DNA of 64,000 bases from an uncultured Acidobacteriia bacterium (GTDB lineage: Bacteria; Acidobacteriota; Terriglobia; Bryobacterales; Bryobacteraceae), in NCBI GenBank assembly GCA_903892565.1, contig CAITIX010000068.1, positions 1 through 64,000 of the forward strand. The letters run 5' to 3'. Under the pieces are notes generated by a model. It was not told the DNA's origin. It saw nothing but the letters and a program-made list of their open reading frames with translations, and did not search any database. Below, in pieces: positions 1-64,000 of the stretch. How positions within the stretch are numbered: the first letter of the stretch is position 1; each line of letters begins with the position of its first letter. The translations under genes were made by a program, and so were the position numbers.

Positions 1-148
1 ACAACGCCGCGCACACGTTGGTTCTTGAGTAATGCTGTCGAATTCCTGAATCGGCGCGATGCGGCCTTTTGTCCAGGACCTGGACAGGTCCACGCCTTGA
101 GTCAACGGGAGGGGCATCATGGAACAAGAACAATCGCATCCAATAAGG

Positions 149-168
149 TATGCCCAAAAGTATGCCCA
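149..168 (+). repeat. Pair of 8-bp direct repeats (tatgccca), 12 bp apart
   Basis: The 8-mer tatgccca occurs at 149-156 and again at 161-168, one helical turn apart. It lies about 110 bp before a 3' tRNA fragment. Closely spaced short direct repeats beside a tRNA 3' end resemble arm-type binding sites of tyrosine integrases, but no integrase gene is in the window. The remaining sequence of 1-475 shows no gene. Confidence 0.35.
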
Positions 169-275
169 CTCCCCGTGTAGTAAGCGTGGTCGCCATTGCT
201 AGCGATGCCCCGGAAGTGATTGAAACTGCGTACTGATTAGTATCCATAAGCAACGCCTCAAGTGCATGATTTCAG

Positions 276-332
276 GAGCGCCACTGGCTACGAACCAGAA
301 GGCCGGGTGTTCGAATCACTCCGGGCGCACCA
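276..332 (+). pseudogene. 3' fragment of a tRNA-Arg gene (probable attachment-site remnant)
   Basis: The stretch reads as the last three quarters of a tRNA: the end of a D arm (gagcgcc), an anticodon arm with loop ctacgaa (anticodon ACG, arginine), a T arm with loop ttcgaat, the acceptor strand cgggcgc, discriminator A and an encoded CCA at 330-332. The matching 5' acceptor strand (gcgcccg) and an intact D arm are absent upstream, where the sequence is unrelated. The gene therefore cannot give a functional tRNA. Integrative elements that insert in tRNA genes leave exactly such duplicated 3' ends. Whether it marks attL or attR cannot be decided here. Confidence 0.7.
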
Positions 333-475
333 TACAACCTCACGCAGTCCCCCCCCAAAAAATCATTTCCGGGCTTCGCGGCATCAGGCGGACAGCGCAG
401 CCTAGCGCACCCAATTCGTCGCGGTAGTATCCTAAACAGTGGTGACAGAACCACATTTTTCGCGAGGTCCCTTCT

Positions 476-1003
476 ATGGTTGTCTCGTTCGCGATTTGGC
501 TGCAAAATCTACCGCTGTTTGACTACATTCGCGTCTCCAGCGCCTACGCGGTCCTCTTGACGCTGCACCTGATGTTTATTTCGGCGTGTGCCGCGATGAT
601 TCTGGCAACCGACCTGCGCTTGCTGGGGTGGGGCTTGCGCAGTCATTCGATCTCAGACATTGTCAATCAACTCCGTATTCCCAAGCGCATCGGCTTTATT
701 CTGGTCGCCACGTGCGGCATTTTATTGCTGGGCTCAAAGGCGGAAGAGTATTACTACAACCCCTTCGTGCGCCTGAAATTTACGCTCTTCGCGCTGGTCG
801 TGGTTCACGCGATGGTCTTTCGCTCCAGCGTCTATAGCAAGGCTGCGGAGCTGGACAAGCTGGAAACCATACCGGGACGCGCCAAGCTGGCCGGTGGAAT
901 ATCGCTCTTTCTGTGGGTCTCGATCGCTTGCATGGGCCGCGCGATCGGATACATCTCGCCCGGCAGTTCGCCTCATCACTACGCGAGTTTGTTCGGTCAG
1001 TAA
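476..1003 (+). CDS. Four-helix integral membrane protein of unknown function
   Basis: This 175-residue protein has four hydrophobic segments, near residues 22-46, 70-88, 100-120 and 139-160, and short polar loops, so it should sit in the inner membrane. It has no signal peptide and no catalytic motif that I recognise. The overall look (helical bundle, a conserved-looking EEYYYNPFVRLK stretch between helices 2 and 3) recalls the DUF6644 family of acidobacterial membrane proteins, but that is from memory and unverified. It stands alone: the upstream side is the tRNA fragment, the downstream side a decayed gene. The ATG follows gaggt about 10 bases upstream. Confidence 0.6.
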   Translation: MVVSFAIWLQNLPLFDYIRVSSAYAVLLTLHLMFISACAAMILATDLRLLGWGLRSHSISDIVNQLRIPKRIGFILVATCGILLLGSKAEEYYYNPFVRLKFTLFALVVVHAMVFRSSVYSKAAELDKLETIPGRAKLAGGISLFLWVSIACMGRAIGYISPGSSPHHYASLFGQ

Positions 1004-1232
1004 GGACGGCGCTCGCACCGGCATGAAATGGTCGATGAGTTATGCGGAACCCAACGCACTTTCCGGAGAAAACGCTCCGCCTGCGCAGCAAACAGTGAGC
1101 GATTCCCACTGGCTTTGTTGAGCGGCCAGTACCGGCTTTATCGATATGACTTCGCAGGACAGAAGCGCTATCCAAGAACATTGCGGAAGTTCGAGTCAGG
1201 CAAGGACCGCGGTTTTATACACTAAGAAGAAC

Positions 1233-1448
1233 ATGCCCGGTGAGAATACGAGGGCAGATCTGCGCGTCGCGGTCCTTATAGCTCGCTAAAACGAGGAAGA
1301 CGCAATTACGCAGATCGTCCGCGATTTTAGCGAGGCGCTTCCGAATGCTTCCATTTTTGTTGATGACAATAGTTCCAAGGATCGGACTCGTAAATGAGCG
1401 GCGCAGGCAGGCGCGATCGTACGCAAGGAAAGCCGCCAGGGCAAACGA
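1233..1448 (+). pseudogene. Decayed family 2 glycosyltransferase (N-terminal remnant with two in-frame stops)
   Basis: In one continuous frame the sequence encodes DLRVAVLIAR, a TAA stop (1287-1289), NEEDAITQIVRDFSEALPNA, SIFVDDNSSKDRTRK, a TGA stop (1395-1397), then AAQAGAIVRKESRQGK. This is the start of a GT-A glycosyltransferase of the dolichyl-phosphate-mannose-synthase type: the usual I-P-C-Y-N-E-E becomes A-R-stop-N-E-E (the tyrosine codon has turned into TAA), followed by the DDNSSKDRT substrate loop and the RQGKG-like loop. Homology ends at about 1448, so at least two thirds of the gene is also missing. The same frame is open from an ATG at 1146. Region 1004-1232 shows nothing else I can name. 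Confidence 0.8.
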
Positions 1449-1470
1449 TTTCAGCTAAGGAGAATAAGGA

Positions 1471-2445
1471 ATGAAAAAGTTAACACGCCGCGAAGCGCTT
1501 GCCACGGCGTCCATGGTAGCGGGTGCTGTGGGGCTCCGGGAGTCCGCCTTTGCGAAGGCTTCGCAACCCGGTACGCCCATCAGCTTCGATGTACCGGCTG
1601 GCGCCTGTGATACACACACGCATATTTTTGGAGATCCGGCGAAGTTCCCCATGTGGTCGGGACGCGTCTACACGCCCGAGGCCGCATTGCCCGATGAGAT
1701 GCACGCGCTGCATAAGGCGCTGCACATGCAGCGAGTGGTGATCGTGACGCCGAGCATCTACGGCACTGATAACGCGGCGACACTTTACGGAATGAAAGCG
1801 TACGGCAAAGGCGCTCGCGGCGTTGCGGTCATCGACGAGAAGACCACCGACAGTCAGCTCGATGCAATGGGGCGCGCCGGAATCAAAGGGATCCGCATCA
1901 ATCTGGCAACCGTGAATCAGACGGACGCCAGCGTCGGCCGCAAGCGTTTTCAAGATGCCGTGGATCGCGTGAAAGGCCGCGGCTGGCACATTCAGATGTA
2001 TGTGGCCGCATCGATCATTCCCGGGATTAAGGACCTGGTTGCGGCGTCGCCCGTGCCAGTGGTGTTCGATCACTTCGGAGGGGCGGAAACGGCCAAGGGG
2101 ATGCAACAGCCGGGATGGCCGGAGCTGCTGGAATTGGTGAAGTCGGGGAAGGCGTGGGTGAAGATGTCGGGCGCGTACCGCGCATCCACGAATGGTCCGG
2201 AATACGCGGATGTCATCCCGTACGCAAAAGCTTTAATCGAGACGAACGCGGATCATCTGGTGTGGGGCAGTGACTGGCCGCATCCGAATTCGACACCGCC
2301 TGCCGGCCGCAAAGCGACCGAATGGAATCCGGTGTGGCAGTTCGACGATGGAAAGCTACTGAATCTGGTGGCTGCATGGGCTCCGGATGCAACCATTCGC
2401 AAGAAGATCCTGGTGGATAATCCGGCGAAACTTTACGGGTTTTAG
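1471..2445 (+). CDS. Tat-exported amidohydrolase resembling 2-pyrone-4,6-dicarboxylate lactonase (LigI)
   Basis: A TIM-barrel amidohydrolase of 324 residues. Residues 1-29 form a Tat-type leader (TRREAL twin-arginine motif at 5-10, then a hydrophobic stretch and AFA). The mature part opens with the metal-binding D-T-H-T-H (47-51) and ends with VWGSDWPHPN, which supplies the catalytic aspartate, and LVDNPAKLYGF. The GTDNAATL and DHFGG segments match the layout of LigI, which hydrolyses 2-pyrone-4,6-dicarboxylate in protocatechuate 4,5-cleavage. LigI itself is cytoplasmic, so an exported form is odd and the substrate may be another lactone. A clear ribosome binding site (aaggag, 1457-1462) precedes the ATG. 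It is not in an operon. Confidence 0.8.
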   Translation: MKKLTRREALATASMVAGAVGLRESAFAKASQPGTPISFDVPAGACDTHTHIFGDPAKFPMWSGRVYTPEAALPDEMHALHKALHMQRVVIVTPSIYGTDNAATLYGMKAYGKGARGVAVIDEKTTDSQLDAMGRAGIKGIRINLATVNQTDASVGRKRFQDAVDRVKGRGWHIQMYVAASIIPGIKDLVAASPVPVVFDHFGGAETAKGMQQPGWPELLELVKSGKAWVKMSGAYRASTNGPEYADVIPYAKALIETNADHLVWGSDWPHPNSTPPAGRKATEWNPVWQFDDGKLLNLVAAWAPDATIRKKILVDNPAKLYGF

Positions 2446-2517
2446 AACGAGACCCCAGCCGGAGGCCAGAAAAGCGGTAGTAACGAATCGCCCCAACGGC
2501 TAGTCGTTGAATCAATT

Positions 2518-2594
<77 letters not shown>

Positions 2595-2822
2595 GGAAAA
2601 TCAACGGGTTGCGACGGGATGAGGAAAACGAAACGCTCTGCGATCGAGAAACCGTAGTGGATCCATTTCATCGCAAGCAGAATGTACCTCAAGGCCGTGA
2701 CCTCGAAAACTCTCGTCTGCTACAAGTGTAGCTGTGCGGCGTTCCATGGAGCAATAAACGAACAGTAAGCCATGGTCTCCGGGAGAGTGCGGCCTTCGAG
2801 ACACGGAGCCGAACAAGGCCAG

Positions 2823-3338
2823 TTACTTGTGCCAGACGTGTTCCTGCGGGTCAAACGCGCGAGGCTCGTGGACGAACTTAGCCAGCATGCGGCGCAGCCG
2901 TGGCGTCGAGGCGGTCAACACGGCTTGCTTGCGGGCGTCCTGGAGATCGGCTTCATCATGCTGCACGTGCGACCGCAGCCACTCCGAATCGAAGAAGGAA
3001 AGCCGCAACTCCTTCGGATGGACCTGTAGCCGGACGAACATATGTCCGAAGGTATCGGGCGCCAGCAGATCGGCGAAACGGACGCCATTCAGATCGGTCA
3101 GCGTGGCTTCCCAGCGAACTTCGTCGGCGTTGACCCGATTGGCCCGCGACAGGACCTCGTAATGATCCTGGAGGCGAGTGACGTTCAACTGCTGGTCATC
3201 GTTTTCCCAGTGACCTTCTATAGTCGGGTCCCAAACACGCATCTGCGGCGACGACAGAGCATGCAGCGAGAGAAGATCCCCGCATCCGCTGGCAAAAAGC
3301 GCGAGGGTCAGGCTGAGCGCAATGAGCGCGGCACGCAT
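2823..3338 (-). CDS. Small predicted lipoprotein of unknown function
   Basis: The 171-residue product starts with a basic n-region, a hydrophobic core and a lipobox-like ASGC with the lipidated cysteine at residue 19, so it should be anchored in a membrane facing the periplasm. The rest is soluble and mixed alpha/beta with no family I recognise. A GHWENDD segment near residue 43 suggests a small beta-barrel or lipocalin-like fold of the kind that opens with G-x-W, but this is a guess. It lies 21 bases downstream of the PII gene and may be cotranscribed with it and amtB. Confidence 0.65.
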   Translation of the reverse strand: MRAALIALSLTLALFASGCGDLLSLHALSSPQMRVWDPTIEGHWENDDQQLNVTRLQDHYEVLSRANRVNADEVRWEATLTDLNGVRFADLLAPDTFGHMFVRLQVHPKELRLSFFDSEWLRSHVQHDEADLQDARKQAVLTASTPRLRRMLAKFVHEPRAFDPQEHVWHK

Positions 3339-3359
3339 AAGGTTGCTGGACGAACCGAA

Positions 3360-3698
3360 CTACAGAGCGCCGTCGCCGCGTTCGTCGTTGCGGATGCGAA
3401 TAGCTTCGGCCACGTCGAACACGAAAATCTTGCCGTCGCCGATTTTCCCGGTGCGGGCCGCCGCGGCAAGGGCGTTGATGACTTCTTCCGCGCGGAGGTC
3501 GGGAATCACCATCTCGACCTTCACCTTGGGCAGGAGATCGACCGGGTATTCCATGCCCCGGTAGACTTCCTTGTGGCCCTTCTGACGGCCATGGCCGCGA
3601 ACCTCGGTGATGGTCATGACATCGATACCGATGTTCTTCAGCGCTTCCTTCACCTCTTCGAGTTTGTGCGGCTGAATAATGGCTTCAATCTTTTTCAT
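3360..3698 (-). CDS. glnB: Nitrogen regulatory protein PII
   Basis: A full-length PII signal protein of 112 residues. It has the N-terminal MKKIEAIIQP strand, the T-loop with GRQKGH and Tyr51 in the YRGMEY motif (the residue uridylylated in proteobacterial PII), and the KVKVEMV and TGKIGDGKIF segments that bind ATP and 2-oxoglutarate. PII trimers report nitrogen and carbon status, and when encoded beside amtB they normally plug the AmtB channel under ammonium excess, so GlnK is an equally good name. The gene is 9 bases downstream of amtB, in the usual operon but in the reverse of the common glnK-amtB order. Confidence 0.93.
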   Translation of the reverse strand: MKKIEAIIQPHKLEEVKEALKNIGIDVMTITEVRGHGRQKGHKEVYRGMEYPVDLLPKVKVEMVIPDLRAEEVINALAAAARTGKIGDGKIFVFDVAEAIRIRNDERGDGAL

Positions 3699-3707
3699 CG
3701 TCGTCTC

Positions 3708-5069
3708 CTAGCTATCCAGATGGTAGCCTTCCTCGCCGTGCATGCTCAGATCAAGGCCTTCCAGTTCCTGCTGAGGCTCGCAACGGATGCCGACAACAGA
3801 GTCGCATATTTTGAGGATAACAATTGTGCCGACGCCACCTAGCACCCAGGCAATACCGGCTCCGATCGCGTTGTTCAGTATTTGCCCGGAATTGCCATCG
3901 ACCAAGCCGAGTGGTTTGCCCATAAGGAGATCATTCACTTCTTTGGTGGCGAACACGCCGGTCAGAATGGCGCCGACCGTTCCGCCCATGCCGTGTACGC
4001 CGAAGGCATCGAGCGCGTCGTCGTATCCGAATTTATTCTTCACGACGCTGACCATGAGGAAGCAGACAACGCCTGCAATCACGCCGATCAACATCGCGGG
4101 CATGGGCTGTACGAATCCCGAGGCCGGAGTGATCGCAACCAGTCCGGCGACCGCGCCTGAGATCACACCGAGCACGCTGGGCTTGCCGTTCTTGACCCAT
4201 TCAATAGCCATCCAGGTGAGCGCCGCTGCTGCCGTAGCGAAATGCGTAGAGATGAACGCGCTGGTTGCGAGCGACGATGCCGCCAGCGCACTGCCGGCGT
4301 TAAATCCGAACCAGCCGACCCACAGCAAGGATGCGCCGACGGTGGCGAGCACCAGGTTGTTGGGGCGCATGGCCTCGGTTCCGATGCCTCTACGCTTGCC
4401 AATGTAAAGCGCAAACACCAGCGCTGAGACACCTGACGTAATGTGCACCACGGTTCCGCCAGCGAAATCGAACGTGGGAATTTTGCCGCCAAGCGTGGCA
4501 TTGAGCAAACCACCCTTGCCCCACACCATGTGCGCCATCGGGAAATAGACGATTACCGTCCACAGAATGGTGAACAGCAACATGCCGGAAAACTTGACGC
4601 GCTCGGCGTATGCGCCGGAAATGAGCGCGGGCGTGATGATGGCGAACATCAACTGGTAGATCATGAACGTGGCGTGCGGAATGGTTCCGGCATAGTCCGC
4701 GTTTGGCGCGCCGCCGACACCGTTCAGGAAGAGGTATTGGAAGCCACCGATGAAGGCGTTGCCTTCACCGAATGCGAGGCTATATCCGAACAGGGCCCAC
4801 AGTACGCTGACGACGGCCATCAGCACGAAGCTATGCATCATCGTGCTGAGAATATTCTTGCGGCGAACCAGGCCTCCATAGAAAAGAGCAAGGCCAGGGC
4901 CGGTCATCATCAGGACCAGCGCCGCACTCACCAACATCCAGGCGTTATCGCCAGCGGATTGCGCGGATTTAGTGGCTTTTTCTAAGTCAGAAAGACGTTT
5001 GTCTAAATCGGCGGGCTGTGCGGCCGCGTAACTACACAATGAGAGGAATAGCAATGACAGCTTAGTCAT
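3708..5069 (-). CDS. amtB: Ammonium transporter AmtB
   Basis: A 453-residue Amt/Mep/Rh channel that conducts ammonia/ammonium across the inner membrane. After a cleavable-looking signal peptide (to about residue 18) comes a charged heptad-like stretch (DLDKRLSDLEKATKSA, about 21-36), then eleven membrane helices starting at NAWMLVSAALVLMM. The twin pore histidines are visible in AHMVWGKGG and GVHGMGGTVG, and the family signature FAGGTVVHITSG is intact. The N-terminal helical extension outside the membrane is longer than in E. coli AmtB. It is first in an operon with the PII gene and diverges from ggt. Confidence 0.95.
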   Translation of the reverse strand: MTKLSLLFLSLCSYAAAQPADLDKRLSDLEKATKSAQSAGDNAWMLVSAALVLMMTGPGLALFYGGLVRRKNILSTMMHSFVLMAVVSVLWALFGYSLAFGEGNAFIGGFQYLFLNGVGGAPNADYAGTIPHATFMIYQLMFAIITPALISGAYAERVKFSGMLLFTILWTVIVYFPMAHMVWGKGGLLNATLGGKIPTFDFAGGTVVHITSGVSALVFALYIGKRRGIGTEAMRPNNLVLATVGASLLWVGWFGFNAGSALAASSLATSAFISTHFATAAAALTWMAIEWVKNGKPSVLGVISGAVAGLVAITPASGFVQPMPAMLIGVIAGVVCFLMVSVVKNKFGYDDALDAFGVHGMGGTVGAILTGVFATKEVNDLLMGKPLGLVDGNSGQILNNAIGAGIAWVLGGVGTIVILKICDSVVGIRCEPQQELEGLDLSMHGEEGYHLDS

Positions 5070-5103
5070 AGGGACGCTCCGGGGCGCTAACGATGCAGGG
5101 ACC

Positions 5104-5131
5104 AGTATACGAAAAAGTTAAAACATTGCCA
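5104..5131 (-). promoter_or_regulatory. Possible sigma-70-type promoter for amtB-PII
   Basis: Read on the minus strand, a TATACT -10 box (5104-5109) lies 16 bases after TGGCAA (5126-5131), and the amtB ATG is about 35 bases downstream. The -10 is good (5 of 6), the -35 is weak (3 of 6). No NtrC/sigma-54-type GG-N10-GC pair was found here. Confidence 0.35.
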
Positions 5132-5215
5132 TTCTAAGTTTGTGATGGGGTCCATCGAAATTTTCTATTGCTTTTGCTGCGGGTGGGACCGCAACGCTTG
5201 CTAGTACAATCGTCC

Positions 5216-6922
5216 ATGATGCCCATCGGTCGACGGACTGCGCTGATCCCCTTCCTCGCGCTGTTCGCTGCCTGGTTTTTCGGTGATAGCTCGTTACGCG
5301 CGGCCGAGCCGGTTCGAGCTCCGCACGCGATGGTGGTGACCGAAGAGCCACATGCGACGGACGTCGGCGTGGCGGTGCTAAAACGAGGAGGCAACGCGAT
5401 CGATGCCGCAGTGGCTGCGGCATTCGCGCTCGCGGTCACGCATCCGTTTGCAGGCAATATCGGCGGCGGCGGATTTATGCTGATTCGCTTTGCAGATGGG
5501 CGCTCCACGTTCATCGATTTTCGCGAGCAGGCGCCGGCGAGCGCGACGCGCGACATGTATCTGGACGCCTCGGGAAATCCGACGCGAGATTCCATTGATG
5601 GTTGGCGAGCATCGGGCGTGCCAGGAACCGTGCGCGGACTGGAGCTTGCGCAGTCAAAGTACGGGAAACGCAAATGGGCAGATCTGATTGCGCCAGCAGT
5701 GAAGCTGGCACGCAACGGCTTTCCGATTCCTGCAACGATGGTGCGTTCGCTCAACGAAGAACGATCGCGGCTTGAAAAGGATCCCGAATCGCGTAGGGTC
5801 TTCCTGGAAAATGGGGCTGACCTTCACGCTGGCCAGCGACTCAAGCAGCCGGTGTTGGCGCAGACGCTGCGAAGAATCGCTAAAAATGGCGCGCAGGAAT
5901 TTTACGAGGGACAGACCGCGCAGAAACTCGCGAGCGCGATGGCTGAGCACGGCGGTTTGATCACGCTCGAGGATTTGCGAAGTTATCGCGCGGTGGAACG
6001 TGCCGCGCTCGCAGGGCACTATCGCGATATTTCGATTCTCACCGCGCCGCCGCCGAGCTCCGGAGGAATCGGCCTGCTGCAGATGCTCGGGATGCTGGAA
6101 GGCAGCGGCTACCAGAAAACAGGCGCTGGCTCTGCGGACGCGATCCACTACACAGCAGAAGTGATGCGGCGCTTCTTCGCCGATCGCAGTCAATATCTGG
6201 GCGATCCGGATTTCGTGAAGGTACCCACGTTAGATTTGCTGAATCCGGCATACGTGGAAAGGCGACGCTCCACAATCGACATGAATCGCGCCACGCCGAG
6301 CGCCGCGCTAAACGCCGGACTACCGAGTGGAAACGAGAGCAGCGAGACTACGCATTTTTCGATCGTCGATGCAGAAGGCAACGCGGTCGCCATGACGTAC
6401 ACCTTGAATAACGGTTACGGCAGTGCGGTTACAGTGCCAGGGCTTGGTTTCTTGCTCAACGACGAGATGGACGATTTCACGTCCAAGCCCGGCTCACCGA
6501 ATTTGTACGGCCTGATCCAGGGCGAAGCGAATGCCATCTTGCCGCACAAGCGGCCACTATCGGCGATGACGCCAACGATTGCGTCGCGCGACGGCAAACC
6601 ATTCCTCGTGCTGGGAGCTCCGGGAGGTCCAAGAATTATCACTGCGGTACTGGAAACATTTCTCAACGTCGCGGATTTCGGGATGAATGTGCAAGATGCG
6701 GTGAACGCGCCGCGCTTTCATCATCAGTGGATGTCGGATACGCTGTATCTTGAAAAGGAGATCGCACCGGCGGTTGCCGCCGAACTCCAACAACGAGGTC
6801 ACCGGATTGAATATTCGCCAGGAGTGGTGCTCGCTCGCGTGGAGGCGATTCTGATCGACAAAAAGGGTCACAAGGAAGGAGCCGCCGACCACCGTTTTTC
6901 AGGCAAGGCCGCCGGATACTGA
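5216..6922 (+). CDS. ggt: Gamma-glutamyltranspeptidase (gamma-glutamyl hydrolase), secreted
   Basis: A self-processing Ntn hydrolase that cleaves gamma-glutamyl bonds such as glutathione in the periplasm. From the ATG at 5216 it has 568 residues: a signal peptide (TALIPFLALFAAWFF...SSLRAA), the large subunit (GIGGGGFMLIR-type loop, here NIGGGGFMLIR), and the autoprocessing site ETTHFSIVD, where Thr378 or Thr379 becomes the N-terminal nucleophile of the small subunit, then GAPGGPRI near the end. An upstream in-frame ATG (5168) would put charged residues before the signal peptide, so I prefer 5216 or 5219. TACAAT (5205-5210) lies just before the start and hints at a very short leader. Its stop overlaps the next start (TGATG). 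Confidence 0.93.
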   Translation: MMPIGRRTALIPFLALFAAWFFGDSSLRAAEPVRAPHAMVVTEEPHATDVGVAVLKRGGNAIDAAVAAAFALAVTHPFAGNIGGGGFMLIRFADGRSTFIDFREQAPASATRDMYLDASGNPTRDSIDGWRASGVPGTVRGLELAQSKYGKRKWADLIAPAVKLARNGFPIPATMVRSLNEERSRLEKDPESRRVFLENGADLHAGQRLKQPVLAQTLRRIAKNGAQEFYEGQTAQKLASAMAEHGGLITLEDLRSYRAVERAALAGHYRDISILTAPPPSSGGIGLLQMLGMLEGSGYQKTGAGSADAIHYTAEVMRRFFADRSQYLGDPDFVKVPTLDLLNPAYVERRRSTIDMNRATPSAALNAGLPSGNESSETTHFSIVDAEGNAVAMTYTLNNGYGSAVTVPGLGFLLNDEMDDFTSKPGSPNLYGLIQGEANAILPHKRPLSAMTPTIASRDGKPFLVLGAPGGPRIITAVLETFLNVADFGMNVQDAVNAPRFHHQWMSDTLYLEKEIAPAVAAELQQRGHRIEYSPGVVLARVEAILIDKKGHKEGAADHRFSGKAAGY

Positions 6923-7797
6923 TGCCGCAGACAAACTTGACGCGAGCACTTTCTACGCATGCGTTTGTGGAACATCGTCTGACGACGGTGTGGCTGGATC
7001 GCGTGTGGCAGGCGGGGATCCCGCTGGTCGAAATTTTCTGCGCGCGCCAGCATTTGGATTATCGAAACCGCGCGCAAGTGGCGGAGCTTGGCTATTGGTT
7101 CCGCGATTCCGAGTTGAAGCTTCATTCGGTGCACGCTCCTATATACAACGATGAAGTGTGGGGGCGGTCAGGACCGGAGGCCGTCATCGACATTACGGAA
7201 CCGGTGAAATCGAAACGCATGAAGATGGTCGACGAGATCAAACGTGCGCTGGAGATATCCGAAACGTCGCCGTTTCGATATTTCATCCAGCATCTCGGCA
7301 CAAAAAACACCGAGTTCAACGATCGGTCGGTAGATGCGGCGTTCTCTTCGCTGGAAGAAATCGTTTTGTTTGCGCGCCAACGCGGCGTGGAAGTTCTGAT
7401 CGAAAATACGCCGAATGAACTTTCCAGCGCCGAGCGCCTGCTGATGTTTTTCGAGCTGACGCATCTAAATCTGAACGTCTGCTTTGATCTGGGCCACGCG
7501 CACATGCACGAAGGCATCGAGAATGCATACAGGTTATTGCAGTCGCGCATCCGTTCCATTCACGTGCACGACAATAATGGTAAAGAGGATCAGCATCTGT
7601 ATCCTTTACTGGCACAAGACGGGACCACTGTTGGAACAATAGACTGGGTGCGCGCCATGGAACTGCTGCGTTCCCGAACGAATCAATACCCGCTCTTACT
7701 GGAATTGAAAGAAGTCCCGGAGATGGGCAGTCCCGTGGAAGCAGCGCGGCGCATTTTCGATCGATTAGAGGAGTTGAAAGTACCCGATGAGCTCTGA
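6922..7797 (+). CDS. Sugar phosphate isomerase/epimerase family TIM-barrel protein
   Basis: A 291-residue AP-endonuclease-2/xylose-isomerase-like TIM barrel. Candidate metal ligands are spread over the barrel strands: E in [10 protein letters not shown] and H in [10 protein letters not shown] in IHVHDNNG and E in LLELKEV. Members of this fold isomerise or epimerise sugars or act as endonucleases IV; the short, acidic metal-site pattern here fits the isomerase branch, but the substrate cannot be read from sequence. It is translationally coupled to ggt upstream (1-base overlap) and overlaps asnS by 11 bases downstream. Confidence 0.8.
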
Positions 7798-9109
7798 GCA
7801 ATCCATTCGTCGCATTCTGATTTCTGAAGCGAGTCGCCACGAGGGCGAGACGGTGGAACTCGCCGGCTGGCTGTACAACCTGCGGCGCAGCGGAAAAATT
7901 TGTTTTCCGCAATTGCGCGACGGCACGGGGATTATTCAATGCGTAGCGGTGAAGAGCGCACTGCCTGAGGAAACGTTCGAGGCGCTGAAGAACCTGACGC
8001 AGGAGTCGTCGTTCAAGGTGCGCGGCAAACTGCGCGCCGAGCCTCGCGCGCATGGCGGATATGAGCTCGACGTGGAAAGCGCGGAGATTCTGCAACGCGT
8101 CTCGGAAGAAGATCCGTATCCGATCACGCCGAAGGATCACGGCATCGACTTTTTGATGGACCATCGCCACTTGTGGCTTCGCAGCCGCCGCCAGCATGCC
8201 GCTCTGCGCGTGCGTCACGAAGTGATCAAGGGCATCCGCGACTATTTCGATTCGCATGATTTCGTGCTGGTCGACACGCCCATCTTCACGCCCGCCGCAT
8301 GCGAAGGGACAACAACGCTGTTCGAAGTGGACTACTTCGAAGACGAAAAAGTTTATCTCGCGCAATCCGGCCAGCTGTATAGCGAAGCGACTGCGGCGGC
8401 TTTCGGAAAAGTCTATTGCTTCGGACCGACGTTCCGCGCCGAGAAGTCGAAAACGCGCCGCCACTTGACCGAATTTTGGATGGTGGAGCCCGAGATGGCC
8501 TTCGCTGACCTGGAAGACGTAAAGCGCGTTGGCGAAGAAATGATTCTGTTCGTTGTCGGGCGGGTTCTGGAGAATCGCCGCGAGGACTTAAAGGCATTAG
8601 AGCGCGACGTCACGAAGCTGGAAAACATTTGCGGTCCTTTCCATCGCATGAGCTATGACGACGCCGTTTTGAAGTTGCAAGCCAAGGGCAGCGAAATCCA
8701 GTGGGGCGGCGATTTCGGAAACACGGACGAAACACTATTGACGGAAGACTCGGATCGTCCCGTGATCGTCGATCGCTTTCCCGCCAGCATCAAGGCGTTC
8801 TACTTTCAACCGGCTCCCGAACGTCCTGAAGTCGCGCTGGGCGTGGATTTCATCGCGCCCGAGGGCTACGGCGAAATTATCGGCGGCGGGCAACGTATTC
8901 ACGATTTGAATCTCTTACTGCAGCGCATCGACGATCACGGATTGCCGCGCGAGGCCTTCAACTGGTATCTCGATCTGCGCAGGTATGGGTCGGTGCCGCA
9001 CGCGGGCTTCGGCATGGGCGTGGAGCGTTTCGTGGCCTGGATGTGCGGATTGGAACACATCCGCGAAACCATCGCGTTCCCCCGAATGCTGTATCGCACA
9101 CGTCCCTAA
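7787..9109 (+). CDS. asnS: Asparaginyl-tRNA synthetase
   Basis: A class IIb aminoacyl-tRNA synthetase (440 residues) that charges tRNA-Asn with asparagine in the cytoplasm. The N-terminal OB-fold anticodon domain ([23 protein letters not shown]) is followed by the catalytic core with EGTTTLFEV and SGQLYSEA, motif 2 ([25 protein letters not shown]) and motif 3 ([13 protein letters not shown]). The threonine-rich GTTTLFEV and the [14 protein letters not shown] sequence favour AsnRS over AspRS. Its length matches the family. The start overlaps the preceding isomerase gene by 11 bases. Confidence 0.95.
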
Positions 9110-9132
9110 TTTATTGCGATGGGTTTATAGTG

Positions 9133-10047
9133 ATGAAGAATTCCCACATCGCCATCATCGGCGCGCCCATGGACCTCGGCGCAGGACGTCGCGGCGTCGA
9201 CATGGGCCCGTCTGCATTGCGACTGGCGGGGCTCAACGACAAACTTGCATCGCTCGGCTATGAAGTTGAGGATCTGGGCAACGTTCGCGTCGATCAGCCC
9301 GAGACAACACCTGTCGGACCGACGGAAGCACGCTATCTTCCGCAGATCGCGCACACATGCGAGCGACTCGCCGAGATGGTCGAACAAGCGGCAGACAAGG
9401 GACGCGTGCCGTTGGTTCTGGGCGGCGATCATTCAATAGCAGTAGGAACCGTTTCCGGGATGGCGCGGCATTTCAGCAAAACGGACCGCAAGAGTGGACT
9501 CATCTGGATTGATGCGCATGCGGACATGAACACTCCAGCGACGAGCCCGAGCGGAAACGTCCACGGAATGCCGCTCGCCTGCCTCATCGGCATGGGGCCG
9601 CGCGAACTGACGAGCATCAGCGGCCACGCTCCCGCAATCGACGCCTCCAAAGTTGCGATCATCGGCCTCCGTAGCGTGGACGATGTGGAGCGCTTCAATG
9701 TGCGCGGCGCGGGCATCCATCCGTTCACCATGCGCGATATTGACGAGCGGGGCATGGTCGCTGTGATCCAAGACGCGCTTGCCATTGCGTGCGCGGACAC
9801 GGCGGGTTTTCATCTTTCCTTAGATATGGATGCGCTCGAACCGCGTGAAGCTCCTGGCGTGGGAACGCCGGTGCGCGGAGGCATTACATATCGCGAGGCA
9901 CATCTTGCCATGGAACTCCTGTGCGATAGCGGCAAGATGACGTCGATGGAAATTGTGGAAGTGAATCCTGTGTTGGATGAGGCAAATCGAACGGCCCTGC
10001 TCGCCGTAGAACTCGCGATGAGCGCTTTGGGGAAACGAATTTTATGA
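9133..10047 (+). CDS. rocF: Arginase
   Basis: A binuclear manganese ureohydrolase (304 residues) converting arginine to ornithine and urea. The metal motifs are complete: GGDHS, WIDAHADMNTP and SLDMDALEP. SGNVHGMPLA and the APGVGTPVRGGITYREAH loop favour arginase over agmatinase. The frame is open further upstream (to 9043, inside asnS), but the family begins at MKNSHIAIIGAPMDLG, so the ATG at 9133 is chosen. It overlaps ddl by 4 bases (ATGA). The urea it makes could feed the urease encoded 27 kb downstream. Confidence 0.93.
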   Translation: MKNSHIAIIGAPMDLGAGRRGVDMGPSALRLAGLNDKLASLGYEVEDLGNVRVDQPETTPVGPTEARYLPQIAHTCERLAEMVEQAADKGRVPLVLGGDHSIAVGTVSGMARHFSKTDRKSGLIWIDAHADMNTPATSPSGNVHGMPLACLIGMGPRELTSISGHAPAIDASKVAIIGLRSVDDVERFNVRGAGIHPFTMRDIDERGMVAVIQDALAIACADTAGFHLSLDMDALEPREAPGVGTPVRGGITYREAHLAMELLCDSGKMTSMEIVEVNPVLDEANRTALLAVELAMSALGKRIL

Positions 10048-11021
10048 AACTACGCGTTGCAGTTTTGTGCGGAGGGCGCAGTGGCGAGCACGAAGTATCG
10101 TTGCGCTCGGCCGAGGCCATCATCCAGGCGATCGATCGCTCCAAGTACGACGTGCAACGTATCCGGATCACGAAAGAAGGGCGCTGGGACCCGCGTGCGA
10201 TTGTGCCGGAGCCGGGCGCGAATCCCGACATCGATGTTGTTTTCCCGATTGTTCACGGTACATTCGGCGAAGATGGCACGCTGCAAGGCCTGCTGGAGCT
10301 TGCAAATCTTCCCTATGTTGGGCCGGGCGTCCTGGCGTCCGCCGCGGCGATGGATAAAGAAATCCAAAAGCGGTTGTGCGTGGAGCGCGGCCTGCCTGTA
10401 GTGGATTACGTTGTGGCGTACCGTGGCGAATCGAATCTGGAACCAATTTGTCAGCGCCTGCCGTTTCCCTTGTTTGTGAAGCCCGCGAACCTCGGGTCTT
10501 CGGTAGGCATCTCGAAAGCTAAGAATTGCGATGAGTTGAAATCCGCTCTCGAGCTCGCTGGCAAATTCGACCGTAAAATTGTTGTGGAACGCGGAATCGC
10601 CGGTCGCGAGTTTGAATGCGCCGTGTTGGGAAATCGTGATCCCATTGCGGCGACGCCTTGCGAAATCCTGCCCTCGAAAGATTTTTACGATTACGAAGAT
10701 AAGTACGTGCTCGGAAAGTCTCGAGCGGTTCTCCCTGCGGACATCACGCCGGAACAGACGCGGGAGATTCAACGCCTCGCCATTGAGGCATACCGGGCCG
10801 TCGATTGCGAAGGATTGGCACGCGTCGATTTTTTCCTTGAAGCTGCTACTGGAAAGTTCCTGATCAACGAGATCAACACGCTGCCCGGCTTTACGTCGGT
10901 CAGCATGTTTCCGAAGATGTGGGAAGCCTCCGGATTGGCGTATCCACAATTGATCGACAAGTTGATTGAGCTTGCGGTGGAGCGTCACCGCGAACGTCAG
11001 GCGACGTCCTACAGCCAATAA
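10044..11021 (+). CDS. ddl: D-alanine--D-alanine ligase
   Basis: An ATP-grasp ligase (325 residues) that joins two D-alanines for the peptidoglycan stem peptide. Visible landmarks are the N-terminal VAVLCGGRSGEHEVSLRSA, the PIVHGTFGEDGTLQGLLE substrate segment, the ATP-binding FPLFVKPANLGSSVGISK, and the metal-binding end ARVDFF...FLINEINTLPGFTSVSMFPKMW. The sequence is full length. Within EDGTLQGLLE I see the family's usual E-D-G, and the K-Y (DKYVLGKS, here not DYxxKY) omega loop is somewhat unusual but typical of D-Ala, not D-Lac, ligases. It is coupled to arginase. Confidence 0.95.
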   Translation: MKLRVAVLCGGRSGEHEVSLRSAEAIIQAIDRSKYDVQRIRITKEGRWDPRAIVPEPGANPDIDVVFPIVHGTFGEDGTLQGLLELANLPYVGPGVLASAAAMDKEIQKRLCVERGLPVVDYVVAYRGESNLEPICQRLPFPLFVKPANLGSSVGISKAKNCDELKSALELAGKFDRKIVVERGIAGREFECAVLGNRDPIAATPCEILPSKDFYDYEDKYVLGKSRAVLPADITPEQTREIQRLAIEAYRAVDCEGLARVDFFLEAATGKFLINEINTLPGFTSVSMFPKMWEASGLAYPQLIDKLIELAVERHRERQATSYSQ

Positions 11022-11035
11022 GCTAGACAATAGGA

Positions 11036-12559
11036 ATGATGCCGCGTCGCACCAGAGCCTTTCCGTTCGCCGCAGCGCCATTGCTAGCCGCAGCGCCATT
11101 GCTAGCCGCGGCGCTATTGCTAGCCGTCGCGCCGCTTCGCGCCGACGATGATCCCGCCGCGACGCTGTCCCCCGAGCTCGGAAGGATGATTGACGTTTAC
11201 GCGACGATAGAACGCGAAGCCGCCGACCCGATCACGGCCGATCACGCCATCTACGAGGGTGCGATTCCCGGCATGCTCCGCACGCTGGATCCGCATTCGT
11301 CGTTTTTCGATCCCAGTCAGTTCGAGCAGCTCAAGCAGATGCAGCAGAGCGAAGTGAAGGGCTTTGGGACCATCGTCAGCATTCTTCCGGGCCGCGTGAT
11401 TATTTTGCAGGCCATGGATGGATCTCCTGCCGCGAAATCCGGACTGAGCGCGGGCGATGAGATTCTTGCGATCAATAATATTGCGGTCGCTCCGCTGGAG
11501 CCCGAACAGCTGGTGGAACTGCTCTCCTACGCACGGCAAAAAGCGGCTGCGCTCGATGTTCGCCATCCCGGCAACATCCGCGTTTTCCGCTTGACGCTTT
11601 CGCCGGAATTGATCGATACGCCGAGCGTCGATCGTGGATTTCAGATTGCTCCCGGCATTGGATATCTGCGCATCAAGAGCTTCGAGCAGCGCACGGCATC
11701 CTTGGTAAAGGAAAAACTTGACGCGCTCGGTGGTTCCAATCTCAAGGGACTTGTTCTGGATCTGCGCGAAAATCCCGGTGGTGCGGTGCAGGCGGCGGCT
11801 GAGATCGCCTCTCTGTTTCTTGCGCCCAAGCAGTTGCTTTTTTCGATTCGAGGCCGGAATCAAATGGAGCAGGAAGTCCGCGTGCCGGACACGGCAGATC
11901 CTTACAAGTTTCCGATTACTGTGTTGGTGGACGGTCGCACTGCCAGTGCCGCGGAGATCTTGACCGGAGCATTGCAGGATCATGACCGCGCCACGGTCTT
12001 CGGCGAGCCGACCTACGGTAAGGGACTCGTGCAAAACGTCCTGCCGTTGAGCAGCAACACAGGCGTTGCCTTGACCGTCGCGTCTTATTACACGCCGAGC
12101 GGCCGTTCGATTCAGAAGCCACTCGCAAGTGGCTCGCTCGATGTCCGTGTTGCGGCCAAACCCGGAGTCTTTCGCACCGATTCGGGTCGCGAAGTTCACG
12201 GTGGCGGCGGGATCGAGCCCGATCAGCTCGTGTTTCGTCAGGCGGAGAGCCGCCTGCTACAGGTCCTGGACGCCACAGGGGCTCTGACGACGTTCGCGAG
12301 TGAATATGTGACCAGCCACCAGATCGATGCGGCATTTGAAGTGACGCCGACCATCCTCGATCAATTGCAGGTTTTTCTTTCCGCTCGCGATATTCGCCCG
12401 GGAGTCAGTGATTGGCTTCACGATCGCGATGCGATCCAAAGCAAGCTGCGACAGGATATTGTGAACTTGAAGTTCGGCGTGGAAAAAGGCGACGAAATCG
12501 AGATGCAGAGGGATGCCGTCGTCCAGAAGGCGCTCGAGACGATGCGGGAGCCGCGGTAG
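11036..12559 (+). CDS. Secreted S41 (C-terminal processing) serine protease with PDZ domain
   Basis: A CtpA/Prc-type protease of 507 residues. A signal peptide of unusual, repeated Ala-Leu composition occupies residues 1-36. Then come a helical N-terminal region with LDPHSSFFDP, a PDZ domain (about 105-180, with SPAAKSGLSAGDEILAIN), and the tail-specific protease core with the catalytic Ser304 in DGRTASAAEI and Lys329 in TYGKGLVQ; the 25-residue spacing equals that of known Ser-Lys pairs in this family. It would degrade or trim periplasmic proteins from their C termini. It is 14 bases after ddl; which of the two adjacent ATGs is used is open. Confidence 0.93.
   Translation: MMPRRTRAFPFAAAPLLAAAPLLAAALLLAVAPLRADDDPAATLSPELGRMIDVYATIEREAADPITADHAIYEGAIPGMLRTLDPHSSFFDPSQFEQLKQMQQSEVKGFGTIVSILPGRVIILQAMDGSPAAKSGLSAGDEILAINNIAVAPLEPEQLVELLSYARQKAAALDVRHPGNIRVFRLTLSPELIDTPSVDRGFQIAPGIGYLRIKSFEQRTASLVKEKLDALGGSNLKGLVLDLRENPGGAVQAAAEIASLFLAPKQLLFSIRGRNQMEQEVRVPDTADPYKFPITVLVDGRTASAAEILTGALQDHDRATVFGEPTYGKGLVQNVLPLSSNTGVALTVASYYTPSGRSIQKPLASGSLDVRVAAKPGVFRTDSGREVHGGGGIEPDQLVFRQAESRLLQVLDATGALTTFASEYVTSHQIDAAFEVTPTILDQLQVFLSARDIRPGVSDWLHDRDAIQSKLRQDIVNLKFGVEKGDEIEMQRDAVVQKALETMREPR
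11072..11125 (+). repeat. Three 18-bp tandem repeats inside a signal peptide
   Basis: The unit gcagcgccattgctagcc occurs at 11072-11089 and 11090-11107 exactly and at 11108-11125 with two changes. It keeps the frame and encodes AAPLLA-type repeats that form the hydrophobic core of the S41 protease signal peptide, so copy number would change core length. Confidence 0.85.
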
Positions 12560-12636
12560 GAAGAAACATGGACAAAGAATTTCGCGAGAGTTCACCCCGC
12601 GCCGCCGATCCCTGCTAACCTCAAAGAAGCTTACGC

Positions 12637-14307
12637 ATGTCAGATAAAAAATTACAGATCATCCCTCTCGGCGGCCTTGGTGAATTCGGGATGAACTGTA
12701 TGGCGATACGATACGACGACGACATTATCGTCGTTGACGCCGGCATGATGTTCCCCGATGCGGAACTGCTCGGCGTGGACATCGTCACGCCTGATTTCAC
12801 GTACCTCGTGGAAAATGCCTCCAAGGTACGCGGCCTGGTCCTTACGCACGGCCACGAAGATCACATCGGCGGCATACCGTTTTTGCTATCTCAGTTGCAG
12901 ATTCCGGTTTACGGAACGGCCTTCACGCTCGCACTTGTCGAACGTCGACTGGAAGAGCATCGCTTGGTGGACGCAACCGATCTCCATCCCATAAAGCCGG
13001 GCGAAAAGCTGACACTGGGACCATTCGTCATCGAGTTTGTTCACGTGACGCACTCCATTGTGAGCTGCGTTGCACTGGCCATTACCACGCCGCTCGGTGT
13101 GATTATCCATACGGGCGATTTCAAAGTGGATCCCACGCCGATCGACAATGTGATGTTCGATCTCCACACTCTGGCGGAATATGGCAAGCGCGGGGTGCTG
13201 TTGCTGATGTCCGATTCCACGAATGTGGATCGCGCCGGTTATACGGAAAGCGAGCGCGCGGTTGCTCCTCGGCTGGAAGATCTGTTTGTGCGTTCGCCGC
13301 GGCGTCTGGTGATCTCCTGTTTCAGCTCATCGATTCCGCGCTTGCAGCAGATTCTCGATCTAGCGCACGAGCACGGCCGTAAAGTGGCGTTTCTTGGGCG
13401 CAGCATGAACAACACGACCGAGATTGCGCACGACCTCGGCTTCCTGAAAATCCCCAACGGGATTCTATTGCGCCCGCAGGACATCATGCAGACCGCGCCC
13501 AGCAAGTTGGTGGCTGTGGTTTCGGGCACGCAGGGTGAGCCGATGTCGGCGCTATCGCGCGTGGCGGTGGACAATCACAAATCGCTGAGCCTCGAAACGG
13601 GCGACACCGTCGTACTCAGCTCGCGCATGATTCCGGGGAACGAAAAGGCTATCTACCGGATGATCAACCACGTGTCCAAACGTGGTGCGGACGTCGTTTA
13701 TGGATCGATGAATCCTCCGGTGCACGTTTCCGGTCACGGCAGCGCCGAAGAGTTACGGCTAGTGCTCAATTTGGTACGGCCCAAGTATTTTCTGCCGGTG
13801 CATGGCGAGTATCGCCAGCTGGCACGCCACGCGAAGCTCGCGCAGCACCTGAGTCACTTGGGCTTGGAAGAATCTTTCATTCTGGAATCCGGCGAAACTC
13901 TGATGATCGATCGCCAGGGCGCGCGCAAGGGCGAAAAGGTCACTGTCGGACGCGCGTGCATCGATTCGGGATCTCTCGATGAAGTGGTGGAAGATATGGT
14001 CATTCGCGATCGCCGGCACCTTTCAGAGGACGGCTTTGTGCTTCCGATCATCGCCATCAACAAAAATACAGGCAAGGCCGAGGGTTTGCCGGAAATTGTC
14101 AGCCGCGGTTTCATGTCGATGGAAGAGAGCTCCGAAGTTTTGCAGAGCGCGCGTCAGGTTGTGATGAAAACGCTCGAGGGCTCCACTGCGGAAGAACGCG
14201 GCGATTGGGGCGTGATGCAGGAAAAAATCCGCGCCGACCTGAAGCGCTACATCAGCAAGCAGACCTCGCGACGTCCGTTGATCCTCCCGGTTATCCTGGA
14301 ATTGTAA
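12637..14307 (+). CDS. rnj: Ribonuclease J
   Basis: A metallo-beta-lactamase/beta-CASP RNase (556 residues) with 5'-3' exonuclease and endonuclease activity in mRNA decay and rRNA maturation. The N-terminal LGGLGEFGMN is the family hallmark, HGHEDHIGG (71-79) binds the two zinc ions, the HTGDFKVD motif adds the next ligand, the beta-CASP insert holds LMSDSTNVDR and the end holds SGHGSAEEL and FLPVHGEYRQ. The C-terminal domain is present. It sits 77 bases after the S41 gene, and that gap shows no clear terminator. Confidence 0.95.
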   Translation: MSDKKLQIIPLGGLGEFGMNCMAIRYDDDIIVVDAGMMFPDAELLGVDIVTPDFTYLVENASKVRGLVLTHGHEDHIGGIPFLLSQLQIPVYGTAFTLALVERRLEEHRLVDATDLHPIKPGEKLTLGPFVIEFVHVTHSIVSCVALAITTPLGVIIHTGDFKVDPTPIDNVMFDLHTLAEYGKRGVLLLMSDSTNVDRAGYTESERAVAPRLEDLFVRSPRRLVISCFSSSIPRLQQILDLAHEHGRKVAFLGRSMNNTTEIAHDLGFLKIPNGILLRPQDIMQTAPSKLVAVVSGTQGEPMSALSRVAVDNHKSLSLETGDTVVLSSRMIPGNEKAIYRMINHVSKRGADVVYGSMNPPVHVSGHGSAEELRLVLNLVRPKYFLPVHGEYRQLARHAKLAQHLSHLGLEESFILESGETLMIDRQGARKGEKVTVGRACIDSGSLDEVVEDMVIRDRRHLSEDGFVLPIIAINKNTGKAEGLPEIVSRGFMSMEESSEVLQSARQVVMKTLEGSTAEERGDWGVMQEKIRADLKRYISKQTSRRPLILPVILEL

Positions 14308-14349
14308 GGGCGCGCGGCAACATCTCTTTTGGGACGTCAAATTCAAACC

Positions 14350-14379
14350 ATGTCATCCCGAGCGAAGTCGAGGGATCTG
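14350..14379 (+). repeat. Dispersed short element (gtcatcccgagcgaagtcgagggatct type)
   Basis: The sequence catcccgagcgaagtcgag followed by ggatctgc is a member of a short imperfectly palindromic element (atccc...gggat arms) that I know from intergenic regions of many bacterial genomes. Only this copy was noticed in the window. It lies between rnj and the FAD-linked oxidase gene and may fold into a hairpin in the transcript. Confidence 0.6.
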
Positions 14380-14420
14380 CTTTTTCGCCCGCATAAGATC
14401 TCTACAAGGGAACCAAACAC

Positions 14421-15725
14421 GTGGACGTAACCGACGCCTCCGGATATCCGGGGCACGCCGATCAAGTTTTTTCGCCCGATAAAGAACAGGACGTCGCGGA
14501 TCTACTGCGACAAGCTTCCGACAAGAAGATTCCGGTCACAGCCACTGGTGCGCTCACTGGATTGGCAGGCGGCGGGTCGCCGGACGGCGGCTGGGCAATC
14601 TCTCTTTCGCGCTTTCGTAAGCTCGAAATTTCGAAGGGACGCGCGCGCGTGGGCCCCGGGGTACTTCTGCGGGACGTGCAGTCCGCTGCAGCCAATGCCG
14701 GGCAGTTCTACGCGCCGGATCCGACAGAGAACACGTCGTCGATCGGAGGCAACATCGCGGCCAACGCCAGCGGTTCGCGCAGCTTCCGTTATGGAGCCAC
14801 GCGCCGTCATGTGCTTTCGCTGAACGTTGCGTTCCTGGACGGCACTGTGCGAACGATCCAGCGCGGCGAAAAGGTCGACTTCGACGTTCCCGCGATTTCT
14901 TTGCCCCACACGACGAAACTCTCGGCGGGTTATCCTTTGCAGCCGGGCATGGATCTCATCGATCTCATCATTGGCAGCGAAGGCACTCTGGGGCTTGTGA
15001 CCGAGGCGGAGCTAAATCTACTACCCGCTCCTGGCGATCGCCTCGGCGGCGTGGTGTTCTTCAAATCGGAAGCCGCGGCGCTGGATGCCGTGGATCTGTG
15101 GCGCCCCACGCCGGGCCTCAACATGATCGAGTACATCGACGAAGCGTCATTGAAGATGATGGAGGTGCCGCACAAGGCGGCGCTCATGATCGAAATCGAA
15201 GGCGACGCCGATATCGATCTCTCGGGAGCGCTGGAGTCCGATTCCTGGTTCGCGATGTCGGCTACGGATCGCGAACGCTTCCGTGTGTTCCGCCACGGAC
15301 TTGCGGAAAAGGTCAACGCACGCATTCGCCGCACGGGATACACGAAGATCGGCACCGATTACGCTGTACCGCTGGATAAGAATCGCGACATGATGGCGGC
15401 GTATCGTACGACGCTCGACAAAGAAATGCCGGGGAAGTACGTCATCTATGGCCACATCGGCGACGCACACGTGCACGTCAACGCATTTCCGGAATCGCAA
15501 GAAGATCACGACCGCGGCAAAGCGGTGATGACTGAACTCGCGCGCGTGGCAGTTTCGCTCGGAGGCACCGTCGGCGCCGAGCATGGACTAGGCAAGCGCA
15601 AAACGCATTTGCTCGAAATCCAATATCCGGCGGATCAGATTGAAGCAATGAAGAACGTGAAGCGTCGTTTTGATCCCGAATGGTTGTTGGGCCGCGGAAC
15701 GCTCTTCAAGTACCCGACGGCGTAA
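14421..15725 (+). CDS. FAD-linked oxidase (GlcD / D-lactate dehydrogenase family)
   Basis: A 434-residue flavoenzyme of the VAO family that oxidises a 2-hydroxy acid such as glycolate or D-lactate. The N-terminal PP-loop FAD-binding domain (about 1-190) holds TGALTGLAGGG, PDPTENTSSIGGNIAANASGSRSFRYG and IIGSEGTLGLVTEAELNL. The C-terminal oxidase domain ends with HIGDAHVHVN, GAEHGLGKRK and FDPEWLLGRGTLF. The frame opens with GTG at 14421, preceded by caaggga. The substrate is not certain, and no iron-sulphur partner subunit (GlcF) lies beside it. Confidence 0.88.
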   Translation: MDVTDASGYPGHADQVFSPDKEQDVADLLRQASDKKIPVTATGALTGLAGGGSPDGGWAISLSRFRKLEISKGRARVGPGVLLRDVQSAAANAGQFYAPDPTENTSSIGGNIAANASGSRSFRYGATRRHVLSLNVAFLDGTVRTIQRGEKVDFDVPAISLPHTTKLSAGYPLQPGMDLIDLIIGSEGTLGLVTEAELNLLPAPGDRLGGVVFFKSEAAALDAVDLWRPTPGLNMIEYIDEASLKMMEVPHKAALMIEIEGDADIDLSGALESDSWFAMSATDRERFRVFRHGLAEKVNARIRRTGYTKIGTDYAVPLDKNRDMMAAYRTTLDKEMPGKYVIYGHIGDAHVHVNAFPESQEDHDRGKAVMTELARVAVSLGGTVGAEHGLGKRKTHLLEIQYPADQIEAMKNVKRRFDPEWLLGRGTLFKYPTA

Positions 15726-15733
15726 TCGGCGAT

Positions 15734-16267
15734 CTACTCGTGCATCACGCGTTCGTGGCACTCGTCGCCCGTCTTGAGGTCGGTGCCGGTGAGATCGACG
15801 AATTCACCCACCGGTAGCGGCCCCCATTTGTGAGCCTGGACATGAGCCTGTGTCAGCCGCGCCGTTTCGCAGTTGCCGATGTTTAACGTGACTTCGAAGT
15901 GATCGCCGTTGCGCGCGATGTGCAGCGTCTTCTTCTTTACGGAGACTACGACCATATCGAAGGTGTCCGGTTGGCTACCCGGGCGGATACTGAAACCATA
16001 GCCCTTCAGGCGTTCCACCAGCGTCAAATCTTCGCGATGGCCGTCGGTCTGTTTCATAATCCAATAGGCCTTCACCGGCTCCCTTGGATCGACCTTGCCG
16101 TCTGTGAGCTTCGCGTCATATTGCACGTAGTTGGACGTCAAATTCCAACTGATCGCGAATAGCGGTACGGTCGTGAGCCCGGGAACCGCCGCTTGCGCCC
16201 GTTCCTGAGCGTAGGACGTCCCTGCAAGACACACCATCGCAAGCCATGCTTGTAACACTTTAGACAT
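15734..16267 (-). CDS. Small secreted protein, possibly DUF4833-like
   Basis: A 177-residue protein with a signal peptide (LQAWLAMVCLAGTSYAQ). The mature part has VQYDAKLTDGKVDPREPVKAYWIM, followed by a beta-rich stretch and VSVKKKTLHIAR. The PVKAYWIM pattern recalls the DUF4833 family of secreted proteins, whose function is unknown; I cannot confirm this without a profile search. It begins a minus-strand run but lies 66 bases from its nearest upstream gene on that strand, the glycosyltransferase. Confidence 0.55.
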   Translation of the reverse strand: MSKVLQAWLAMVCLAGTSYAQERAQAAVPGLTTVPLFAISWNLTSNYVQYDAKLTDGKVDPREPVKAYWIMKQTDGHREDLTLVERLKGYGFSIRPGSQPDTFDMVVVSVKKKTLHIARNGDHFEVTLNIGNCETARLTQAHVQAHKWGPLPVGEFVDLTGTDLKTGDECHERVMHE

Positions 16268-16333
16268 CAGACCGTAACCTTCAGTGTAAAAGATTCCGTT
16301 GGTTACCTGCAGTCCAGGAGCTTGACGCGTTCC

Positions 16334-17821
16334 CTAGCGAGGATTCAGCTGCGCGCTGATCAAGTGTCCACTTTGCGCAATCACGTGGTGAGGAAGCTGT
16401 TGAATGCGCCTTCGGTAGGTCGCCTGATCGGTTACGAACACACGGATCAAGGGATCGTTCAGCGCTTCTTCGAGTTCATCGCGGCTAAGGAGAATGAACG
16501 GGACATTGGTGCCGTACCATTCGAGCTCGTTGGTTTCGTCGTAACGCGGATCACCCTTATCGTAAAACCCCACCATCTCCCCGACCGGCAAGATGTGGCT
16601 ATGTGCTTGGGCGATCGCTCGCGTTTCTTTGGCGTGCCACGTCGGGGGCATCCAAAGGACAATGCCGATGGCTGCAAGCAACGCGGCAAGCGGCGCCCCT
16701 TGCATCACACGATCCACCACGCGCCGTGGCGTCCACTTCATGATGGCGATGGCGGCAAGAATGGCAAACGCAGGATATGCGGGAAGCATGTAACGCAACA
16801 CTCTGCTTTTCGCTGCCGCGCATAACAGAAAAACGGTTCCGGCCCAGGCGAGTAACACCAATAACTGGCGGCGGCGTTCGCGATCGACTTCGCGATAGGC
16901 TTCGCGATAGCCTTCGCGATACACGACGACGATGCCGCCTACAGTCGCTGGCAGCCATGGCCAGTAAGACTTCATCAGCATCCACGCGTACTCCGGCGCG
17001 CCCGTGTAACGTCTCCAGGGCGGCGAAAGCGCTCCGAAAACTTCCCGGTTCAACCACCCTTCATGCATGCCGACGAAATAGTTGCCATTCCGCTGCAGCA
17101 GAAACGCGTACCAGAGGACAATCGGCGCAAAGGCAATGACCAACCCGGCAATCAGATAGGACCAGCGCGGCTTTCGGCGGGCTGCGATCGAATGGAGAGC
17201 GAAGATGACGGGCAGTCCAAGACCGATGAGTCCTCGGACCATCAGCGCCAGCGCGGTGAACGCTCCGGCAACGAGATACCAGCGCGCGTCACTGCTCAAA
17301 GCCTCCTCGCCATCGGAATCCGCGAGCATCCAGGCGCAGATCGCGCACACAAACAGCAGCGTCGTGGGGACGTCTGTCATTGCATGGTCGGCGTACTTGA
17401 TGAAATACGGCGTCACAAGCATCGCGAACATCGCAACAGAGGCGGCGAGAGCGTCCTGCAACAATCGCCGCGCCAGCCAATAAACCAACATCACGATACC
17501 GATCGCACTGAGCGCGGACGGAAGCTTTGCGACCGCGTCCGAAATGCCGAAAGTCTTAAGAAATACGGCCTGCGTCCACACAAATAGCGGAGGATGCTCC
17601 AAGGCAGGCATGCCACGTGTTTTCGGCGTGAGCCAGTCGCCTGTCTGGACGATGCCTTTTGCTTCCGTGGAATACAGCGCGTCGTCGTAACCGGCAAGAT
17701 CCCCCTGCCGAATGGCACCGAGGAACAAGATGGCTGCTGCGAGGGCCAGCAGGAGAAAACGCGAACTCGCAGGAAGCGGATTGGCCGGAACAGAGTCGCC
17801 AGGCGACGTTGCGGCGGGCAT
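16334..17821 (-). CDS. ArnT-like family 39 glycosyltransferase (GT-C membrane enzyme)
   Basis: A polytopic GT-C enzyme of 495 residues that would move a sugar from a polyprenyl-phosphate donor to lipid or protein on the outer face of the inner membrane. The first periplasmic loop carries the expected acidic pair (GYDDALYSTEAKGIVQTGDW, Asp46/Asp47 and Glu53) and ALEHPPLFVW, both typical of the ArnT/PMT group, followed by about ten membrane helices and a soluble tail. A 12-bp in-frame repeat encodes YREGYREAYREVDRE between helices. The acceptor is unknown. It is 8 bases downstream of the methyltransferase gene. Confidence 0.85.
   Translation of the reverse strand: MPAATSPGDSVPANPLPASSRFLLLALAAAILFLGAIRQGDLAGYDDALYSTEAKGIVQTGDWLTPKTRGMPALEHPPLFVWTQAVFLKTFGISDAVAKLPSALSAIGIVMLVYWLARRLLQDALAASVAMFAMLVTPYFIKYADHAMTDVPTTLLFVCAICAWMLADSDGEEALSSDARWYLVAGAFTALALMVRGLIGLGLPVIFALHSIAARRKPRWSYLIAGLVIAFAPIVLWYAFLLQRNGNYFVGMHEGWLNREVFGALSPPWRRYTGAPEYAWMLMKSYWPWLPATVGGIVVVYREGYREAYREVDRERRRQLLVLLAWAGTVFLLCAAAKSRVLRYMLPAYPAFAILAAIAIMKWTPRRVVDRVMQGAPLAALLAAIGIVLWMPPTWHAKETRAIAQAHSHILPVGEMVGFYDKGDPRYDETNELEWYGTNVPFILLSRDELEEALNDPLIRVFVTDQATYRRRIQQLPHHVIAQSGHLISAQLNPR
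16877..16924 (-). repeat. Four 12-bp tandem repeats in the GT39 gene
   Basis: Units beginning ttcgcgat occur at 16877, 16889, 16901 and 16913 with only the last four bases varying. On the minus strand they encode repeated Y-R-E-x, giving a charged loop between membrane helices. Copy number changes would keep the frame. Confidence 0.8.
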
Positions 17822-17829
17822 TCGCTATT

Positions 17830-18666
17830 TTACTTTCGGGCCGTAACGGTCTGGGTAAACCGGCACCACAGAAATCCCGTGGAGGTGACTTTCACTTCGG
17901 AGGCGCCACACTCACGTAGAACCTGCGCGTAGCGGCTCACGAAAGACGTGTCGAAAATCAGCAGTTTTCCGCCCGGCTTCACGACGCGATACAGCTCACG
18001 CACCGCCGTGTCTCGATCGATTTCCTCATCAAACATGTGGAGCGCCGCACACGAGACGGCGACATCGAAATTGGCGGCTGGGTATCCGAAGTGGCGCACA
18101 TCCCCGTCCTCAAAGCGAATGCGATCGGCCACGCCTTCGGCTCTGGCATTCGCTTGCGCGGCATTTGCGGAATTACCGGATAGTGCTTGCGGATTCCATA
18201 CGTCGACTGCCGTAATCTTGCCGCTCTTCAGGCGCTTCGCAATGCCGATGGACATCAACCCGAGCCCACAGCCGGCGTCCAGAACTTTTTCGTCACCGCT
18301 GAGCGCAAGCATGGAGACAAGCTGATCGCGCAGCTTCAATTTCCCATGGCGGCTGGACCAGGTCATGAACCATCCGGCCCACACAAATACCGCCGCGACC
18401 GCCGCCAGAGCGGCCATCATCGAGGCCCCCGGCCCAGGATACTCGGCCCGATTCATGAACCACAGCGCGAAGCCGAACGCGAACGTCCAGGCTCCGCGGC
18501 TGTACATCGCTTTAATCTCAGCTGGCAAATCCAGACCGTAGTTCGGTTCGGCCCCCGGTGTGGCCACGTTCGATGACGCCGAACTCAATGACGCTGTGCC
18601 TGCCGATGTGGCCGTCGCAGGCGCAGCGTTTTCCGTTTTTTTACCGCCCGATCCGCGCTTGGCCAT
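17830..18666 (-). CDS. Membrane-anchored class I SAM-dependent methyltransferase
   Basis: 278 residues. An Ala/Ser-rich N terminus (about 1-45) is followed by two membrane helices (about 60-75 and 83-102, AWTFAFGFALWFM and MMAALAAVAAVFVWAGWF). The catalytic domain then shows motif I VLDAGCGLGLMSIG, an acidic motif II (TAVDVW), motif III (RFEDGDVRHFGY), and the post-motif VVKPGGKLLIFD. This is a Rossmann-fold methyltransferase of the UbiE/Methyltransf_11 type; a membrane tether suggests a lipid substrate. It is 2 bases downstream of topA. Confidence 0.85.
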   Translation of the reverse strand: MAKRGSGGKKTENAAPATATSAGTASLSSASSNVATPGAEPNYGLDLPAEIKAMYSRGAWTFAFGFALWFMNRAEYPGPGASMMAALAAVAAVFVWAGWFMTWSSRHGKLKLRDQLVSMLALSGDEKVLDAGCGLGLMSIGIAKRLKSGKITAVDVWNPQALSGNSANAAQANARAEGVADRIRFEDGDVRHFGYPAANFDVAVSCAALHMFDEEIDRDTAVRELYRVVKPGGKLLIFDTSFVSRYAQVLRECGASEVKVTSTGFLWCRFTQTVTARK

Positions 18667-18668
18667 TC

Positions 18669-21083
18669 TTAGGACACCGCAACCTCAACCGGAGCTACTT
18701 CAAGCGGCTTCTTGAATTTGCATTCCGCATTCGGGCATTGGGCCACGGGACCAGATTTCAGGAACTTTTCGATCAGGTAGCTGCCGCCGCATTCGGGACA
18801 TTTTTCCGCAAGCGGCTTGCCCCACGCGACGAAATCGCACTCCGGATAGCGGCTGCATCCAAAGAACGTCTTGCCGCGCTTGGAGCGCCGCTCCACCACA
18901 TCACCCTCGGTGCAATTCGGGCATTTTACGCCCACCGTCTTTTGCTTGACGAACTTGCACTTCGGATAATTGCCGCACGCGACGAACTCGCCGTAGCGCC
19001 CGAACTTCTTCACCATCTTGCCGCCGCACTGCGGGCAATCTTCGTCGAGCGGAACGTCCTTCGGCTTTTGCGCTTCACCCAGTTGCTTGGTCGTCTTGCA
19101 ATCGGGATAACCGGAGCAAGCCAGGAACTGCCCGAAGCGGCCCTTCTTCAGCACCATGGGACGACCGCAGTTGTCGCAATACTCGGCTGCGTCTTGTTCC
19201 GTGTCGCCTTCCACCGAGATTTCGCGCGTGTTGGTGCATTCCGGATAGCCCGTGCAAGCGATGAACTTGCCGTGGCGGCCCCACTTGATGACCATCGGCT
19301 TCTCGCATTTTTCGCAGATGAAGTCGGTGGGCTCCTCCATGCGCTTGATGTCGGTCATGTGGAGCGCGGCGTGTTCCAGATCCTTCTGGAACCGCTCGTA
19401 AAAATCGCTCATCGAGATGCGCCAGTCGGTCTTACCCTCTTCGATGTCGTCGAGTTCGGCTTCCATACGCGCCGTATACGAAACATCGAACAGATCGCTA
19501 AAGCTCTCGAGCAGCAGGTCGGTCACCACCATGCCGAGTTCGGTGGGTGTGAACCTGCCGCCGTCCTTGCGGACGTATTCGCGCTCCTGAATGGTGGAAA
19601 GGATCGACGCGTAGGTCGATGGACGGCCTACGCCGTCGGCTTCCAGCTCTTTCACCAGCGTCGCTTCGTTGAAACGCGGCGGAGGCTCGGTGAAATGCTG
19701 CTCCGGCAGGATCGCCTTGAATTTCAACGTCTCGCCCTCGGTCACGGCCGGGAGCTTATTCTTCAACTCGTCGTCGTCGTCGTCCTTCTGGTCTTTGCCT
19801 TCTTCGTACACCTTGAGGAATCCATCGAACTTCGGCACGCTACCGGTGGCGCGGAACGTGTACGTGGCTCCGTCGTTGCCCTTGGCGTCGATATCGATGG
19901 CAGTTTGATCGAAAACGGCAGGCGTCATCTGCGAGGCGATGAAACGCATCCAGATCAGCCGGTACACCTTCAGCGCGTCTTCTTCGAGATACTTCGCCAG
20001 GCTTTCGGGAGTTCGCAGCGCGGACGTGGGACGAATCGCTTCGTGCGCATCCTGGGCATCTTTCTTGCCTTTGTAAATATTGGGCGTCGCGGGGCGATAC
20101 TCTACGCCGTAACGCTCCTCGATCATGCTGCGGACTTCGGTCAACGCGTCGTCAGACACACGCACGGAATCCGTACGCATGTAGGTGATCAAACCGACCG
20201 AGCCTTCTTCCCCAATTTCCACGCCTTCATACAACTTCTGGCACAGCATCATGGTGCGCTTCACGCTGAACCGCAATTTGCGCGAGGCTTCCTGCTGAAT
20301 GGTGGAGGTAATGAACGGCGGCACCGGATTACGCCGTTTTTCGCGATTCGTGACGGTCCGAACGACGTAATCGACGCCATCGAGCGCACTCACGATGGCC
20401 GTGGAGTCCGCCTCGTTGGTGATCGCGACGTTGTCGTCGTTCTTCTTCGCCAAGCGCGCCGTCAACTGCGGCGGCTTCTTGGCACTCAGGTTCGCGTCGA
20501 TGGTCCAGTATTCCTGGGGACGGAACGCCAGAATGAGCTTTTCGCGATCCACGATCATGCGGAGCGCCACCGTTTGCACGCGCCCTGCCGACAATCCGCG
20601 GCGGACCTTATCCCACAACAGCGGAGAAATTTTGTAGCCGACCAAACGGTCCAGCACACGGCGCGCCTGCTGAGCGTCCACCAGGTGGAGATTCACGGCG
20701 GTCGGCGTTTCGAAGGCCTTCTCAATGGCCTTCTTTGTGATTTCGTTGAACATCACCCGAAAGAACTTCGGGCCGTTTTTCTTCTCAGAGAGCTCCGCCT
20801 GCAGGTGGAAACAGATGGCCTCGCCTTCGCGATCAGGGTCAGCCGCCAGATAGACGGCTTCCGCGCCTTTAGCCGCGGTCTTGAGCTCAGCGATGAGTTT
20901 CTTCTTGCCCTCAATGACCTCGTAGACGGGCTTGAAATCGTTGTCGACGTCTACCGAAAGATTCTTCTTGGGGAGATCCCTCACGTGCCCCAGGGACGCC
21001 TTCACGACGAACTGCTTCCCTAAATACTTGCCGATGGTTTTCGCCTTCGCCGGCGATTCGACGATGACGAGATTCTTTGCCAT
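18669..21083 (-). CDS. topA: DNA topoisomerase I
   Basis: A type IA topoisomerase that relaxes negative supercoils. From the ATG at 21083 (MAKNLVIVESPAKAKTIGKYLG) it has 804 residues; the frame runs 14 codons further upstream but the family starts here. The Toprim domain has the catalytic Glu9 and DPDREGEAI, and the active tyrosine lies in GLITYMRTDS. The C terminus carries five zinc-ribbon repeats, each with a Cx2C...C and PxC pattern, separated by linkers rich in GRxGxFxAC. The fifth (KCPECGGSYL...QCPNAEC) is shorter. It is followed by dprA upstream on the same strand, a common pair. Confidence 0.95.
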   Translation of the reverse strand: MAKNLVIVESPAKAKTIGKYLGKQFVVKASLGHVRDLPKKNLSVDVDNDFKPVYEVIEGKKKLIAELKTAAKGAEAVYLAADPDREGEAICFHLQAELSEKKNGPKFFRVMFNEITKKAIEKAFETPTAVNLHLVDAQQARRVLDRLVGYKISPLLWDKVRRGLSAGRVQTVALRMIVDREKLILAFRPQEYWTIDANLSAKKPPQLTARLAKKNDDNVAITNEADSTAIVSALDGVDYVVRTVTNREKRRNPVPPFITSTIQQEASRKLRFSVKRTMMLCQKLYEGVEIGEEGSVGLITYMRTDSVRVSDDALTEVRSMIEERYGVEYRPATPNIYKGKKDAQDAHEAIRPTSALRTPESLAKYLEEDALKVYRLIWMRFIASQMTPAVFDQTAIDIDAKGNDGATYTFRATGSVPKFDGFLKVYEEGKDQKDDDDDELKNKLPAVTEGETLKFKAILPEQHFTEPPPRFNEATLVKELEADGVGRPSTYASILSTIQEREYVRKDGGRFTPTELGMVVTDLLLESFSDLFDVSYTARMEAELDDIEEGKTDWRISMSDFYERFQKDLEHAALHMTDIKRMEEPTDFICEKCEKPMVIKWGRHGKFIACTGYPECTNTREISVEGDTEQDAAEYCDNCGRPMVLKKGRFGQFLACSGYPDCKTTKQLGEAQKPKDVPLDEDCPQCGGKMVKKFGRYGEFVACGNYPKCKFVKQKTVGVKCPNCTEGDVVERRSKRGKTFFGCSRYPECDFVAWGKPLAEKCPECGGSYLIEKFLKSGPVAQCPNAECKFKKPLEVAPVEVAVS

Positions 21084-21226
21084 ATAAGTGCGAACAACCT
21101 TCCTTATTAAAACAACCCAGCACAAAATCGCCTACCCGACGGCTCCCTCGAGAACTGGGGTAGGCTGCTGGTCCAAACAACCGAAATCTTACCATGGAGC
21201 GCGGAGATGCGTCGGGCAGCGCAGTT

Positions 21227-22432
21227 TTAGTCCGACCACACCTTTATATAGCTCTTGCCCGGAAGCTGCCGGACAAGTCCGTTCAACTCCAGGTCAAACA
21301 ACCCGGCAATCACCTCGCTCGGCGAGGCCCCTTCTACCTGGTCGATCAAGATGTCCAAGCCCTTAGCTCCGTCATGGTCCAGGAGCCGGAGAATGTTCTG
21401 TGCCAGACTGCCCAATTTCGATGCTCCCTCCGGCCCGTTGGTTTCACCCAACCCTAAGTCATTGATATTGAGTCGCTTGCGCTCCACCTCGGAGAGCTGT
21501 CGCCGGATTTCGGGCTTCAATTCCGTCACCACGTCATTCCATTCCTGGACCAATTTTGCACCCTGTTTGATCAGCAAATTCGGCCCCCAACTCATCTTGG
21601 ACGTGATGTTCCCCGGGACGGCAAAGACCTCTCGATCCTGTTCGGCGGCGAGCTTTGCGGTAATCGCCGATCCGGAATATTCGCCCCCTTCCACGACCAG
21701 AACCCCCAGACTGAAGCCGCTGATGATCCGGTTCCGGATCGGAAAATTCTGAGGGAATGCGGTCGCGCCCATGGGAAATTCGGAGATCAGCAGGCCTTTT
21801 TCAGCGATCTGGCTCGCCAGCTTCCGGTTTTCGGCGGGGTAGACCTGATCCACGCCGCACCCAAATACGGCAACCGTGTTGCCTCCGGCTTCGAGCACGG
21901 CCTTATGGGCTGCCGTATCAATGCCGCGCGCCATGCCACTCGAGATCGTCAATCCGGCAATCGCCAGGTCCCGGGCAAGACGTGTGGCGACCTGGGTTCC
22001 GTAGGCCGTAGGACGCCGGGTTCCGACGATGGCAAGCCGCGGAGAATGCAGCAGATCGACGCGCCCCCGGGCGAAAAGTACGGGCGGGGGGTCAAAGATC
22101 TCTTTCAGGTTGGCTGGGTAGAGCGGCGTCCTAATGGGAATCAGTTCGGCCCCGAACGCGGCCATCTTCTGGCGCTGGTCGGCCGCATCCTCAAATCCGC
22201 AACCGCTGGCTACGCTTTGTGCCACCGCCGGAGCCAGCCCCGCGCTCTGGAGCTCCGAACGGCTAGCCCGGAAGATGGCCTGAGGACTGCGAAAAATATC
22301 GATCAGGCGCCCAGCCTTGCGCGTTCCCAGCCCCGGCGTCATGCGGAGAGCCAGCCAGTGCATGATGTCGTCCTCTGAGAGCAACGGCGGCATAAGACGA
22401 TCTGTACCCGAATCCATAAAGGCTGGCTGCAT
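21227..22432 (-). CDS. dprA: DNA processing protein DprA
   Basis: A 401-residue DprA/Smf protein that loads RecA on incoming single-stranded DNA during natural transformation. It has an N-terminal helical (SAM-like) domain with LRMTPGLGTRKAGRLI, a Rossmann DprA core with LAIVGTRRPTAYG, GLTISSGMARGIDTAAHK, TVAVFGCGVDQVYPAEN and FPMGATAFPQNFPIRNRIISG, and a C-terminal winged helix (residues about 330-400, ILRLLDHDG...LVRQLPGKSYIKV). The family length varies, and this carries all three parts. In-frame ATGs at 22417 and 22393 are possible alternative starts. Confidence 0.93.
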   Translation of the reverse strand: MQPAFMDSGTDRLMPPLLSEDDIMHWLALRMTPGLGTRKAGRLIDIFRSPQAIFRASRSELQSAGLAPAVAQSVASGCGFEDAADQRQKMAAFGAELIPIRTPLYPANLKEIFDPPPVLFARGRVDLLHSPRLAIVGTRRPTAYGTQVATRLARDLAIAGLTISSGMARGIDTAAHKAVLEAGGNTVAVFGCGVDQVYPAENRKLASQIAEKGLLISEFPMGATAFPQNFPIRNRIISGFSLGVLVVEGGEYSGSAITAKLAAEQDREVFAVPGNITSKMSWGPNLLIKQGAKLVQEWNDVVTELKPEIRRQLSEVERKRLNINDLGLGETNGPEGASKLGSLAQNILRLLDHDGAKGLDILIDQVEGASPSEVIAGLFDLELNGLVRQLPGKSYIKVWSD

Positions 22433-22458
22433 GAGTATTTTGTGCGACAGGGGGGCAC

Positions 22459-22526
22459 GAATTCTCAGGATTCTGTCACCAGACGGACTTGTCTTGGGCG
22501 CAAACGACCCTCAGATCTGAGAATTC
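22459..22526. repeat. 10-bp inverted repeat (gaattctcag / ctgagaattc) upstream of dprA
   Basis: Perfect arms at 22459-22468 and 22517-22526 are 48 bases apart, and the right arm overlaps a 12-bp palindrome ctcagatctgag (22510-22521). It lies just upstream of dprA and downstream of the phosphatase gene. It could be a regulator site or RNA hairpin. The remaining stretch 22433-22704 shows no gene. Confidence 0.45.
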
Positions 22527-22704
22527 TGCCGATCAGATTCCGAAAACGGTTTGGGCGATCCGGCAAGAAAGAGGCGATGACGTGCGTCCGGTCGTGGATG
22601 CCGAAAGACGAGCCTTCGAGACACGAACAAGGAAAGTTAGCGTACTACTGCAACGCAGAACGGGGAAACGGCCCGCAGTTCGAGATAGGTCCACCGCAAG
22701 TGGA

Positions 22705-24156
22705 TCACGCAGTCAAGGCCGCACTCGACTGGAGAAATCGAATGACCAACAGCGTTCGGTCATCGGGCGTCGAGCCAGTCTGCGAAAAGGCTGCGACTTC
22801 TTTCATGATTTCTCCGCAAATGTCACCGGGAGCAGAGCCCGCGGCAGCGGCGCCAATTTCCAGAACGCGGTCATCCCCGAACTCTTCTTCCTTTGCGTTT
22901 GCGGCTTCGCTGATGCCATCCGAGTAAACCACAAGAGTGTCCCCGGCTTCTATTTGTATGGTGCTGGCCGAGTAGGTTGCTTTCGGTAAGATACCAAGCA
23001 CGGGTCCGCCTCCGCCCAACAACTTCTCCGTCCGGCCATGCGCCTTCCTCAACAGCAGAGGCGCTCCGTGCCCCGCATTCACATATTTGAGCGTGGCGCT
23101 GAGGGGATCGAATACGGCCCAAAAGAGAGTCACAAATTGGCCGGACGCGGATCGTTCGCACAGCATCGTATTTATGCGCTCGCACGCGGTTTCATGCCAT
23201 GCGGCGGTCGAAGAACGGATGGCCCCCTGGACCACGCTCGCAAGCAATGCCGCCGGAATCCCTTTGCCGGAAACATCGCCGAGAACAATGGAAACTTTAC
23301 CGGAGTCCGCCTCGAAGAGATCGTAGAAATCGCCACCCACGTGATCGGCCGCAATGGCGCTCGCCGCAAACTCCACGTAGGGTGAGACGGATGCCGTTTT
23401 CGGCAAGAGGTCGCTCTGCACGCGGCGCGCGAGTTGCATCTCGCGTTCCAAATAGTTACCGCGAAGGTAAAGAGGCGCCCGCAATCCCATCACGATCATG
23501 GCGACCAGTAGCGCCACGGAGGAGCACAGTCCGATAATCAGATTCTGACTCAGCTCGCGAAAGGCGGAGTCCACGGCGTCCTGCCGGATGGCTACCTCTA
23601 ACAGATACGTTCCGTTGCGACTTCCCGGCGGGGGCGCGTTCCCGCGTCCGCGGCCTTCCCTGGGAACAGCGCTCTCCCCCTCGTTGCGCGGAGGACGAGG
23701 CAAGCGAAACGGCACCAACACAACCCAGGCTTTACCTTCGGGCGTGTCGATCCTGCGCCGCATGTCTTCGTGTCGTTCCACCAACTGCCACCATCGCGGA
23801 GGAACTTGCGAATTGCCTAAGGGTGACCCGGCCTGCGCTAACGACTGAATTTTCGTATCCAGCAAGCGCATCCACAATACGCGCTGCGAATTTGCTTCCA
23901 GCACGCTCTCGAGCGCGGGCGAAAGCTCGCCGACTTCGCTTATTCCCTGTGTTCGAGCAGCCGTGACCAGGTTCCCGTCCTGGCGCTCGGCTTCGCGTTG
24001 GGCTTCTTCCGGAACCAACACTCTGCCGACGTAATCATAGGTGCGGACGCATTGCACGCACAGCACCAAGGCTAGAACGACACCCGTGATGAGGGCCAGA
24101 GTCAGCCCCAAATGGTGACGCAAAGAAGTCATAGTTGCAGATGTGTCTAGAATCAC
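22705..24156 (-). CDS. Membrane SpoIIE/RsbU-type PP2C serine phosphatase
   Basis: A 483-residue sensor phosphatase. An N-terminal membrane helix (LGLTLALITGVVLALVL), a periplasmic region (about 35-190) and a second helix (LIIGLCSSVALLVAMIVMG) enclose an extracytoplasmic sensing domain. A short coiled stretch (YLEREMQLARRVQSDLLPK) leads to a PP2C domain with the metal aspartates in GGDFYDLF and VLGDVSGKG and, near the end, VVYSDGISEA and DDRTLLV. Such proteins dephosphorylate anti-sigma-factor antagonists in partner-switching systems. No antagonist or anti-sigma gene is adjacent. The frame opens with GTG at 24156; ATG at 24132 is also possible. Confidence 0.9.
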   Translation of the reverse strand: MILDTSATMTSLRHHLGLTLALITGVVLALVLCVQCVRTYDYVGRVLVPEEAQREAERQDGNLVTAARTQGISEVGELSPALESVLEANSQRVLWMRLLDTKIQSLAQAGSPLGNSQVPPRWWQLVERHEDMRRRIDTPEGKAWVVLVPFRLPRPPRNEGESAVPREGRGRGNAPPPGSRNGTYLLEVAIRQDAVDSAFRELSQNLIIGLCSSVALLVAMIVMGLRAPLYLRGNYLEREMQLARRVQSDLLPKTASVSPYVEFAASAIAADHVGGDFYDLFEADSGKVSIVLGDVSGKGIPAALLASVVQGAIRSSTAAWHETACERINTMLCERSASGQFVTLFWAVFDPLSATLKYVNAGHGAPLLLRKAHGRTEKLLGGGGPVLGILPKATYSASTIQIEAGDTLVVYSDGISEAANAKEEEFGDDRVLEIGAAAAGSAPGDICGEIMKEVAAFSQTGSTPDDRTLLVIRFLQSSAALTA

Positions 24157-24516
24157 GACCGTATCTTAAAGCATACTGAAGACGGCGCTGCCTTCGTTCT
24201 CACCAGCATGGAGCGAAGGCAATATTTAAAAGTCCGCCAGGAAGTTTTGTCGCATAGGGCAGACCTTGCTGGTGCCGAAGATAGCGATCCCCTCGTATTG
24301 TCCGCGAATCCTCGCGTACGAGCTCGATGATTGCGGTGACGATGATCACACGGCATCGTGACTTGCATCATAGCTGTCTGCGCGCGGATGAGCTACATTT
24401 GTTTGTACTTTCCATCCTGATATTCTGAAAAATCGCGCCAAGGTGGAGCTTCGCTCGGCCGTTGAAAACAAGATTAACGCGACCATGAAAACGCGAGAGG
24501 ACAAACTTTAGCAGCA
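24157..24516. other. Intergenic region without a supported gene
   Basis: No family resemblance or strong start site was found in these 360 bases. A 40-codon open frame (24208-24330) and an in-frame run ending in a stop at about 24510 were considered and not supported. A promoter for the operon that starts at 24517 is expected here, but no convincing -35/-10 pair stands out. Confidence 0.5.
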
Positions 24517-25365
24517 ATGACAATCGACATCCACCCGCACGTGATTAGCAAGGATACGGTGCGGTATCCGAACGCTCCGCTCGGGGGGAACAAGTCGGAC
24601 TGGTCGAAGGAGCATCCGGTGGAGGTCGCGGAGATGATTGCGGCCATGGATGAGGCGGGCGTTGCAAAATCGGTGCTGGTGCAAGCGTCGACTTGTTATG
24701 GCCACGATAATTCGCTGGTGGCGGATGCCGTGGCGGCACATCCGGAACGATTCACTGGAGTTTTTTCGGTGGACGTGCTCGCGCCCGATGCTGTCGAAAA
24801 GATTCGCTACTGGGTGGGGCGCAATCTCACGGGCCTGCGTTTGTTCACTGCCGGCAGCACGATGAAGGTGCAAGCCGATTGGGTGGACGATCCGCGCTCG
24901 TTCCCCGCCTGGGAATACGTGAGCGAGATCGGCATCCCCGTCTGCATGCAGATGACGGTGAAAGCGATTCCGCAGTTGATCCACATGCTGGAGCGGTTTC
25001 CAAACGCAAAGGTGATCCTGGATCATTTGGCGAAACCTTCGTTGGTCGATGGACCTCCGTATCCTGGAGCAGCGGATGTCTTTCGGCTGGCCGATTACAA
25101 AAACTTGTACTTGAAGCTGACGCCGCGCACCATCGACGAAGCGAAAAACGGCAAAGCGACGTGGGACACATTTTTCCCATTGCTTGTTTCGAAGTTCGGA
25201 GCATCGCGCATCGCCTGGGGCTCCAACTTTCCGGCATCGGGAGGATCACTCACAGCGTTGCTGAAGTTCACGCAAGAAGGTCTATCGGTGCTTTCGGCCG
25301 AAGATCGCGAGTGGATTTTCTCCAAGACCGCGTTGACGCTCTATCCGGTCCTGAAGGGGAACTAA
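24517..25365 (+). CDS. Amidohydrolase family 2 protein (LigI-related TIM barrel)
   Basis: 282 residues. The start has the metal-binding D-I-H-P-H (4-8), later VILDHLAKP and IAWGSNFPASGG. These are the amidohydrolase-2 landmarks seen in LigI, LigJ and related hydratases and lactonases of aromatic catabolism. There is no signal peptide, so it is cytoplasmic. As first gene of an operon ending in galB-galC, it may hydrolyse a pyrone lactone or decarboxylate a ring-cleavage product. It differs clearly from the exported homolog at 1471 (no GTDNAATL, no SDWPHPN). The substrate is an inference from context only. The next gene starts 3 bases after its stop. Confidence 0.78.
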   Translation: MTIDIHPHVISKDTVRYPNAPLGGNKSDWSKEHPVEVAEMIAAMDEAGVAKSVLVQASTCYGHDNSLVADAVAAHPERFTGVFSVDVLAPDAVEKIRYWVGRNLTGLRLFTAGSTMKVQADWVDDPRSFPAWEYVSEIGIPVCMQMTVKAIPQLIHMLERFPNAKVILDHLAKPSLVDGPPYPGAADVFRLADYKNLYLKLTPRTIDEAKNGKATWDTFFPLLVSKFGASRIAWGSNFPASGGSLTALLKFTQEGLSVLSAEDREWIFSKTALTLYPVLKGN

Positions 25366-25368
25366 GCC

Positions 25369-26244
25369 ATGCCTGAAGCGCTCACGCTCTCAACGTTGCT
25401 CGCAACGAATCCGAATACAGCGGCCCTGAAAAACGGAGCGATAAGCTCTCCGCTGGTTCATTTCGATTACGCGGACATCAAGACCGTGAACAGGATGTTC
25501 AAGAAGCTTGTGCGCGAGCAAGCGTTCGACCTGGCTGAGGTGGCGATCGTCACATTCCTGCAAGCAAAAGCGTATGGCAAGCCTTACGTGCTGATGCCCG
25601 CAGCAGTTGTGGTTCGCGGCCAGCATCACACGATCTTCTACAACCCTGCGAAGGGACACTTGAATCCCGGCGATCTGAACGGCAAGCGTGTGGGCGTTCG
25701 CGCTTATACGCAAACTACGGGCGCATGGCTGCGCGGCATGTTAGAAGAAGACTACGGCGTGGATTTCAAAACGATTCGTTGGATCACGTTCGAAGAGCCG
25801 CACGTCGCCGAGTATGTAGATCCTCCGTTTGTGGAGCGTGCGCCCGAAGGCAAAGAATTGCTGCAGATGTTGCAGGATGGCGAGATCGACGCGGCGATTT
25901 TCGGAAGTGAAAATCCAGAGGGACTCACGCCACTGATTCCCAATGCTGCCGCAGCCGCGCAGGACTGGGCCGCGCGCCACGGTGGCGTTCCGATCAATCA
26001 CATGATGGTGGTGAGAGAATCAATCACCGAATCTCGGCCGGACGTGATTCGCGAAGTGTACCGATTGCTCAAGGAAAGCGCGGCCGCAGCGGTACCTCCG
26101 CCGAAGAATCCACTACGATTCGGCGTGGAGAACGTGCGCAAGTCACTGGACACGATCCTCGACTACTCGACGCGGCAGGGCCTAATACCGCGGCGGTATT
26201 CCGTGGACAAACTGTTTAACGACGTCACGCGGTCACTCGAATAA
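25369..26244 (+). CDS. 4,5-dihydroxyphthalate decarboxylase-like protein (periplasmic-binding-protein fold)
   Basis: 291 residues with no signal peptide. The layout (FDLAEVAIVTFLQAKAYGKP, then HHTIFYNPAKGHLNPGDLNGKRVGVRAYTQTTGAWLRGML, then a lobe ending in DAAIFG) matches the family of Pht5, which decarboxylates 4,5-dihydroxyphthalate to protocatechuate and has a type-II binding-protein fold. Pht5 itself is nearer 330 residues, and this is shorter at the N terminus. It could instead be a binding-protein-like enzyme on a related acid. Downstream galB-galC would degrade protocatechuate ring-cleavage products, so the assignment fits the context. It sits 2 bases before the carrier gene. Confidence 0.65.
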   Translation: MPEALTLSTLLATNPNTAALKNGAISSPLVHFDYADIKTVNRMFKKLVREQAFDLAEVAIVTFLQAKAYGKPYVLMPAAVVVRGQHHTIFYNPAKGHLNPGDLNGKRVGVRAYTQTTGAWLRGMLEEDYGVDFKTIRWITFEEPHVAEYVDPPFVERAPEGKELLQMLQDGEIDAAIFGSENPEGLTPLIPNAAAAAQDWAARHGGVPINHMMVVRESITESRPDVIREVYRLLKESAAAAVPPPKNPLRFGVENVRKSLDTILDYSTRQGLIPRRYSVDKLFNDVTRSLE

Positions 26245-26246
26245 CC

Positions 26247-27542
26247 ATGCTCACGGCGACCGCAATCACGGCGAGACGCGCCTGGTACAAGGACCTTTCG
26301 CTCCAGATCCTGATCGCGATGGTGCTCGGCGCGATTACGGGTTACATATGGCCGCAAAGCGCCGATTCGATGAAGCCGCTCGGCGATCTATTCATTAAAC
26401 TGGTGCGGATGATCGTCGCCCCGATTATCTTTTGCACTGTAGTGCACGGCATCGCGAGCGTGGGCGAAGCGAAGAAGGTCGGCCGCGTTGCGATCAAAGC
26501 GCTGGTCTATTTTGAAATCGTCACGACCTTGGCGCTGGTCATTGGCTTGGTGCTGGTCAACGTGTGGGCCCCTGGTGCAGGAATGCACGTGGATCCAAAA
26601 ACATTGAGCGACAGTGGCGTGAAGGCTCCCGCGAAAACATTGGGGGTCGGCCAGTTTCTCTTGAATCTGGTTCCGTCGAGCGCCGTGGGCGCGTTTGCCG
26701 AAGGCGAAGTGATCCCCGTGTTGTTCTTTTCTGTGCTGTTCGCTTTTGGATTACTCGCGCTTGGCCCGAAGGGCAAGCCGCTCATCGAAACGATCTACTC
26801 CGTTGCGCAAGTGCTGTTTAAAGTAATCGGCTTCGTGATGTGGACCGCGCCCATCGGCGCGTTTGGAGCCATCGCATTCACGGTCGGCAAGTTTGGACCC
26901 GAGTCGCTCGTATCGCTCGGCAAGCTGGTCGGCGAGTTTTATGTATGCTGCGTGATCTTCGTCGCGCTCGTTCTGACGCCGATCGCGTTCGCCGCAGGCG
27001 TAAACATTTTGCGCCTGATCCGTTACATCGGCGCGGAACTGATGATCGTCGTTGGAACCAGCTCCGGCGAATCCGTGTTTCCGCGCATGAACGCGAAGCT
27101 GCGGCAGTTGGGCGTGGAAGAATCCATCGTCGCGCTGGTGCTACCCGCCGGATATTCGTTCAATCATGATGGCACGTGTTTGTATTGGTCCACGGCATCC
27201 GTATTCTTGGCGCAGGCGCTCGGGATCCACTTGACGATCGGACAGCAACTGGCGCTGCTCGCGACGATGCTGTTCACATCGAAAGGCGGCGCGGGAGTCG
27301 CGGGCTCCGCGATTGTGGTTCTGGCGACGACGCTCTCGGCAACGAACATCATCCCGGTAGCGGCAGTCGGGTTGATCCTCGGCGTGCATCGATTGTTATC
27401 ATCGGTGTTTGTTCCGGTAAACGTGTTGGGCAACGCACTGGCGACGATCGTCATGGGGCGCTTGGAAAAAGCTGTGGATCTGCCGACGCTGGTCTCCGAG
27501 TTGAATCGCGGGCCGGATGAAATCATCACAGAAGCATCATAG
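26247..27542 (+). CDS. Dicarboxylate/cation symporter (DctA/GltP family)
   Basis: A 431-residue SDF-family carrier in the inner membrane. The sequence opens with a charged stretch and about eight membrane helices, and the family signature is present: GTSSGESVFPRM (tip of hairpin 1), the FNHDGTCLYW segment of helix 7, and SKGGAGVAGSAIVV (hairpin 2), which together bind the dicarboxylate and cations. Family members take up succinate, malate, fumarate or aspartate. In this operon it may import a dicarboxylate related to the pathway, or export end products. It starts 2 bases after the preceding stop. Confidence 0.88.
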   Translation: MLTATAITARRAWYKDLSLQILIAMVLGAITGYIWPQSADSMKPLGDLFIKLVRMIVAPIIFCTVVHGIASVGEAKKVGRVAIKALVYFEIVTTLALVIGLVLVNVWAPGAGMHVDPKTLSDSGVKAPAKTLGVGQFLLNLVPSSAVGAFAEGEVIPVLFFSVLFAFGLLALGPKGKPLIETIYSVAQVLFKVIGFVMWTAPIGAFGAIAFTVGKFGPESLVSLGKLVGEFYVCCVIFVALVLTPIAFAAGVNILRLIRYIGAELMIVVGTSSGESVFPRMNAKLRQLGVEESIVALVLPAGYSFNHDGTCLYWSTASVFLAQALGIHLTIGQQLALLATMLFTSKGGAGVAGSAIVVLATTLSATNIIPVAAVGLILGVHRLLSSVFVPVNVLGNALATIVMGRLEKAVDLPTLVSELNRGPDEIITEAS

Positions 27543-27549
27543 GGGAAGC

Positions 27550-28275
27550 ATGAGTGATCAAAAAACAGCAGTCGTCGTGAGCGCGCATTCGGCGGATTTC
27601 GTGTGGCGCGCCGGTGGAGCGATCGCGTTGTACGCGTCGCGCGGCTATCGGATGGTGGTGGTTTGCCTGTCGTTCGGCGAGCGCGGAGAATCCGCCAAGT
27701 TGTGGAAGCAATCCGGCATGACGCTTGAAAAAGTGAAGACCGATCGTAATGACGAGGCCCAGCGCGCGGCCGATGTTTTAGGCGCCGAAGTGCGCTTCAT
27801 GGACCTCGGCGACTATCCTTTGCGCGTGCCCGACGAGGCGCTCTTCGAGCTCGCAAATCTCTATCGCGAAGTGCGTCCCGAGTTCATCCTCACGCATTCT
27901 TTCAAGGATCCCTACAACTTCGATCACCCGTTGGCGAACCACGTCGCGCAGGAAGCTCGCGTGATCGCGCAGGCGCACGGGCACGAACCGCAGATTCCGG
28001 TGATTGGCGCGCCCGGCGTGTACTTGTTCGAGCCGCATCAGCCTGAGCAGTGCGAATGGAAGCCGCAAGTGATCCTCGATATCACTTCTGTGTGGGAGAA
28101 AAAATACGCGGCATTCAAGATCATGGCCGCGCAGGAACACTTGTGGCAATACTACGAACGCGTCGCATTGCAACGCGGCGCGCAAGGTGCGCGCAACTCC
28201 AGCCGCAGTGGCATGAAGTACGGCGAAGCGTATCAGCGCGTGTTTCCAGAAGTTACGGAGATGTTTCATGAATAA
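27550..28275 (+). CDS. galB: 4-oxalomesaconate hydratase (GalB, PIG-L/LmbE fold)
   Basis: A 241-residue zinc-dependent hydratase with a PIG-L/LmbE-like fold. It matches, as I remember it, Pseudomonas putida GalB along its length: VSAHSADFVWRAGGAIALY (zinc ligands His/Asp), CLSFGERGESAKLWK, LGDYPLR, LTHSFKDPYNFDHPLANH, EPHQPEQCEWKP, and AAQEHLWQYYERVALQRG. GalB hydrates 4-oxalomesaconate to 4-carboxy-4-hydroxy-2-oxoadipate. The ATG at 27550 follows gggga; the frame is open further back but includes the previous gene. It overlaps galC by 8 bases, so the pair is translationally coupled. Confidence 0.88.
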   Translation: MSDQKTAVVVSAHSADFVWRAGGAIALYASRGYRMVVVCLSFGERGESAKLWKQSGMTLEKVKTDRNDEAQRAADVLGAEVRFMDLGDYPLRVPDEALFELANLYREVRPEFILTHSFKDPYNFDHPLANHVAQEARVIAQAHGHEPQIPVIGAPGVYLFEPHQPEQCEWKPQVILDITSVWEKKYAAFKIMAAQEHLWQYYERVALQRGAQGARNSSRSGMKYGEAYQRVFPEVTEMFHE

Positions 28276-28966
28276 GCCCGTTGTCATCACGAAGTGGGAG
28301 CGTCCGTCGATGGATGTGATGAACGCGCTGGAGCAGGCCGGCGTGTCGACGATCCACGAAGCGCAGGGCCGCACCGGATTGCTCGCGCCCTACATGCGTC
28401 CTATATATACGGGCGCGTGCGCGGCAGGCTCGGCGGTGACCGTATCGATTCCTCCCGGCGACAATCTCATGATCCACGTCGCTGTGGAAGTCTGCGGTCC
28501 CGGTGACATACTCATCGTGGTGCCGACGTCGCACTGCACCGATGGATATTTTGGCGAGTTGCTCGCCACCTCGCTCCGCACACGCGGCGTCAAGGGCCTG
28601 GTGATCGAAGCCGGATGCCGCGACATTCGCGCGCTCAGCGAAATGAAGTTCCCCGTGTGGAGCCGCGCCGTTAGCTCGCAAGGCACGGTGAAAGCCAGTC
28701 TCGGCTCCGTCAATATTCCCGTCGTCTGCGCCGGAGCACTCATTCATCCCGGCGATGTCGTCGTCGGCGATGACGATGGCGTCGTGGTTGTAAAACGCGA
28801 AGACGCCGCAGCCGTCGCGGAAGCATCCGCGAAACGCATCGCCAAAGAAGACGCAACAAGAGAGCGACTTCTCAAAGGCGAATCCGGACTCGATATCTAC
28901 GGCTGGCGCCAAAAGCTCACGGCGCTTGGTTTGGAATACCGACCGCCGATCGAGGACACGAAGTAG
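28268..28966 (+). CDS. galC: 4-carboxy-4-hydroxy-2-oxoadipate aldolase (GalC/LigK, RraA fold)
   Basis: A 232-residue class II aldolase of the RraA-like family. Landmarks are STIHEAQGRTGLLAPYMRPI, AGSAVTV, DGYFGELLATSLRTRG, VIEAGCRDIR (the metal-site region), FPVWSRAV and GDDDGVVVV. It cleaves 4-carboxy-4-hydroxy-2-oxoadipate to pyruvate and oxaloacetate and often has oxaloacetate decarboxylase activity. As the last gene after galB it completes the lower part of the gallate/protocatechuate 4,5-cleavage route. No ring-cleavage dioxygenase, pyrone-forming dehydrogenase or regulator is seen in this window. Confidence 0.88.
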   Translation: MNKPVVITKWERPSMDVMNALEQAGVSTIHEAQGRTGLLAPYMRPIYTGACAAGSAVTVSIPPGDNLMIHVAVEVCGPGDILIVVPTSHCTDGYFGELLATSLRTRGVKGLVIEAGCRDIRALSEMKFPVWSRAVSSQGTVKASLGSVNIPVVCAGALIHPGDVVVGDDDGVVVVKREDAAAVAEASAKRIAKEDATRERLLKGESGLDIYGWRQKLTALGLEYRPPIEDTK

Positions 28967-29190
28967 CACCGCCGAATCGCACGAGCACAGCGCTGAGCTA
29001 TTGTTTCCCCATAGTCGCTTTTTATACCCGCGAGATGGATCGAGCGGGCGAGGCGGCATTTCAACATTCAGCTAAGCACTGATCCGCGAGCGACTTAAAA
29101 AGCCCCTTGGCGTGATGGCTTCGAATCGCGCTTATCGAAATTACTTCGCTCAGCCATCAGAATTATCTATGAGCGTTCATGAAATCGTCA

Positions 29191-29206
29191 TGGTATAAAA
29201 TAACAA
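29191..29206 (+). promoter_or_regulatory. Probable extended -10 promoter for the porin-urt operon
   Basis: TGGTATAAA (29191-29199) fits the extended -10 pattern TGNTATAAT, continued by AT. No good -35 hexamer lies at the usual distance, which is normal for extended -10 promoters. Transcription would start near 29206, giving a leader of about 200 bases before the porin start. The surrounding stretch 28967-29409 has no gene. Confidence 0.45.
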
Positions 29207-29318
29207 TCTAACTGAGTTCCGTTCGTTAGATTATGGGGCGACCGCTTCTCCGTCTTTAGTGGCCCCCCTTGCACTAGTCAGCAGCGTTTTCACGCCGTCT
29301 CCGGACGCGCGTAATCTA
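29205..29318 (+). promoter_or_regulatory. Inverted repeat with an alternative pairing partner in the porin-urt leader
   Basis: AATCTAAC (29205-29212) and GTTAGATT (29225-29232) form perfect 8-bp arms around a 12-base loop, starting at the predicted transcript start. TAATCTA (29312-29318) can pair with TAGATTA (29227-29233), so the second arm has two mutually exclusive partners. This looks like either an operator at the start site or a switchable leader RNA. No known riboswitch class was recognised. Confidence 0.4.
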
Positions 29319-29409
29319 TCCCCGCGCTGACCTGCCCCACGCCGGGCAACCCAATACAGCAAACAAATTAACCAGGGTGCTTCGTGTGCCCAGAGGAGAA
29401 GATTTACTC

Positions 29410-30492
29410 ATGACAAGACAAATTGTCCGCAATGAGCTTTCGTTCATTGCGCGGCGTTGTGCCCCTGCTGTACCAATCCTGCTTGGGGTGCTCTCATTGG
29501 CGGTGCCGTCTTCGGCACAGGTCAATCTGGGCCCCGTAACGGTAGGTGCAGGATTGCAGACGAGTTTTGCCCACACCGAGCCGGATGGTGGCAGCTCCAC
29601 CGATCAGTTCATGGTTGGTCATGCCCGTCTTTACGTCAGTGGACCGATTACCGAACAGATCAAGTTCATGTTCAATACGGACTACGACAGCAGCACGAAC
29701 AAGATCGGCATCATGGATGCGGTAGGTCAGATCGGCATAAATTCGAAGTTCAACATCTGGGCTGGACGCTTCCTGCCGCCTAGTGATCGCGCAAACCTAT
29801 ATGGTCCGTTCTACTCGCATAACTGGGCGGTGTACACGGACGGCATCCAGGACGGATATCCGTTTGTCTTCCAAGGCCGGGACAACGGCGTTGCCTATTG
29901 GGGAGATTTCGGAAAGAAGACGAAGGTGAAACTTTCGGTCGGTGCTTTTGACGGAGGAAGCGCAACCGGAAAATCCGATGTCCTGGGCGCAGCGCGCGTA
30001 CAGGTGGACTTCTGGGATCCGGAAGACGGCTACTACCTGAACGGCACCTACTATGGCGATAAGAACCTGCTGGCCATCGGTGCGGCGAGCCAAATTCAGA
30101 ATGGCCACACGGCGTCTACCATCGATTTCCTCCTCGAAAGAAAAACACCGGGGGGCGGCGCGTTCTCGATCGAGAGTGAATATTCGAACTACAACCGCTT
30201 GGGCGGCTACAACGGGTCCTATGCGAAGAGTCAGGGCGCTTACGGGCTTGCCAGCTACATGTTCCCGAAGGCCGTGGGCATGGGCAAAATCGAACTGCTG
30301 GGCAAATACGCGAAGGCGGATTTCACGCACGGCAGCGCGCCCAGCTACAACCAGAAAACCACGGAAATCAACGTCAACTACGTGATCAAGCAGTTCAAGG
30401 CTCGCGTGATGACGTTCTATAAGGACACGAGATTCAACCGTCTAGTGCCCAACTCCTGGCAAGCGGGAGTCGGACTCCAGATCCAGATGTAA
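29410..30492 (+). CDS. Outer-membrane porin (OprO/P-like beta-barrel)
   Basis: 360 residues from the ATG at 29410, which follows gaggagaag. The signal peptide (APAVPILLGVLSLAVPSSAQ) precedes a beta-barrel rich in alternating aromatic and Gly/Tyr strands (GHARLYVSGPITEQIKFMFN, DNGVAYWGDFGKKTKVKLSVGAF, KARVMTFYKD) that ends on the barrel-typical hydrophobic terminus QIQM. Its first half (GRFLPPSDR) resembles phosphate-selective OprO/OprP porins. It precedes urtA by 30 bases, so it probably lets urea or short amides through the outer membrane. The function follows from position and is inference. Confidence 0.75.
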   Translation: MTRQIVRNELSFIARRCAPAVPILLGVLSLAVPSSAQVNLGPVTVGAGLQTSFAHTEPDGGSSTDQFMVGHARLYVSGPITEQIKFMFNTDYDSSTNKIGIMDAVGQIGINSKFNIWAGRFLPPSDRANLYGPFYSHNWAVYTDGIQDGYPFVFQGRDNGVAYWGDFGKKTKVKLSVGAFDGGSATGKSDVLGAARVQVDFWDPEDGYYLNGTYYGDKNLLAIGAASQIQNGHTASTIDFLLERKTPGGGAFSIESEYSNYNRLGGYNGSYAKSQGAYGLASYMFPKAVGMGKIELLGKYAKADFTHGSAPSYNQKTTEINVNYVIKQFKARVMTFYKDTRFNRLVPNSWQAGVGLQIQM

Positions 30493-30522
30493 CGTTTCCC
30501 AGAAAAGAATAAGGAGCATTGA

Positions 30523-31809
30523 ATGACATTGAAGAAACTTTCTATGACCGCCGCCCTCGCCATTGCGGGGACGGTTCTCTCGGGTGTTGCCTCTGCCCAG
30601 GACGTGATCAAGGTGGGCGTATTGCACTCGCTCTCCGGAACGATGGCCATCAGCGAAACCACGCTGAAGGACACCATCCTGATGATGATCGACGCGCAGA
30701 ACAAGAAAGGCGGCGTACTCGGCAAGAAGCTTGTGCCGGTCGTCGTGGATCCGGCGTCGGATTGGCCGCTGTTTGCCGAAAAAGCGGCGCAGTTACTCGA
30801 AAAGGACAAAGTATCCGTCGTATTCGGCTGCTGGACGTCGGTCTCTCGCAAGTCTGTGCTGCCGGTGTTCGAAAAAGACAACGGACTGCTGTTCTATCCG
30901 GTGCAGTACGAAGGGGAAGAATCGTCCAAGAACGTGTTCTACACCGGCGCCGCGCCGAATCAGCAGGCGATTCCCGCTGTTGATTATCTGATGAAGGATG
31001 TCGGCGTAAAACGCTGGGTTCTGGAAGGTACGGACTACGTTTACCCCCGCACGACGAACAAGATTCTGGAAGCGTATTTGCTGGCGAAAGGCGTAAAGGC
31101 GGAGGACATCTCCATCAACTACACGCCGTTCGGTTTCTCGGATTGGCAGACGCGCGTCGCGGCGATCAAGAAGTTCGGTTCGGCCGGCAAGAAGACGGCC
31201 GTTGTTTCGACCATCAATGGCGATGCCAACGTTCCTTTCTATAAAGAGCTCGGCAACCAGAAGGTTTCGGCGGAACAGATTCCGGTGGTCGCTTTCTCCG
31301 TCGGTGAAGAAGAACTCTCCGGCCTGGACGCGAAACCGCTGGTGGGCCACTTGGCCGCATGGAACTACTTTGAAAGCGTCAGCACTCCGGCGAACAAAGC
31401 GTTCATCGATCAATGGCACACCTTCATCAAGAATCCGAAGCGCACGACAAACGATCCGATGGAAGCTTCCTACATCGGCTTCAATCTCTGGGTGAAAGCC
31501 GTGGAGAAGGCCAAAACCACGGACGTCGAGAAGGTCATCGCGGCGCTCCCGGGCACGGAAACTCCGAACCTCACGGGCGGCATCGCGAAGGTGTTGCCGA
31601 ATCATCACATCACCAAGCCTGTATTGATCGGCGAAGTGAAGGCGGACGGCCAATTCAATACGGTCTGGAAGTCCGCGGGCACGGTGCCGGGCGACGCCTG
31701 GTCTGACTTCCTGCCGGGCAGCAAGGACATTGAAGCGGATTGGGTTACGTTGAAGTGCGGTAATTACAACAAGGTCACAAAAACCTGTTCAGGACAAAAC
31801 TACAAATAA
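30523..31809 (+). CDS. urtA: Urea ABC transporter substrate-binding protein UrtA
   Basis: 428 residues with a signal peptide (ALAIAGTVLSGVASAQ). The mature protein has the type-I binding-protein fold of branched-chain amino-acid binders, with the urea-specific line VGVLHSLSGTMAISETTLKD, FGCWTSVSRKSVLPVFE, LLFYPVQYEGEE and EGTDYVYPRTTNKIL. It binds urea in the periplasm at low external concentration and delivers it to UrtBC. It has a strong ribosome binding site (aaggagc). Its stop codon shares one base with the urtB start. Confidence 0.95.
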   Translation: MTLKKLSMTAALAIAGTVLSGVASAQDVIKVGVLHSLSGTMAISETTLKDTILMMIDAQNKKGGVLGKKLVPVVVDPASDWPLFAEKAAQLLEKDKVSVVFGCWTSVSRKSVLPVFEKDNGLLFYPVQYEGEESSKNVFYTGAAPNQQAIPAVDYLMKDVGVKRWVLEGTDYVYPRTTNKILEAYLLAKGVKAEDISINYTPFGFSDWQTRVAAIKKFGSAGKKTAVVSTINGDANVPFYKELGNQKVSAEQIPVVAFSVGEEELSGLDAKPLVGHLAAWNYFESVSTPANKAFIDQWHTFIKNPKRTTNDPMEASYIGFNLWVKAVEKAKTTDVEKVIAALPGTETPNLTGGIAKVLPNHHITKPVLIGEVKADGQFNTVWKSAGTVPGDAWSDFLPGSKDIEADWVTLKCGNYNKVTKTCSGQNYK

Positions 31810-33461
31810 TGAGATATCTCTCGATGGGCGGGCGGTGGCTGTTCGGTTTGTCACTGCTCGCCCTGTCGGGCGTGGGATCGTTGCACGCTCAGGCCCCAGA
31901 TGATACAAGTTTTCTTTCGACGCTCGGCGAGTTGCGCGAGGCAACGTATTCAGACAAAGCGACGATCGTCGAACGCCTCGGCAAGACCGGCCACCCCAGC
32001 ACACAAGCCGTACTGACTGCCTTCCTGGAAGACCGCCTTTATTTCCGCAATGCAGATCAAAAGGTCTTTCTCACGAAGACGGCCGAAGGCGACCCCCTCA
32101 ATTTGATCGACCCTATTTCGCTGAAAGATGCTGGATCCTCCCCGGCAGATGCGCTGACAAAGATCGGAAGCAATAACGGCCTGCGGAGTACTCTTCGAGC
32201 GACCGTGGCGCACTTTGCGCTAGCGAGTCCCGATCCGGCAGTGCGACTTGCTGCCGTGCGAGAAATGTCAAAAGCTCTGAACGAACCCGCTATTGCCACA
32301 TTACGGGAACGCCTGCAGGTGGAAACGAACGCAGGAGTCAAAAAAGAAATGGCCACGGCCCTGGCGCTGGCAGCCTTGGACGGATCCGACAGTGCGGCGC
32401 GTGTGGCGGCGGTCGAGACATTGAAACAGAGCGTGAGCCAGGATGTGCGGAACCGCCTAGCCCTACTGCTCGACAAGAATTCCGATGGTAGTTTTGCTGA
32501 GAAAGATGACAACGTTCGGAAGGCGGCGGCTAGCGCGGTTGGAACCATCGACAGCTGGCGCTCGTTTTACTCGGGGATCCAGACCTTGTTCTTCGGACTG
32601 AGCCTTGGATCGGTGCTCGTCCTGATCGCCATTGGATTGGCGATCACGTTTGGCGTCATGGGCGTCATCAATATGGCTCACGGCGAATTAATGATGCTGG
32701 GAGCGTACACGACCTACGTGGTTCAAATGGTGATGCCCGGACATATCGGGATCTCCGTACTCGTGGCCGTACCCGCCGCGTTCATCGTTGCGGGGCTGAC
32801 GGGCGTCCTCATGGAACGCACGATCATCCGATTTCTTTACGGCCGGCCGCTGGAAACACTGCTTGCGACGTTCGGCGTCAGCCTCATTTTGCAGCAAGCC
32901 GTCCGCTCGATTTTTTCGGCCAACAACCGGTCCGTGATCACGCCGGAGTGGATGAGCGGCTCGCTCCAAGTGAACGACGCACTGGCGATCACCTACAATC
33001 GCCTCTACATCGTGATCTTCGCGCTCTTCGTTTTTGCGCTCATCCTGCTGGTGCTGAAGCGCACGCGACTCGGCCTAGATATCCGTGCCGTTTCGCAGAA
33101 TCGCTCGATGGCAAAGGCGATGGGGATTCGCACCGAATGGGTGGACGCGATGACGTTCGGCCTCGGTTCGGGCATCGCGGGCGTTGCGGGAGTGGCGCTG
33201 AGCCAGTTGACCAACGTCGGTCCGAACCTCGGCCAGTCCTACATCATCGATTCGTTCATGGTCGTTGTTTTTGGCGGCGTCGGAAATCTGTGGGGATCGC
33301 TCATCGGCGGAATGTCGATGGGCGCAGTCAACGAGTTGCTGGAGCCTTACGTCGGAGCCGTGCTGGCGAAGATCCTGGTTTTAGTCGCACTGATTCTTTT
33401 CATTCAGAGGCGGCCGCGTGGACTGTTCCCGCAAACTGGCCGCGCCGCAGACGATAAATAA
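31809..33461 (+). CDS. urtB: Urea ABC transporter permease UrtB with periplasmic N-terminal domain
   Basis: 550 residues. Residues 1-28 are a signal peptide, and about 30-250 form a soluble, helical, HEAT-like region outside the membrane (repeats such as AVRLAAVREMSKAL, ARVAAVETLKQS). From about residue 255 come the LivH-type permease helices (GLAITFGVMGVINMAHGELMMLGAYTTYV), with GIAGVAGVAL and NLWGSLIGGMSMG. With UrtC it forms the membrane channel. A soluble N-terminal extension is a known trait of UrtB. Overlaps urtA by one base. Confidence 0.93.
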   Translation: MRYLSMGGRWLFGLSLLALSGVGSLHAQAPDDTSFLSTLGELREATYSDKATIVERLGKTGHPSTQAVLTAFLEDRLYFRNADQKVFLTKTAEGDPLNLIDPISLKDAGSSPADALTKIGSNNGLRSTLRATVAHFALASPDPAVRLAAVREMSKALNEPAIATLRERLQVETNAGVKKEMATALALAALDGSDSAARVAAVETLKQSVSQDVRNRLALLLDKNSDGSFAEKDDNVRKAAASAVGTIDSWRSFYSGIQTLFFGLSLGSVLVLIAIGLAITFGVMGVINMAHGELMMLGAYTTYVVQMVMPGHIGISVLVAVPAAFIVAGLTGVLMERTIIRFLYGRPLETLLATFGVSLILQQAVRSIFSANNRSVITPEWMSGSLQVNDALAITYNRLYIVIFALFVFALILLVLKRTRLGLDIRAVSQNRSMAKAMGIRTEWVDAMTFGLGSGIAGVAGVALSQLTNVGPNLGQSYIIDSFMVVVFGGVGNLWGSLIGGMSMGAVNELLEPYVGAVLAKILVLVALILFIQRRPRGLFPQTGRAADDK

Positions 33462-33509
33462 GAGGAAACAAGTGAAGCGATTGAGGACAGCCTTGAAGGA
33501 GCATAAAGG

Positions 33510-34646
33510 GTGAGTGGCGAAAAGCAGGAACCCGGTCTTTGGAAGCGGACCACTCTGGTCGCGCGCGGGACGACGGGACAGTTTGATCAGGGAGCGCGAT
33601 GGTTTTTGATCGTGCTGGCCACCGTTGCGATCGCCGTGCCGATTCTCAACCAGGCCGTTCCGGCGTCGTCGCCTCTGCATTTATCCGCCTTCGGAATCAC
33701 GCTCCTGGGCAAGTACATGTGCTACGGAATGCTGGCGCTGGCGGTGGATCTGATCTGGGGATATTGCGGCATCCTGAGCTTGGGGCATGCGGCGTTCTTT
33801 TCCCTCGGCGGCTACGCGATGGGTATGTATTTGATGCGGCAGATTGGCCGTCGCGGCGTATACGGCGACCCGATTCTGCCGGACTTCATGGTGTTTCTGA
33901 ACTACAAGGCGCTGCCTTGGTTTTGGCACGGCTTCAATCACTTCGCTTTGGCGGCCGTCATGGTGGTTGTGGCGTCCGCGCTACTGGCATGGGTATTCGG
34001 CTGGTTTGCTTTCCGTTCGCGCGTGACAGGCGTGTATTTTTCGATCATCACCCAAGCTTTGACCTACGCCCTGATGTTGGCATTTTTCCGCAATGACATG
34101 GGCTTCGGCGGCAACAACGGCTTTACCGACTTCAAGGACATCCTCGGATTCGATCTGCACTCGGATCTTACGCACGTCGTGCTGTTGGTCGCCACTACGA
34201 TTGCACTCGCCGCCAGCTACCTGGCCTGCCGCGCCATTGTCGAATCGCGGGCCGGCCGCGTCGTGCTTGCCATCCGCGATGCGGAAAGCCGCGCGCGATT
34301 TCTGGGCTATCCCGTCGAAACGTTCAAGCTCTGGCTCTTTGTATTTTCGGGGATCATCGCGGGGATCGCCGGCGCGTTGTACGTGCCGCAAATCGGAATC
34401 ATTAACCCGAGCGAATTTGCACCGATCAATTCCATCGAGGTTGTGATCTGGGTAGCCGTCGGAGGACGCGGAACGCTCTACGGCGCCATCGTGGGAGCAA
34501 TCCTGGTGAACTATGCGAAAACTTATTTTACGGGCGCGTTTCCCGAAATTTGGTTGTACGCGCTCGGGGCGCTGTTTGTCCTGGTGACGCTGTTCCTGCC
34601 GCGTGGAATTATCGGCCTTGTGCAATCCAGAGGCAGGGAAAAATGA
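33510..34646 (+). CDS. urtC: Urea ABC transporter permease UrtC
   Basis: 378 residues with a GTG start at 33510 preceded by gaaggag. About nine membrane helices follow a short cytosolic N terminus. The LivM-type landmarks are GYCGILSLGHAAFFSLGGYAMGMYL, the loop with FFRNDMGFGGNNGFTDFKDILGF, and the cytoplasmic coupling helix RDAESRARFLGYPVETFKLWLF. It pairs with UrtB in the inner membrane. The spacing to urtB is 48 bases. Confidence 0.93.
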   Translation: MSGEKQEPGLWKRTTLVARGTTGQFDQGARWFLIVLATVAIAVPILNQAVPASSPLHLSAFGITLLGKYMCYGMLALAVDLIWGYCGILSLGHAAFFSLGGYAMGMYLMRQIGRRGVYGDPILPDFMVFLNYKALPWFWHGFNHFALAAVMVVVASALLAWVFGWFAFRSRVTGVYFSIITQALTYALMLAFFRNDMGFGGNNGFTDFKDILGFDLHSDLTHVVLLVATTIALAASYLACRAIVESRAGRVVLAIRDAESRARFLGYPVETFKLWLFVFSGIIAGIAGALYVPQIGIINPSEFAPINSIEVVIWVAVGGRGTLYGAIVGAILVNYAKTYFTGAFPEIWLYALGALFVLVTLFLPRGIIGLVQSRGREK

Positions 34647-34677
34647 TCGGGCATTCAAGCAAGGCGTTCTAACTAAC

Positions 34678-35421
34678 ATGGTCCGAAACAAAAGGCTATA
34701 TATCGAGGATCTGACCGTCAGCTTTGATGGCTTCAAGGCTCTCAATAAGCTCACGTTGTACGTGGAGCCGGGCGAGTTGCTGTGCATCATCGGCCCCAAC
34801 GGCGCGGGGAAGACCACCATGATGGATGTGATCACGGGAAAGACTCGTCCGCAGTCGGGAACAGCGTGGTTCGGCGAAGGCGTGAACCTGCTGGAGATGA
34901 GGGAGGCTGAAATCGTCGCTGCCGGAATCGGACGCAAATTTCAAAAGCCCACCGTATTCGAGCAATTGACGGTGTTCGAGAATCTGGAACTGGCGCTCGC
35001 CGGTACGCGGTCGTTCTGGAAGACACTGCGAGCGCGCATCTCGCCCGCGGAGCGGAAAAGAATTGATGAAGTGCTGGAGATCATCGGACTCACCGATCAG
35101 CGGTTTTCGCTGGGACGAATTTTGGCGCACGGACAGAAGCAATGGCTCGAAATCGGAATGCTGTTGATGCAGAATCCAGAACTTCTCCTGGTCGACGAGC
35201 CTGTCGCGGGCATGACGCCGCACGAGATAGAGCGCACCGCGCAGCTGCTGACGTCGCTCGCAGGGGAACACTCCGTCGTCGTCGTCGAGCACGACATGGC
35301 GTTTGTGCGCTCCATCGCAAAGCGCGTTACGGTTTTGCACGAAGGTTCCGTCATCGCCGAGGGCGACATGGACAAGGTGCAAAAAGATCCGAAGGTGAAA
35401 GAAGTGTATCTCGGCGAATGA
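34678..35421 (+). CDS. urtD: Urea ABC transporter ATPase UrtD
   Basis: A 247-residue ABC ATPase. Walker A GPNGAGKTT, the UrtD-typical DVITGKTRPQSG, the Q-loop GRKFQKPTVFEQLTVFENLELAL, a signature region at LGRILAHGQKQWLEIGM, Walker B LLLVDEPVAGMTP and the switch histidine in VVEHDMAFV are all visible. The signature is LAHGQKQ in place of LSGGQ, a known variant in this subfamily. The frame is open upstream, but the family starts near MVRNKRLYIEDL, so the ATG at 34678 is used. It works with UrtE on the cytosolic face. Confidence 0.93.
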   Translation: MVRNKRLYIEDLTVSFDGFKALNKLTLYVEPGELLCIIGPNGAGKTTMMDVITGKTRPQSGTAWFGEGVNLLEMREAEIVAAGIGRKFQKPTVFEQLTVFENLELALAGTRSFWKTLRARISPAERKRIDEVLEIIGLTDQRFSLGRILAHGQKQWLEIGMLLMQNPELLLVDEPVAGMTPHEIERTAQLLTSLAGEHSVVVVEHDMAFVRSIAKRVTVLHEGSVIAEGDMDKVQKDPKVKEVYLGE

Positions 35422-35447
35422 TGAATCATGGGTAATGGGGCGCGAGC

Positions 35448-36143
35448 GTGCTGAAGATTAAAACTCTCAACCAGTTCTACGGCGGCAGTCACACGTTGTG
35501 GGACGTGGATCTCGTCGTGCCGCCGGGTTCTCGGATGTGCCTGATGGGCCGCAATGGCATGGGGAAGACGACGCTTCTCAAGTGCATCATGGGGCTGCAT
35601 CCGGCGAGTTCCGGAAGCATCGAGTTCGACGGTGGAGAGCTACTCAAGCATCCCGCCGAGCAGCGTGCCAAGCTCGGCATTGGCTATGTGCCGCAAGGCC
35701 GTGAAATCTTCTCCCATTTAACCGTCGAAGAAAATCTGCGCGTGGGCTTGGGCGTGCGCAAGGGTGGTCCTCGCACGATCCCCAGCCGCATCTTCGATCT
35801 CTTTCCGGTATTGAAGAAGATGCTGAACCGCCGCGGCGGCGATCTTTCCGGCGGACAGCAACAGCAGTTGGCCATCGGCCGAGCTCTCGTGCTGGAGCCG
35901 AAGCTATTGATCCTGGACGAGCCCACCGAAGGGATTCAGCCGAACATCGTCCACGAAATCGGCGACATTATCCTTCGACTAAATCAAGAAGAAGGGCTCA
36001 CGGTACTTTTGGTCGAGCAGAAACTGCCGTTCGCACGTCGCGTCGCGAGCGAGTTCTGCATTCTCGACAAAGGCCGCCGCGTTGCCGCTGGCCCGATCGC
36101 GGATCTTACGGATGACGTCGTGCACGCGCATCTTAGTGTTTAA
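35448..36143 (+). CDS. urtE: Urea ABC transporter ATPase UrtE
   Basis: A 231-residue ABC ATPase with a GTG start. It shows LNQFYGGSHTLWDVDL, Walker A MGRNGMGKTT, KCIMGLHPASSG, the Q-loop VPQGREIFSHLTVEENL, the complete signature LSGGQQQQLAIGRAL, Walker B LLILDEPTEGIQPN and the switch histidine region LTVLLVEQKLPFARRV. The final switch residue appears as Q in VEQK, the usual form in LivF/UrtE proteins. It closes the urt operon, whose end converges on ureG at a 17-base gap. Confidence 0.94.
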   Translation: MLKIKTLNQFYGGSHTLWDVDLVVPPGSRMCLMGRNGMGKTTLLKCIMGLHPASSGSIEFDGGELLKHPAEQRAKLGIGYVPQGREIFSHLTVEENLRVGLGVRKGGPRTIPSRIFDLFPVLKKMLNRRGGDLSGGQQQQLAIGRALVLEPKLLILDEPTEGIQPNIVHEIGDIILRLNQEEGLTVLLVEQKLPFARRVASEFCILDKGRRVAAGPIADLTDDVVHAHLSV

Positions 36144-36160
36144 CGCCAGGTGTCTGGCGC

Positions 36161-36898
36161 TCAGCGGGAATGATCGTGCGAATGGCCGTCATGTGAATGG
36201 CCGTCGTGGGAATGCGAATGATCGTGAGCATGATCATGATCGTCCTCATCGTGGCTATGGCTGTGCGGGATAATCGGAGGCCTTCCGGACGCCGTCAAGC
36301 CCTTTGCCCGTTGTTCTTTCAACCATTCGATCACGCGATCCAGGCCTTCGCCCGTTTTCAGATTCGTAAACACAAAAGGCCGATCGCCGCGCTGGCGGCG
36401 CGTATCGCGATCCATCACTTCGAGCGAAGCGCCGACGTAGGGGGCGAGATCAATCTTGTTGATGACGAGAAGTCCGCTGCGCCTGATCCCGGGGCCGCCC
36501 TTGCGCGGGATCTTGTCGCCGCCCGAGACGTCAATGACGTAGATGAACGCGTCCACGAGCTCTGGGCTGAAGGCCGCAGCCAGATTATCGCCGCCGCTTT
36601 CGACGAAAATCAGTTCCAGCCCTTTGTGCGCGGCTTCCAGTTCGTCGATGGCATCGAGGTTCATCGAAGCGTCTTCGCGGATCGCGGCATGAGGACATCC
36701 TCCAGTTTCGACGCCCAGAACGCGATCCGCAGGAAGCGTTCCCTGGCGTAGTAGGAATTCGGCGTCTTCCTTCGTATAGATATCGTTCGTGACCACGCAC
36801 ATATTCACCCCCGGCCACAAACGCTTGCTGAGTTGATCTAATAGTGCAGTTTTGCCGCATCCAACTGGACCTGCAATGCCGACTCGATATGCTCTCAT
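36161..36898 (-). CDS. ureG: Urease accessory GTPase UreG with His-rich C-terminal tail
   Basis: A 245-residue SIMIBI GTPase that powers nickel insertion into urease. It has P-loop [25 protein letters not shown], the metal-binding CPH in [28 protein letters not shown], and the NKIDLAP specificity motif. The last 34 residues hold 14 histidines alternating with Asp/Ser ([26 protein letters not shown]). UreG proteins commonly carry a His-rich region at the N terminus, if at all. No ureE is present in this operon, so this tail may take over its nickel-binding role. A strong gaggag site precedes the ATG. Confidence 0.93.
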
Positions 36899-36908
36899 GA
36901 TGCTCTCC

Positions 36909-38621
36909 TCAAAACAAAAAATATCGCTGTGCCATGGGAAGAACGTGCGCTGGTTCGCACGTCAATAATTCTCCATCGGCTCGAACTTCATAGGTCTCCG
37001 GATCAACGTCAATCCTGGGCGTCGCCGAATTGTGGATCATGTCGCGCTTGCCAATCTTCCGGCATCCTCGCACAGCCACAGCTCGCTTGTGGAATTTTTC
37101 GGCGATGCCCGCAGCGAGCGACGCTTCGGAAACAAACGTTACGGCAGTGGCCGCGGTAGCGCCTCCAAAAGATCCGAACATGGGGCGATAGATTACGGGC
37201 TGCGGCGTCGGAATCGACGCGTTGGCATCGCCCATGACGCTCCAGGCGATGAAGCCGCCCTTGACGATCATTTCCGGTTTCACGCCAAACATCGATGGCT
37301 TCCACAGCACCAGATCCGCGAGTTTGCCCGGCTCGATGGATCCCACTTCGTGCCCGATGCCATGCGTGATGGCCGGATTGATGGTGTACTTCGCGACATA
37401 GCGCTTCACGCGAGCGTTGTCATTGCGAGAGGAATCCTCGGGAAGCGCGCCCCGCTGCGTTTTCATTTTGTGAGCGGTTTGCCAGGTGCGCGTCACCACT
37501 TCGCCGATGCGGCCCATGGCCTGCGAATCGCTCGAGATCATACTGAAGACGCCCAGGTCGTGGAGGATGTCTTCTGCCGCGATCGTCTCGGGACGAATGC
37601 GGCTCTCGGCGAACGCAACGTCTTCGGGAACCAGAGGATTCAGGTGATGGCACACCATCAACATGTCGAGATGCTCGGCAATCGTGTTCACGGTGTAAGG
37701 CCGCGTCGGGTTCGTCGACGATGGCAAAACATGTGGCAGCGCGGCAATGCGAATGATATCGGGAGCGTGACCGCCTCCGGCGCCTTCCGTGTGATAGGTA
37801 TGAATGGCTCGGCCGGCGATGGCGGCAATTGTGTCTTCCACGAATCCGGCTTCGTTGATCGTGTCGGTGTGGATCGCCACCTGGACGTCCAGGTCTTCGG
37901 CCACACGCAGGCACGTGTCGATGGCAGCGGGCGTTGTGCCCCAATCCTCGTGCAGCTTTAATCCACAGGCTCCGGCTCGCACCTGTTCGATGAGAGGTTC
38001 GGCGGTGCTGGCATTTCCTTTGCCCAGAAATCCGAAGTTCATGGGCCATGCGTCGGCCGCTTCCAGCATGCGCGCCATGTTCCAGGCGCCGGGAGTGCAA
38101 GTGGTAGCCGCGGTCCCCGTCGCGGGTCCCGTGCCGCCGCCGATCATCGTCGTGATGCCATTGGAGAGAGCTTCGAAAATCTGCTGCGGAGAGATGAAGT
38201 GGATGTGGCTGTCGATGCCGCCCGCCGTCACGATCATGTTCTCTCCGGCGATGACTTCGGTGGACGCACCAACCACGAGTTCAGGATCCACGCCCTGCAT
38301 CGTGTCAGGGTTCCCCGCCTTACCGACCTTCACGATTCGTCCTTCGCGGATGCCGATATCGGCCTTCACGATGCCCCAGTGATCGATGATCAGCGCGTTG
38401 GTGATGACCAGATCCAACGCACCTTGGGCGCGTGTAGCTCGGGCGCTCTGCCCCATGCCGTCGCGGATGACCTTGCCGCCCCCAAACGTGATCTCGTCGC
38501 CATAAGAGGTGAAATCTTTTTCGACTTCAATGACCAGTTCAGTGTCGGCCAGCCGCACGCGATCGCCCTTGGTGGGACCGTACAGATCCGCATAGGTTCG
38601 TCTTTCAATGCTCAGGCTCAT
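36909..38621 (-). CDS. ureC: Urease alpha subunit
   Basis: The 570-residue catalytic subunit that hydrolyses urea to ammonia and carbamate with a binuclear nickel centre. Metal and active-site elements are all there: the His pair in [14 protein letters not shown], the carbamylated lysine in [45 protein letters not shown], the catalytic flap histidine in [10 protein letters not shown], and [14 protein letters not shown]. Its length is standard. It overlaps ureB by 4 bases and is 10 bases before ureG. Confidence 0.96.
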
Positions 38622-38944
38622 TTGTTTCCCTTGCCTTGGTGCCCCAGCACGACGCGCTCACCCGCGAATTCCACCAAGTGAACTTCCTTTTCTTCGCCCG
38701 GCTCAAACCTCACCGAAGTTCCCGCGGGGATGTTTAGGCGCATGCCGCGCGCGGCTTCTCGATTAAATGCGAGCGCGTTGTTGACTTCGTAAAAGTGATA
38801 GTGGCTGCCCACCTGCACCGGACGATCGCCCGTCTGCCGCACGACCAGCTTTACGGTCTTGCGCCCGACGTTTGCGGCGATGGGGGCGGACTCAAGGAAA
38901 TATTCTCCGGGCTTCATCATCGTGGCCTCACTGAATGGGATCAT
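38618..38944 (-). CDS. ureB: Urease beta subunit
   Basis: A 108-residue separate beta subunit with the usual [10 protein letters not shown] start and the core [50 protein letters not shown]. It assembles with UreA and UreC into the (abc)3 urease. The ORF starts [15 protein letters not shown], so the family-typical start may be one of the internal ATGs around residue 9-10. It overlaps ureA by 17 bases. Confidence 0.94.
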
Positions 38945-39230
38945 GTACGGTCACAAGCTTTGTGCCGTCTGGAAAGGTAGCTTCCACTTGGACTTCGTGG
39001 ATCATACTGGCGATGCCGTCCATCACATCTTCGGCGTTCAATACCGTGGCGCCCAAGGTCATGATTTCGGCGACGGTCTTGCCGTCCCTGGCCCATTCCA
39101 GGATTTCGGCGGTGATGATCGCCACGGCTTCCGGATAGTTCAGCTTCAGGCCCCGCGCCCGCCGTCGCCGGGCGACATCTGCGGCGACGTAAATCATCAG
39201 ACGCTCCTGCTCTCGAAGTGTCAGATGCAT
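38928..39230 (-). CDS. ureA: Urease gamma subunit
   Basis: The 100-residue small subunit, with [40 protein letters not shown], the typical [14 protein letters not shown], and [37 protein letters not shown]. It is a structural part of the urease trimer. The standalone form (UreA, UreB, UreC separate) is the general bacterial arrangement. It is 34 bases downstream of ureD. Confidence 0.95.
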
Positions 39231-39264
39231 CGTTCCTCCTCGTAACTACGTAATGCAGCATCCA

Positions 39265-40149
39265 TCAGTAAATCTTTCTCGGCGGGACGGCGACTTCCCC
39301 AATGACAGCGAGCCGCGCGGCGTTCCAGAATTCGATCAGCGCTTGGTGGAGAAAACATCCAGTCATGCTCAAGCCGCGCACCACTAGTCCATCGGATGTG
39401 AGCGTGCTCACACCCCACACGGATTGCCCTGGACGCGTTCGCTTTTGGGCGATCTCCGTCAATCGCTCTTCGAGAGCCCGCCACAGTGCGGGAGACCGTC
39501 CCTCCTGCGCGATGCATAGGTTCGCAACGTGCGTGTACGTAAACATCCGCACGGCTGCTGCCAGATCCTTCCCCTTGGGCTCCAGAACGAAGTCCTCGCG
39601 CAGGATCTGCCGCGGCCCGGCATAGACTTGCGTTTTCAGACGCAGCCGCTCGAACGCGAAACGCTCGCCCGCGGCCAGCCTTCCAGGTGCAAGAACCTCC
39701 CACCAAAACAGAGTCGCGCCGCGGCCCAAGCGAATTTCGGTGCTCTGCCTGTGGCGCGATCCGGCATACGGGATCACCGTATCGGGAAGATATTCCAGCA
39801 GAGCGCCGTCGCCCACCGCGAATCGAGAAATTTGTTCGGAGTCTTCGGCTCCCGCGCGATGACGATACAGGCGAGTGGCTCCCGTGGTGGTAATCTGCGC
39901 CGCGGCTCCCTCTTCGACTTCCACTAGCAACTCCAATCGATCGCCCGCCAGCACGCCACCCGAAACGTTGTGCAAATGGACCAGCTTGCCCGCATGGGGA
40001 AGATCGAACGCGCGCACAACCTTCCACGGAGGGTCCTGCCGCCGCACGCGAAATCGTTCTCGTTGGAAGCATAGGTTCAGCTGATGAACAGACGCGTCTC
40101 GATCGACTGGTGGCGCATCGACGCCAACTCCAGGAATGGACTGAAGCAC
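39265..40149 (-). CDS. ureD: Urease accessory protein UreD (UreH)
   Basis: A urease accessory protein that with UreF and UreG forms the complex that loads nickel onto apo-urease. It shows the UreD landmarks LPHAGKLVHLHNVSGGVLAGDRLELLVEVE, ATRLYRHRAG and FLPDTVIPYAG-like (LEYLPDTVIPYAGSRHRQ). An ATG at 40176 gives 303 residues, but the run ggaggaggt (40150-40158 complement) lies seven bases before an in-frame GTG at 40149, a much better site, giving 294 residues. The gene overlaps ureF by about 73 bases, or 100 bases with the ATG. Confidence 0.88.
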   Translation of the reverse strand: MLQSIPGVGVDAPPVDRDASVHQLNLCFQRERFRVRRQDPPWKVVRAFDLPHAGKLVHLHNVSGGVLAGDRLELLVEVEEGAAAQITTTGATRLYRHRAGAEDSEQISRFAVGDGALLEYLPDTVIPYAGSRHRQSTEIRLGRGATLFWWEVLAPGRLAAGERFAFERLRLKTQVYAGPRQILREDFVLEPKGKDLAAAVRMFTYTHVANLCIAQEGRSPALWRALEERLTEIAQKRTRPGQSVWGVSTLTSDGLVVRGLSMTGCFLHQALIEFWNAARLAVIGEVAVPPRKIY

Positions 40150-40739
40150 GAAACCTCCTCCGATAGAGATGCGCAAACAATCGCGGGTTTAAGATTCCAC
40201 ATGATCCGGCTTGCGGCCACCTGCCCTAGCGGCATCAGGCGCTGACAGCAGGAAACTAATCCGGTGATCGATTGATTCAAGTATGCAAGGGCCACAGCGT
40301 CAATAGGGATGCCAAACGCGGCGCCCGCGGCGCCAAACGCAATGCAGTAATGTAAATTGTTTTCGAGAAACGGTTGCTCCACCATCGCGTTTACCAGTTC
40401 GGCGAAGCGGCGTCCCAGCTTGAGGCTGGCGTCGCGAGAGTCGCGTGCAAGTTTGCGGGCGCTCATTTCGTCGCTCAGCGCTTTCAGGTGCAAGCTGTGC
40501 CAAGCCTTGCGGACGAAGGCGGCATCGAGTGCTCCGACCTCCTCCAAATAGGCGAGAAGGAACGTCTCAATATCAGGAGGCGTCAGGACTCGTTCTTCGG
40601 CCAAAGTCTCCAACCCGAAGGAGTGTGACGCGCTGCCGATGGGGAGCGCCGAATCGGCCAATTGCAGCAGGCGCAGAAGCCCGATTTCTCCCATGTGCAT
40701 CGTGCGGGAGCCCGCGATTTGCGCTGGAGCTTTGGACAT
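40077..40739 (-). CDS. ureF: Urease accessory protein UreF
   Basis: A 220-residue helical UreF, which together with UreD bridges UreG to urease during nickel insertion. Landmarks are LLRLLQLADSALPIGSASHSFGLETLAEE, AARDSRD-type acidic/basic helices, and the C-terminal GLVSCCQRLMPLGQVAASRIMW. The frame is open upstream to 40802; the ATG at 40739, downstream of aaaggag, gives the usual UreF length. It is the first gene of the minus-strand urease operon ureF-D-A-B-C-G. No ureE or ureJ is in the operon. Confidence 0.9.
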   Translation of the reverse strand: MSKAPAQIAGSRTMHMGEIGLLRLLQLADSALPIGSASHSFGLETLAEERVLTPPDIETFLLAYLEEVGALDAAFVRKAWHSLHLKALSDEMSARKLARDSRDASLKLGRRFAELVNAMVEQPFLENNLHYCIAFGAAGAAFGIPIDAVALAYLNQSITGLVSCCQRLMPLGQVAASRIMWNLKPAIVCASLSEEVSCFSPFLELASMRHQSIETRLFIS

Positions 40740-40832
40740 CGTGTTGTTGTCACTCCTTTCACGTCGGCAACACAGGTGATTCTGAATGGCGACGGAGTGC
40801 AAGACGCGACGGGGCGGTGAAACAGCATGGCG

Positions 40833-40850
40833 GGATCGTTGCAGCGATCC
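40833..40850. promoter_or_regulatory. Perfect 6-bp inverted repeat in the ureF/cpaA divergent gap
   Basis: ggatcg (40833-40838) and cgatcc (40845-40850) frame ttgcag. It sits about 95 bases before the ureF start and 155 bases before cpaA and may be an operator or a small hairpin. Weak evidence on its own. Confidence 0.3.
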
Positions 40851-40884
40851 TAGCGAGGCATGCCTAAGGAACTAGCTTATCATT

Positions 40885-40916
40885 CTGATAGACCCGCGAC
40901 CTGATAGACCCGCGAC
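40885..40916. repeat. Exact 16-bp tandem duplication upstream of cpaA
   Basis: ctgatagacccgcgac occurs at 40885-40900 and again directly at 40901-40916. It lies in the 266-base gap between ureF and cpaA. It may be a slipped-strand duplication or a pair of protein-binding sites. Confidence 0.85.
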
Positions 40917-41005
40917 GATGGCAAAATCGTCGTCCACGCTCGCTCCGCCGCGCTATACTCACGACTGGCACGGGGCCCTGGAGTAATAACGAGCCCTGCG
41001 AGCGC

Positions 41006-41551
41006 ATGAGCAATCCCCCAGCTGTCATACAGGCTTTCCTCCTTCTGCTGGTCTTCGCCGCCGCAGCCTGGGACATCCGTTTCCGGCGAATTCCAAATTG
41101 GCTAAGTTTGGCCGGGGTACTGTTGGGGATCGGTCTGAACAGTTTTCTTTATGAAGTTCACGGGCTGGAAACGTCGCTCAAAGGCATGGGAATCGCCCTA
41201 CTCATTTACCTCCCTTTGTATTTTCTCCGCGGCATCGGAGCCGGCGACGTCAAACTCATGACGGCCGTCGGAGCAATGGTAGGAGCGCAGAACTGGCTGG
41301 TCATCTTCATCCTGACATCCGTGTTTGGAGCATTCGCCGCGCTGGTAGTGATCGCCCGCAGGGGACTTGTTCGCCGGACGTTCCACAACATCCTGCTCAT
41401 CTTTACGAGTCTGAGCGCCCGCCAAGCGCCGTACCGGCAAAGTCCCGAATTAGACGTGCGAAGTAATCAGGGAACACGGCTGCCCCATGCAGTGGCGATC
41501 GCCTGTGGCTCGCTCGGCTTTCTGGTCGCGGCAGCGCGCGCCGCAAAATGA
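41006..41551 (+). CDS. cpaA: Tad pilus prepilin peptidase CpaA (TadV)
   Basis: An A24-family aspartic peptidase of 181 residues with about five membrane helices. Both catalytic aspartates are visible: in AAWDIRFRRIPNWL (Asp23) and in RGIGAGDVKLMTAVGA (the G-x-G-D-x-K/R motif). It lacks the N-methylase domain of PilD, as Tad peptidases do. It should trim the leader from the Flp pilin encoded at 52594. It is on the plus strand, facing away from ureF and towards the Tad operon. Confidence 0.92.
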   Translation: MSNPPAVIQAFLLLLVFAAAAWDIRFRRIPNWLSLAGVLLGIGLNSFLYEVHGLETSLKGMGIALLIYLPLYFLRGIGAGDVKLMTAVGAMVGAQNWLVIFILTSVFGAFAALVVIARRGLVRRTFHNILLIFTSLSARQAPYRQSPELDVRSNQGTRLPHAVAIACGSLGFLVAAARAAK

Positions 41552-41704
41552 AAGCCGACACAGCACAAGCTGTTCCCGTTCTTGTTACACTACTCCAAGC
41601 GCGAGACAGAGTTGCTGCTCGCGAAAAAAGTAATCCGTGGACATTCTTTTCTGTACGAATAAATCGGGACTTCGGCGTCATTCAATAGAGCTCGGGCCTG
41701 ACAG

Positions 41705-41718
41705 GAAACACGTGTTTC
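41705..41718. promoter_or_regulatory. 14-bp perfect palindrome upstream of a small ORF
   Basis: gaaacacgtgtttc is perfectly self-complementary and lies 53 bases before the start of the 38-residue ORF. Its size and symmetry fit a repressor or activator site. The surrounding stretch 41552-41770 shows no other feature. Confidence 0.4.
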
Positions 41719-41770
41719 GGGCTAGAGCGCGCTAAAGAAACGACTGAGATCAAGAAAGCAGGAGGCGAAC

Positions 41771-41887
41771 ATGGACTCGCAACAGATTCTCCAAGTGGGG
41801 TGTGCGGTCTTTTCGGTGTTGTGCGTGGTGGTTGTTATCATGAGGCGCAACGCGAAAAAGAAGAAGGACACGTCTGACGACTTTTAA
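41771..41887 (+). CDS. 38-residue single-helix membrane microprotein
   Basis: The frame MDSQQILQVG, then a hydrophobic helix (CAVFSVLCVVVVIM) and a basic tail (RRNAKKKKDTSDDF), ends at TAA 41885-41887. A perfect aggagg (41760-41765) lies six bases before the ATG, so translation is very likely. The tail of positive residues puts the C terminus inside the cell. I recognise no family. It sits between cpaA and tadC at the end of the Tad locus and may be an accessory membrane factor of it, but that is only position-based. Confidence 0.6.
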   Translation: MDSQQILQVGCAVFSVLCVVVVIMRRNAKKKKDTSDDF

Positions 41888-41921
41888 CGCTGGTGTCTTC
41901 TGATGCCCGCTCCGCGCCGAT

Positions 41922-42854
41922 CTAGTGGGGCGCGCCGATGCCTCCGCGAAGCCCCGAAAGCACGCTAAGCAGGCCCGGAACCAGCGTGATCACGAAGAGC
42001 GCCGGCAGGATAAAGAGCACGATCGGGAAAAGCATCTTGATGCCGGCCTTTGCCACGGTGGCTTCGGCGCGCAAGCGGCGGCGCATGCGCAGGGAATCGG
42101 CATAGACGGTCAACGCCTGGGACAGACTGGTGCCGAAACGCTCGCTCTGGATGATCATCGCAGACAGCGACTTGATATCCTCAATCCCCGTGCGCCGAAC
42201 CAGTTGCGAAAACGCTTTGGCGCGCTCCTGCCCGGCTTTCACCTGCATCACTACCGTGGCGAACTCGGCCGACAGTTCTGGATAGATAAATTTCATCTCT
42301 TCGCTCACGCGCAGCATAGCTTGGTCGAGCGAAAGCCCGGTCCCGAGGACGATGCCCAGCAAGTCCACCGAATCCGGCAACGCGTCCTGCAGTTTCTGGC
42401 GATACCGACGCACCATCCGATGCAGCACTTGTTGCGGCAGCAGCCAGCCGAGGATCAGAGCCGCCACGATGCCCGTAAACTTCGACACGAATTCGTTGTT
42501 CCACTGCAGGTACAGCATCCCGGCGACAAGCGCGAGCAAGAACATCACTTGAAAGAGACAGTAAACTACCAGCGCTTGCTTCCGGCGGACGCCGGCATGG
42601 GCCAACTCCTTCTCTGTCTCTTTGAGCCAGTCCTCGCCGCCCGGTATCAGACTGATCATGTACAGCGCATTGTTGAGAATGCCACCGCCGCGCCGCCGCG
42701 ACACGCCGGTAACAGCCGCCCCGGTGAGAGCCTGCAACTCCTCCAGACGATCCTGCAGCGGATCTTCCTGATCGCGAAACAACTCGACGCCAGACCAGAG
42801 GAGGGCCGACAGGGTCGTCGCCGCAAGCACGAAAAAGAGAAGGAGAACGAGCAT
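41922..42854 (-). CDS. tadC: Tad inner-membrane protein TadC
   Basis: A 310-residue type II secretion F-domain protein. Two large membrane segments near residues 90-125 and 270-300 flank a cytosolic helical domain (PDSVDLLGIVLGTGLSLDQAMLRVSEEM and FSQLVRRTGIEDIKSLSAMIIQSERFGTSLSQAL), both typical of the T2SSF fold. It is the partner of TadB under the ATPase CpaF. It is last in the minus-strand operon and shares one base with tadB. Confidence 0.92.
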   Translation of the reverse strand: MLVLLLFFVLAATTLSALLWSGVELFRDQEDPLQDRLEELQALTGAAVTGVSRRRGGGILNNALYMISLIPGGEDWLKETEKELAHAGVRRKQALVVYCLFQVMFLLALVAGMLYLQWNNEFVSKFTGIVAALILGWLLPQQVLHRMVRRYRQKLQDALPDSVDLLGIVLGTGLSLDQAMLRVSEEMKFIYPELSAEFATVVMQVKAGQERAKAFSQLVRRTGIEDIKSLSAMIIQSERFGTSLSQALTVYADSLRMRRRLRAEATVAKAGIKMLFPIVLFILPALFVITLVPGLLSVLSGLRGGIGAPH

Positions 42855-43822
42855 CAGAGTTTTGGACTCGCAATCTTGCGGATCACCAGGATGCCGATGA
42901 TCTCGGAAACGATGGCGTACGTCAGGAACATCTGACCCACCTCATCGGTATAGAGAAGCCGGATGTATTCGGGCTTCAGAACCCAGAATCCCAGCCCGAC
43001 CACGACCGGCAGCGCGCATAACAAGCCCGCCGAAAATCGTTGTTGCGCGGTGTGAGCTTTCATCTTGGCGGCCAGGTTCAAGCGCTCGCGTACCAGCAGC
43101 GCCAGGTTTTCGAGCACGTCTACCATGTTCGCGCCGGTTTGCCGCTGCAGGATCAGTCCCGTGATGAAGAACTTTAAGTCGATCAACGGCACGCGCTTGC
43201 CCAGACCATGAAGCGCCTGCTCCGTCGGCGCTCCTAGCGCCAACTCCTCCACCACTTTCTTGAACTCCATGCGAACCGGATCAAACGTCTCCTGGCCGAT
43301 GGCTTCCAGACCGGCGTGGATGTTGTGCCCGGCCTTCATCGAGCGGTTGAAAAGATCGATGGCGTCGGGCAGGCTTTCCTCAAACTTGCGCAGCCGCCGT
43401 TCCCTGGTCCGCATGATGTAAATCACCGGCAGGGCTGCCAGCGCCAGCGCGATTCCAACGCGCAAGATGAAAAGGTCGAGGCCGACGAACCCGAGCACAA
43501 CGTAGGTCAGCACGGCGGTCACCACGGAGACGGCTAAAACGTCGGGAGCGCGGTACTTGAGATTGGCTTGATCGATTTGTTCCTGCAGCCGCCGCAAAAG
43601 CCCCACCCAGGCCACGAAGCTCCCTAGCCCGGCGAACCGTTCGCTTTCTTCCCGCCGCACCAGATCGCTCGATTTGCGGGCGGCCGTGCCGCTCGAGACG
43701 CGCAGTTCCCGCAAGCGGCGAGCCAGAATATCCTCGGCGTGCTGCTGCGGGACGCTCCACACGTAGTAAGCGGCCACCGCCATGGCTCCGGAGAAAATCA
43801 GAAAGGCGACAAACAGAAACAC
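42854..43822 (-). CDS. tadB: Tad inner-membrane protein TadB
   Basis: A 322-residue paralog of TadC with an N-terminal membrane helix and a T2SSF domain (LPDAIDLFNRSMKAGHNIHAGLEAIGQETFDPVRMEFKKV, then DLKFFITGLILQRQTGANMVDVLENLALLVRER). It forms the platform on which pilin subunits are added. It lies 4 bases downstream of cpaF and overlaps tadC by one base. Confidence 0.92.
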   Translation of the reverse strand: MFLFVAFLIFSGAMAVAAYYVWSVPQQHAEDILARRLRELRVSSGTAARKSSDLVRREESERFAGLGSFVAWVGLLRRLQEQIDQANLKYRAPDVLAVSVVTAVLTYVVLGFVGLDLFILRVGIALALAALPVIYIMRTRERRLRKFEESLPDAIDLFNRSMKAGHNIHAGLEAIGQETFDPVRMEFKKVVEELALGAPTEQALHGLGKRVPLIDLKFFITGLILQRQTGANMVDVLENLALLVRERLNLAAKMKAHTAQQRFSAGLLCALPVVVGLGFWVLKPEYIRLLYTDEVGQMFLTYAIVSEIIGILVIRKIASPKL

Positions 43823-43826
43823 GGGA

Positions 43827-45140
43827 TCAGCGCTCCTTCAATTCCTGTTCTTCGGTGAATATCGAGTTGGGCAGGTGAATCCCAAAAGACTTGAGACGAT
43901 CCAGAAAATGCGGCCGCACTCCCGTGGCCGCAAACTTTCCGAGAATTTGCCCGCGCGAGCCCACGCCAGTGCGTTTCAAAACGAAGATTTCCTGCAGCGT
44001 GATATTTTCATCCTCCACGCCGAGCACTTCACTGATGGCGGTAAGTCTGCGGGATCCATCCGGCAGGCGCGCGCAATGGATCACCAGTTGGATCGCCGAC
44101 GCCAGCATCTGCCGGACGACACTGTCCGGAACACTTTGACTAGCCATCATGACCAGTGTTTCGAGCCGTGAGAACGCGTCGCGGGTGGAATTGGCGTGCA
44201 GGGTCGTCATGGACCCGTCGTGACCCGTGTTCATCGCCTGCATCATGTCGAACGCCTCAGGGCCGCGGCACTCGCCGAGGATGATGCGGTCCGGGCGCAT
44301 ACGTAACGCGTTGATGACCAGGTCGCGCTGGCTGACCGCACCGGCGCCTTCAATGTTGATCGGGCGTGTCTCCAGCCGCACCACATGCGGCTGCTGCAAG
44401 TGCAGTTCGGCGGTATCTTCGATGGTAACGGTCCGTTCTTCCTCCGGGATGAAGCGCGACAGCGTATTCAGCAGCGTCGTCTTTCCCGCGCCCGTGCCGC
44501 CGGCGATGACGATATTGAGCCGGGCTTCGACACAGCCCGCTAGAAAATCCAGCATCCCGGAAGTGAGGGCATCGTTCTTCATCAAATCCGATGGCGCAAG
44601 CAGCTTATTGCTGAAGCGCCGGATGGCCATCACGGGACCGGTGAGAGACAGCGGCGGAATCACGGCGCACACACGAGAGCCGTCGTCCAACCGCGAGTCA
44701 ACAATCGGCGAGGAATCGTCGATGCGGCGCCCGGTGTTGGAAACGATGCGGTCGATGATCATGCGCAAGTGCGACTGATCCTTGAAGCGCACGTTGGTTT
44801 CGAGCAGTTTGCCGCCACGCTCGATGTAGACGTTATCGAAGCCGTTTACCAGGATGTCGCTGATCGAGGGATCCTTCAGCAGCGGCTCCAGCGGACCCAG
44901 CCCGAAGACTTCGTCCAGCACCTCCTCCACCAGTCGCTTGCGTTCGGGGACGGTAATGGGAAGCCGATCATCGGCGATCAGGTCCTCCACGATGTCGCCG
45001 ATCTGCTCGCGCGTTCCCTCGCGGGTCATCGCTTTGAGCTGATCCGGCGAGAGCGAATTGAGCAGTTTCAAGTGGATCTGCGAACGGATCCCGAACCATC
45101 GATCATTGCCGCCGGGACGTGGAATCGTTTGTGACGCCAT
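43827..45140 (-). CDS. cpaF: Tad pilus secretion ATPase CpaF (TadA)
   Basis: A 437-residue type II/IV secretion ATPase. The N-terminal helical domain (about 1-100) contains LPITVPERKRLVEEVLDEVFGLGPLEPLL, followed by the ATPase core with DDGSRVCAVIPPLSL, Walker A GGTGAGKTTLLN, the Asp box around TIEDTAELHL, Walker B RPDRIILGECRGPEAFDMMQAMNTGHDGSMTTLHAN. The His box and Asp box agree with CpaF. It powers pilus assembly and retraction. Its 24-base gap to cpaE suggests operon transcription. Confidence 0.95.
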   Translation of the reverse strand: MASQTIPRPGGNDRWFGIRSQIHLKLLNSLSPDQLKAMTREGTREQIGDIVEDLIADDRLPITVPERKRLVEEVLDEVFGLGPLEPLLKDPSISDILVNGFDNVYIERGGKLLETNVRFKDQSHLRMIIDRIVSNTGRRIDDSSPIVDSRLDDGSRVCAVIPPLSLTGPVMAIRRFSNKLLAPSDLMKNDALTSGMLDFLAGCVEARLNIVIAGGTGAGKTTLLNTLSRFIPEEERTVTIEDTAELHLQQPHVVRLETRPINIEGAGAVSQRDLVINALRMRPDRIILGECRGPEAFDMMQAMNTGHDGSMTTLHANSTRDAFSRLETLVMMASQSVPDSVVRQMLASAIQLVIHCARLPDGSRRLTAISEVLGVEDENITLQEIFVLKRTGVGSRGQILGKFAATGVRPHFLDRLKSFGIHLPNSIFTEEQELKER

Positions 45141-45164
45141 GGATTTCTATTCGAGCAACCTTCC

Positions 45165-46334
45165 CTAAGCCGACTTTGCCGCGGACGGACTGACTCCCGT
45201 CGCTTTATCCACGAATGCGCGCAAGGAGCGTTCCAGGTCTCCCGCTTCGGCACCGTTTGCTGCAACCGGCCGTCCTCGATTCACGGCCACCATCGCCGAC
45301 GCCGACGGGGGGATGCCATAGAATACCTTCTGGTTGAGCGTCTGCTGAATCTGCTCCAGCGTGGCGAGATTGGGGCCTGGTTTCTTCTGATACTGATTTA
45401 CGACGATCTTGAGCTGATCCTGATTGAATCCCAGCCGCATCAGCGCGGTGATGTAACGCTGCGCGTTGCGGATTGCCGGGAACTGCTGGTTGGTGACCAG
45501 AAAAATCGTTGCCGAACTTTGCAGCGCCGCCAGCACAACCTCATCCGAAAGCCATCGGCCCGCGTCGACGACGATCGACTGGTAATGCTCCACCAGGAAA
45601 TTGGCGAACTCGCGGAACATCGGCTCATTGAAAAGAAAGCGCTGATCCATCTGTTCGGGCGGGCTTACCAGCAGGAACCCGAGCGGATCTCGAGGAACCA
45701 GACCTTCAAACAACGCCTGATCCATGCGCGCGAGATTTTCCCCCACTTCCTGCAGGCTGTGCTGGGGCGATACACCGAGTTGCATGGCGCAGTCGTTCGC
45801 CGTCACATCCAGGTCCACCAAAACCGTCTGCTGGCGCGGTGCCAGGACGCTGGCGAAATTTACGGCGAGCGTGGTGGTCCCGACGCCGCCCTTGACGCCC
45901 AGGAAACTATAGAATTTGCCGAGCCGGCTGCTGCCCGAAGACACGCGCCGTGGCGCCCGCTCCAGGCGCGCCATCACATCGCGAAAGTCCGCGCGCCGCA
46001 ACGGCTGGATGAGAAAATCGTTGCTACCGGCGCGCAAGCTCGCAAGCACGGTCTCCCCGTCGGCGTGATAGTTGGATGCGATCACGTAAAGATCGGGCGC
46101 GGCCTGCTTTACTTTTTCGAGCGCCTTCAGCGAACTCTCGGGATCTGTGACCAGATCCACAATGAGCGCCGCTTCGGGATTCCGCTCCAGGTCCTGCAAG
46201 ACTCGGATGTACAGGTTCGAAGAGACCTCCGGATACTCGGAGATTACCTTGGCATTTCCAATGCTGACGATGCTATCGCGAATGCTTTCGCGAAAATGTT
46301 CGTCCCGGGACGCCACTAAAAGGGAGATTGGCAT
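45165..46334 (-). CDS. cpaE: Tad localisation protein CpaE (TadZ), atypical receiver plus ParA/MinD ATPase
   Basis: 389 residues. The first 130 or so form a response-regulator-like receiver domain (ISLLVASRDEHFRESIRDSI, ALIVDLVTDPESSL, YVIASNYHADGE), apparently without the usual phospho-acceptor set. A MinD/ParA domain follows, with the deviant Walker A FLGVKGGVGTTTLAVNFA, VDLDVTANDCAMQL, and VVDAGRWL in place of the usual VVDTP-type strand. TadZ proteins place the Tad machine at the pole. The gene follows the two TadE-like genes by 15 bases. Confidence 0.9.
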   Translation of the reverse strand: MPISLLVASRDEHFRESIRDSIVSIGNAKVISEYPEVSSNLYIRVLQDLERNPEAALIVDLVTDPESSLKALEKVKQAAPDLYVIASNYHADGETVLASLRAGSNDFLIQPLRRADFRDVMARLERAPRRVSSGSSRLGKFYSFLGVKGGVGTTTLAVNFASVLAPRQQTVLVDLDVTANDCAMQLGVSPQHSLQEVGENLARMDQALFEGLVPRDPLGFLLVSPPEQMDQRFLFNEPMFREFANFLVEHYQSIVVDAGRWLSDEVVLAALQSSATIFLVTNQQFPAIRNAQRYITALMRLGFNQDQLKIVVNQYQKKPGPNLATLEQIQQTLNQKVFYGIPPSASAMVAVNRGRPVAANGAEAGDLERSLRAFVDKATGVSPSAAKSA

Positions 46335-46349
46335 AGTTTGTCTTTCGCG

Positions 46350-46889
46350 CTACGGCAGGCAAGCCCCCTGCTCCGGATCACAACCGGCGCTTTCCATCGG
46401 CGACGAGGTTTGAAAATCGGGAATCGTAACCGGCGGCAGCCCTAGATACTGAACGAAGTTGCTGAACTGGTAACCAGCCACCTGAACCGTTACTGTATCG
46501 GGAATGCAGCTGGTGCTGCAATCACTGTCGCACTGGAACGCAGCAAGTTGGCCCGTGTTTGGGTCCTTGGCTGCGTAAGTCACGTTCAGCTGCACCTGGC
46601 CGCTCTGGAATTGGTTTTGGTTCACCATGGGCGGAACGTTGTTGCGCATGTAGTGGACGACGTTGTCCGCGGAACTCTCCCAGCAATGGGTAGCGGCGTA
46701 CGCCGCGCCCTGGCGCGTGAAATCGTTCACACTGTGCCACACCCACAGGAGCTGCGAAATGTAGATGATCCCGAACGTCAAAGGCAACACCACGCCCGCA
46801 TAGCTGAGCGCGAACTCCACCGTGGATTGTCCGGACTGTTTTGCTCTTCGCGCCCAGTGCCCGGCGCCGAAGCCGTTACGTTCCGCCAT
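46350..46889 (-). CDS. tadE: TadE-like pseudopilin
   Basis: 179 residues with a prepilin-like N terminus: a basic leader ending in SG, then QSTVEFALSYAGVVLPLTFGIIYISQLL, which is the usual TadE domain (glycine before a hydrophobic helix with a conserved Glu). The mature part is Cys-rich (CWES, FQCDSDCSTSCIPDT, GCDPEQGACLP), so it likely forms disulphides in the periplasm. The leader should be cut by CpaA. It overlaps the next TadE-like gene by 14 bases. Confidence 0.82.
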   Translation of the reverse strand: MAERNGFGAGHWARRAKQSGQSTVEFALSYAGVVLPLTFGIIYISQLLWVWHSVNDFTRQGAAYAATHCWESSADNVVHYMRNNVPPMVNQNQFQSGQVQLNVTYAAKDPNTGQLAAFQCDSDCSTSCIPDTVTVQVAGYQFSNFVQYLGLPPVTIPDFQTSSPMESAGCDPEQGACLP

Positions 46890-47415
46890 ACGGCACCCTC
46901 ACACCGGGACGAAGCTGGAATGGATCTACGGCGAATCCCCAAAACAACGGGTGCACCTGATAGCCGTTCAGCGAGACGACGATGAAATCGGGGGGCAAGC
47001 CGCCCTGGCTGGTATCGCAGCCGGTGGCCGAACAGTCGCACACGTTCAGCTGCCCTGTGGTTGGATCGTACTGCTCCGCGCGCACCTGAAACATACTGGG
47101 CGTGAGGCCCGGAACGATTGGATTCTCCGAGGAATCGCTGGTTCCGGTCAGCGCGTAGTTGATGGACGATTGCATGGTGGGATCCTGACCATCGCAAAAA
47201 TTGACGCCCTGCTGTGTCCCCACATAGCGAGCCATGTTCAGCACGACTTTCTGCAGCATGTAGTAGGTGTAAATCACTCGCCCGAGCTCGACCGTGCCGA
47301 TCAGCAGCGCCAGAATGACGGGAACGAGCAGAGCGGCCTCCAGCAGCGCGCCTCCCCGACGGCGGCTAGTTTGAGGGCGGTTCACGCGATGGTGGTTCAA
47401 GCGAAGGCAGTTCAT
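46876..47415 (-). CDS. Second TadE-like pseudopilin
   Basis: 179 residues. The N terminus RRRGGALLEAALLVPVILALLIGTVELGRVIYTYY is a typical TadE helix, with cleavage expected after the glycine. The periplasmic part again has cysteines (CDGQD, NVCDCSATGCDTSQGG). It differs from its neighbour along most of its length, so the two would be distinct minor pilins. It overlaps tadG by 4 bases. Confidence 0.8.
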   Translation of the reverse strand: MNCLRLNHHRVNRPQTSRRRGGALLEAALLVPVILALLIGTVELGRVIYTYYMLQKVVLNMARYVGTQQGVNFCDGQDPTMQSSINYALTGTSDSSENPIVPGLTPSMFQVRAEQYDPTTGQLNVCDCSATGCDTSQGGLPPDFIVVSLNGYQVHPLFWGFAVDPFQLRPGVRVPYGGT

Positions 47416-48704
47416 TGATGCAGAACCACCTTTCCGGGGCCGGCCGACAGCGAGCAGCTCTGGAAGTTGCCCTGCTTGATCGGGGCCACGGTCCCGATGT
47501 ACATGGCGATGAAACGTCCGAAGGGATCGGTAACAGCGGACGCCGACACCAGGAACTGGCGGAACCCGAGCACATTCATGCTGCCCGCCGCACTTAGCGT
47601 ATCGACGATCGGAATTGTAATGATGCGGCGGCCATTGCCGGTGTAGTCCGTGTAGGCGGTGTACGCGTTTGTGTCAGGGTCGGGAGAATAAACGGGCCAG
47701 AGGGTGTCCACACCTGGGATGCTCTCACAGGACGTCGGCGTTACTGGGTCCAGCCGCGTATCCAGCCCGCACAGGGCATTGGTGACAGTGGGTGCCAGCC
47801 GACGCGCGCTGCAGGGATTCACCACGGCACTAGCCCAGAGCACCTCTGGCTGGTTCACAGTAAAGCAGGAAATCGCCCCATTGGTATTCCCGGGCAAGCC
47901 GCCAGCCAGGTCGCGAAAGACTTGCGACGCTTCGTCCGGGTAAACCGTCGCATTCGGGTCAAGGCGATTCAGGAGCAAATAATTGAGCTGCTGAGTGGCG
48001 CCTGTTAGAACCGTGGGGCCCGGCAGCCCGGTGCATAGATACGTGAACGAATACAGCCGATCCAAGATAAAGCCAAAGTCCGTGGTGTCGTTCTGATCGA
48101 ACGCAGCCACCGCGAACGGCTCGATGCCGCATCCCACGCACAACGGCGGACTGATCCCCGCAACAGCTGTGCCCAGAACGGTTACGTTGCGATCCGTGAC
48201 GGTGGGCAGAAGGGACCAGAACAACAAGGGGACTTGGGCGCTGACCGTGGCCCTGACATATTTCGCTTGCGCTCCGGAGGCCCCGCCCGCTGTATTTGTC
48301 CCGCTGGCAATCGCATCGGCCGCGGTGCCGTAGTAGGCCGGATCAGACACCGTACTGATGAGGTTGCCGTTTGTCTGACCGATCGGCAATCCATGAAAAT
48401 AATACTTGTTGCCCAGGCCGCTGACGTTTTCGACGGTGGCTTGCGCAGCCGCTGTGGCGGCTCCGGTCGCGGTATCGGTACCGATCAATTGGCTGGCTGC
48501 CGCGAGTGCCATGGAGTCCGCCGCAGCCTTGAGTTCGCCCTTGACCGAGTAGAGGATCCCAAGGTCGATCGCAAATCCCAAAAACGCAAACACTACCGGG
48601 ACCAGAACTACGACAAGCTGAATCGCCGTCACGCCGCGCTTGCGCGAGGTGCGCACTGGGTCGCCACGGCTTGCCGAGCTATTAGTTCGGAACCTGATAT
48701 CCAT
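47412..48704 (-). CDS. tadG: TadG-like pilus assembly protein
   Basis: 430 residues. After a basic leader comes RGVTAIQLVVVLVPVVFAFLGFAIDLGILYSVKGELKAAADSMALAAASQLIG, the N-terminal signature of TadG-type (Flp-associated, DUF2134-like) proteins, with the conserved helix and A-A-D-x-x-A-L-A run. The remaining large periplasmic part has several cysteine pairs but no visible von Willebrand A metal site. It should sit in the membrane at the outer face of the pilus. It overlaps cpaC by 23 bases. Confidence 0.82.
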   Translation of the reverse strand: MDIRFRTNSSASRGDPVRTSRKRGVTAIQLVVVLVPVVFAFLGFAIDLGILYSVKGELKAAADSMALAAASQLIGTDTATGAATAAAQATVENVSGLGNKYYFHGLPIGQTNGNLISTVSDPAYYGTAADAIASGTNTAGGASGAQAKYVRATVSAQVPLLFWSLLPTVTDRNVTVLGTAVAGISPPLCVGCGIEPFAVAAFDQNDTTDFGFILDRLYSFTYLCTGLPGPTVLTGATQQLNYLLLNRLDPNATVYPDEASQVFRDLAGGLPGNTNGAISCFTVNQPEVLWASAVVNPCSARRLAPTVTNALCGLDTRLDPVTPTSCESIPGVDTLWPVYSPDPDTNAYTAYTDYTGNGRRIITIPIVDTLSAAGSMNVLGFRQFLVSASAVTDPFGRFIAMYIGTVAPIKQGNFQSCSLSAGPGKVVLHQ

Positions 48705-50115
48705 GTGGACCTACGAACTCTGGCTGCGCGTCCTTCTGGGTGCTGTTCTTCTGGTTGCTAATCTTCTTGCCGTCTTTACCCTTTCCTTGCGCCTGGTTGT
48801 TCGTCACTGGGGGCAGAAAGGGCTGAACCGTCTCGGGAAGCTTGGGTTGCTCGCCCGGCGCAAGCGCCTTTACGAAACGCGGCGTGATCACCACAAGCAA
48901 CTCGTCCGTGGACTTCTGGTTGCTGCGGCTGCGAAACAAGTTGCCGAGGATCGGAATATTTCCCAGCGCCGGAACCTTGCTCAGCACCTGCGTGACGCGA
49001 TTATCGATTAAACCGGCGATGGCAAAACTTTCGCCGTCCTTGAGTACGATTTCCGTCTCGGCGACGCGCGAGGAGATGGCCGGAATCAGGAAGCCGTTCA
49101 GCGTCACGGCGTTGGAATAATCGATATTGCTCACCTCCGGCTTCACCTTCAGATGGATCGCGCCAGTCGCAGTAACGGTAGGCGTGAAACTGAGTTGCAC
49201 GCCGAACTTTCGGAACTGCACGGTGACCACGGGCGCGATGCCGCCGGTGGTGGGCGTAGACGTGATAGTCGGAAACGGGAACTCGCCGCCTGCCAGGAAA
49301 CTCGCCTCTGATCCCTCCGTGACGATCAGATTCGGCTCGGCCAAAACCTGCAGAATATTCTGCTGTTGCAACATCTGAATTGTCGCTCCAATATTCAGAT
49401 CAGGCCGAAACAGGAAGAGATTCAGCAGATTGGAGAGATTGAGATTCGTGGTAGATAATTGATTGTTTTGGAATTGCAGCTGCGAGAACTCAGGCTGCGT
49501 AAACTGTTGGGTGGAAGTGCCGCCCAACAACGTTGGATTCCGGCTGAAGAGATTAAACCCGAGCTGCGCCAAAGCCGTGCGATTTACATCGGCGAACTTA
49601 ACTTGGAGCAGAATCTGCCTGGGGTCGGGCAACGCGATCAGGTTCACGACTTTTTTGGTATGCGTGGACGCGATCGCCTCCGCGCGTTTCGACTGCTCGG
49701 CGTTGGCTGTTCCCGTCAGCACCATCGTTTCGGCGTTGCCGTTGAACTGGATCGCCGACCCTGCCATCCCGGCTTGCAGCTCTTGCCCGAACGTGATGCG
49801 CAGGCTGTCGAGTTCAGTGGTGTCGGTTAGGACGCTAATTTCGTAACGATGGAGGCCGTCAGGCCCCCAGACCACCAGCGTGGTGTGGCCGGCGGACTTG
49901 CCGCTGACCATGACATCGCGGGGCGAAACCACAACCGCATCGGCGATTTTGGGCTCGGCTATCGCGACTCTGCCGATATCCTGTGCGAAGTGTAAGACTT
50001 CTCCCTTGCCCGTCAGCAACGACAGCGCGCGCGCCTCCAGCCCTTCGGGCACCTGAGCGTGCACGAAAGCGGAGGAAATCAATACTAGGGCCAGCAGCGG
50101 ACCACGAGTCCTCAT
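48682..50115 (-). CDS. cpaC: Tad outer-membrane secretin CpaC (RcpA)
   Basis: 477 residues. A signal peptide (LLALVLISSAFVHAQ) precedes a BON-like N-terminal domain (LSLLTGKGEVLHFAQDIGRVAIAEPKIADAVVVSPRDVMVSGKSAGHTTLVVWG), then the secretin core (ILQVLAEPNLIVTEGSEASFLAGGEFPFP; VQFRKFGVQLSFTPTVTATGAIHLKVKPEVS; FAIAGLIDN) that forms the outer-membrane pore for the pilus. The last 45 residues are a polar tail rich in Lys, Gln and Asn and are not part of the secretin fold. It overlaps cpaB by 4 bases. Confidence 0.93.
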   Translation of the reverse strand: MRTRGPLLALVLISSAFVHAQVPEGLEARALSLLTGKGEVLHFAQDIGRVAIAEPKIADAVVVSPRDVMVSGKSAGHTTLVVWGPDGLHRYEISVLTDTTELDSLRITFGQELQAGMAGSAIQFNGNAETMVLTGTANAEQSKRAEAIASTHTKKVVNLIALPDPRQILLQVKFADVNRTALAQLGFNLFSRNPTLLGGTSTQQFTQPEFSQLQFQNNQLSTTNLNLSNLLNLFLFRPDLNIGATIQMLQQQNILQVLAEPNLIVTEGSEASFLAGGEFPFPTITSTPTTGGIAPVVTVQFRKFGVQLSFTPTVTATGAIHLKVKPEVSNIDYSNAVTLNGFLIPAISSRVAETEIVLKDGESFAIAGLIDNRVTQVLSKVPALGNIPILGNLFRSRSNQKSTDELLVVITPRFVKALAPGEQPKLPETVQPFLPPVTNNQAQGKGKDGKKISNQKNSTQKDAQPEFVGPHGYQVPN

Positions 50116-51011
50116 TGGAAAATTTCCTGTACATGCTTGTCGCCGCGAAACACGTCGATGACGTTGTGTGGTTTCGGCGGCTCTTTTTTCGGCGGCTCTT
50201 TTTTCGGCGGCTCTTGTCTTTCGACGGGAGGCTCGACTCTCACGGTGCGCAGGGCAGACTCCTTGGGCCGGGTTGCGCCGACGTAGAGAGACTCGCCCGT
50301 GGTCGGGCGATTATCGGCGAGGGCATTGTGGTCGAGCGGGTTGCGCAGAGTGAGGCTGATCTTGCCCTGATTTTTGGCGAGCTCCAGCTTGCGGGCCTCT
50401 TCCGGACTCACCAGGAGCGTCGCGACCGTGGCGGCGGGCGTCGGAGGTCTCGCCGCAGTCTGGTTTGCCGCCGCAGCCGTGGCGGCCGCCGAACTCGGGG
50501 CCTCCGTGGTTCGGCCGATTGCCAGCACTTCTACGTTCTCCAGGATTGTCGTCGTAACGGCTTCCGCCATCGAACCGGTCTTGCTGAACAACACGTCCAC
50601 ATGGGCGCGCGGCTGAATCAGGCCGGACACACCGCTGCTATCGTTGATCGGCACGGATATGGCGCGCTTGCCGAGCTCGATCGTCGCCGCCAGTCCCGAC
50701 GCGCCGGTCGTCGTGGCAATTTTGGTGGACGTGATGGCCTCATTGGCGCTGACCGGGAACAGCAGCGGCCGATCGAGCGCCTGCTTTTCATCCAGGATGG
50801 CCGTCTTCGGGACATCCTTTTCCGCATAGCGCACGGTCTTTAGATCGCTTTTCTCCAGCCGCGTTCCCGCTGGCATGTCGCGTGCCGCCGCCTGAATGGC
50901 CACGGTTTTCGCAACCTGGGGCGTTTTGGTGGACTTGTAAAGAACCCAGGTCAGCACGGCCGCCGAAAGCCAGGCCGCACCGAAAATCAGCAAAGCCTTT
51001 TGACGATCCAT
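50112..51011 (-). CDS. cpaB: Tad pilus assembly protein CpaB (RcpC)
   Basis: 299 residues. One N-terminal membrane helix (ALLIFGAAWLSAAVLTWVL) is followed by an SAF domain (ARDMPAGTRLEKSDLKTVRYAEKDVP) and an RcpC-type beta domain (ISVPINDSSGVSGLIQPRAHVDVLFSK), both typical of CpaB, which braces the secretin in the periplasm. The C terminus bears a Pro/Lys stretch with three copies of KKEPP. A 4-base overlap couples it to cpaC. Confidence 0.92.
   Translation of the reverse strand: MDRQKALLIFGAAWLSAAVLTWVLYKSTKTPQVAKTVAIQAAARDMPAGTRLEKSDLKTVRYAEKDVPKTAILDEKQALDRPLLFPVSANEAITSTKIATTTGASGLAATIELGKRAISVPINDSSGVSGLIQPRAHVDVLFSKTGSMAEAVTTTILENVEVLAIGRTTEAPSSAAATAAAANQTAARPPTPAATVATLLVSPEEARKLELAKNQGKISLTLRNPLDHNALADNRPTTGESLYVGATRPKESALRTVRVEPPVERQEPPKKEPPKKEPPKPHNVIDVFRGDKHVQEIFQ
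50175..50219 (-). repeat. Three 15-bp tandem repeats in cpaB
   Basis: The unit cggcggctctttttt occurs at 50175-50189 and 50190-50204, with a variant at 50205-50219. On the minus strand it encodes the repeated K-K-E-P-P of the CpaB C-terminal tail. The frame is kept in each unit. Confidence 0.85.
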
Positions 51012-52613
51012 TTAGCGCGCCTCCAGGAGCGTTGCCACATGATCTTTGTAGAGCGGGACCCATCCCGCCTGCTCCAGGCTGGCCTTCAGCGCGGATTCGT
51101 CCGGCAACAGAGCGTGCGTAAAACCAAAACTGCGAACGATCTCCTGCCAGCCAGGACGGGCGTTCACCAGCACCAGATATTGCTTCATGAAGTCCGCGCC
51201 ATAGAAATCGCTGCGGCCGTCGAAGTAAACCTTGCGGGCGCCATTGAAACGATAAATCATGTAGCCGCCATAGCTATCCGAGGCCAGTAATCGTGCGGCC
51301 GAGGGAAGTTTCTCCACCGCCGCTGCGGCATCCACAGGAAAGTTGTTTTTGGAAAATCCAATGTGACTTGAGAACACCGGCGCCCCCAGCAACAGCAGGC
51401 AAGCCACAGCCACCACCGCAAGGAACCCAGCACCGGGCAACCGCGCGTCAATCACGCGGATACGGGAAGAATAACTAAGTGCGTTATCCAGCATTTGCCG
51501 CACAGGTTGGCGCAATCCTCGCGCAGCGCGCAACGCGTCTGTCATCGCCCCATTCGCCAGCGGGAGAATCGCCAGCGCCACCAGCGGAAGCACTCGAGCG
51601 GAACGCAGGCCTCCCCATAGGAACACGACAGCCAGCAGGAAATGAGAGAGTCTTCCGCGCCCGAGGGCGAGAAAACCGCCGAGCGCGGCTACGGCCATGG
51701 TCAGCGCGATCTGCGTGGCATCCTTGTCGTGGAAGTTGAACGATTGGAACTCGGCGACATGCGAGGTCAAGTCATCATTCAGCAAGTACGAAATCACGTG
51801 CGCGTGCAATCGCCAACCGTAGGGATTGAGGAAGCTGCCCACGGCGGCCGCGAGCCCGGCGCAAAGAAACCACCGAGCCTTTGCTCTCTCCATCCGCGAT
51901 TCCAGCGGCCAGAGGAGCGGCCTGACGAAGTGTGATATCGCGTAGACGCCGGCGATCGCAGGAGCCAACAGAAAACTGGCGTGCAGGTTCGCCCACACAG
52001 CCGTCACCGCGGAGATTCCCAAAAACTGCGCCCAGCCGAATCGAGCGGGCGCCGATTTTGATCTCGCCTCATCTAATCCGGCATGCGCCTCGGCATAGAG
52101 CAGCGCACCCAAGAGAAACAGCCAGCTGAAGACGTGCGGCCGGGCCAGCCAGTGGAGGCTGGTGGTGGTGATCATCAACGGCGCAAGCAGCGCAGTGAGG
52201 AAAAAATCTCCGCCGGAAGCGAAGTTGAGGCGACACCACATCCAGGAACAGGCCGCGAGCGCGACGGCAACTAACGCAGCGAGTCCGCGAAGGCCGTCCA
52301 CCCGATGCACCAAGCCCATCAGCACGCCTGATCCCCACTCCCACAGAAACCAAGGCTCGCCGGCTTTGGAGAACGAATAAGGATCGGTCGCGGGAAGCGT
52401 ACGGTGCGCGAGAATCCACTCGCCGCTCCGGATGTGCCAGCCCGTGTCCGAATCTCGAAACAACTGCGCCCCTCCTCCAAAAATAAAAAGACAATATACC
52501 AACGTCGCCGCTGACAGCATCGCCGCCAGATCCGGCAGGACGAGCCGAGCGAAGGCAGATGGCACCCGCGACGACTGATCCGGACGAAGGGGGTTACAAT
52601 CCGCCGGCGCCAA
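51012..52613 (-). CDS. Polytopic GT-C-like membrane protein inside the Tad operon
   Basis: 533 residues with about ten membrane helices, then a soluble C-terminal domain (about 425-533: SYGGYMIYRFNGARKVYFDGRSDFYG...). The first extracytoplasmic loop has FRDSDTGWHIRSGEWILAHRTLPATDPYSF, with acidic residues placed as in GT-C glycosyltransferases, so transfer of a sugar from a lipid donor is likely but unproven. It starts 20 bases inside the end of the Flp pilin gene and ends right before cpaB, so it belongs to the Tad operon. Typical Tad loci have no such gene. A role in glycosylating the pilin is a reasonable guess. Confidence 0.6.
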   Translation of the reverse strand: MAPADCNPLRPDQSSRVPSAFARLVLPDLAAMLSAATLVYCLFIFGGGAQLFRDSDTGWHIRSGEWILAHRTLPATDPYSFSKAGEPWFLWEWGSGVLMGLVHRVDGLRGLAALVAVALAACSWMWCRLNFASGGDFFLTALLAPLMITTTSLHWLARPHVFSWLFLLGALLYAEAHAGLDEARSKSAPARFGWAQFLGISAVTAVWANLHASFLLAPAIAGVYAISHFVRPLLWPLESRMERAKARWFLCAGLAAAVGSFLNPYGWRLHAHVISYLLNDDLTSHVAEFQSFNFHDKDATQIALTMAVAALGGFLALGRGRLSHFLLAVVFLWGGLRSARVLPLVALAILPLANGAMTDALRAARGLRQPVRQMLDNALSYSSRIRVIDARLPGAGFLAVVAVACLLLLGAPVFSSHIGFSKNNFPVDAAAAVEKLPSAARLLASDSYGGYMIYRFNGARKVYFDGRSDFYGADFMKQYLVLVNARPGWQEIVRSFGFTHALLPDESALKASLEQAGWVPLYKDHVATLLEAR

Positions 52614-52791
52614 TGCCAGCCAAACCTTGCGTGATGCTCGAATACAAGCTCACGATGGCCACAGACAGCTGGTTCACCGTGGCGATCAGAGCGAGGCCCA
52701 CGGCAGCGACGATGAGCGCGTATTCCACCAGGTCCTGGCCCTGTTCCTCTCTAATAAACCGAACAATGAACCGAACCATGAAGTCTCTCAT
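52594..52791 (-). CDS. flp: Flp-family type IVb pilin
   Basis: A 65-residue pilin. The leader (about 18 residues, rich in Arg) ends in EEQG, then QDLVEYALIVAAVGLALIATVNQL, the G-x4-E-Y processing and polymerisation motif of Flp pilins. CpaA should cut after the glycine, leaving a mature protein of about 47 residues with a hydrophobic helix and a small Gly-rich end. It is 12 bases downstream of tadD and overlaps the GT-C-like gene by 20 bases, and it is the major pilin candidate. Confidence 0.92.
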   Translation of the reverse strand: MRDFMVRFIVRFIREEQGQDLVEYALIVAAVGLALIATVNQLSVAIVSLYSSITQGLAGIGAGGL

Positions 52792-52803
52792 CAGTTTCCC
52801 TTT

Positions 52804-53967
52804 CTAATCCTTCCCTGCAGCGGCAGCGTTTGTTTGTCCCGCAGTATTCGTTTGTCCCGAACCGGTTACTGGTCCCGGACCGGGCACGGCCGGCTTTGGC
52901 GCAGGTATGCCTGCGATTAACCTAGTCCATGACGCGGCCCGTTTCCAAAAGTTTACAGGCGGAGAAGCCACCGGAATGGTAATAGGACGCCCATCCTCGT
53001 CCGCCACCATTCTTAAATTAGAGATCGCGGCCGGAAAATCGGGGCGAATGCGGAGGGCGGCTTCCAGTTCCACTCTCGCCTCGGGGTAGCGCTTCTGCCC
53101 GATCAGCACCGCCGCCAGATTATTGTGGGCAATGGCGGGACTGGAGGAGCGTTGCAGCTCCAACAAAGCCTCCTTGGAGGCGGGCGGCGATTGGGAGGCA
53201 AGCGCCGTAGCGAGATTGTTATGCGCAATCTCCGAGCGCGGATCAATTTCGACGGCGCGGCGGAACTCGGCGGCGGCTTCGTCGGCGCGCCCCTGGGTCA
53301 ACAAGTTGTAGCCCAAATTATTGTGCAGGGAGCCGTTCTTCGGTTCGAGCGCGAGTGCGGCGCGGTGAGACGCCTCGGCTTGCGCCGCGTGGCCGGCCCG
53401 GTCTTCCAGAATCCCCCGCAAGGACAGCAATTCCCAGCTTCCGCGCGGCTGACTCTTCAAGGATTCCGCAACGGCCTTCAGAGCCTCGTCGCTTTCACCC
53501 ATCCCATCCAGTGTCTTAGCGAGCCCCAGTGCCGCGGCCACGGAATCCGGGAAACGCGCTGCCGCCATACGATAATGTTCGATCGCCAGGTCTGGCAGTC
53601 CCCGGCTGGAATAGAGCCGCGCCAGACGGATCCGGGCATCCAGATCGTCGGCATTGGTGGCGAGACGCTGCCTTAACCCGCGGGCTTCCATATCGCCTTC
53701 ACCGGCGTCGATCGCATTTTGGATTTGCCGCTGCATCACCGCGGACACCGGAGTCAGCGCCGTGGCGCGAGCCCGATTGGCCCCTGCGATGGCTTGGGCC
53801 TGCTTGGCCGTTCGAGTCCGACTATTGTGTGGCAAATTCTGCGCTTGCCCGGGCACGGTGCTTTGCACCACTTGCACCTGATGCACACAGGAGACAGACG
53901 CCACCGCGCCCGCCAACACCAGCCCCAAGCGTGTGCGCGATTCAAGGAAGACCGTTGCCCTACCCAT
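52804..53967 (-). CDS. tadD: TPR lipoprotein TadD
   Basis: 387 residues from the ATG at 53967 (the frame opens earlier, at 54027, with 20 extra basic residues). The N terminus is a lipoprotein leader (LGLVLAGAVASVSC). After a spacer, at least five TPR helices pairs can be seen (ARLYSSRGLPDLAIEHYRMAA, SHRAALALEPKNGSLHNNLGYNLLTQGRADEAAAEFRRAVEIDPRSEIAHNNLATAL, ARVELEAALRIRPDFPAAISNL). TadD proteins help assemble the pilus secretin. The end is a Pro/Thr/Gly-rich tail. It is the first gene of the minus-strand Tad operon. Confidence 0.85.
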   Translation of the reverse strand: MGRATVFLESRTRLGLVLAGAVASVSCVHQVQVVQSTVPGQAQNLPHNSRTRTAKQAQAIAGANRARATALTPVSAVMQRQIQNAIDAGEGDMEARGLRQRLATNADDLDARIRLARLYSSRGLPDLAIEHYRMAAARFPDSVAAALGLAKTLDGMGESDEALKAVAESLKSQPRGSWELLSLRGILEDRAGHAAQAEASHRAALALEPKNGSLHNNLGYNLLTQGRADEAAAEFRRAVEIDPRSEIAHNNLATALASQSPPASKEALLELQRSSSPAIAHNNLAAVLIGQKRYPEARVELEAALRIRPDFPAAISNLRMVADEDGRPITIPVASPPVNFWKRAASWTRLIAGIPAPKPAVPGPGPVTGSGQTNTAGQTNAAAAGKD

Positions 53968-54067
53968 GGTTCTACTCAAGCTCCGGAGCGGCTTGGTTTT
54001 CGGGCGCACAGCATAGGTTCGGCGCATCCATTTGGGCAGACATAAGAAAGATCGTGATCGCTTCGTC

Positions 54068-54089
54068 CTTGGACGATAACATGTCCAAG
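54068..54089. promoter_or_regulatory. 7-bp inverted repeat between the Tad operon and the propeller genes
   Basis: cttggac (54068-54074) and gtccaag (54083-54089) are perfect arms around gataacat. It lies about 100 bases upstream of tadD (minus strand) and 260 bases upstream of the first beta-propeller gene, so a regulator binding here could act on the Tad operon. No other feature was seen in 54028-54298. Confidence 0.4.
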
Positions 54090-54314
54090 CAGGTTACACC
54101 AAATTCCGAGCCAACGTCAAAACGTAATCTCGTGAAACACAATCCTGCTCAGCGCCGCGAAATAACAATACGCTGCCAAGCAGCGGATTCGATGTAAAAT
54201 GAACTTCCTGCCAAGGATGAATGTAGAAGGGCGAGTACACCAAATGGTTTTGCGCGCGTCAAAAAAAGCTAAGGACCATGACTCTGGCCCAATCTGGTTA
54301 CCCCGCATGACGCC

Positions 54315-54320
54315 TATAAT
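54315..54320 (+). promoter_or_regulatory. Consensus -10 box before the first propeller gene
   Basis: A perfect TATAAT lies at 54315-54320 (no clear -35). A start of transcription near 54327 would put aaggag (54328-54333) at the very 5' end of the mRNA, 15 bases before the ATG at 54349, supporting that start over the earlier in-frame ATG at 54199. Confidence 0.5.
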
Positions 54321-54348
54321 GTCCCAGAAGGAGTTTTGTGGCAATTCT

Positions 54349-57300
54349 ATGAGCTCTTCATGCCCGGGTTCGCGGATGTCCCGCATGCGTTGGCTTTCCG
54401 GCCGCGGTTCCATCGCAAAAGCGATGCTGTCCATCGCGACATTGGCCGTCACTTGGATGATCTTGCCGCAGAGTCTGCCGGCGCAGACCGGAGCAACGTT
54501 CGGAACCGTGGTGCAGCAGCGCGGAACACCGAGTGATATCGTGCTCGACGAAAGCCGCCACAGGCTTTACTTGGTGAATCCCGCGGCCGGAACTGTCAGC
54601 GTTTACGATTATTCCGCTCAGGCGGTCGTCTCCACTATCGCAGTAGGCAAGAACCCGCTGGGCGCGGCGATGTCGATGGACAATGCGTATCTCTACGTCG
54701 CCAATCACGATAGCTCTTCTCTCAGCGTTGTGGATCTGAATCGATCCGGATTCGCGAGTACTGTATCTCTTCCAGCACAGCCGGAGAGCCTGGAGGTTGG
54801 GGCGGATGGCCGCGTCCTGATTTGCACCGATGGATCGCAGACCAGCAGCCTCGCAAACACATTGCTGATCTACGACGGCACACAGTCCAGCCAATACCAG
54901 GTGCTGCCCGTTTCCTTTCCAACACCGCCTTCGACTCCCTCAACTCTGCCGCTGCTATTGGCACGCGCCACGACGGCGTTCAACGGTGCGCTGAAGCGCA
55001 CGCCGGACGGCGCCTATATTGTCGGAGTCAGCTCGATTACGAACAATACAGTGAGCGTTTTGTACGTCTACTCGGTCGCCTCTGGAACGGTTTTACTGAA
55101 CCGGACCGTGGTGGGGCAATCGAGCACATTATCAATGGCGCCGGACGGCTTGAGTTTCATGGCCGGCTTCACGCTCTACGACACCAAGACGCTCAACGTA
55201 CTGGCACAGCAGAATACCGCCAACGCTCCCTTTTCGACGACCAGCACTTTCTCGACGACGTTCAACGTCGGCGGCAGCGCGTTTTCGCCGGACGGCAAGA
55301 CTCTTTATAGCGCCTTCAATACAGCGGCGCTGACGAATCCCCCGCCTCCGCCGCAGGCTTCCACGCTGTTGATCTCCGATGGACACAACTTGGCGATCAA
55401 CCTGGGCATTAAAATGCCGCAAAGCATCATCGGCAAGATGGTGATCACGGCGGACGGCAGTCAGGTGTGGGGACTATCGCAGTCCGGATTCGTGTATTTG
55501 CCGCTCTCGACGTTGTACACGTACCCAATCTTAATGCCGAGTTCCACCAATGTGTTCCTGTCGCAGAACGACTGCAGCCCGGGTGTTGCAACCGGAACGG
55601 TTCAGGTTTCCAATATTGGGGGTGGCACTCTCACATACGCCGTCGCGCAGCCCACTGCTGCGGTCTCCGCTGCGCTGATTGCCACCGAGGACACGGGCCT
55701 TGCGCCATCCACCATCACGTTTACGATGGATCCCCAACGCTCGGGCGTGATTCGCACTCCCGGCACCAACCTCTATACGGGCGCTGGCTCCAACAACACC
55801 GGAGCGCCTGTGCCGATCCAATTGGTCTCGCCCAACGCGATCAATGTTGCACCTACCATTCTGGTGTACATGAACTATCGCGATTTCAGCATGCGCGGTC
55901 TCATTTTTCCCGTGCCGGTGGCTCCGAATTCCACAGCCGCCGCCTACCAGGGATTATGGGACATCGCGCTTGACGAGCCGCGCAACCGGGTTTATATCAG
56001 CAATCCGGGCTATAACCGGATCGAAGTCTTTGACACCCAACAGCAGCAGTTCCTGAATCCCATCCCTGTCGGCAACCTGCCGCACCAAATGGCCATGGGA
56101 CTCGACGGATCCACTTTATACGTCGCGCATAATGGCGGCGAACAAATCGCCGTAGTGGATCTGAATCAGCAACAAGTGACGGGCACATTGGCAATGCCGC
56201 TGCTTCCGCGCGCGGGTAATGCCAATGTGGATTCGGTCATCACCATGATGGCGAGCGCATCCGGACTCCAGTTCGTGTTATCGACGCCCACGTCCACCAC
56301 TACCGCAACCAATGTCACAGGAACACTGTGGGAAGCAATCAATGGTGCTCCCGCAGCGCCTCGCGTGGGGACGTCTGTTACGGGCGTCAGCGCCACCACG
56401 GGAGCCCAAACTCCGATTGCCGCGCCCACGCAGGCCATGCAGGCATCACGCGACGGAACCACCGGAATTCTTCTGGGCGGCACTGGTACGGCCTATCTCT
56501 ATAGCGGGCTATCCGACGAATACACGGCGTCACAAAGACTGTTTACGACACCGATTATTGGCTACTACGGTGCCGTGGGCGCGTCGCCTCACGGGAATTA
56601 TTTGCTGGCGAACGGTTTAATTATGGATAATTCCCTGTCTGTGATCGGCGGTGCAGCCAGCCCCGGACAGTTGACGGTTACTCCGGGCGGAGGACCTGGA
56701 GGATTACCGGGAGGATTTGGCCCCCCGACCGTGGGCGTCGCAAGCACAGGCTTGCGCAATGTCGCCGCTGTGGCCCCCGTCGACGACAACGTGTTCGTGC
56801 GACTGACCACTCCCGTGAGAACTTCGCTGACGACAACCACGACCGATGACGTGCATACGACGCTAGAGATGGTGGATACACAAAGTGGATCGATCACCAG
56901 TTACCGTATGCCGGAGAATCCGGTTCTGTCCGAATTTGGTACCGCGAGGACAGCCATACCGCCTCACCAGATGGTGGTGGATTCGCAGGGCACCGTCTAT
57001 GCGCTCACGGTCTCAGGCCTGAGCGTCATGCCACTGGCGTCGACACCCCCGCCGCAGATTGCCGGGCCGAGTAGCATCGTGAACTCGATTGACGGGACAA
57101 ATAGTTTTGCGCCGGGCTCGTTCATTACGGTGAGCGGAGTGAATCTCGCGTCCTCCGCCGCCGCGACCACGCTTCCGCCGCCCACGCAGATGGGAGGCTC
57201 CTGCGTGCTGGTAGACGACGTGCCAATCCCGTTGCTCATCACGGCTCCCGGGCAGATCTCCGCGCAGTTACCGGCAAATATGCGACCGGGCGTAAACGTC

Positions 57301-57372
57301 CTGCAGGTGCGCTCGCTCGCCAATGCGCAGCGGAGCGCTCCCATCAAGATCATGGTTCAGGAGCCGCAGTGA
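54349..57372 (+). CDS. Secreted YVTN-type beta-propeller protein with a short TIGR03437-like C terminus
   Basis: About 1007 residues from 54349; the open frame reaches back to 54199, but TATAAT and a ribosome site sit inside that stretch. After a signal peptide (MLSIATLAVTWMILPQSLPA) come two sets of beta-propeller blades with YVTN-like cores (RLYLVNPAAGTVSVYDYSAQ, AYLYVANHDSSSLSVVDLN, RVYISNPGYNRIEVFD, STLYVAHNGGEQIAVVDLN). The end has the first half of the Solibacter TIGR03437 domain (NSFAPGSFITVSGVNLAS, GGSCVLVDDVPIPLL) and stops at about 100 residues, half the length in the next gene. Function unknown; probably a cell-surface protein. Confidence 0.75.
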   Translation: MSSSCPGSRMSRMRWLSGRGSIAKAMLSIATLAVTWMILPQSLPAQTGATFGTVVQQRGTPSDIVLDESRHRLYLVNPAAGTVSVYDYSAQAVVSTIAVGKNPLGAAMSMDNAYLYVANHDSSSLSVVDLNRSGFASTVSLPAQPESLEVGADGRVLICTDGSQTSSLANTLLIYDGTQSSQYQVLPVSFPTPPSTPSTLPLLLARATTAFNGALKRTPDGAYIVGVSSITNNTVSVLYVYSVASGTVLLNRTVVGQSSTLSMAPDGLSFMAGFTLYDTKTLNVLAQQNTANAPFSTTSTFSTTFNVGGSAFSPDGKTLYSAFNTAALTNPPPPPQASTLLISDGHNLAINLGIKMPQSIIGKMVITADGSQVWGLSQSGFVYLPLSTLYTYPILMPSSTNVFLSQNDCSPGVATGTVQVSNIGGGTLTYAVAQPTAAVSAALIATEDTGLAPSTITFTMDPQRSGVIRTPGTNLYTGAGSNNTGAPVPIQLVSPNAINVAPTILVYMNYRDFSMRGLIFPVPVAPNSTAAAYQGLWDIALDEPRNRVYISNPGYNRIEVFDTQQQQFLNPIPVGNLPHQMAMGLDGSTLYVAHNGGEQIAVVDLNQQQVTGTLAMPLLPRAGNANVDSVITMMASASGLQFVLSTPTSTTTATNVTGTLWEAINGAPAAPRVGTSVTGVSATTGAQTPIAAPTQAMQASRDGTTGILLGGTGTAYLYSGLSDEYTASQRLFTTPIIGYYGAVGASPHGNYLLANGLIMDNSLSVIGGAASPGQLTVTPGGGPGGLPGGFGPPTVGVASTGLRNVAAVAPVDDNVFVRLTTPVRTSLTTTTTDDVHTTLEMVDTQSGSITSYRMPENPVLSEFGTARTAIPPHQMVVDSQGTVYALTVSGLSVMPLASTPPPQIAGPSSIVNSIDGTNSFAPGSFITVSGVNLASSAAATTLPPPTQMGGSCVLVDDVPIPLLITAPGQISAQLPANMRPGVNVLQVRSLANAQRSAPIKIMVQEPQ

Positions 57373-57427
57373 GAGTGACGTGCTGGGAGTGAAATGCTTG
57401 GAGTGAAATGTTTAAGGTGAAGAAGGC

Positions 57428-60400
57428 ATGAGCAAATTCCGCTGGCTGACCCTTCTCGCGTGCGGGCTACCGTTGCTGGGCGCCAATTTCGGCCGTATCG
57501 TGCCCGTATTCGGCGGGGCTTCCGACCTGGTTCTCGATGAAGGCCGCGGGCAGATCTATCTGCCGTTTAGCGGCCAAAACCTGGTGCAGATCTATTCGCT
57601 GCAACAGCAGAGCTTCCTAAATGCCATAACGACAGATCAGACGCCGCTCTCGGCGGCGATTTCCCGCGATGGGCGATTTCTATTTGTCACCTGCTACAGC
57701 AGTTCGCTCCTCGACGTCATTGATCTCGGCTCCCTAACCATCGTCAAGCGCGTTACGTTACCGGCCCAACCCGAAGGAGTCGCGGTCGCGAATGACGGCC
57801 GGGTGTTGATTTCAACTGCGGGCAACGGCACCACCACCAAGACCAACGTTCTTCTTTTGTACGATCCCTCGCCCGGCGCGCCGGTTTTGCTCACCAGTAT
57901 TGCGGTGGCGCCGCCCGCGCCCACACCGCCCTCGCTCCCGCCGCCGTCCGGAAGGCCGTTTCTTTCGACCACCAGCCCGTTGCGCGCCACGCGCGATGGA
58001 TCGCTAATTATCGGAGTAAACGTACCCAGCACGGGATCGCCGACAGTGTTCGTCTACGAATCCGCCTCCGGCACGGTCCTGCGTTCGCGGGCCGTGGTGG
58101 GTTCATCGAACGTGCTTTCCGTCTCCGATGATGGAACACGCTTTCTTGCCGGGCCTAATCTGTTCTCCACTTCGAGTCTAGCCGTCATGGCGCAGTTGAA
58201 CCTGTCGACGGCGCCGTATCCTGTCCCTCCGGGAACGAACATCAACCTCCAGTCCAATCAGGGCGGCAGTGTGTTTTCGCCGGATGGCAGTACAGTGTAC
58301 GCAGCGTTTGACATTGCGCCCGTGCAGAATCCGCCCGTGCAGAATCCGCCCGCGCCGGCCAATGCCAGCCAGTTGATGATGAACGATCCGAGTAATCTTC
58401 TGATCCGCATGGGTTTGCAATTACCGGAAAACCTGGCGGGCAAAATGGTCATCAGCAACGATGGATCGAACGCCTACGCGCTGTCGGATTCGGGGTTCAT
58501 CGTTTTGCCGGTGGGCGCAATCTCCCAGAGTCCGCTGGCGGTGCCGAGCAGCGATATCCTCTGGCTTTCCGGCGATCCCTGCACCGTCGCCTCGCAAGGG
58601 ACGGGAACGATTACCATCACGAATCCCGGGCTGGGACGGATCACGGCCACGGCGCAACTGTTGCAATTTACGGGAACAACGGGTACGCCGATCCCGGGTC
58701 AGGTGACCCCGGGTCAGGCGAGCCCGGCGACCGCGCCTTCTGTTCGCTCGAGTCAGGCCGCCGGTGGCCCGCAGCTTACGTTTAAGTACAATGCCGCCCT
58801 CGGCAGCGGCTTCGGTACGATCCTGCCGCCGCACGATTTCTTAATCCAATCGCCGGAAGCGATTAACATCCCGGATCGAGTGCGGGTTTTTCAAAACTAT
58901 CACGCATCCGAATCAACGGGCACGGTTGTGCCCATTGCGTCCGGCAGTTCTGCAACTGCGGGGCTGCTGGACATGGCCTACGACGCAACGCGGCAGAGGA
59001 TTTACATCGCCAATGCCGCGCGCAATCGCGTGGAGGTGTACGACATTACGCAACAGCAGCTCTTAGCGCCCATCCCTGTCGGTCCACTCCCGAGTTCTTT
59101 GGCGCTGACGCCGGACGGCTACACGCTGTATGTGGCCAATGCCGGAGGCGAGAGCATCAGCATCGTCGATCCGGACGCGATGCAAGTCACGGACAGTGTG
59201 AATTTCCCGGCGATTCCTTTCAACGCAAACTTGGCGCTGAAGACGCCCAGCATCATCGCCGCAGGATATAGCGGCCTCCAGATTCTGATGAACGATGGTT
59301 CGTTATGGGAAGTGATTGGAAATACGGCGCTGCCGCGGCCCGCCAATTCGGTCATCGGCCAAACTACGACGGGGCTGCCGATTTCTCTTCCCGCCAACAG
59401 CACCATGGCCGCCACTCCCGACGGCACTTATATTTTGTACGCCACCGCCACCGGAGCAGCGTATCTTTTGGATGCGGTGGCGGATAACTTCGTATTGGGC
59501 CGCCAGATATTCACGGCAACGACGCAGACGGGCTATATCGGTCCCGTGACTGCTGGACTCGGCGGTCAATATTTCGTCATGGATGGAATCCTGCTGAACC
59601 AATCGCTGGTGCCCCAAGGAGGAGCTGCGGCACCGACCGGATTGGCGTCCGCGGTTGCGGCAACCGGCAACGGCAGTTACGCCGTATTCTCTCCGCCGGC
59701 GGTGGCTGCCACCGCCACGTCACTCCCGTCCGCAGCGCCAAGCGTCCGTCTCATCAACGCTTTCACCGGCAGGGTCACGTCTCAAGTGACTGCGCTCGAA
59801 GGTCCTCTGACGACCGTGGCAGGCACCGCCCGCGTCGCGATCAACGGGCGCACGATGGCCGTCGACTCCACCGGGTCCACGGCGTATGTGATCACAGCCA
59901 GTGGCTTGAGCATTGTTTCGTTCACCGCGGTCTCGGCTGGCGCCCGTCCTCAAATCAACAGTAATGGAGCCGTGAACCTGGCGAGCCTGCAGGCGCAGGT
60001 TGCGCCGAATACGTGGCTCTCGATTTTCGGGCAGAATTTGGCGGGCAGCGATGTGGCCGGCTCCAGTCCTCTGCCTACTCTTCTCGGAGGATCTTGCGTC
60101 ACGCTGAACAACGTCGCGCTGCCCCTGTATTACGCCACGGCAACGCTCATCAACGCGCAGATTCCGCCCGACATCGCTCCGGGAACGTATCAACTGGTGG
60201 TCCACTCGGTAGCCAATCACGTGGCTTCGCCGGCGCAATCCCTGACCGTTTCGAAATACGCGCCTGCGGTGTTCTTTGATTCCAACGGGCAGGTCATGCT
60301 GTTTCACGCGGACGGCAGCTATGTGAATCAAGATAACCCGGCGAACCGGGATGAACCGCTGTATATGTATGCGGTCGGCCTTGGCCCAACCACGGGGGGA

Positions 60401-60667
60401 GCCGTCGTAACAGGCATGCCTTCTCCCTCCAGTCCGCCGGCCGTCGCGAGCGGAGTGCAAGTGTTCTTCGGACGTACGGATTTCAAACAAGCGGCTGTGA
60501 TCGTGGACTCGGTTCAGTTAGTTCCGGGCGTGATCGGCGTATATCAGCTCAATCTGCGTGTTCCTGGATTCCACATCAATACTCCAGCGGACCTGGTCAC
60601 AATCCGGGTGGGCGGCGTCAACAGCCCCTCAACGGGGCCCCTGGTTCCGTACGTACCAGTGAATTGA
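57428..60667 (+). CDS. Secreted YVTN-type beta-propeller protein with full TIGR03437 C-terminal domain
   Basis: 1079 residues with a signal peptide (WLTLLACGLPLLGA). Two propeller halves share many landmarks with the upstream gene (VLDEGRGQIYLPFSGQNLVQIYSLQQQ, RIYIANAARNRVEVYDITQQQ, TLYVANAGGESISIVD), so the two genes are paralogs, probably from a tandem duplication. The C terminus is a full TIGR03437 domain (APNTWLSIFGQNLA, GGSCVTLNNVALPLYYA, AQIPPDIAPGTYQLVV, APAVFFDSNGQ, YMYAVGLGPT...). The 55 bases before it hold a near-duplicated ggagtgaaatg. Function unknown. Confidence 0.8.
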   Translation: MSKFRWLTLLACGLPLLGANFGRIVPVFGGASDLVLDEGRGQIYLPFSGQNLVQIYSLQQQSFLNAITTDQTPLSAAISRDGRFLFVTCYSSSLLDVIDLGSLTIVKRVTLPAQPEGVAVANDGRVLISTAGNGTTTKTNVLLLYDPSPGAPVLLTSIAVAPPAPTPPSLPPPSGRPFLSTTSPLRATRDGSLIIGVNVPSTGSPTVFVYESASGTVLRSRAVVGSSNVLSVSDDGTRFLAGPNLFSTSSLAVMAQLNLSTAPYPVPPGTNINLQSNQGGSVFSPDGSTVYAAFDIAPVQNPPVQNPPAPANASQLMMNDPSNLLIRMGLQLPENLAGKMVISNDGSNAYALSDSGFIVLPVGAISQSPLAVPSSDILWLSGDPCTVASQGTGTITITNPGLGRITATAQLLQFTGTTGTPIPGQVTPGQASPATAPSVRSSQAAGGPQLTFKYNAALGSGFGTILPPHDFLIQSPEAINIPDRVRVFQNYHASESTGTVVPIASGSSATAGLLDMAYDATRQRIYIANAARNRVEVYDITQQQLLAPIPVGPLPSSLALTPDGYTLYVANAGGESISIVDPDAMQVTDSVNFPAIPFNANLALKTPSIIAAGYSGLQILMNDGSLWEVIGNTALPRPANSVIGQTTTGLPISLPANSTMAATPDGTYILYATATGAAYLLDAVADNFVLGRQIFTATTQTGYIGPVTAGLGGQYFVMDGILLNQSLVPQGGAAAPTGLASAVAATGNGSYAVFSPPAVAATATSLPSAAPSVRLINAFTGRVTSQVTALEGPLTTVAGTARVAINGRTMAVDSTGSTAYVITASGLSIVSFTAVSAGARPQINSNGAVNLASLQAQVAPNTWLSIFGQNLAGSDVAGSSPLPTLLGGSCVTLNNVALPLYYATATLINAQIPPDIAPGTYQLVVHSVANHVASPAQSLTVSKYAPAVFFDSNGQVMLFHADGSYVNQDNPANRDEPLYMYAVGLGPTTGGAVVTGMPSPSSPPAVASGVQVFFGRTDFKQAAVIVDSVQLVPGVIGVYQLNLRVPGFHINTPADLVTIRVGGVNSPSTGPLVPYVPVN
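58322..58351 (+). repeat. Two 15-bp tandem repeats in a propeller gene
   Basis: The unit gtgcagaatccgccc occurs at 58322-58336 and 58337-58351 and encodes V-Q-N-P-P twice in a loop of the second propeller protein. Confidence 0.85.
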
Positions 60668-60691
60668 CAGCCAGCTTAATCGACGCAAATC

Positions 60692-63600
60692 CTACTGGAT
60701 CGCGACCGTCACGGTGTTGCTAGTCGCGCTGCCCTGCGTGAGCAACAGCGGCAAAGTCAGCCCCGGCGGGAGCGACTCCGGCAGTGCAACTGTAACCTGA
60801 TACAGACCGGGGGTGTTTGCGCTGAGGCTGACCTCGGCGGGGACCTCGATTCCATTGATGACGGCGGTGACGGGCGTGATCGCCAAGCTCACGGAACCGA
60901 AGTCAGCCACTTCGCCAAAACCGGTTCCGTAGATGATGATGGACGTGCCGCGGATGGCGGGATTCGAAGAAGTATTGAGGCTATTGTCCTCATTCCTGAT
61001 CACCGCCGCTCCACTGCGCAGCGAAAAAATCGCAGGCCCCACGTCGCTGATGGAGATGCTTTGTTGCGTCGTGCCGCTATTCGATACGACATCGAGAGTC
61101 GCGGACCCGGGCGGGGTTCCGAAGGGAACTTGCGCAGTCACCAGGAACGGCGTTGCCGAAGTCACGGTCGCGTTCTGGCCGTCAATCTGTACTGTCGCGC
61201 CCGATAATCCGGCGCCGAAGATGGAGAACAATCCGCCGGGTGCGATCGCACTGGCCGGATCAGCGGCATTCACGACACCTCCTGTAGAAATGCCTACCGG
61301 GACAGGAGCAAGAGTCCACTGCGGGTTGTTTAGAATGACACTTTGAACGACTTCGGAGGCCATCGCTCCGGATCCCGAAAGTGCGATCTCGCCTCCAGTG
61401 GCCGACAGATCCGCAAAGATTCCCATATACGGGCCGGTTGCTGCGATATCTAATTCGTATGTGCTATTCGAGCCGTTGCAAGCTTGGAAATAGAGCGTCC
61501 CAAACGTCGTGGGAGTTACGGTGGCAGCGGTATCGGGGAACTGAAGAGTACGGCCACATGCGCCGAAACTGGAGGAGATCGCCACGGGAGCGGTCGCTGC
61601 GGCCAGGAACGCTGCGGCCTGGAACGCTGCGCTCGGCGCTTGCGGGACCAATTGGGGAACAAACCGCACCACGCCCGTAACGGTCCCCTGCACTGCGACC
61701 GAAGCGCCGGTGCCATCGGTGATCGTGAACCCGTTCACATAGGCATCCAGATCCGTCTGGTTGAACATCGGATTCGGATCGGAGATGATCAGGCTTCCAT
61801 CGGCCGCGATGCCCGTAGCGACCACGAAGTGCGAGCCCAGGCCATTCAAGGAAAGTGCCACCAGGAGCGGCGAACCTCCGGCCAACAAATCGTGCATCGT
61901 GTTCGAATCCGGCGGAACAACTTGCACGTCGATACTATTTCCCGCAAACGCATTCAAGCGCCACAAATTAGCCACCGGCTGCGGCCCCAGGGACAAAAAG
62001 CCATCGCAGATCTGGTTCCCCTGAGCATCGGAGGTGCAAAACGAATTCAAGAATTGGTTCAGAACGAGTGGATCCGCCAGCCCGTTGGGCTGCGGGGCCA
62101 CGTCAAGCGATTGGCCGAGAGACTGGCCGAGAGACTGGCCGAGCGACTGGCCCAGAGACTGGTAGTAGCGCAGTATGGCAGCGGCGGACGTTACTAGAGC
62201 GCCTGGTTCCTGTGTGTTTTGCTGGGTATTTTGCTGGATGGTTTGATCGAGAGCCACCCTGCTATTGGAGGTGACCGTCTGCGCGCCCTGCGTAAAGGCC
62301 GGAACATTGGGAATCACAAAGGCCGCGGATTGCGCGCCGAAGCTAACCACCGATCGGCCGACCTCCGCCGTGCCGAGGGCAATCCCGCCCGACAGCGGAA
62401 GGCGGAGCCTCGCGCTCGCCTGTCCATTCGCGCCGGTCGTCGCCGAAGCGGGTGTGATCTGTGCCCCGGGCGAAGCGGCAAATGTCACCTTAAAGCCGGA
62501 TAACGGATTGCCACTGCGATCCCGCAGCATCGCGACGATGGGTTGGCTGAGAAACGCCCCGGGCGCTCCCGCTTGTTGATCTCCACTCACCACTTTCAGC
62601 GATACGAGCGCCGAAGCAAGCGACTGCACCGTGTACGTGGTCTTTGCGGAAGAGGCTGTCTTGCTATCCGTCGCGCTGACGGTAACGACGCCGCTGGCAG
62701 CTGTGGCCGGCACCAGGACGTCCCACGCGTAGGTCCCGTTGGGAACCGTTACGACAAAAGCCGGCTGCCCTGTCTGTGAAACAGTAACGATGGCGCCATT
62801 ACTGAATCCGCCGACTACCAGATGCACGGAACTTCCGGCGATCACGGTTGTCGGAGTAGCGACGACGATCGGCTGGCGCGGAGTTGTCGTAACGCTAGCC
62901 GTCGTGGAGCCCGCGGCGAACTTGATGGCTCCGCCCTCGAAATCCTGTTGATTGAGGCCGCTCACGACGTGTACATCGTCCGTCGGCGAGCCCAGATTTC
63001 CTCCCGGACCTCCGTTAGAGTTATAGGCGTTCAGCACAGGCCCAGTCACGAAAAAAGACTTGCCAGCGAGAGGACCAATCGCTGCGGTCAGGATCATTCC
63101 GCCCTGGAAGGATTGCAGATTGCCCGTTGTACCGCGAAACGTTTGAAAGACACTGGCTGCGGACGTGGGGGAACCCGCCGCTCCGGTCTCATAGCCGAGA
63201 CTCGTCCATTTCGACAAAATGGCGCCCGTGACCAACTGCGCGGGATTGCCCGCAAGGGCTCCTTGTTTAAAGCTCTGCCGTCCGCCGGCGGTGGCGTCCG
63301 ACGACGGGTAGCCTAGCGTACCAGCAGGTCCGCCCAACGCGGTGTATTGAGTCAGCATTGCTCCTGTAACCACGTAGGCCGTCGTCGAGCCGTCCGACAC
63401 TGCCACCAGATACGAAATCGGCGTGGCATCGGAGGTGAGCAACTGCTGCACATAGCCGGTGCCCACACGGGCCACGGGGGAGACTCCCCGTACCTGCCCG
63501 CTGAGTCCGTTGCGCGCGACGGCGGCTAGCAATGCATCTTGAATCGCCGGCGTGGGAGCGCCCTGGCCGATTTGACAGCACGGCGCGGTCACCGAAATCG

Positions 63601-64000
63601 TCAGCGAGGCGCTGATTCCCCCGGACGTGGCCGTGATGGTTGCGGTGCCTGCCGCCGCCGCCGTGAGCGTGGCCGAAAAATTACTCGCCTGAATCTTCAC
63701 TGCTACGCTCGATGTTTTCCACGTCACGAGTTGATCGGTGAGCGCCGATCCGTCTTTTCCAAAGATCGCAGCCTGCACCGTCAACGTATCGCCGACCTTC
63801 ATCTGCACAGGACCAACCGGCGTAAGCACAACGCTTCCCACGGGAGGCGGCGTATAAACCGTGAACGTCGAAGGATCGTATTCCAGGACACCACCTTCGA
63901 ACGTCTGCAGCTGGTGTCCATTGGACAGCACCAGAGGAGCGTTTACGGGCAAGCCCAGGGAACCCGCATCGCCGCCCTTGGCGATATAGGCGTCATAGAA
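60692..64000 (-). CDS. Partial secreted LGFP-repeat / inactive C39-like / TIGR03437 protein
   Basis: The 5' end lies beyond the window: the frame stays open to 64000 and reads FYDAYIAKGGDAGSLGLP, another LGFP repeat. About 1100 residues are visible. In order: LGFP repeats (STAYVVTGAMLTQYTALGG, FVTGPVLNAYNSNGG), a bacterial Ig-like domain (PVQMKVGDTLTVQAAIFG) and another (VSATDSKTASSAKTTYTV), a C39-like papain-fold domain (about 590-780), and a TIGR03437 domain at the end (PGGLFSIFGAGLSG). The C39-like domain has GSHFVVATGIAADGS...DPNP with the His, but the usual catalytic CGP segment is GALVTSAA, so it looks inactive. Role unknown; perhaps surface binding. Confidence 0.75.
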   Translation of the reverse strand, partial: FYDAYIAKGGDAGSLGLPVNAPLVLSNGHQLQTFEGGVLEYDPSTFTVYTPPPVGSVVLTPVGPVQMKVGDTLTVQAAIFGKDGSALTDQLVTWKTSSVAVKIQASNFSATLTAAAAGTATITATSGGISASLTISVTAPCCQIGQGAPTPAIQDALLAAVARNGLSGQVRGVSPVARVGTGYVQQLLTSDATPISYLVAVSDGSTTAYVVTGAMLTQYTALGGPAGTLGYPSSDATAGGRQSFKQGALAGNPAQLVTGAILSKWTSLGYETGAAGSPTSAASVFQTFRGTTGNLQSFQGGMILTAAIGPLAGKSFFVTGPVLNAYNSNGGPGGNLGSPTDDVHVVSGLNQQDFEGGAIKFAAGSTTASVTTTPRQPIVVATPTTVIAGSSVHLVVGGFSNGAIVTVSQTGQPAFVVTVPNGTYAWDVLVPATAASGVVTVSATDSKTASSAKTTYTVQSLASALVSLKVVSGDQQAGAPGAFLSQPIVAMLRDRSGNPLSGFKVTFAASPGAQITPASATTGANGQASARLRLPLSGGIALGTAEVGRSVVSFGAQSAAFVIPNVPAFTQGAQTVTSNSRVALDQTIQQNTQQNTQEPGALVTSAAAILRYYQSLGQSLGQSLGQSLGQSLDVAPQPNGLADPLVLNQFLNSFCTSDAQGNQICDGFLSLGPQPVANLWRLNAFAGNSIDVQVVPPDSNTMHDLLAGGSPLLVALSLNGLGSHFVVATGIAADGSLIISDPNPMFNQTDLDAYVNGFTITDGTGASVAVQGTVTGVVRFVPQLVPQAPSAAFQAAAFLAAATAPVAISSSFGACGRTLQFPDTAATVTPTTFGTLYFQACNGSNSTYELDIAATGPYMGIFADLSATGGEIALSGSGAMASEVVQSVILNNPQWTLAPVPVGISTGGVVNAADPASAIAPGGLFSIFGAGLSGATVQIDGQNATVTSATPFLVTAQVPFGTPPGSATLDVVSNSGTTQQSISISDVGPAIFSLRSGAAVIRNEDNSLNTSSNPAIRGTSIIIYGTGFGEVADFGSVSLAITPVTAVINGIEVPAEVSLSANTPGLYQVTVALPESLPPGLTLPLLLTQGSATSNTVTVAIQ
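62107..62162 (-). repeat. 12-bp tandem repeats in the C39-like domain
   Basis: Near-identical 12-bp units beginning at 62107, 62119, 62131 and 62143, plus a partial fifth at 62155, encode repeated S-L-G-Q on the minus strand. They lengthen a helix or loop just after the RYYQ segment of the C39-like domain. Confidence 0.85.

Follow-up and report, generated by a model that had tools for sequence, protein, structure and literature searches.

What might a bacterium do with the last two enzymes of gallate and protocatechuate 4,5-cleavage when they are encoded in an operon that has no gene for ring cleavage? This question is raised by a five-gene operon in the window, i.e., the whole 64,000-nucleotide stretch analyzed (assembly GCA_903892565.1, contig CAITIX010000068.1, positions 1 to 64,000) from an uncultured Acidobacteriia bacterium. 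The operon and its upstream stretch were organized as follows:

24157..24516, no strand: intergenic stretch upstream of the operon, which is divergent from a SpoIIE-type phosphatase gene
24517..25365, plus strand: amidohydrolase with a LigI/cog3618 fold (amidoN); PF04909 (Amidohydro_2), 115 bits
25369..26244, plus strand: Pht5-like protein (Pht5L) with a substrate-binding-protein fold; PF09084 (NMT1/THI5-like), 32 bits
26247..27542, plus strand: DctA-type dicarboxylate carrier; PF00375 (SDF dicarboxylate symporter), 332 bits
27550..28275, plus strand: GalB, hydratase of 4-oxalomesaconate enol / 2-keto-4-carboxy-3-hexenedioate; PIG-L, 77 bits; PDB 5cgz, 354 bits
28268..28966, plus strand: GalC, 4-carboxy-4-hydroxy-2-oxoadipate aldolase; RraA-like, 147 bits; TIGR02798, 323 bits

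The first four genes were separated by gaps of 3, 2, and 7 bases, and the last two, GalB and GalC, shared 8 bases, in agreement with the sequence-only reading of a five-gene operon (amidohydrolase, Pht5-like protein, carrier, GalB, and GalC) spaced or overlapping by 2 to 8 bases. The promoter scan found no promoter-like site in 24157–24516, and across 24100–29500 it gave two sites versus 2.5 expected. A LigI-like protein was also encoded in the window at 1471–2445.

The identities proposed for GalB and GalC were confirmed at both family and active-site levels. The hallmark of GalB is a PIG-L protein in which the general-base Asp is replaced; the window GalB had Ala at this place, and Ala or Gly was found there in all nine GalB rows. 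The window GalB carried a SAHSADFVW motif identical to that of 5cgz. In alignment with 5cgz it also had the GERGES and EPHQPE motifs, matching Glu48 and His164, the catalytic residues of Pseudomonas putida KT2440 GalB. GalC exceeded the cut-offs of two NCBIfam models, TIGR02798 (cut-off 304.5) and NF006731 (351 bits; cut-off 179), and scored 276 bits against 3noj; it had Arg123-Asp124, and this Arg-Asp pair was present in 23/23 rows (one gene counted twice). The roles of the Arg-Asp residues in GalC/LigK are treated in PMC5065237, and GalB requires a tautomerized substrate according to PMC9942251 and PMC12314914.

A complete gallate/protocatechuate 4,5-cleavage pathway also comprises a dioxygenase (LigAB/GalA) and a tautomerase (GalD/LigU), and neither was found in the window genome (95.6% complete, 454 contigs). 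The LigB-family search of this genome gave a single match, a 4,5-DOPA dioxygenase (NF007914, 340 bits; cut-off 233), and no GalA or LigAB. GalD/LigU (PrpF family, PF04303) had no match in it, and seven other Acidobacteriota genomes searched likewise gave no PrpF-family tautomerase. The only PF00775 match was a catechol-type protein that carried Dioxygenase_N at its N terminus, and its NCBIfam matches, including that to the protocatechuate 3,4-dioxygenase model, fell below the cut-offs; being of the catechol type and lacking a PcaGH pair, it was rejected as a source of 2-pyrone-4,6-dicarboxylate (PDC). A hidden second gal cluster was also rejected, with one GalC and one true GalB in the genome (a second GalB match scored 27 bits). 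The lack of a dioxygenase, initially noted for the operon, thus held genome-wide for the LigB type and for protocatechuate 3,4-dioxygenase, and dioxygenase genes elsewhere with galB/galC copies of their own, named earlier as evidence against a new route, were looked for in the genome and not found. Given the completeness and the number of contigs, these absences are strong rather than absolute. The absence of PrpF from any one operon proves little, because PrpF lay outside the stretches examined even for the canonical Lig clusters of L113, L114, L117, and L118 (three of these four genomes encoded it elsewhere, the fourth not at all).

The substrate of GalB might then be made by the first two proteins. 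AmidoN shared the amidohydrolase barrel fold, the HxH motif, and a third His with LigI (PDC hydrolase, cog3618), at about 20% identity (39 bits against LigI 4dia) and with Z scores of 23.8 to 26.1 to LigI and other cog3618 structures. It differed from LigI in having Asn237 at the place of Asp248, the catalytic residue of LigI at the end of strand 8. Asn occupied this position in 19/19 aligned rows (alignment A1, without L060, which has an overlong frame, L053, L070, and L071), as well as in 11/11 plasmid loci (counted from the best 30 rows of 100 records); the amidohydrolase of L053, divided between two overlapping frames yet counted as present, had Asn too. Asp was found there in 7/7 canonical LigI proteins checked, L117 included, and in 18/19 other PF04909 proteins of the window genome, the 19th (L004) being misaligned (control on 20 of the genome's 32 PF04909 matches). 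Lactone hydrolysis by the first protein, as suggested from the sequence, was therefore not supported, and amidoN was rejected as a LigI-type lactonase; this barrel enzyme probably catalyzes a non-hydrolytic reaction, e.g., as an isomerase, tautomerase, or lyase.

These data bear on two alternatives, both improbable. In the first, DctA would import PDC, amidoN would hydrolyze it like LigI, Pht5L would take the GalD/LigU role, and GalB and GalC would finish. The LigI fold, one pocket-region Arg aligned by eye with a LigI Arg, and the parallel between this gene set and the GalC-GalB-LigI-PrpF cluster of G112 (same class as the window) speak for it, but the invariant Asn speaks against it, 4dia itself being an engineered D248N LigI; moreover, genomes owning the pair (e.g., those of L104, L113, L114, L115, L118, and L158) also had a canonical Asp-bearing LigI, and the pair should thus do something else. 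In the second, to which we give similarly little credence, amidoN would be catalytically dead and would assemble with or activate Pht5L as the sole catalyst, as might be expected from the loss of a conserved Asp in every row checked and from the tight pairing of the two proteins. However, His6, His8, and His170 plus many other residues were conserved in the amidoN rows, which suggests selection for catalysis, and the two genes were not adjacent in the LigJ-bearing operons of Burkholderiales (see below).

The best relative of Pht5L was 4,5-dihydroxyphthalate decarboxylase from Comamonas testosteroni (PDB 9jp7), at 78 bits, or 117 bits with the family profile, and the two had a common fold (Z 27.9, rmsd 2.7 over 286 residues; folds unlisted by Foldseek or VIA-align 2 were not treated as excluded). 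They shared the core residues Glu57, Arg83, His87, Thr116, Trp120, Arg122, and His211 (window numbering, by eye), but Pht5L was shorter, only 24 to 27% identical, and had other conserved residues: Arg111, Asn210, and others were invariant in 22 Pht5L rows (alignment A2, without L071) and differed in the decarboxylase. Pht5L was also considered as an ABC transporter binding protein and rejected, with no signal peptide seen in the translated sequence, an operon devoid of ABC genes, and an enzyme as the nearest structure. The decarboxylase relationship would fit phthalate/dihydroxyphthalate catabolism, in which Pht5L would make protocatechuate from 4,5-dihydroxyphthalate and the ring would be cleaved by an unassembled or unrecognized enzyme; in Roseomonas, a 43% relative was accompanied, within about 14 kb, by LigI, GalC, a LigB-family dioxygenase, and a protein annotated as a Rieske oxygenase alpha subunit. 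This is nevertheless very doubtful for the window, in view of the differing invariant residues and of the dioxygenase searches above; the operon contained no phthalate or oxygenase genes. The phthalate decarboxylation proposed earlier was accordingly left without support, since there was no oxygenase in the operon and no LigAB found in the genome. Pht5L probably acts either as a decarboxylase, in line with its fold, or in place of GalD/LigU as a proton-shifting isomerase.

The gene neighborhoods were compared across relatives, and the amidoN/Pht5L pair, often with a DctA carrier, was common to those from Acidobacteriota, Alphaproteobacteria, and Betaproteobacteria. AmidoN was directly upstream of Pht5L in 20/21 testable relatives from Acidobacteriota and Alphaproteobacteria (L071, which starts inside Pht5L, was left out of this count, and L073, being 28% identical, was not counted among the 22 close loci), and L070 had Pht5L without an adjacent amidoN. 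Both genes were in the same locus in all 11 plasmid loci from Betaproteobacteria and Paracoccus, and LigJ was no more than about 5 kb from amidoN in 7 of these 11 and immediately preceded it in 5 of the 11 (best 30 rows of 100 records). In the annotated records examined, Pht5L was named "(phosphate) ABC transporter substrate-binding protein" and amidoN "amidohydrolase family protein". The associations with hydratase or aldolase genes were as follows: (i) amidoN-Pht5L-DctA-LigJ in L069, LigJ standing in the place of the window's GalB as a non-homologous exchange; (ii) LigJ close to amidoN in L155; and (iii) Pht5L paralogues without amidoN beside GalB-GalC in L106 and L108 (a GntR gene between in the latter), beside LigJ in L181 and L186, and overlapping GalC in L179. 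Among the loci read, some of which ended soon after the trio of amidoN, Pht5L, and carrier, GalB plus GalC directly behind the trio was found only in the window, and none of the 23 loci compared had a GalB or GalC match.

GalB or its unrelated stand-in LigJ was present in 22/22 searched genomes with this Pht5L (21 relatives plus the window genome; that of L058 not among them), and the pair was side by side in 20 of these 22, the other two being G414 (L070) and G415 (L071), with Pht5L and no visible adjacent amidoN. GalC was not found in three of the 22, and some LigB-family protein was found in 18. In the phylum sample (limits 1e-30 and 1e-60 for GalB/LigJ; best few first-look candidates scored per genome), GalB or LigJ was present in 13/396 genomes, including 5/5 of those with Pht5L at E <= 1e-45 (hypergeometric 1.6e-8, relatedness ignored); weaker Pht5L relatives, in 15 of 20 genomes, had no GalB or LigJ match in their genomes, and 8 of the 13 genomes had no Pht5L. 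G398 and G289 gave matches at identical coordinates, as did G407 and G373, so that each of these two couples is apparently a single genome. The trio and GalB-GalC might also have unrelated jobs and merely share one transcript in this genome, which would agree with their being joined only in the window and with G289, of the same genus, in which the pair and LigJ were on different contigs. Such a chance assembly is, however, quite unlikely in view of the 22/22 co-occurrence and of five further arrangements (L069, L155, L106/L108, the Burkholderiales operons, and L186) in which LigJ, GalB, or GalC accompanied the pair or Pht5L.

The carrier scored 497 bits against the NCBIfam DctA model NF002461, just below the cut-off of 513. 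DctA was near the pair in 8/22 loci, TctC binding proteins were near it in 7/22 (Pfam match for one), and L063 additionally had a DASS/citrate-type carrier. The idea that the route starts from an imported or already-open acid gained support.

Taken together, the operon of this soil bacterium probably imports an organic acid, which two partner enzymes reshape for the last two steps of the gallate/lignin pathway. We lean, by a narrow preference, towards the use of an imported di- or tricarboxylate that the pair converts into the GalB substrate, with no contribution from a ring-cleaving dioxygenase of the same organism. DctA, judged by its family, would take up the acid; amidoN and Pht5L, given their conserved pairing and co-occurrence with GalB/LigJ, would act together to yield the tautomer (the enol, or 2-keto-4-carboxy-3-hexenedioate); and GalB and GalC, with strong homology and conserved active sites, would hydrate it to 4-carboxy-4-hydroxy-2-oxoadipate and split the latter into pyruvate and oxaloacetate, respectively. 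More tentatively, the pair could be an enzyme system unrecognized until now that makes the GalB/LigJ substrate, either as a GalD/LigU replacement by a natural "D248N" LigI-fold and/or decarboxylase-fold enzyme or as a way into the gallate trunk that starts from an imported polycarboxylate and requires no dioxygenase. The new route suggested by the sequence-only reading is possible.

The operon and the KT2440 gallate pathway (galTAP, galBCD) shared adjacent GalB and GalC by homology and active-site motifs, but the former had amidoN, Pht5L, and a DctA-type carrier instead, with no GalA or GalD found in the operon or genome. The protocatechuate 4,5-cleavage pathway (LigABC, LigI, LigU, LigJ, and LigK; Comamonas pmd) had the same hydratase and aldolase steps, LigJ replacing GalB in relatives of the operon, while the window genome had a LigI-fold protein without the catalytic Asp and no LigAB or LigU-family protein found. 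Another close parallel was the Burkholderiales operon SBP-LigJ-amidoN-(transporter)-LigB-like-HpcH-(TPP)-Pht5L of L175, L176, L180, and L182 (L184 without the LigB-like gene): amidoN and Pht5L were 46 to 54% identical to those of the window and accompanied by a LigJ-type hydratase, but LigJ stood instead of GalB, a LigB-family protein was usually present, and the aldolase was of the HpcH rather than GalC type. Given the LigB-family protein and HpcH aldolase, the target of the pair there may be a product of ring cleavage or a compound upstream of cleavage, and not an imported acid. We know of no published function for this operon, and no account of such an amidohydrolase/Pht5-like pair was found in the listed titles and abstract openings of open-licence PubMed Central literature (for one listing, 10 of 27 papers).

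The gallate/protocatechuate 4,5-cleavage trunk is one of the main outlets of lignin carbon and is targeted for production of the polymer precursor PDC. Environmental Paraburkholderia and Acidovorax isolates were among the bacteria with members of the pair, which makes the pair directly testable. Standing beside hydratase or aldolase steps in distant groups, the pair may be an unrecognized entry or a missing step; being widespread and tied to the hydratase in genomes where searches gave no textbook dioxygenase or tautomerase, it would point to a step or entry left unnamed by current annotation.

The region 24517-28966 was occupied by five plus-strand genes, with gaps of 3, 2, and 7 bases followed by an 8-base overlap:

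24517-25365, + strand: operon gene 1, Amidohydro_2 protein (Pfam), designated amidoN (an amidohydrolase with Asn237 at the LigI Asp248 position)
25369-26244, + strand: operon gene 2, NMT1/THI5-like protein (Pfam), designated Pht5L (Pht5-like)
26247-27542, + strand: operon gene 3, SDF dicarboxylate symporter (Pfam), DctA-type carrier (DctA)
27550-28275, + strand: operon gene 4, PIG-L protein (Pfam), GalB
28268-28966, + strand: operon gene 5, RraA-like protein (Pfam), GalC
29377-30492, + strand: porin-like gene (by eye, without Pfam match), starting 410 bases past GalC

An SpoIIE-type phosphatase gene lay upstream in divergent orientation, and the porin-like gene was followed by a Peripla_BP_5 binding protein and then a branched-chain-type permease. 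The five-gene operon described in the sequence-only reading was correct, since genes with these coordinates, spacings, families, and flanks were all in place. In Paraburkholderia, an annotated porin came after amidoN-Pht5L-DctA; the window's porin-like gene also preceded the Peripla_BP_5 transporter set.

The GalB and GalC assignments of operon genes 4 and 5 were sound on sequence comparison. Gene 4 scored 354 bits against Pseudomonas putida GalB (5cgz), the second-best structure scoring 31 bits; it displayed Ala where PIG-L deacetylases have the general-base Asp (5cgz alignment), a GalB hallmark, and it kept the motifs surrounding the catalytic Glu and His of the aligned GalB rows. Gene 5 scored above the cut-off of curated CHA aldolase models and carried the Arg-Asp pair known from the CHA aldolase of P. 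putida F1 (PMC5065237). According to PMC12314914, 4-oxalomesaconate is tautomerised by GalD/LigU, and the product is hydrated by GalB/LigJ and split by GalC/LigK; without GalD, the enol is the only form accepted by GalB (PMC9942251). GalD/LigU belong to the PrpF family (PF04303), and GalB and LigJ are unrelated to each other.

The window genome (4.63 Mb, 454 contigs, completeness 95.6%, contamination 3.97%) was searched for enzymes that would feed GalB. Judged by its relatives, it belongs to Acidobacteriota: G289, rated as of the same genus, shares its match coordinates with G398, the Acidobacteria MAG that carries L053. The ring-cleavage dioxygenase reported as missing from the operon was not found elsewhere in the genome either: the single LigB-family match was a 4,5-DOPA dioxygenase, and no LigAB/GalA was found. 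The single intradiol dioxygenase match was of the catechol type, and the PrpF family had no match anywhere in the genome; no known feeder enzyme was found among these three families. Dioxygenase genes clustered elsewhere with galB/galC copies of their own, named beforehand as evidence against a new route, were not found, the genome harboring one GalC and one true GalB. A LigI-like lactonase at 1471-2445 (+ strand) kept the catalytic Asp (GSDWPHP) and had a twin-arginine-like N-terminus (by eye); it shared 35% identity with an alphaproteobacterial LigI and scored 209 bits against the NCBIfam 4-sulfomuconolactone hydrolase model, under the cut-off of 500. This putative lactonase, 22 kb from the operon, could be an extracytoplasmic source of 4-oxalomesaconate.

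AmidoN shared its fold with LigI and further cog3618 members (Z 23.8-26.1) at about 20% sequence identity. Its Asn237, aligned with LigI Asp248, was invariant across 19 aligned rows and was also present in another alignment, in all of the 20 rows (of 21) that extend to strand 8, the remaining row (L053) having it in its second frame; Asn further occupied this position in 11/11 plasmid loci, one 46% paralogue, and L155. As controls, Asp was found in 7/7 canonical LigI proteins and in 18 of 20 aligned PF04909 proteins (from 32 matches) of the same genome, the other two being the window gene and a misaligned protein. His170 was invariant among amidoN rows, and His6 and His8 were almost so. With Asn237 in this place, amidoN is predicted not to be a typical lactonase. 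PDB 4dia is LigI engineered to D248N. The L053 amidohydrolase (9092-9954, same-genus relative) was split into two overlapping frames, a frameshift or assembly error.

The nearest match of Pht5L was Comamonas 4,5-dihydroxyphthalate decarboxylase (9jp7; family-profile score 117 bits, Z 27.9), followed by binding proteins and enzymes of the same fold, e.g., MqnD and Thi5. Its chemistry was not readable from the fold, because by eye it agreed with 9jp7 at Glu57, Arg83, His87, Thr116, Trp120, Arg122, and His211, while six residues that did not vary across 22 Pht5L rows (His86, Arg111, Glu142, His145, Glu148, and Asn210) differed in 9jp7.

AmidoN and Pht5L formed a conserved pair. A genome-contig scan gave 23 loci, and with L073 (28%) set aside, 22 remained in Acidobacteriota and Alphaproteobacteria: amidoN was immediately 5' of Pht5L in 20 (L070 had none upstream, and L071 started within the Pht5L gene), DctA came next after the pair in 8, and a TctC gene lay upstream and divergent in 7 (one Pfam-confirmed). 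Among the best 30 rows of the plasmid search, amidoN at ≥48% occurred in at least 10 of 100 matching records; the 11 loci from these 10 records all contained Pht5L, and seven contained LigJ, the remaining four displaying the window order amidoN-Pht5L-DctA with LigJ (67-68%) elsewhere in their records.

The pair was also linked to the hydratase step. Among 22 Pht5L-bearing genomes (window genome included; the two genes adjacent in 20), GalB (E < 1e-90) was found in 9 and LigJ in 14 (13 at ≥62%, one at 44%), so that every genome had at least one and a single genome had both; GalC (TIGR02798) was found in 19, above cut-off in 17. As background, 396 sampled genomes of one phylum, with Alphaproteobacteria outside it, included 13 with GalB (4) or LigJ (9). 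All five sample genomes with Pht5L at E ≤ 1e-45 belonged to these 13, an overlap with a chance of 1.6e-8 if genomes were independent, which sample genomes are not; none of the other 15 genomes, whose Pht5L relatives were weaker, did, and 8 of the 13 had no Pht5L. In L069 (amidoN-Pht5L-DctA-LigJ, the stretch stopping after LigJ), LigJ at GalB's place is a non-homologous exchange. L155 carried LigJ, amidoN, three Pht5L, two TctC, an FAD monooxygenase, a dienelactone-hydrolase-family protein, and an RraA aldolase; L106 and L108 had Pht5L of 44-45% close to GalB-GalC (a GntR gene intervening in L108), and Phyllobacterium had Pht5L-LigJ-ADH-RraA plus a TctABC system.

The picture was less simple in some relatives. 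The pair accompanied LigJ, a distant LigB-family protein, HpcH aldolase, and sometimes a TPP enzyme in Acidovorax, Diaphorobacter, Paraburkholderia, and Cupriavidus, and its pathway there may involve ring cleavage. The Acidovorax LigB-family protein (L175 12877-13875, 332 aa) scored 46 bits against PF02900; it was annotated as protocatechuate 3,4-dioxygenase and lay in an operon with LigJ, amidoN, HpcH, and a TPP enzyme. LigB-family proteins were present in 18/22 genomes and absent from 4; in the window genome and G399, a relative's genome, DOPA dioxygenase was the sole member. The Roseomonas gilardii plasmid (L179, L183) displayed GalC-Pht5L-TctC-TctC-LigI-DUF1932; within ~14 kb of these genes lay a dioxygenase of the LigB family, a gene annotated as the alpha subunit of a Rieske oxygenase, and a PDR/VanB reductase, and a phthalate-type use of its Pht5L relative is possible.

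PF04303 was not found in 15/22 genomes, including all 8 Acidobacteriota, nor in the fetched canonical Lig-cluster stretches L113, L114, L117, and L118, although it occurred elsewhere in the genomes of L113, L117, and L118; it was not found in that of L114, where another protein, DUF1932 being a candidate, may take its place. A DUF1932/6-phosphogluconate-dehydrogenase-like protein lay between GalC and LigJ in these four loci (L113 9063-10034) and adjoined GalC in L104 (Pfam for L113, clustering for the others); PrpF-type LigU was not found in these five stretches, and the DUF1932-type protein may act as the missing tautomerase or catalyse a redox step. In Acidobacteriota, a DUF6282 protein lay a few kb from GalC in L163 (10094-11020, Pfam-confirmed), L167 (8283-9209), and L121 (6836-7909; both by eye), accompanied in L163 and L167 by a LigB-family protein of 392-394 aa; PrpF was not found in these three stretches.

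Neither the dioxygenase nor the tautomerase was found when looked for, and the window system was therefore not classed as a complete pathway of gallate or protocatechuate 4,5-cleavage. The genes, their families, Asn237, the pairing, and the co-occurrence were observed, whereas transport, the reactions of amidoN and Pht5L, and the substrate are inferred. On balance, we lean slightly toward amidoN and Pht5L supplying the substrate of GalB or LigJ; that they would be an unrecognised pair replacing GalD/LigU, or giving dioxygenase-free entry into the gallate trunk from an imported polycarboxylate, is a more tentative proposal, rated somewhat below even. Given the dicarboxylate-type carrier and no ring-opening enzyme leading to 4-oxalomesaconate found, the acid would probably enter ready-made in the window genome; a proton shift or decarboxylation would be the favoured role of amidoN and Pht5L, and the operon would work like a lower gallate pathway.
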